DNA of 14,579 bases from Clostridiales bacterium (GTDB lineage Bacteria > Bacillota > Clostridia > Tissierellales > Sedimentibacteraceae), in NCBI GenBank assembly GCA_003497505.1, contig DNNV01000155.1, positions 3,046 through 17,624 on the forward strand. Reading direction: 5' to 3'. The notes beneath the pieces were generated by a model. That model did no database searches, had not been told where the DNA came from, and saw only the letters and a program-made list of their open reading frames with translations. The first letter of the stretch is position 1. The number at the start of each line of letters is the position of its first letter. Both the position numbers and the translations under genes were made by a program. Shown here piece by piece: positions 1-14,579 of this stretch.

Positions 1-264
1 ACAGTTATTAGAGATCTATCAGATATTATTCTTATAAGTATTTTTCCGTTAGTAAAAGAAGTTTTTGATAATTTTGAAGTAAATGCTTCAAAATTAACTC
101 CAATTAGACATAAAGTAGATATAAAAGAAACAGCAAATGAATTATGGCACCAAATTTTTGGTGCAACCAATGAATATTTAGTAAAAGAAGGATTTGTTGC
201 ATTACCGCAAAATATTGATGGACAAGGTAGATATTTAAGAAGTCTTACAGTTCCGAATTATTGA
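1..264 (+). CDS. 3' end of an unrecognised gene (5' truncated by window edge)
   Basis: Frame 1 is open from the first base to a TGA at 262-264, giving 87 residues of a protein that starts outside the window. The visible part has a hydrophobic stretch (ILISIFPLV), then a mixed charged region (LWHQIFG, EYLVKEGFV) and ends GRYLRSLTVPNY. I do not recognise the family. Codons end almost only in A or T, unlike glmS or the etf genes, so the base composition differs from the housekeeping genes here. After the stop, the same frame stays open to a TAA at 349 apart from one more TGA (271), so the annotated stop may not be the ancestral end (see findings). The gene converges on glmS and lies outside the Tn7-like element. 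Confidence 0.55.
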   Translation, partial: TVIRDLSDIILISIFPLVKEVFDNFEVNASKLTPIRHKVDIKETANELWHQIFGATNEYLVKEGFVALPQNIDGQGRYLRSLTVPNY

Positions 265-437
265 GAAGGGTGAATATCGTTAAATCCGAAAGTGTTGCCG
301 AATATGAGGTTCAAGAATGGAGACGTTAGAATTATGCAGAATATAAAATAAAACATTTAAAGCTAAAATATCTTTAAGTCTTTTTATATTTATATTTTCA
401 AAATTCAGACTCTTACTTGTGTGAAAAATAACATTAT

Positions 438-481
438 AATAACCTTGTCATCAGTAAATATAATTTGATGACAAGGTTATT
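438..481. terminator. Perfect 16-bp hairpin, probable original glmS / upstream-gene convergent terminator
   Basis: The arms 438-453 and 466-481 are perfect inverted repeats around a 12-nt loop. T/A-rich sequence follows on both strands, although neither side has a long clean U-tract. If the transposon at 513-2097 and one target duplication are removed, this hairpin falls about 50 nt downstream of the glmS stop codon. That suggests it was the native terminator of glmS, shared with the plus-strand gene at the left edge. Confidence 0.65.
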
Positions 482-507
482 TATAATTAGTGATAACATT
501 AATTATA

Positions 508-512
508 ACTCA
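508..512. repeat. 5-bp target site duplication ACTCA, left copy
   Basis: ACTCA sits directly outside the left TGTT terminus of the Tn7-like element and is identical to the five bases directly outside the right terminus (2098-2102). Five-bp duplications are the signature of Tn7-family insertion. Confidence 0.85.
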
Positions 513-541
513 TGTTCACCAACAGTGAGTCGTGAAAAAAA
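513..541 (+). repeat. Left terminal inverted repeat of the Tn7-like element
   Basis: It begins TGTTCACCAACAGTG and continues into AGTCGTGAAAAA (528-539). The right end, read inward on the minus strand, begins TGTTAAACCACAATTA and continues into the same 12 bases; one single-base gap aligns the two. The segment probably contains the outermost TnsB binding site of this end. Confidence 0.8.
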
Positions 542-544
542 ATG

Positions 545-760
545 CCACGAGACATTACAAGCTATGATGTATTCTTTGTTTCCTCACTGAGAAATTGTCC
601 CACTAGCCAATACATTGTCTGCTTTTATGCGGGAAAGAAGTACAACTGTCTCCACATGCCTTGAGATGACAATAATGATGTCGTAAGTATCTAGTCCCAC
701 CTTGGTGGCAGGTTATCCTTAAAAATCGCTCGAACAAGCAGTGCCGAAACACTCCCTAAA
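545..760 (-). pseudogene. Relic of an RlmD/RumA-type 23S rRNA (uracil-5-)-methyltransferase C-terminus
   Basis: On the minus strand, 629-658 reads HVETVVLLSR. This motif is characteristic of the C-terminal end of RlmD/RumA-type RNA uracil-5-methyltransferases in Clostridia (my recollection of the family, not a search). The same frame reads DTYDIIIVISR just before the motif and KADNVLASGTISQ after it, then meets a TGA. Upstream sequence shows no continuous methyltransferase frame and no catalytic cysteine region, so only a decayed scrap remains. The outer limits given are approximate. It lies against the left end of the transposon and was presumably cargo, or was captured there. Confidence 0.45.
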
Positions 761-800
761 AGTCGCATGGATACTGCCTGAAGCATTCCTTAAAGATTTT

Positions 801-1274
801 TTATTTATTAAGCTTCACAACAATATTCTTGATTCCTGTCACTGCAAATGTGACTAGTCCACTAAATATAAATAAGAATCCTATCGGCAGTAAGAAGAAG
901 TTCTCGTGCAAAAATCCTTCGGCATCGATGTATTCCACAGAGTTTGCTTTTATCAGAATACAAGTCACACCGAAGAACAGCAGTACAGCACCGATGGTGA
1001 TAGCAATTAAATTCATTTTTGCTCTTCGGGTTTCGCTTCCGTCTTTGATCAATTTTTCAGTCATGTTGTTCATATTTTTTCCTCCTAAGATTAATTGGTC
1101 GAGCGAAAGGTCAAACGCCACGGATAATTCTACAACCATTTCTAAATCCGGAAGATTTTTGTTGTTTTCCCAATTCGAGATAGCCTGCCTCGATACATTT
1201 AATTTTGAAGCTACCTGCTCTTGAGTCAACCCTCTGTCCTTTCGAATCTTTCTTAACTGTTCACCAAAATCCAT
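801..1274 (-). CDS. XRE-family regulator with two C-terminal transmembrane helices (DUF3955-like)
   Basis: 157 residues. The N-terminal 65 residues are a classic Cro/C1-type helix-turn-helix: LRKIRKDRGLTQEQVASKL followed by the recognition helix region NVSRQAISNWE (about 26-36) and the LPDLEMVVELS segment. A charged linker (66-86) leads to two hydrophobic helices at about 88-108 and 126-147 with a basic C-terminal tail. This arrangement resembles XRE proteins carrying a DUF3955 membrane module, so it is predicted to be a membrane-tethered DNA-binding regulator; its target is unknown. GGAGGTG lies 8 nt before the ATG, and a good promoter (1301-1329) lies just upstream. It is the only complete gene of recognisable type in the Tn7-like element. 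Confidence 0.85.
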   Translation of the reverse strand: MDFGEQLRKIRKDRGLTQEQVASKLNVSRQAISNWENNKNLPDLEMVVELSVAFDLSLDQLILGGKNMNNMTEKLIKDGSETRRAKMNLIAITIGAVLLFFGVTCILIKANSVEYIDAEGFLHENFFLLPIGFLFIFSGLVTFAVTGIKNIVVKLNK

Positions 1275-1300
1275 TTTATAACACCTCCGCTTTCTCTTTA

Positions 1301-1329
1301 ATCATAGTATCCCACTGCCGCTCAATCAA
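1301..1329 (-). promoter_or_regulatory. Sigma-A promoter of the XRE regulator gene
   Basis: On the minus strand TTGATT (1324-1329) and TATGAT (1301-1306) are separated by exactly 17 bp. The expected transcription start is about 20 nt before the ATG, so the leader is short. This fit suggests the regulator is still expressed from inside the element. Confidence 0.6.
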
Positions 1330-1610
1330 GCAAGCAGCTCTTGCATTGACGATTTTCAGTGCCATAATCACTATCATTGCTCACTTCAGCACTGATTTCA
1401 ACAATTACCGACTTAATAATGTGATCTGGTTTTATTTCACTTATGGAAATTCAAATCACCGTTACTCTGCATAAAGCATTGCCTGCATACATAGGTGAAA
1501 TTATATAAATTTATTTCAGGCCTTTTTACTACACTTAACTTTACTTTCTTGTCATCTATAGAACTTAATTTGTTAATTAAATTCATCAATTATTATATCA
1601 ATTATTGGAG
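1330..1610. other. Intergenic sequence of the transposon with no supported gene
   Basis: Neither strand has a reading frame with both a convincing start and a recognisable product. An imperfect short inverted repeat (GGTGAAA...TTTCAGGCC, around 1494-1520) is the only structure seen. It may be decayed cargo or the scar of the deletion that removed the tns genes. Confidence 0.4.
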
Positions 1611-1934
1611 TTAATATAAACTCAAATTCTTTTCTAATACCTGCATTCTTATAACTTCCCACTTTATCAAAACTCCCTTATCCCCATACAACTGTTCAGC
1701 AACCAATTTTATCCTTCTCATTTGAAATTCTTCAACCGTTTCACATATCTCATTTAATAATTTGCTTGTTTTAGGTAATTTATCAATATATCTATAAAGT
1801 AAACTACCATATCCTGTTCTTTTACCAATGAAGGATTTTGTAACTCTAACTAATTTTTCAGAACTTATTATTTTTTTATATTTCTGCTCAATATCAAAAA
1901 ACATATAGATAATATGAGGTAATATTTCTATCAT
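1611..1934 (-). pseudogene. tnsD: C-terminal fragment of a TnsD (TniQ-family) target-site selector
   Basis: The frame encodes 107 residues matching the C-terminal part of TnsD-type proteins: KLVRVTKSFIGKRTGY (about 27-42), LLYRYIDKLPKTSKLLNEIC (about 45-64), ETVEEFQMRRIKLVAEQLY (about 65-83), ending with a W-containing helix (KWEVIR). TnsD is normally around 500 residues with an N-terminal TniQ domain and zinc-binding motif; those are absent. In Tn7, TnsD binds the 3' end of glmS and recruits TnsABC. Here the fragment lies 190 nt from the glmS stop in the same orientation, as expected for a Tn7-like element. It has a fair start (ATG with GGAAG 9 nt upstream), so a short product is possible, but a strong hairpin lies just upstream at 1973-2019. 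Family assignment is from pattern recognition without a database search. Confidence 0.72.
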
Positions 1935-1972
1935 AGTTTCATTCTTCCTTTTATTACTTTTATTTTACTTCC

Positions 1973-2019
1973 AAATAAAAAAATCTGTAGCATATTAACT
2001 TCTACAGATTTTTTTATTT
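1973..2019. terminator. Perfect 18-bp bidirectional terminator inside the transposon right end
   Basis: Arms 1973-1990 and 2002-2019 are perfectly complementary around an 11-nt loop. A GC-containing stem core (ATCTGTAG) is flanked by runs of A on one side and T on the other, so it can act as an intrinsic terminator on either strand. It now lies about 100 nt downstream of the glmS stop, so it can end glmS transcription and insulate the element. Confidence 0.8.
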
Positions 2020-2068
2020 AGAGAACACATTTTTATGCTTATTTTTTATGTTTATAATAATTCAATTA

Positions 2069-2097
2069 CTTTTTCACGACTTAATTGTGGTTTAACA
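2069..2097 (-). repeat. Right terminal inverted repeat of the Tn7-like element
   Basis: Read inward (minus strand) it starts TGTTAAACC, then ACAATTAAGTC, then GTGAAAAA. The ACAATTAAGTC part closely resembles the TnsB binding site core of Tn7 itself (ACAATAAAGTC, from memory). It shares AGTCGTGAAAAA with the left end. The TnsB-site reading is inference; the repeat itself is directly visible. Confidence 0.8.
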
Positions 2098-2102
2098 ACT
2101 CA
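2098..2102. repeat. 5-bp target site duplication ACTCA, right copy
   Basis: Identical to 508-512 and immediately outside the right terminus. Twenty nucleotides separate it from the glmS stop codon. Confidence 0.85.
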
Positions 2103-2182
2103 CAAAATTCTTATTTAACAATTTATTCAACAGTTACCGACTTTGCAAGATTTCTCGGTTTGTCAATATCGCAGCCTCTCAG
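2103..2182 (-). other. attTn7-type attachment region (glmS 3' end and downstream 20 nt)
   Basis: The segment encodes the glmS C-terminus CDIDKPRNLAKSVTVE and the 20 nt after the stop. In E. coli this conserved coding end is what TnsD binds, directing insertion a fixed distance downstream. The transposon end at 2097 matches that geometry, so this is the recognition half of the attachment site. Confidence 0.75.
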
Positions 2183-3913
2183 GAGTGCAGCGTAGTATGA
2201 AAGATACTGTGCCGGAATTATTGCAGACAGGGGTGAAAGAAGCTCGTTTACGTCATCTATTACCACTTCGTCGGTTTCCTGGCTGAATTTGCGCATGGAT
2301 ATTACCATGGTCGCAGCTCCTCTTGCCTTTACTTCCTTGATGTTGCTTCTTGTGTTGAGATTTATATTTTCCTGTGTAATTACAGCAATAACAGGTGTAT
2401 TTTTCTCTATTAACGCTATGGTTCCGTGCTTAAGCTCACCTGCAGCAAAGCCCTCTGTCTGAATGTATGATATTTCTTTCAGCTTGAGAGCAGCCTCCAG
2501 GCATACGAAGTAATCCATACTTCTTCCTATATAGAAACAGTTTCTGCTGTTTGACAGATATTTTTCAGCAAGCTCTTTGTAATTATCCTTATCGTCACAG
2601 AGTGTTTCCATAGAGTAGGCTATTTTGCTCAGCTCTTTGAAAATATCTATGTTTATTTTATTGTCAACCAACGCTGCCAATATTGATAACACAGCAATCT
2701 GAGCAGTATATGCCTTTGTTGAGGCAACCGCTATTTCAGGTCCTGCATACAGCAGCAGTGTATTGTCTGCCTCTCTTGACAGAGTAGAGCCCTTCACATT
2801 TGTAAGCGTTAGAGTTTTATATCCCAATTCCTTAACCTTTACAAGTACGGCTCTGCAATCTGCCGTCTCACCGCTTTGTGATATAAACATGAACAGCGGT
2901 TTTTCCGATAGAAGAGGCATGTTATAAATAAACTCACTTGCTATAATAACCTCTGTGGGCTTTCCTGTAATTTTTTCAAAAAACTGCTTGCCTATGAGTC
3001 CCGCATGGTAGCTTGTTCCGCAGGCTATGATGTAAAGTCTGTCGCAGTCTCTTACATTCTCAATAATTTCCTGAGGCATAGACATTTTTCCGTTTTCATC
3101 GGAATATTCCGACATTATTTTTCTGATAACAAAGGGCTGCTCCTCAATTTCCTTCATCATGTAATGAGGATATGTTCCCTTTTCAGTATCGGATGCATCT
3201 ATATCCGCTCTGTAAGGCTCACGTATTACTTTATTTCCGTAAATTGTGTAAATTTCTATTTCGTCTTTCGTTATTTTAAGGAATTCCTTATCTTCTATTT
3301 CATAAAATTGATTCGTACAGCTAATCATTGCCATTGCATCGCTGCCCAGCATATTGAAGCCTTCTCCCTTGCCCGCAAGCAGTGGCGTTTTGTTCTTTGC
3401 TGCATACAACGTACCCATATCCTCACTGTCAATGATGGCAAGTGCATATGAACCCTTCAGCTCACTCATTGTGTGCCTTATTGCCAGCGGCACCTCTTCT
3501 CCGTCATTTACGAATTTTTCAATAAGCTGCACTATTACTTCCGTATCCGTATCGCTTGTAAACTTTGTTCCGTTTAAATATTTATGTCTTAGCTCATCTT
3601 CATTTTCGATTATTCCGTTATGCACCAGCGTAAATCTCTTCGTGCTGCTCTGGTGGGGGTGTGAATTTATTCTGTTAGGTACACCGTGAGTTGCCCATCT
3701 TGTATGACCTATACCGAGGTTTCCTTTGATTTCATTGTCCAAGCATTCTCTGAGCTGAGCTATTCTTCCCTTTTCCTTGCATATATAAACATCATTGCTG
3801 TAAGCAACAGCTATTCCTGCTGAATCATATCCTCTGTATTCGAGCTTTTCCAGTCCGCCTAAAATTATTTCCTTTACATCCTCAAATCCTATATAACCAA
3901 CTATTCCGCACAT
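2123..3913 (-). CDS. glmS: Glutamine--fructose-6-phosphate aminotransferase (isomerizing)
   Basis: 596 residues. GlmS converts fructose-6-phosphate and glutamine to glucosamine-6-phosphate, the first step of the UDP-GlcNAc/peptidoglycan pathway, in the cytoplasm. The N-terminal class II glutaminase begins MCGIVGYIG, giving the catalytic Cys after Met removal, with YRGYDSAG and GHTRWATHG following. Two SIS isomerase domains follow (CGTSYHAG and SQSGETADC in the first; YIGRSMDYF and KEISYIQTEGFAAGELKHG in the second), then the universal C-terminal KSVTVE. I chose the ATG at 3913 rather than the in-frame ATG at 3919: GGAGA directly abuts the upstream ATG but lies 6 nt from this one, and Cys must be residue 2. 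Expression is controlled by the ribozyme at 4148-4270. The 3' end is the attTn7 site. Confidence 0.97.
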   Translation of the reverse strand: MCGIVGYIGFEDVKEIILGGLEKLEYRGYDSAGIAVAYSNDVYICKEKGRIAQLRECLDNEIKGNLGIGHTRWATHGVPNRINSHPHQSSTKRFTLVHNGIIENEDELRHKYLNGTKFTSDTDTEVIVQLIEKFVNDGEEVPLAIRHTMSELKGSYALAIIDSEDMGTLYAAKNKTPLLAGKGEGFNMLGSDAMAMISCTNQFYEIEDKEFLKITKDEIEIYTIYGNKVIREPYRADIDASDTEKGTYPHYMMKEIEEQPFVIRKIMSEYSDENGKMSMPQEIIENVRDCDRLYIIACGTSYHAGLIGKQFFEKITGKPTEVIIASEFIYNMPLLSEKPLFMFISQSGETADCRAVLVKVKELGYKTLTLTNVKGSTLSREADNTLLLYAGPEIAVASTKAYTAQIAVLSILAALVDNKINIDIFKELSKIAYSMETLCDDKDNYKELAEKYLSNSRNCFYIGRSMDYFVCLEAALKLKEISYIQTEGFAAGELKHGTIALIEKNTPVIAVITQENINLNTRSNIKEVKARGAATMVISMRKFSQETDEVVIDDVNELLSPLSAIIPAQYLSYYAALLRGCDIDKPRNLAKSVTVE

Positions 3914-4147
3914 AATCATTCTCCATTCTCAAATAATATTTTTTGTTTTAATGATTTAATTTTAAAAATCAAAATAAAGCAACAATACAGTATATTCTTA
4001 AATTTCTCCATGTTGAAACACTAAAGAACCGCATAAAAACAACGAATCCTTGAAATCAAGAAAACCGCCCTTACATATTAATTTTTAATAAATTTGGGGA
4101 ATCATCAGACAAAAGATATTATTTCAATAATAGATATGAAAGCTTTT

Positions 4148-4270
4148 GGTTTCTTTTTGTCCCAACAGTCACCTGAAGGTTTTGTAAAAACCATATCGAT
4201 GTAGCTACACCGCGAAGCATCCGCCGAATTTTCGATAACTTCGTCCTCGTCAACTAAACAGTCTGGCGCT
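4148..4270 (-). ncRNA. glmS ribozyme (glucosamine-6-phosphate-dependent self-cleaving riboswitch)
   Basis: On the minus strand the conserved core is plain: AGCGCCAGAC at the cleavage end, AGTTGACGAGGACGAAG, TTATCGAAAATTCGGCGGATGC, then a hairpin (GGTGTAGCTACATC) and a P4-like domain framed by GGTTT and AAACC containing CAGGTGACTG. By analogy with the B. subtilis ribozyme, cleavage falls between A (4270) and G (4269). When GlcN6P accumulates the mRNA is cut and degraded, reducing GlmS. P1 is very short here (ACT/AGT with a GTTT loop). About 234 nt with no gene separate the ribozyme from the glmS start. No clear -35/-10 pair was found upstream. Confidence 0.93.
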
Positions 4271-4460
4271 ATAATAATTCAGTCCTATTCCCTTAATCGA
4301 GCCTCCTTTCCATATGTTATGATATTATGTAAAAATAGTTACTTTATTCACTACAATTTTAACACATACCGCTTAAAAAGTACATGTATTTTTTATTTTT
4401 TTATTATTCTAACTATCTATACCTCTAGCTAATTCATCATATCAAATGATCGCATTGTAT

Positions 4461-5093
4461 TTATATCTTTTTAATTGGGTGCCGGATAACTGTTTTTAGT
4501 TTGGCGGTCTCACATTTTCTTGGGTCACTTAAATATATTTCGTGATGAAATCTGGTATCTGTGATATCGATTTTGTATCCATTTTCTGTTGCATAGTCTT
4601 CCATGAGCTTTGTAGTTGTGGGTTCATCATCGTAAGAGCCTACATGCATGCATTGAACACATAACCCTTCTTCATAAGTTAGAAATTCAACCTTCGAAAA
4701 ATCAACCTTTTTCTTTTTCGTTGCTTCTTCAATTGCCCAGTTGAAATCTTTTTCTGAAACAAAATCAGGAAGCCTTATTATAGAAATAAAGTTTAACTTT
4801 TCTTTTTTTGTATAATCCATTCCTTTAATTCCGTCCTGCCACCAAAATCCTTCCAACGGGGGAACAACATATTCAAAATATCCATCAATTTTATAGCTGC
4901 CCTTATAGCTCATCTTTATTGTAAAAGCAATGCTATACAACAATTCTATTGATTTTTTATATTCCCCGTTTTCCTCATTTGGGTTTCCTTTTCCTCTTAC
5001 TACAACATAGTTCATTTTAGGAATAGTTACTATGCTTGGTTTATTTTTGGGCATATAAAATTCTTTGTATTCTTTTTTATAATCAAAAGCCAT
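4461..5093 (-). CDS. GyrI-like small-molecule-binding domain protein
   Basis: 210 residues, resembling the stand-alone GyrI-like / COG4832-type proteins related to the effector domains of MerR/AraC regulators. Supporting features are the early IVTIPKMNYVVVRGKGNPNE (20-40), the PPLEGFWWQDG segment (78-88) with the paired Trp typical of this group, and the central VQCMHVGSYDDEPTT and ENGYKI...HHEIYLSDPR towards the end, which fit the duplicated SHS2 fold. No DNA-binding domain is present. Some relatives hydrolyse or bind cyclopropanoid or other hydrophobic toxic compounds; a specific role cannot be assigned here. AAAGGAG lies about 8 nt before the ATG. It appears monocistronic, with its promoter in 5145-5215. 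Confidence 0.8.
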   Translation of the reverse strand: MAFDYKKEYKEFYMPKNKPSIVTIPKMNYVVVRGKGNPNEENGEYKKSIELLYSIAFTIKMSYKGSYKIDGYFEYVVPPLEGFWWQDGIKGMDYTKKEKLNFISIIRLPDFVSEKDFNWAIEEATKKKKVDFSKVEFLTYEEGLCVQCMHVGSYDDEPTTTKLMEDYATENGYKIDITDTRFHHEIYLSDPRKCETAKLKTVIRHPIKKI

Positions 5094-5144
5094 ATTTATT
5101 TTCTCCTTTATAAGTTGGAATTTGCCCCTGCGAGTAATTAATCT

Positions 5145-5159
5145 AGTACATGTATTATA
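5145..5159 (-). promoter_or_regulatory. -10 box of the GyrI-like gene overlapping a TACATGTA palindrome
   Basis: The minus strand has TATAAT (5154-5159) followed at once by ACATGTACT, so the palindrome TACATGTA (5147-5154) covers the probable transcription start. No good -35 exists at 17 bp, as expected for an activated or repressed promoter. The 12-mer AGTACATGTATT recurs at 4379-4390, downstream of the gene and upstream of the glmS ribozyme. Confidence 0.4.
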
Positions 5160-5217
5160 TCATCTGATAGTACAAAAATCTACTCAATGTACTTAATGTC
5201 AGGGTTTTGTACATTTA

Positions 5218-6294
5218 TTATTTTTTTATTCTTGTTATAAAAGACCTCGTTATCATGCAAAATAAAAATATAATTCCAACATAACCGTTTATAATATAAA
5301 CAACATTCATCATTTTGTTGAATGGAACCGTGAGCCCTGCTGCTGCTCCCAGTATTGCCAAGATTATAGTAACAGCTTTAAACTTAAATGTATTTTCGTC
5401 AGCCAACCTTGCGGAAACTATCCACAGAAGGGCGGCTGCGGTGGTGAATATTTCCGCAAATACGCTTAGTGAAAAAATTACTGCTATATATGGATGTATA
5501 TTGGCTGCTATTATTAATGACGGTATTTGCGAATGAGCGGTTTCGCCTATGTTTGCAAGCAATCCCAATGTTATGACTACAATTGCAGAACAATAGCCCA
5601 TTGCCCCGTATATGGCACCAAGGGAAGAGATTTTTAAGCTTTTTGCCCTAGCACCTATGGAAGACATAAACACAGACAGCAGAAGAATGTTGAAGCCCAC
5701 ATATAAAAGTGCAGCAAACAACCAGTTATCTGATGCTCTCATAATATTGAGCTCGAAAATCAATGTATTTGCCTGCTTCAGCATTTCCGCATTTTGCACT
5801 ACGGATGTGAGCCCAAGCAAAATTGCCATAGTTGCAATTACTGGTCCTATTTTACTTATTATGTTTACAATATTGTCCAACCCGAATATTACAGTTACCA
5901 GAGAAATAAATGCCATAGATATGCAGCCGAAAGATTCATGCAGGCCGAACTGTTGTTTCAATGTAGCACCTGCTCCGGCAATCATCACAAAAAATGACAG
6001 ATACGCAAAGATTATTGAAAAGTAATCGTAAATATTCCCTATTCTTTTTCCGCAGTAATAACGAAATATATCGCTTCCTCTTGTATATTTGTGCACATAG
6101 CCTACTGTAACAAAGCTTACGCCGGCATACGTGAGCAAAATGAAAACTATCACTGCACCTGCCATTCCCACAAATCCATAGACGGCGAAATACTGCATTA
6201 TTTCCTGACCTGTGGCAAATCCGGAGCCTATCAAAAAAGCAATAAACGCGCCGGCTATTGAATATATTTGCTTTGCTTCGCCGCTCTTCATCAT
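5218..6294 (-). CDS. YkvI-family integral membrane protein (putative transporter)
   Basis: About 358 residues, hydrophobic throughout with roughly ten membrane-spanning segments. The N-terminal AGAFIAFLIGSGFATGQEIMQYFAVYG is diagnostic of the YkvI-like group, distant relatives of the LeuT-fold amino acid transporters; the GSGFATGQE segment corresponds to the unwound substrate-binding first helix of that fold. Its substrate is unknown. A TTG at 6309 would extend the frame, but GGAG (in TTGGAGAACAGG) lies 9 nt before the ATG at 6294, so I place the start there; the adjacent ATG at 6291 is also possible. The protein ends in basic residues (RSFITRIKK). It stands alone between the GyrI-like gene and a divergent spore gene. 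Confidence 0.85.
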   Translation of the reverse strand: MMKSGEAKQIYSIAGAFIAFLIGSGFATGQEIMQYFAVYGFVGMAGAVIVFILLTYAGVSFVTVGYVHKYTRGSDIFRYYCGKRIGNIYDYFSIIFAYLSFFVMIAGAGATLKQQFGLHESFGCISMAFISLVTVIFGLDNIVNIISKIGPVIATMAILLGLTSVVQNAEMLKQANTLIFELNIMRASDNWLFAALLYVGFNILLLSVFMSSIGARAKSLKISSLGAIYGAMGYCSAIVVITLGLLANIGETAHSQIPSLIIAANIHPYIAVIFSLSVFAEIFTTAAALLWIVSARLADENTFKFKAVTIILAILGAAAGLTVPFNKMMNVVYIINGYVGIIFLFCMITRSFITRIKK

Positions 6295-6309
6295 ATTCCT
6301 GTTCTCCAA

Positions 6310-6645
6310 TCAATAATCAATACTAAGGTATATGACAAACAAAAGCCTTTTATGCAGAGCTGCGTTAAAGTCACAATTCATTTCAAAATTTTTTGCCATC
6401 TTCAAACCTTTTGTTCAATTATTTGCCATGTATTATTAAAAACATGCTGTCAATAATAATGTTAGAAAGTCACTTAAATGTACTTTCTTAAAATTTAATC
6501 TTGTAAATTAAATTTAACCTGAACCATACATAGTTATTCAGGTTATGGGGCCCAATATAATTTACCAATTAAACATTTTATTACATGATTAAATTAATCA
6601 AACAGGACAATAATAAGATTACATCTATTGAAAGGAGAAAACAAA
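6310..6645 (+). promoter_or_regulatory. Intergenic region with spore-gene promoter candidate and a small hairpin
   Basis: The region separates two divergent genes. A 9-bp inverted repeat (6515-6523 / 6537-6545, TAACCTGAA...TTCAGGTTA) has no U-tract. CATTTTA at 6574-6580 fits the CATNNTA -10 form of forespore sigma-G promoters, with CCAATA (6552-6557) 16 bp upstream as a weak -35. This is the expected class for an SASP gene but the match is only fair. Confidence 0.35.
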
Positions 6646-6882
6646 ATGGCATCAAACAATACAGGAACTAACAACATCGTTGTTCCAGAAGCAAAACAGG
6701 CATTAAACCAAATGAAGGCTGAAATAGCTAATGAATTGGGATTAACAAACTATGAGCAGGTAGATAAAGGTAACTTAACAGCAAGACAAAACGGTTATGT
6801 AGGTGGCTACATGACTAAGAGACTTGTTGAAATGGCTCAGAGACAAATGAGCGGATCCAGCGGAATGGGTTCAATGAAATAA
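6646..6882 (+). CDS. Alpha/beta-type small acid-soluble spore protein (SASP)
   Basis: 78 residues. These proteins coat and protect DNA in dormant spores and are degraded at germination. Both family signatures are present: ALNQMKAEIANELGL, where the germination protease GPR cuts at the Glu-Ile bond, and LTARQNGYVGGYMTKRLVEMAQ, the DNA-binding helix. The C-terminal tail is Ser/Gly/Met-rich. AAAGGAGAA lies just before the ATG at 6646; the TTG at 6628 overlaps that ribosome binding site and is not the start. Expression is expected in the forespore. The gene converges on etfA and shares a terminator with it. Confidence 0.95.
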   Translation: MASNNTGTNNIVVPEAKQALNQMKAEIANELGLTNYEQVDKGNLTARQNGYVGGYMTKRLVEMAQRQMSGSSGMGSMK

Positions 6883-6896
6883 GTTGAAATAAATTG

Positions 6897-6931
6897 AAAT
6901 GAGGCTGTCACGGTGTGTGACAGCCTCATTT
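6897..6931. terminator. Bidirectional terminator between the SASP gene and etfA
   Basis: A perfect 14-bp stem (6897-6910 / 6918-6931, AAATGAGGCTGTCA) with a 7-nt loop lies 15 nt after the SASP stop and 4 nt after the etfA stop on the other strand. T-rich sequence follows on both sides. Confidence 0.9.
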
Positions 6932-6934
6932 ATA

Positions 6935-7966
6935 TTATTTATCAGCGTTTGCTTTTTCTTTTTTAAGCTCTTCAATTAACAGCGGTACAACCTGGAATAT
7001 GTCTCCTACTATTCCAACGTCTGCAACGTCGAATATAGGTGCAGTTTCATCCTTGTTTATTGCAATGATAAACTCTGACTCTTCCATTCCTGCCAGGTGC
7101 TGTATAGCTCCTGATATACCACATGCAATGTACAGATTCGGCCTTACTGTCTTACCTGTCTGACCAACCTGTCTGTCTTTGGGAACCCATCCCGCATCAA
7201 CAGCTGCTCTCGAAGCAGATATAGTTCCGCCAAGAAGGTCTGCCAGCTCTTCAAGCATAGGATAATTGTCAGGGCCGTGCATTCCCCTTCCGCCTGATAC
7301 AAGTACTTTTGCTTCCTCTATGTTCATTCTCTGCTGAATTATTTTTGTTACATCCAAAATTTCAACATTTCTGCACTCTTTTGGAATAACAATCTTAAAC
7401 TCTTCAATATTTACAGGATTTTGATCTGAAGGCTTAATTGCCTTCATAACGCCCGGTCTTACTGTTGCCATCTGCGGTCTGTGGTCAGGGCAAGCTATTG
7501 TTGCCATAATGTTTCCACCGAAAGCAGGTCTTGTCATCATAAGATTTAATTTTTCAGGTTCTTTGTCATCTGGCTCAATAGTTAGACCTGTACAGTCTGC
7601 GGTAAGTCCTGTGTGAACTCTGGCTGAAACTCTCGGAGCCAAATCTCTTCCTATTGCTGTTGCTCCATATAAAACTATTTCAGGTTTTTTATCTTCGATA
7701 ACCTTATGAAGCGCATACACATATGGTTCTGTCATGTATACATCAAGCAAATCATCTTCAACATATATTACATTGTCAGCACCTGCTTGGCAAAGTCTCT
7801 TTGCTTCTTCCTGCATGTCCTTTCCAAGCAATACTGCCGTTACGGTTGTTCCTAAATCTTTTGCTAAATCTTTTCCCTTGCCTACAAGCTCGAAGGCAAC
7901 TTTTTGTACTTTTCGGTCTCTTTGCTCTGCAAAAACAAACACACCTTTATATTGTGCAATACTCAT
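6935..7966 (-). CDS. etfA: Electron transfer flavoprotein, alpha subunit
   Basis: 343 residues, the usual length. EtfA pairs with EtfB and carries FAD in its C-terminal domain: VSGGRGM (223-229), ISASRAAVDAGW (249-260), QVGQTGKTVRPNLYIACGISGAIQH (266-290) and INKDETAPIF (303-312). The N-terminal part is the Rossmann-like ETF domain. In butyrate formers, EtfAB with Bcd oxidises NADH and passes electrons to crotonyl-CoA and ferredoxin (flavin-based bifurcation); the sequence fits this but does not prove bifurcation. It is the last gene of bcd-etfB-etfA, 13 nt after etfB, with AGGAGG just after the etfB stop and an ATG start. Confidence 0.96.
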   Translation of the reverse strand: MSIAQYKGVFVFAEQRDRKVQKVAFELVGKGKDLAKDLGTTVTAVLLGKDMQEEAKRLCQAGADNVIYVEDDLLDVYMTEPYVYALHKVIEDKKPEIVLYGATAIGRDLAPRVSARVHTGLTADCTGLTIEPDDKEPEKLNLMMTRPAFGGNIMATIACPDHRPQMATVRPGVMKAIKPSDQNPVNIEEFKIVIPKECRNVEILDVTKIIQQRMNIEEAKVLVSGGRGMHGPDNYPMLEELADLLGGTISASRAAVDAGWVPKDRQVGQTGKTVRPNLYIACGISGAIQHLAGMEESEFIIAINKDETAPIFDVADVGIVGDIFQVVPLLIEELKKEKANADK

Positions 7967-7979
7967 TTTCGGCCTCCTA

Positions 7980-8762
7980 CTATAATATAAATTTTTCTTT
8001 CATTTTATCAACTATCAATTCAGCTGACTCCTGCGGTTCCAGATTAAATACCTTACCTGCGGATTTAGCACCCTTGGTAAATGATTTTTTAACCTTAGTA
8101 GGAGAACCCTTCAACCCAATATTAGCTGTATCAACCGTTATATCATTCAATGTCCATACTGTAACTTTCTTTTCCCTGAAGGCATCAAATATGCCGCCTG
8201 GAGTCATATATCGAGGAGCATTCATTTCGGAAAGAGCCGTAATCAGTACAGGCATCTTTGCCTTGATTGTGTGGTATCTGTCTTCATACTGTCTTTTTAC
8301 GATTATATGATCATTTTCTATTTTGATATCTTCTGCATAGCTTATGTTAGGGAGATTCAGGTGTTCTGCAATCTGAGGTCCAACCTGAGCTGTATCTCCG
8401 TCAATTGCCTGTCTTCCCGTTATAATTAAGTCATATTTCAAATTTTTGATTGCAGCAGCAATCGTTGTTGAAGTTGCCCATGTATCTGCACCGCCAAATG
8501 CTCTATCAGTCAAAAGAACTGCTTCATCGGCACCCATTGCCAAAGCTTCCTTCAGAGCTAAATCTGCCTGAGGAGGTCCCATGGAAAGAACTGTAACGTG
8601 AGCTCCCATCTCATCCTTCAACCTAAGTGCTGCTTCCAATCCCGCTTTGTCGTCAGGATTGATGATGCTTGGAACACCGTCTCTTATCAATGTGTTTGTC
8701 TTTGGATCCAGTTTAACTTCTGTCGTGTCCGGAACCTGTTTTATACATACTACTATATTCAC
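7980..8762 (-). CDS. etfB: Electron transfer flavoprotein, beta subunit
   Basis: 260 residues. It opens MNIVVCIKQVPDT and has NPDDKAGLEAALRL (35-48), ALAMGADEAVLLTD (73-86) and the nucleotide-binding signature TGRQAIDGDTAQVGPQIAEHL (115-135). In clostridial bifurcating ETFs the corresponding site holds the bifurcating FAD; in simple ETFs it holds AMP. The GRQAIDGDTAQVGP form is the one usual in clostridial Bcd-linked ETFs, so a bifurcating role is likely but inferred. The start codon is GTG, 8 nt after an AGGAGG that overlaps the TAG stop of the upstream acyl-CoA dehydrogenase, indicating translational coupling. Confidence 0.96.
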   Translation of the reverse strand: MNIVVCIKQVPDTTEVKLDPKTNTLIRDGVPSIINPDDKAGLEAALRLKDEMGAHVTVLSMGPPQADLALKEALAMGADEAVLLTDRAFGGADTWATSTTIAAAIKNLKYDLIITGRQAIDGDTAQVGPQIAEHLNLPNISYAEDIKIENDHIIVKRQYEDRYHTIKAKMPVLITALSEMNAPRYMTPGGIFDAFREKKVTVWTLNDITVDTANIGLKGSPTKVKKSFTKGAKSAGKVFNLEPQESAELIVDKMKEKFIL

Positions 8763-8774
8763 TTTGTCTACCTC

Positions 8775-9914
8775 CTACTTCAGCATATTGGCACTGATAA
8801 CCATTCTTTGAACTTCTGAAGTACCTTCATAAATTTCAGTTATCTTAGCGTCTCTCATCATTCTTTCAACAGGATAATCTCTTGTGTATCCATATCCGCC
8901 GTGAAGCTGTACAGCCTTTGTTGTAACTTCCATAGCAGTTTCTGCCGCAAAAAGCTTAGCCATTGCCGCATCAACGCTATATGACGCTCCGGCATCCTTG
9001 CTGCATGCTGCCCTGTAAACCAAAAGCCTTGCCGCATCAACCTTTGCCTGCATATCAGCCAGCTGGAACTGCGTGTTCTGGAATTTGGAAATAGATCTAC
9101 CGAACTGCTTTCTTTCCTTAACATATTTAACAGTTTCATCGATAGCGCCCTGTGCAATTCCAAGTGCCTGTGCTGCTATTCCTATTCTTCCACCGTCCAG
9201 CGTCTTCATTGCGATTTTGAAGCCCTGCCCTTCTTTTCCAAGGAGATTTTCCTTTGGAACGATGCAGTCTTCAAAAATCAGCTCACATGTAGCGGAGCCT
9301 CTGATACCCATTTTCAGCTCTTTCTTTCCTATTGAAAAGCCTGGGAAGTCCTTCTCAACAATAAATGCCGATATTCCTTTAGTTCCCTGAGACTTGTCAG
9401 TCATAGCCATAACTATATACACATCTGCATAGGATGCGTTTGTTATGAATATTTTGCTTCCGTTAAGGATGTAGTTATCGCCGTCAAGCACAGCCTTTGT
9501 TTGCTGTCCTGCTGCGTCTGTTCCTGCTCCAGGCTCTGTAAGTCCGAATGCTCCAACCCACTCTCCTGATGCAACCTTTGTAAGATACTTCTGTTTTTGT
9601 TCCTCAGTACCGAATTCATAAAGAGGAGAACCGCATAAAGATGTGTGTGCAGACACAATTACGCCTGTTGTAGCACAAACCTTAGACAATTCTTCCACGG
9701 CCATAGCATAAGTAAAATAATCGCAGCCTTCTCCACCATATTCCTTTGGAAACGGAATTCCCATAAAACCGTATTTTTTCATTTTTTCAACGGTTTCAAC
9801 AGGAAATCTTTCCTGCTCATCAATTTCCTGAGCTAATGGTTCTACTTCATTGACAGCAAATTGCCTGAACAGCTGTCTTGCCATTTCATGTTCCTTGCTT
9901 AATTGAAAATTCAT
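8775..9914 (-). CDS. bcd: Short-chain acyl-CoA dehydrogenase, probably butyryl-CoA dehydrogenase
   Basis: 379 residues, standard for the family. It reduces crotonyl-CoA to butyryl-CoA, or the reverse, using FAD. Visible signatures are the N-terminal helical domain starting [19 protein letters not shown], the FAD/substrate motif [13 protein letters not shown] (about 136-148), [52 protein letters not shown], and the catalytic base Glu in [10 protein letters not shown] (about residue 363). The first gene of a tight operon with etfB (12 nt) and etfA, matching the clostridial Bcd/EtfAB complex. A promoter lies at 10027-10055 and a palindrome at 9979-10005 in its leader. Other short-chain substrates are possible, but the etfBA partners and nearby crt favour butyryl-CoA. 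Confidence 0.93.
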
Positions 9915-9978
9915 GATTTCACTCCCTTAAATTTTTGTCTCAACCCTATGTTACCCATTATTTGTTGTATATTCGTTA

Positions 9979-10005
9979 TTTTTTTAACCTTGGCGGTTAA
10001 AAAAA
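9979..10005. promoter_or_regulatory. Palindrome in the bcd leader, candidate operator
   Basis: TTTTTTTAACC (9979-9989) and GGTTAAAAAAA (9995-10005) are perfect inverted repeats around TTGGC. On the bcd transcript the U-run lies in the 5' arm, not after the stem, so it is a poor terminator. It begins roughly 15-20 nt downstream of the predicted start of transcription, a typical position for a repressor site. The regulator is unknown. Confidence 0.45.
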
Positions 10006-10026
10006 TATACTTAACTCAACATTTCT

Positions 10027-10055
10027 ATTATACAGGAATGCAAATAAATTATCAA
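10027..10055 (-). promoter_or_regulatory. Strong sigma-A promoter of bcd-etfB-etfA
   Basis: TTGATA (10050-10055) and a perfect TATAAT (10027-10032) are separated by 17 bp on the minus strand. This gives a leader of about 105 nt before bcd and shows the operon can be transcribed independently of crt. Confidence 0.85.
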
Positions 10056-10096
10056 TACCCTAATTTATATTTCCAGTTTTTTCAACATTATTTGCA

Positions 10097-10870
10097 TTAC
10101 TTAAATTCCGGTTTTCTTTTCTCCAGGAATGCGCTCATTCCCTCTTTTTGGTCTTCAAAAGCGAAACAAAGTCCGAATACATTTGATTCATAGGCGATTC
10201 CTGTCTCAATGTCAGTTTCTGTGCCTCTATTGATGCACTCCTTTGAATATACTACGGCAGCAGTGGAGTTTGACTTAATTTTATCAGCCATTTTATATGT
10301 TTCTTCCATCAATTCTTCCGCTTCCGTTACTTTGTTCACAAGTCCGATTCTATATGCTTCTTCGGCATTTATATGTCCTCCGGAAAAAATAAGCTCTTTT
10401 GCTCTTCCAAGCCCCACAAGCCTTGCAAGTCTCTGAGTGCCTGAAAATCCCGGTATTATTCCAAGTCCTACCTCTGGCTGTCCAAATTTAGCCTTTACGG
10501 AAGCTATTCTGATGTCGCAAGCCATGGCAAGCTCACATCCCCCACCAAGGGCGAACCCGTTTACAGCTGCAATAACAACCTTGTTCAGCGTTTCAATTTT
10601 TCTGAAAACTCTCGAACCGTCCTCTGAAAATTTCTTTGCCTGAGAAGCATTCAATTCTCTCATATAAGCTATGTCAGCTCCGGCTACAAAAGCCTTTCCC
10701 TCACCAGTAAGAACAACGACTCTAACGTCATCCTCATCCCTTATCATGTCAAAGGCATACTCAAGCTCGCTCAGCACCTGGGCATTCAGCGCATTCAAAG
10801 ACTGCGGGTTGTTAATCTTAACCGTGCAAACACCTTCATTTTTTTCAATTACCAAATTTTTAAGTTCCAT
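10097..10870 (-). CDS. crt: Enoyl-CoA hydratase (crotonase)
   Basis: 257 residues. It interconverts 3-hydroxybutyryl-CoA and crotonyl-CoA, the step before butyryl-CoA dehydrogenase. Both oxyanion-hole segments are present (KAFVAGADIAYM, 59-70; NGFALGGGCELAMACD, 104-119), as are the two catalytic glutamates, Glu113 in GGGCELAM and Glu133 in QPEVGLGIIPGFSGTQRL. The C-terminal FLEKRKPEF is also typical. GAGGAGG lies just upstream of the ATG. It is separated from bcd by 182 nt holding a separate strong promoter, so it may be expressed alone or read through. The beta-oxidation direction cannot be excluded. Confidence 0.94.
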   Translation of the reverse strand: MELKNLVIEKNEGVCTVKINNPQSLNALNAQVLSELEYAFDMIRDEDDVRVVVLTGEGKAFVAGADIAYMRELNASQAKKFSEDGSRVFRKIETLNKVVIAAVNGFALGGGCELAMACDIRIASVKAKFGQPEVGLGIIPGFSGTQRLARLVGLGRAKELIFSGGHINAEEAYRIGLVNKVTEAEELMEETYKMADKIKSNSTAAVVYSKECINRGTETDIETGIAYESNVFGLCFAFEDQKEGMSAFLEKRKPEFK

Positions 10871-11182
10871 ACCTTCCTCCTCTTAAATTTTTTTGCAGCT
10901 TAATTATAACATGAATATACTGCACAAAGGGTTAATTTTTGTTAATAATTACATGATTCAAATTACGGCTTTACTGGAAACTGCGGGTTAACGCACAGCT
11001 CTGCCCGAAATAACGGTACAGGTCAAAATAAGTGTAAGAAAGAAACAAAAGTGACAAGGCTGTATTTTTATGGTAAAATATTAATAGGATACAGAATACT
11101 TCATAGTGAAAGCGGAATTTATTGAGCAGATAGCCATAATAAAAAGAAAAAATCGGTCTTAGAAATTATCGGAGGTTTATAA
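10871..11182. promoter_or_regulatory. Divergent promoter region of crt and the GNAT gene
   Basis: For crt (minus strand) an extended -10, TGTTATAAT, lies at 10903-10911 about 32 nt before the start; no good -35 is seen, but a GTTAAT direct repeat with 10-bp period (10931-10936, 10941-10946) sits where an activator or redox regulator could bind. For the GNAT gene see the separate promoter entry at 11051-11079. No coding sequence is supported here. Confidence 0.5.
11051..11079 (+). promoter_or_regulatory. Promoter of the GNAT acetyltransferase gene
   Basis: GTGACA (11051-11056) and TAAAAT (11074-11079) are spaced by 17 bp, with a TGG extension before the -10. The implied leader is about 95 nt. 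Confidence 0.6.
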
Positions 11183-11827
11183 ATGCACAAAATGATTAAG
11201 ATTAGAAATGAAGAAGAAACAGATTATGAGAAAGTTGAAGAAATCACAAGAAAAGCTTTTTGGAATTTATATATTCCGGGGTGCATTGAACACTATTTAG
11301 TTCATGTTATGCGATCCCACAAAGATTTTCTACCGGAGTTGGATTTGGTGATTGAAGTTGATAATAAAATTATCGGAAATATTATGTATACGAAAACAAA
11401 GCTAATTGATGAGTCTGGGGAAGAAAAAGATATCCTTACTTTTGGTCCGGTTTGCATTTTGTCGGAATATCAGAGAAAAGGGTATGGAAAAAAACTAATG
11501 GAGTATTCCTTTGAACAGGCGGTCGCGCTTGGTTATGATGTGGTTGTAATATTTGGAAACCCGAATAATTATGTAAGCCGTGGTTTTAAAAGTTGCAAAA
11601 AGTACAATGTCTGTCTTGAGAATGGAACATATCCGGCGGCAATGATGGTAAAGGAACTCAAACCCGGCATCTTAGATGGAAGAAGATGGGTTTACCATCA
11701 AAGTCCTGTATTTGAGATAGACGAACAAGAAGCACAACGCTTTGACGATGGCTTGGAAAGCCTGGAGAAAAAATATCAGCCAAGTCAGGAAGAATTTTAT
11801 ATTCACAGCCATTCTATTATACAGTGA
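11183..11827 (+). CDS. GNAT-family N-acetyltransferase
   Basis: 214 residues. The N-terminal IKIRNEEETDYEKVEEITRKAFW (5-27) and the acetyl-CoA-binding motif A, FGPVCILSEYQRKGYGKKLMEYSFEQA (about 87-113, with Q97-RKGYG), define the family; the following VVVIFGNPNNYVSRGFK is the typical motif B strand and helix, similar to YhbS-type enzymes. The acceptor substrate is unknown. The C-terminal 60 residues (DGRRWVYHQSPVF onwards) are an extension without a clear domain. GGAGG lies 8 nt before the ATG at 11183; a Met at residue 4 is an alternative start. It has its own promoter and converges on the SLH protein gene. Confidence 0.9.
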   Translation: MHKMIKIRNEEETDYEKVEEITRKAFWNLYIPGCIEHYLVHVMRSHKDFLPELDLVIEVDNKIIGNIMYTKTKLIDESGEEKDILTFGPVCILSEYQRKGYGKKLMEYSFEQAVALGYDVVVIFGNPNNYVSRGFKSCKKYNVCLENGTYPAAMMVKELKPGILDGRRWVYHQSPVFEIDEQEAQRFDDGLESLEKKYQPSQEEFYIHSHSIIQ

Positions 11828-11913
11828 ATATCAAAAAACTGAATTGCAGTACAATATCCTCACACACCAATACCAGACTGGCAAGTCTTACCCACCTAAT
11901 AAGTATCAAATAC

Positions 11914-11980
11914 AAAGAAGAACCCTACAAGATAAAATGATTTTTCAAATCCTAAATCTTGAGGGTTCTTTCTTCTTTAG
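11914..11980. terminator. Imperfect convergent terminator hairpin
   Basis: AAAGAAGAACCCT (from 11914) pairs with AGGGTTCTTTCTTCTTT (from 11962) with a 4-nt bulge, and an inner AAGAT/ATCTT extends the stem. It lies about 90 nt after the GNAT stop and about 60 nt after the SLH gene stop, so it can serve both convergent genes. Confidence 0.6.
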
Positions 11981-12038
11981 TTCAGGGCGCCAAAATCAGT
12001 TATTTTACGACAGCGCCTTTGTGTAAGTATCTTAATTT

Positions 12039-14579
12039 CTAATTTTCTAAAAATCTCTGCAGAATTGCAGCCATCTGTGCCCTTGTAGCTTCTCCCTTCG
12101 GTGACAGTGCGTTGTCTCCCATACCTGAAAGAAACTTATTTCCTACGGCATATTTCATAGCTTCTGAAGCCCAGCTGCTTACATTTGCGCTGTCTGAAAA
12201 TGCGCTGTAATCGCCTGATGATTCGGGTTTATCTTCCCCAAGCTTAGCATAGTTGTAAAGCATGAGAGCTGCCTGCTCTCTCGTTACAGGTGCAAGAGGA
12301 GCGAAGGTTCCGTCTCCCATTCCTGTTATGATGCCTTTTTTCTCTGCCCATGAAACTCCATTTGCATACCATGCATCTTCAGCCACATCCGTGAAGCTTG
12401 ATTTTCCGTCTGCAACGTCCTTAGACATATTATAAAGAACTGTTGCCATCATTGCTCTGTTCATACCTAAATCAGGTGAGAATGTGGACTGTGACGTTCC
12501 GCTGTAGAGTCCCTTTCCAACGGAGTACATTATTGCATCGTATCCCCAGTGTCCTGCAATGTCTGTAAAGCTCAGGTTGTAGTCAGCTCCCAGTACTTTG
12601 CTGAATATGGTATTTGCAGCAAGCTGGTATTCATCCTGTTGATGTGCCTTATTTGTAAGGCTTCCCGCAAATACTGTTACATCCATTCCATTTTCATTGT
12701 ATGAAAAGGCCTGAACAGAGCCAAGGAAATTTTTAAGGTTTTCCTCCATCATGAATCCTTCCAGCGGTGTCTCCTTCGTTGTGGTCATAAGTATTTCTGC
12801 ATTTGTCGGAACAGATGATATATATGCCCCGCCGTATGAATAAATGAGGTTGTCATTGTTCTTAACATTGCTTGCTGTTACAAGGCTGTCGCTGTCAAAC
12901 GTCACAAAGTAAAGTGCATCCTGGTTTGTTCCGTTTGAAACATAGTCAAAGCCGTATTGACCTAAAATATCAGTCTTTATTTTTTCAAGGGCTCCTGCTC
13001 CCGCTCCAAGATATGCCTTTCCTTCCTTCACTGCTTTAATGGCATCATCGTTCAAGGCTCTGTTTCCTGCTATTATATCAGCATCCTTAACATCCTTTAC
13101 TATGGAAAAGCCCATTTGCTTACCGTAAGCAAACATATCAAAATTGTAGTTTGTATTTCCGTAATTAGGATAATTGAGTACACCGTATTCATTACCTTCT
13201 GAATCTACAGAGTAATCTCCTGCAAATCCGGGAATATATAACGATGGTTTTTTAATTGTCTGTGCACCTGCTATTGATTTTACTCCTGTTCCCTTAACAA
13301 TGAACTTATCCTGATATTTCACGAAGCTGCCGTATGATACAACAAAATCTCCCTTGTAAGTACCTTCTGTAATAAATCCAACCTTAATTCCATCCGAAAG
13401 CATCTTATTTACCATGGCTATTGCGGAAACAGAATTATTGTCTATGATTACCTCGCCACCTGTCTCTCCGGTAAAATGTGTCTTTGCTGTCTGTGGCACC
13501 TTGATTTCTGTGAGCATGTTGTCCTTTACAAGTCCCTTTGTGTCAACGGCTGCGTAGTCAAAACCTCTCATTTCACCAAAGGCAGTTATGGGCTCTGAGT
13601 ATAAATCAGGCCATGCAGTTATTAATATACCGTCGTACAAAGCTCCGTTGGCTACATTACGCTTAGCCTGGTACATGCTGACAACCATTGAACCCTTTGA
13701 ATATGTAGTTCCATCAAATGTTACATCCGTGTTCAGGCTATGCACCTTAACTCCGTTATCAATAAGAAACTTCTGCATTGCATAGGCCGCTTCTATATTG
13801 CTCTGGCTTTTGCCGTCAAGAGGTATAATGTAGCATTCAGGGAAGAAGTTATTGTTTCCATCATATTTAGGACGGAAAATATCAGCTTCTGCTCCTATAT
13901 TGTCGTTTACATCCACATACCAATCTCTTATGGCAGGTTCATCAATATTCTTGATTCCCCTTGCCCAGCCTGTAAGCTGATTTTTATAGAATGCATCCTT
14001 GTTTTCCATCACATATGCTCCGTGATGTATAAGACCGTGCTCTAAGGATTTAGTTGCCTCTTGGTTTGCAGCAGGCACCTCTATGGTGAATGCCACTGTT
14101 CCGTGAAGCATGGAATACTGCGGAGTGTAATTTGTAGACATATCATCCCACGGTTCCTGCCAGTAAGGATTTCCTTTCTCATCAGATACGAGATAGTCCC
14201 TTAAAGGCATAACATAGCTGTTAAACTCAACGTTATTCGCAATAGCTCCGATTCCAAATGCCTCACCGCTTTTTATGCCATTTACGGCAAACAGGTCGTA
14301 TTCGAAATTCGGTTCATGAGGAGGTGAGCATGGCTCCACCTGGTAACCGCTTACGAAGCCGTGAAGCTCAATCATTGTAGCCGGGTTCCATTGCGCTATG
14401 AGCTTCGTCATGTTTTGTGTTTCTATCTGTGTCTGAAACATATTATCACGGTTAAGGTCAAATCCGTTTCCGTTTTGCCTCACGTTATTAGTCCTGCCAT
14501 CGGCATTTTCTGAAGGAACCACAATGAATATTATATTGTTCAAAAGCTCTTTTACGTCAAGCGTATAGCTTTCAACTGA
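12039..14579 (-). CDS. Surface M14-type zinc carboxypeptidase with three SLH domains (5' truncated by window edge)
   Basis: The frame is open to the right edge, giving at least 846 residues; a TTG at 14543 is not a credible start because the frame continues upstream as SYTLDVKELL. The peptidase part shows NGNGFDLNRD (about 14474-14442; the Arg that binds the substrate carboxylate), IELHGF (His at 14363-14361, a zinc ligand) and FTIEVP (Glu at 14081-14079, the catalytic Glu of M14). The N-terminal HxxE zinc motif must lie beyond the window. A middle region of about 480 residues includes a DJ-1/GATase-like or carbohydrate-binding-like section I cannot name. Three SLH repeats end the protein (SFTDIAGHWGYDAI, SFTDVAEDAWYANGV, AFSDSANVSSWASEA, with GLYSG, GIITGMGDGTF and FLSGMGDN), anchoring it to the cell wall. 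A role in extracellular peptide or wall-peptide breakdown is inferred. Confidence 0.88.
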   Translation of the reverse strand, partial: SVESYTLDVKELLNNIIFIVVPSENADGRTNNVRQNGNGFDLNRDNMFQTQIETQNMTKLIAQWNPATMIELHGFVSGYQVEPCSPPHEPNFEYDLFAVNGIKSGEAFGIGAIANNVEFNSYVMPLRDYLVSDEKGNPYWQEPWDDMSTNYTPQYSMLHGTVAFTIEVPAANQEATKSLEHGLIHHGAYVMENKDAFYKNQLTGWARGIKNIDEPAIRDWYVDVNDNIGAEADIFRPKYDGNNNFFPECYIIPLDGKSQSNIEAAYAMQKFLIDNGVKVHSLNTDVTFDGTTYSKGSMVVSMYQAKRNVANGALYDGILITAWPDLYSEPITAFGEMRGFDYAAVDTKGLVKDNMLTEIKVPQTAKTHFTGETGGEVIIDNNSVSAIAMVNKMLSDGIKVGFITEGTYKGDFVVSYGSFVKYQDKFIVKGTGVKSIAGAQTIKKPSLYIPGFAGDYSVDSEGNEYGVLNYPNYGNTNYNFDMFAYGKQMGFSIVKDVKDADIIAGNRALNDDAIKAVKEGKAYLGAGAGALEKIKTDILGQYGFDYVSNGTNQDALYFVTFDSDSLVTASNVKNNDNLIYSYGGAYISSVPTNAEILMTTTKETPLEGFMMEENLKNFLGSVQAFSYNENGMDVTVFAGSLTNKAHQQDEYQLAANTIFSKVLGADYNLSFTDIAGHWGYDAIMYSVGKGLYSGTSQSTFSPDLGMNRAMMATVLYNMSKDVADGKSSFTDVAEDAWYANGVSWAEKKGIITGMGDGTFAPLAPVTREQAALMLYNYAKLGEDKPESSGDYSAFSDSANVSSWASEAMKYAVGNKFLSGMGDNALSPKGEATRAQMAAILQRFLEN

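Follow-up and report, generated by a model that had tools for sequence, protein, structure and literature searches.

What a segment with the ends of a Tn7-family transposon, lying beside glmS and holding no transposase genes, can tell us about its history is the question raised by the window, a 14,579-nt stretch of DNA on contig C38 (20,210 bp) of an assembly of 2.5 Mb in 406 contigs that is 75% complete. A first-pass annotation had described positions 508 to 2,102 as a Tn7-like element with intact ends and a target duplication at attTn7, and had read it either as a recent internal-deletion derivative or as a MITE-like relative moved by a full element elsewhere. In our reading, to which we give a probability of about 0.8, the segment 513-2097 is what an internal deletion has left of a TnsABC+D-type transposon of the Tn7 family, and it is most likely immobile.

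The 1585-bp segment has TGTT...AACA termini, and its two ends have in common the exact 12-mer AGTCGTGAAAAA, for which the chance expectation from base composition is about 9e-5 per 1585 nt on one strand. The left end reads TGTTCACCAACAGTGAGTCGTGAAAAA from 513, and the right end, read inward, is TGTTAAACCACAATTAAGTCGTGAAAAA, terminating at 2097. The ends are not exact copies of each other, as AGTCG is preceded by 15 nt in the left end and by 16 nt in the right. These termini, the coordinates, the ACTCA duplication and the 25-nt distance separating the right end from the glmS stop had all been given correctly in the first-pass annotation, while its description of the ends as intact holds for the outermost 27-28 bp and not beyond them. 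The segment has what a Tn7-like insertion should have: inverted TGT...ACA ends with a common predicted TnsB-type site, a right end that faces glmS about 20-25 bp past the stop, and a 5-bp target duplication, ACTCA on both sides and a single copy in the empty site. The position of insertion past glmS is known for Tn7 (in the accessible part of PMC2918618).

The decisive test of insertion is this empty site, carried by one member of the genus (G003), in which the glmS stop is followed by 20 nt, by TGAGT, and then by TATAATTAATG..., which is the window's left flank. The stretch of that genome that is similar to window positions 350-512 begins exactly at TGAGT, 20 nt past glmS (similarity in Table 1). 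The 20 nt that separate the glmS stop from the duplication are not conserved between the two genomes (5/20 identical), so that on the glmS-proximal side the evidence for the joint consists of the word TGAGT and its offset. The empty site is known from one genome, and no other genus-mate resembles the left flank beside glmS in the downstream stretches compared. The insertion at attTn7 with a 5-bp duplication that had been proposed is thus confirmed by the ends, the ACTCA copies, the offset from glmS and a genome in which glmS is joined through TGAGT to the sequence left of 508.

Table 1. Features of the element and its surroundings, in window coordinates.
Feature	Position	Strand	Evidence or remark
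Left flank, former glmS downstream region now displaced by the element	350..507	.	85.8% over 169 nt to G003, duplication included
Target duplication ACTCA, copy distal to glmS	508..512	.	Sequence and empty site
Left end, 27 nt, one TnsB-type site	513..539	+	Sequence and weight matrix; TnsB binding predicted
Non-coding interior	540..800	.	642-716 similar to a short repeat of many relatives
Cargo gene encoding a 157-aa helix-turn-helix regulator that has a DUF3955 domain	801..1274	-	Pfam HTH_3 5.5e-18, DUF3955 1.2e-19
107-aa frame, tnsD C-terminal stump	1611..1934	-	Pfam TnsD 0.0018 (below curated cut-off); order-genome matches; alignment
Intrinsic-terminator-like hairpin, glmS sense	1977..2015	-	Terminator scan and folding
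28-nt right end holding a single strong TnsB-type site	2070..2097	-	Sequence, patterns and weight matrix
Target duplication ACTCA, glmS-proximal copy	2098..2102	.	Sequence
glmS, intact, 3' end conserved as used by attTn7 targeting	2123..3919	-	Pfam SIS and GATase domains; relatives

Between the ends, an autonomous Tn7-like element should carry tnsA, tnsB, tnsC and a target selector; 513-2097 holds no tnsABC, as had been noted before and as we find both with Pfam and by tblastn with the Tns proteins of order-mates, and of the selector it holds one piece. By homology this piece, an open reading frame overlooked in the first-pass annotation, is the C-terminal stump of tnsD. It aligns to the last 46 positions of the Pfam TnsD model, and when it was used in a six-frame search of 249 genomes of the order, matches were obtained in 13 including its own (12/248 of the others), mostly in long open frames, the best being in G243 (2.2e-12) and G041 (1.7e-11). 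In the alignment the window's frame corresponds to the TnsD C-terminus, stopping somewhat before the other TnsD proteins, and shows 26-31% over the alignment to the tnsD C-termini of G221, G243 and G041. A protein search with the stump gave one match of similar length, an identical 59-aa piece on one contig that is listed as the window's own protein. The three order-mates just named have complete tnsABCD sets; all four genes are confirmed by Pfam in G221, and in G243 and G041 TnsB was checked by alignment and the other genes are named from their order and likeness. The set of G243 adjoins glmS and has its tnsD broken into two frames, that of G041 lies about 30 kb away from glmS, and another C-terminal remnant of tnsD is found in a genus-mate, G007, about 18 kb from glmS. 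The Pfam TnsD model matches 3/25 genomes of the genus, always below its cut-off, and gives no match in the window's own genome, which is no proof of absence, since the control was positive in 0/14 genomes.

The order right end, tnsD 3' part, cargo and left end is the one expected if tnsABC and the 5' part of tnsD were lost, and the stump points to an internal deletion of tnsABC and most of tnsD. We suggest that TnsD directed a Tn7-family element to a point about 20-25 bp downstream of glmS, where its insertion produced a 5-bp duplication, and that a later internal deletion would have removed tnsA, tnsB, tnsC and about four-fifths of tnsD. What remains would be a terminator, the tnsD stump and one cargo regulator gene, bounded on either side by the terminal 27-28 bp. 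The relic resembles Tn7 and other TnsABC+D elements at attTn7 in the position that it takes 20-25 bp past glmS with its right end facing the gene, in its 5-bp duplication and TGT...ACA termini, and in its tnsD homology; it differs from them in being without tnsABC and most of tnsD. With the tnsABCD sets of G221, G243 and G041 it has the homologous tnsD C-terminus in common, and with that of G243 also the place beside glmS, but the right-end sequence of G243 is different from that in the window. Besides two features of the end sites, given below, the following speak against the relic reading: the reading frame of the stump has stayed open, the assembly to which the window belongs is 75% complete, and an undeleted sibling, from which the deletion could be seen directly, was not found among the 25 genus genomes, which also leaves the word "recent", formerly attached to the deletion, unsupported.

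To describe the ends further, we used a weight matrix made from five sites of the window's end type, two of which are the window's own, so that their scores are high by construction. Within the first 300 nt of each end there is one strong site (22.9 left, 24.8 right, with these sites included in the matrix) and not the array of several TnsB-type sites found at Tn7-like ends. In the element's orientation the runner-up scores are 3.4 for the left end and 10.0 for the right, where the site concerned falls inside the tnsD stump, at a distance of 228 nt from the end. The best scores from 300 shuffles of the 600 nt lie at 8.6 for the 95th percentile, so that the 10.0 exceeds it, and reach 14.7 at most; this weaker right-hand match counts against the relic reading. 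The prototypic Tn7 right end, unlike this one, has four partly overlapping sites of which the final two must overlap (as given in the available portion of PMC11406308), and 166 bp of the left end and 90 bp of the right are mentioned as sufficient (PMC2918618, likewise in part). An end with one site would presumably be inactive in this family, a suggestion weakened by the window-type right end of G007, which has a single strong site (17.6, itself part of the matrix); a single site may be normal for some such ends and not a sign of decay.

The site next to glmS is often occupied in the genus, which we take as Sedimentibacter. GlmS was searched in 41 genomes, 25 of them of the genus, and a scan of named genomes gave 19 loci, including those of Sedimentibacter saalensis, S. 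acidaminivorans and S. hydroxybenzoicus. A readable glmS 3' end was available in 18 genus genomes, with two each in G014 and G016, giving 20 sequences with the window included. By eye, a Tn7-like right end lies about 24 to 26 nt past the stop in 11/20 sequences from 9/18 Sedimentibacter genomes, namely the window, G021, G009 (with changed outer bases), G013, G007, G017, G015, G016 (two) and G014 (two), and these right ends are of at least three sequence types. When the stretches downstream of glmS (29 bp to 19.4 kb, several very short) were compared by tblastn with the Tns proteins of order-mates, tnsD stumps were detected in the window and G007, and tnsABC in none of them. The right end closest to the window's is that of G021, which has the same core, the same distance from glmS and a terminator-like hairpin just inside, and differs in having two strong sites, 20 nt apart, no left end that we could find, and no tns genes in 18.6 kb downstream.

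Some of these loci carry more than one end. In G007 an apparent left-end array lies about 26 kb from glmS, and 22 nt beyond it comes a window-type right end (3 mismatches). The contig that carries the window has, outside the window and about 4.1 kb from glmS, a 32-nt sequence (L003:1014-1045) that matches a G017-type right end at 93.8%, apparently a second relic in the same orientation as the element. On the basis of these two cases, tandem stacking of Tn7-like elements at attTn7 appears to occur in the genus. The tandem ends allow for a different history, in which the left and right ends come from two related neighbouring elements fused by a deletion between them. The matching duplication would be expected in this case too, because every insertion uses the same site, and the unequal end spacing (15 and 16 nt) and the lack of a match to the left end elsewhere in the genus agree with such a chimera. 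Against it, the exact 12-mer is found in both ends of the element and is absent from the ends of G021 and G007, which favours a single element, and we consider the chimeric origin rather unlikely.

The window's relatives also bear on whether the element might still be moved as a non-autonomous, MITE-like unit by the TnsABCD of another element. Its two outer ends, its duplication and its clean position beside glmS would suit such a unit, as would another short end pair, 425 bp long, in G017. A MITE-like element would be expected in several copies with common ends, but this one is single-copy in its own assembly, where the second match, of 53 nt, is the terminator palindrome against itself, and the left end, allowing up to 3 mismatches, occurs once in the 25 genus genomes. 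The exact right-end core is confined to the window's genome and G021; seven further places have two mismatches, and a reversed control pattern gave two places. Up to 3 mismatches, the right-end pattern is present in 4/249 order genomes (the window's own, G021, G007 and, with 3 mismatches, G057), and in none of the named genomes, from which records close to the window's own may be excluded. Searches of 61 relatives gave short matches, of which the right end of G021 and the tnsD remnant of G007 are informative.

Nor did the searches reveal a helper. The full Tn7-like element with the same ends that the first-pass annotation had envisaged was not found among the 249 order genomes with the right-end pattern, the window's own genome being 75% complete, and a helper could sit in its missing part. 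A TnsB profile built from four order-mates gave 0/25 in the genus, a search that could overlook a TnsB of great divergence or one encoded in the quarter that the window's own assembly lacks; as a control, five of eight order-mates were positive, with G034, G216 and G035 outside the profile, and G050, G160 and G173 were negative. The Pfam TnsA N-terminal domain matches 3/25 genus genomes at four places, none above cut-off. At two of these places (the others being L109 and L110) DNA-methyltransferase-like frames are adjacent, and the matching frames, which by eye resemble restriction-modification genes, were left out of the TnsA count. The 5-mers that flank the G017 end pair, GTATG and TAGAT, are not copies of one another as a duplication would require. 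With a single copy, one strong site per end, and neither a second left end nor TnsB in the 25 genus genomes, we regard the MITE-like unit as very unlikely. The internal-deletion reading, supported by the tnsD stump, is better than that of a mobile miniature element, which is unsupported. It is likewise highly improbable that 513-2097 and the G017 pair are natural mini-Tn7 units of Sedimentibacter, moved between strains by helpers that do not persist while attTn7 keeps filling with units devoid of tns genes.

That 513-2097 is normal intergenic sequence of ancestral origin, its inverted repeat a coincidence, has the shortness of the ends only in its favour. This view is contradicted by the G003 empty site, the tnsD homology and the low chance expectation of the 12-mer, and can be practically discounted.

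Returning to the internally deleted relic, the hairpin that it carries just inside its right end probably now ends the glmS transcripts. In the glmS sense, positions 1968-2022 fold at -23.5 kcal/mol, and 0/200 shuffles are as good. A scan of the 300 nt that follow glmS finds a terminator-like hairpin both where a Tn7-like end is present (G021, G009, G017, G016a, G014a, G013, G007) and where there is none (G018, G006, G003, G019, G002, G005 and the order-mate G028). In the same scan it is weak in G016b and not detected in G024, G008 and G014b, nor in G010 and G015, whose downstream stretches are very short.

A decayed Tn7-like insertion is of a kind already known, and this instance is new. A literature search pairing Sedimentibacter with Tn7 found no papers, and the element is not described in the accessible parts of PMC2918618, PMC10293859, PMC11406308, PMC2359905, PMC8649781 and PMC3401170. 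The locus offers an example of a Tn7-like insertion decaying at a safe site, with glmS intact and a terminator carried inside the right end. In the genus attTn7 frequently holds Tn7-like ends that have no tns genes nearby and would escape a search for such genes; should the element prove to be mobile after all, small Tn7 units would form a class that has been overlooked.

Several further observations concern the neighbouring loci. In G007 (L060, L103) about 26 kb of cargo, including the tnsD remnant, lies between the right end at glmS and the left-end-like array. The 425-bp pair of G017 (L061) extends from +26 to +450 from the glmS stop and is gene-less; its right end holds two sites, and three inverted sites resembling those of a left end can be made out by eye. 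BREX genes follow just past it, with BrxC and PglX confirmed by PADLOC. Two distinct glmS 3' ends with different Tn7-like right ends occur within the single assemblies of G016 (L068, L072) and G014 (L069, L070), which are perhaps strain mixtures. The first bases of the window's contig (L003:1-15) resemble what we take to be a sequencing-adapter remnant, and the contig edge there is probably an assembly edge. The interior 540-800 was initially considered a candidate for the 3' end of an rRNA methyltransferase gene; a strict motif search was empty in 12 loci, but close variants of the motif occur in some frames among nine loci. Within this interior, 642-716 is a short sequence that recurs in many genomes of the order and is possibly the attachment site of another mobile element; in L013 it lies at the end of a 520-aa open frame on the opposite strand, presumably recombinase-like.
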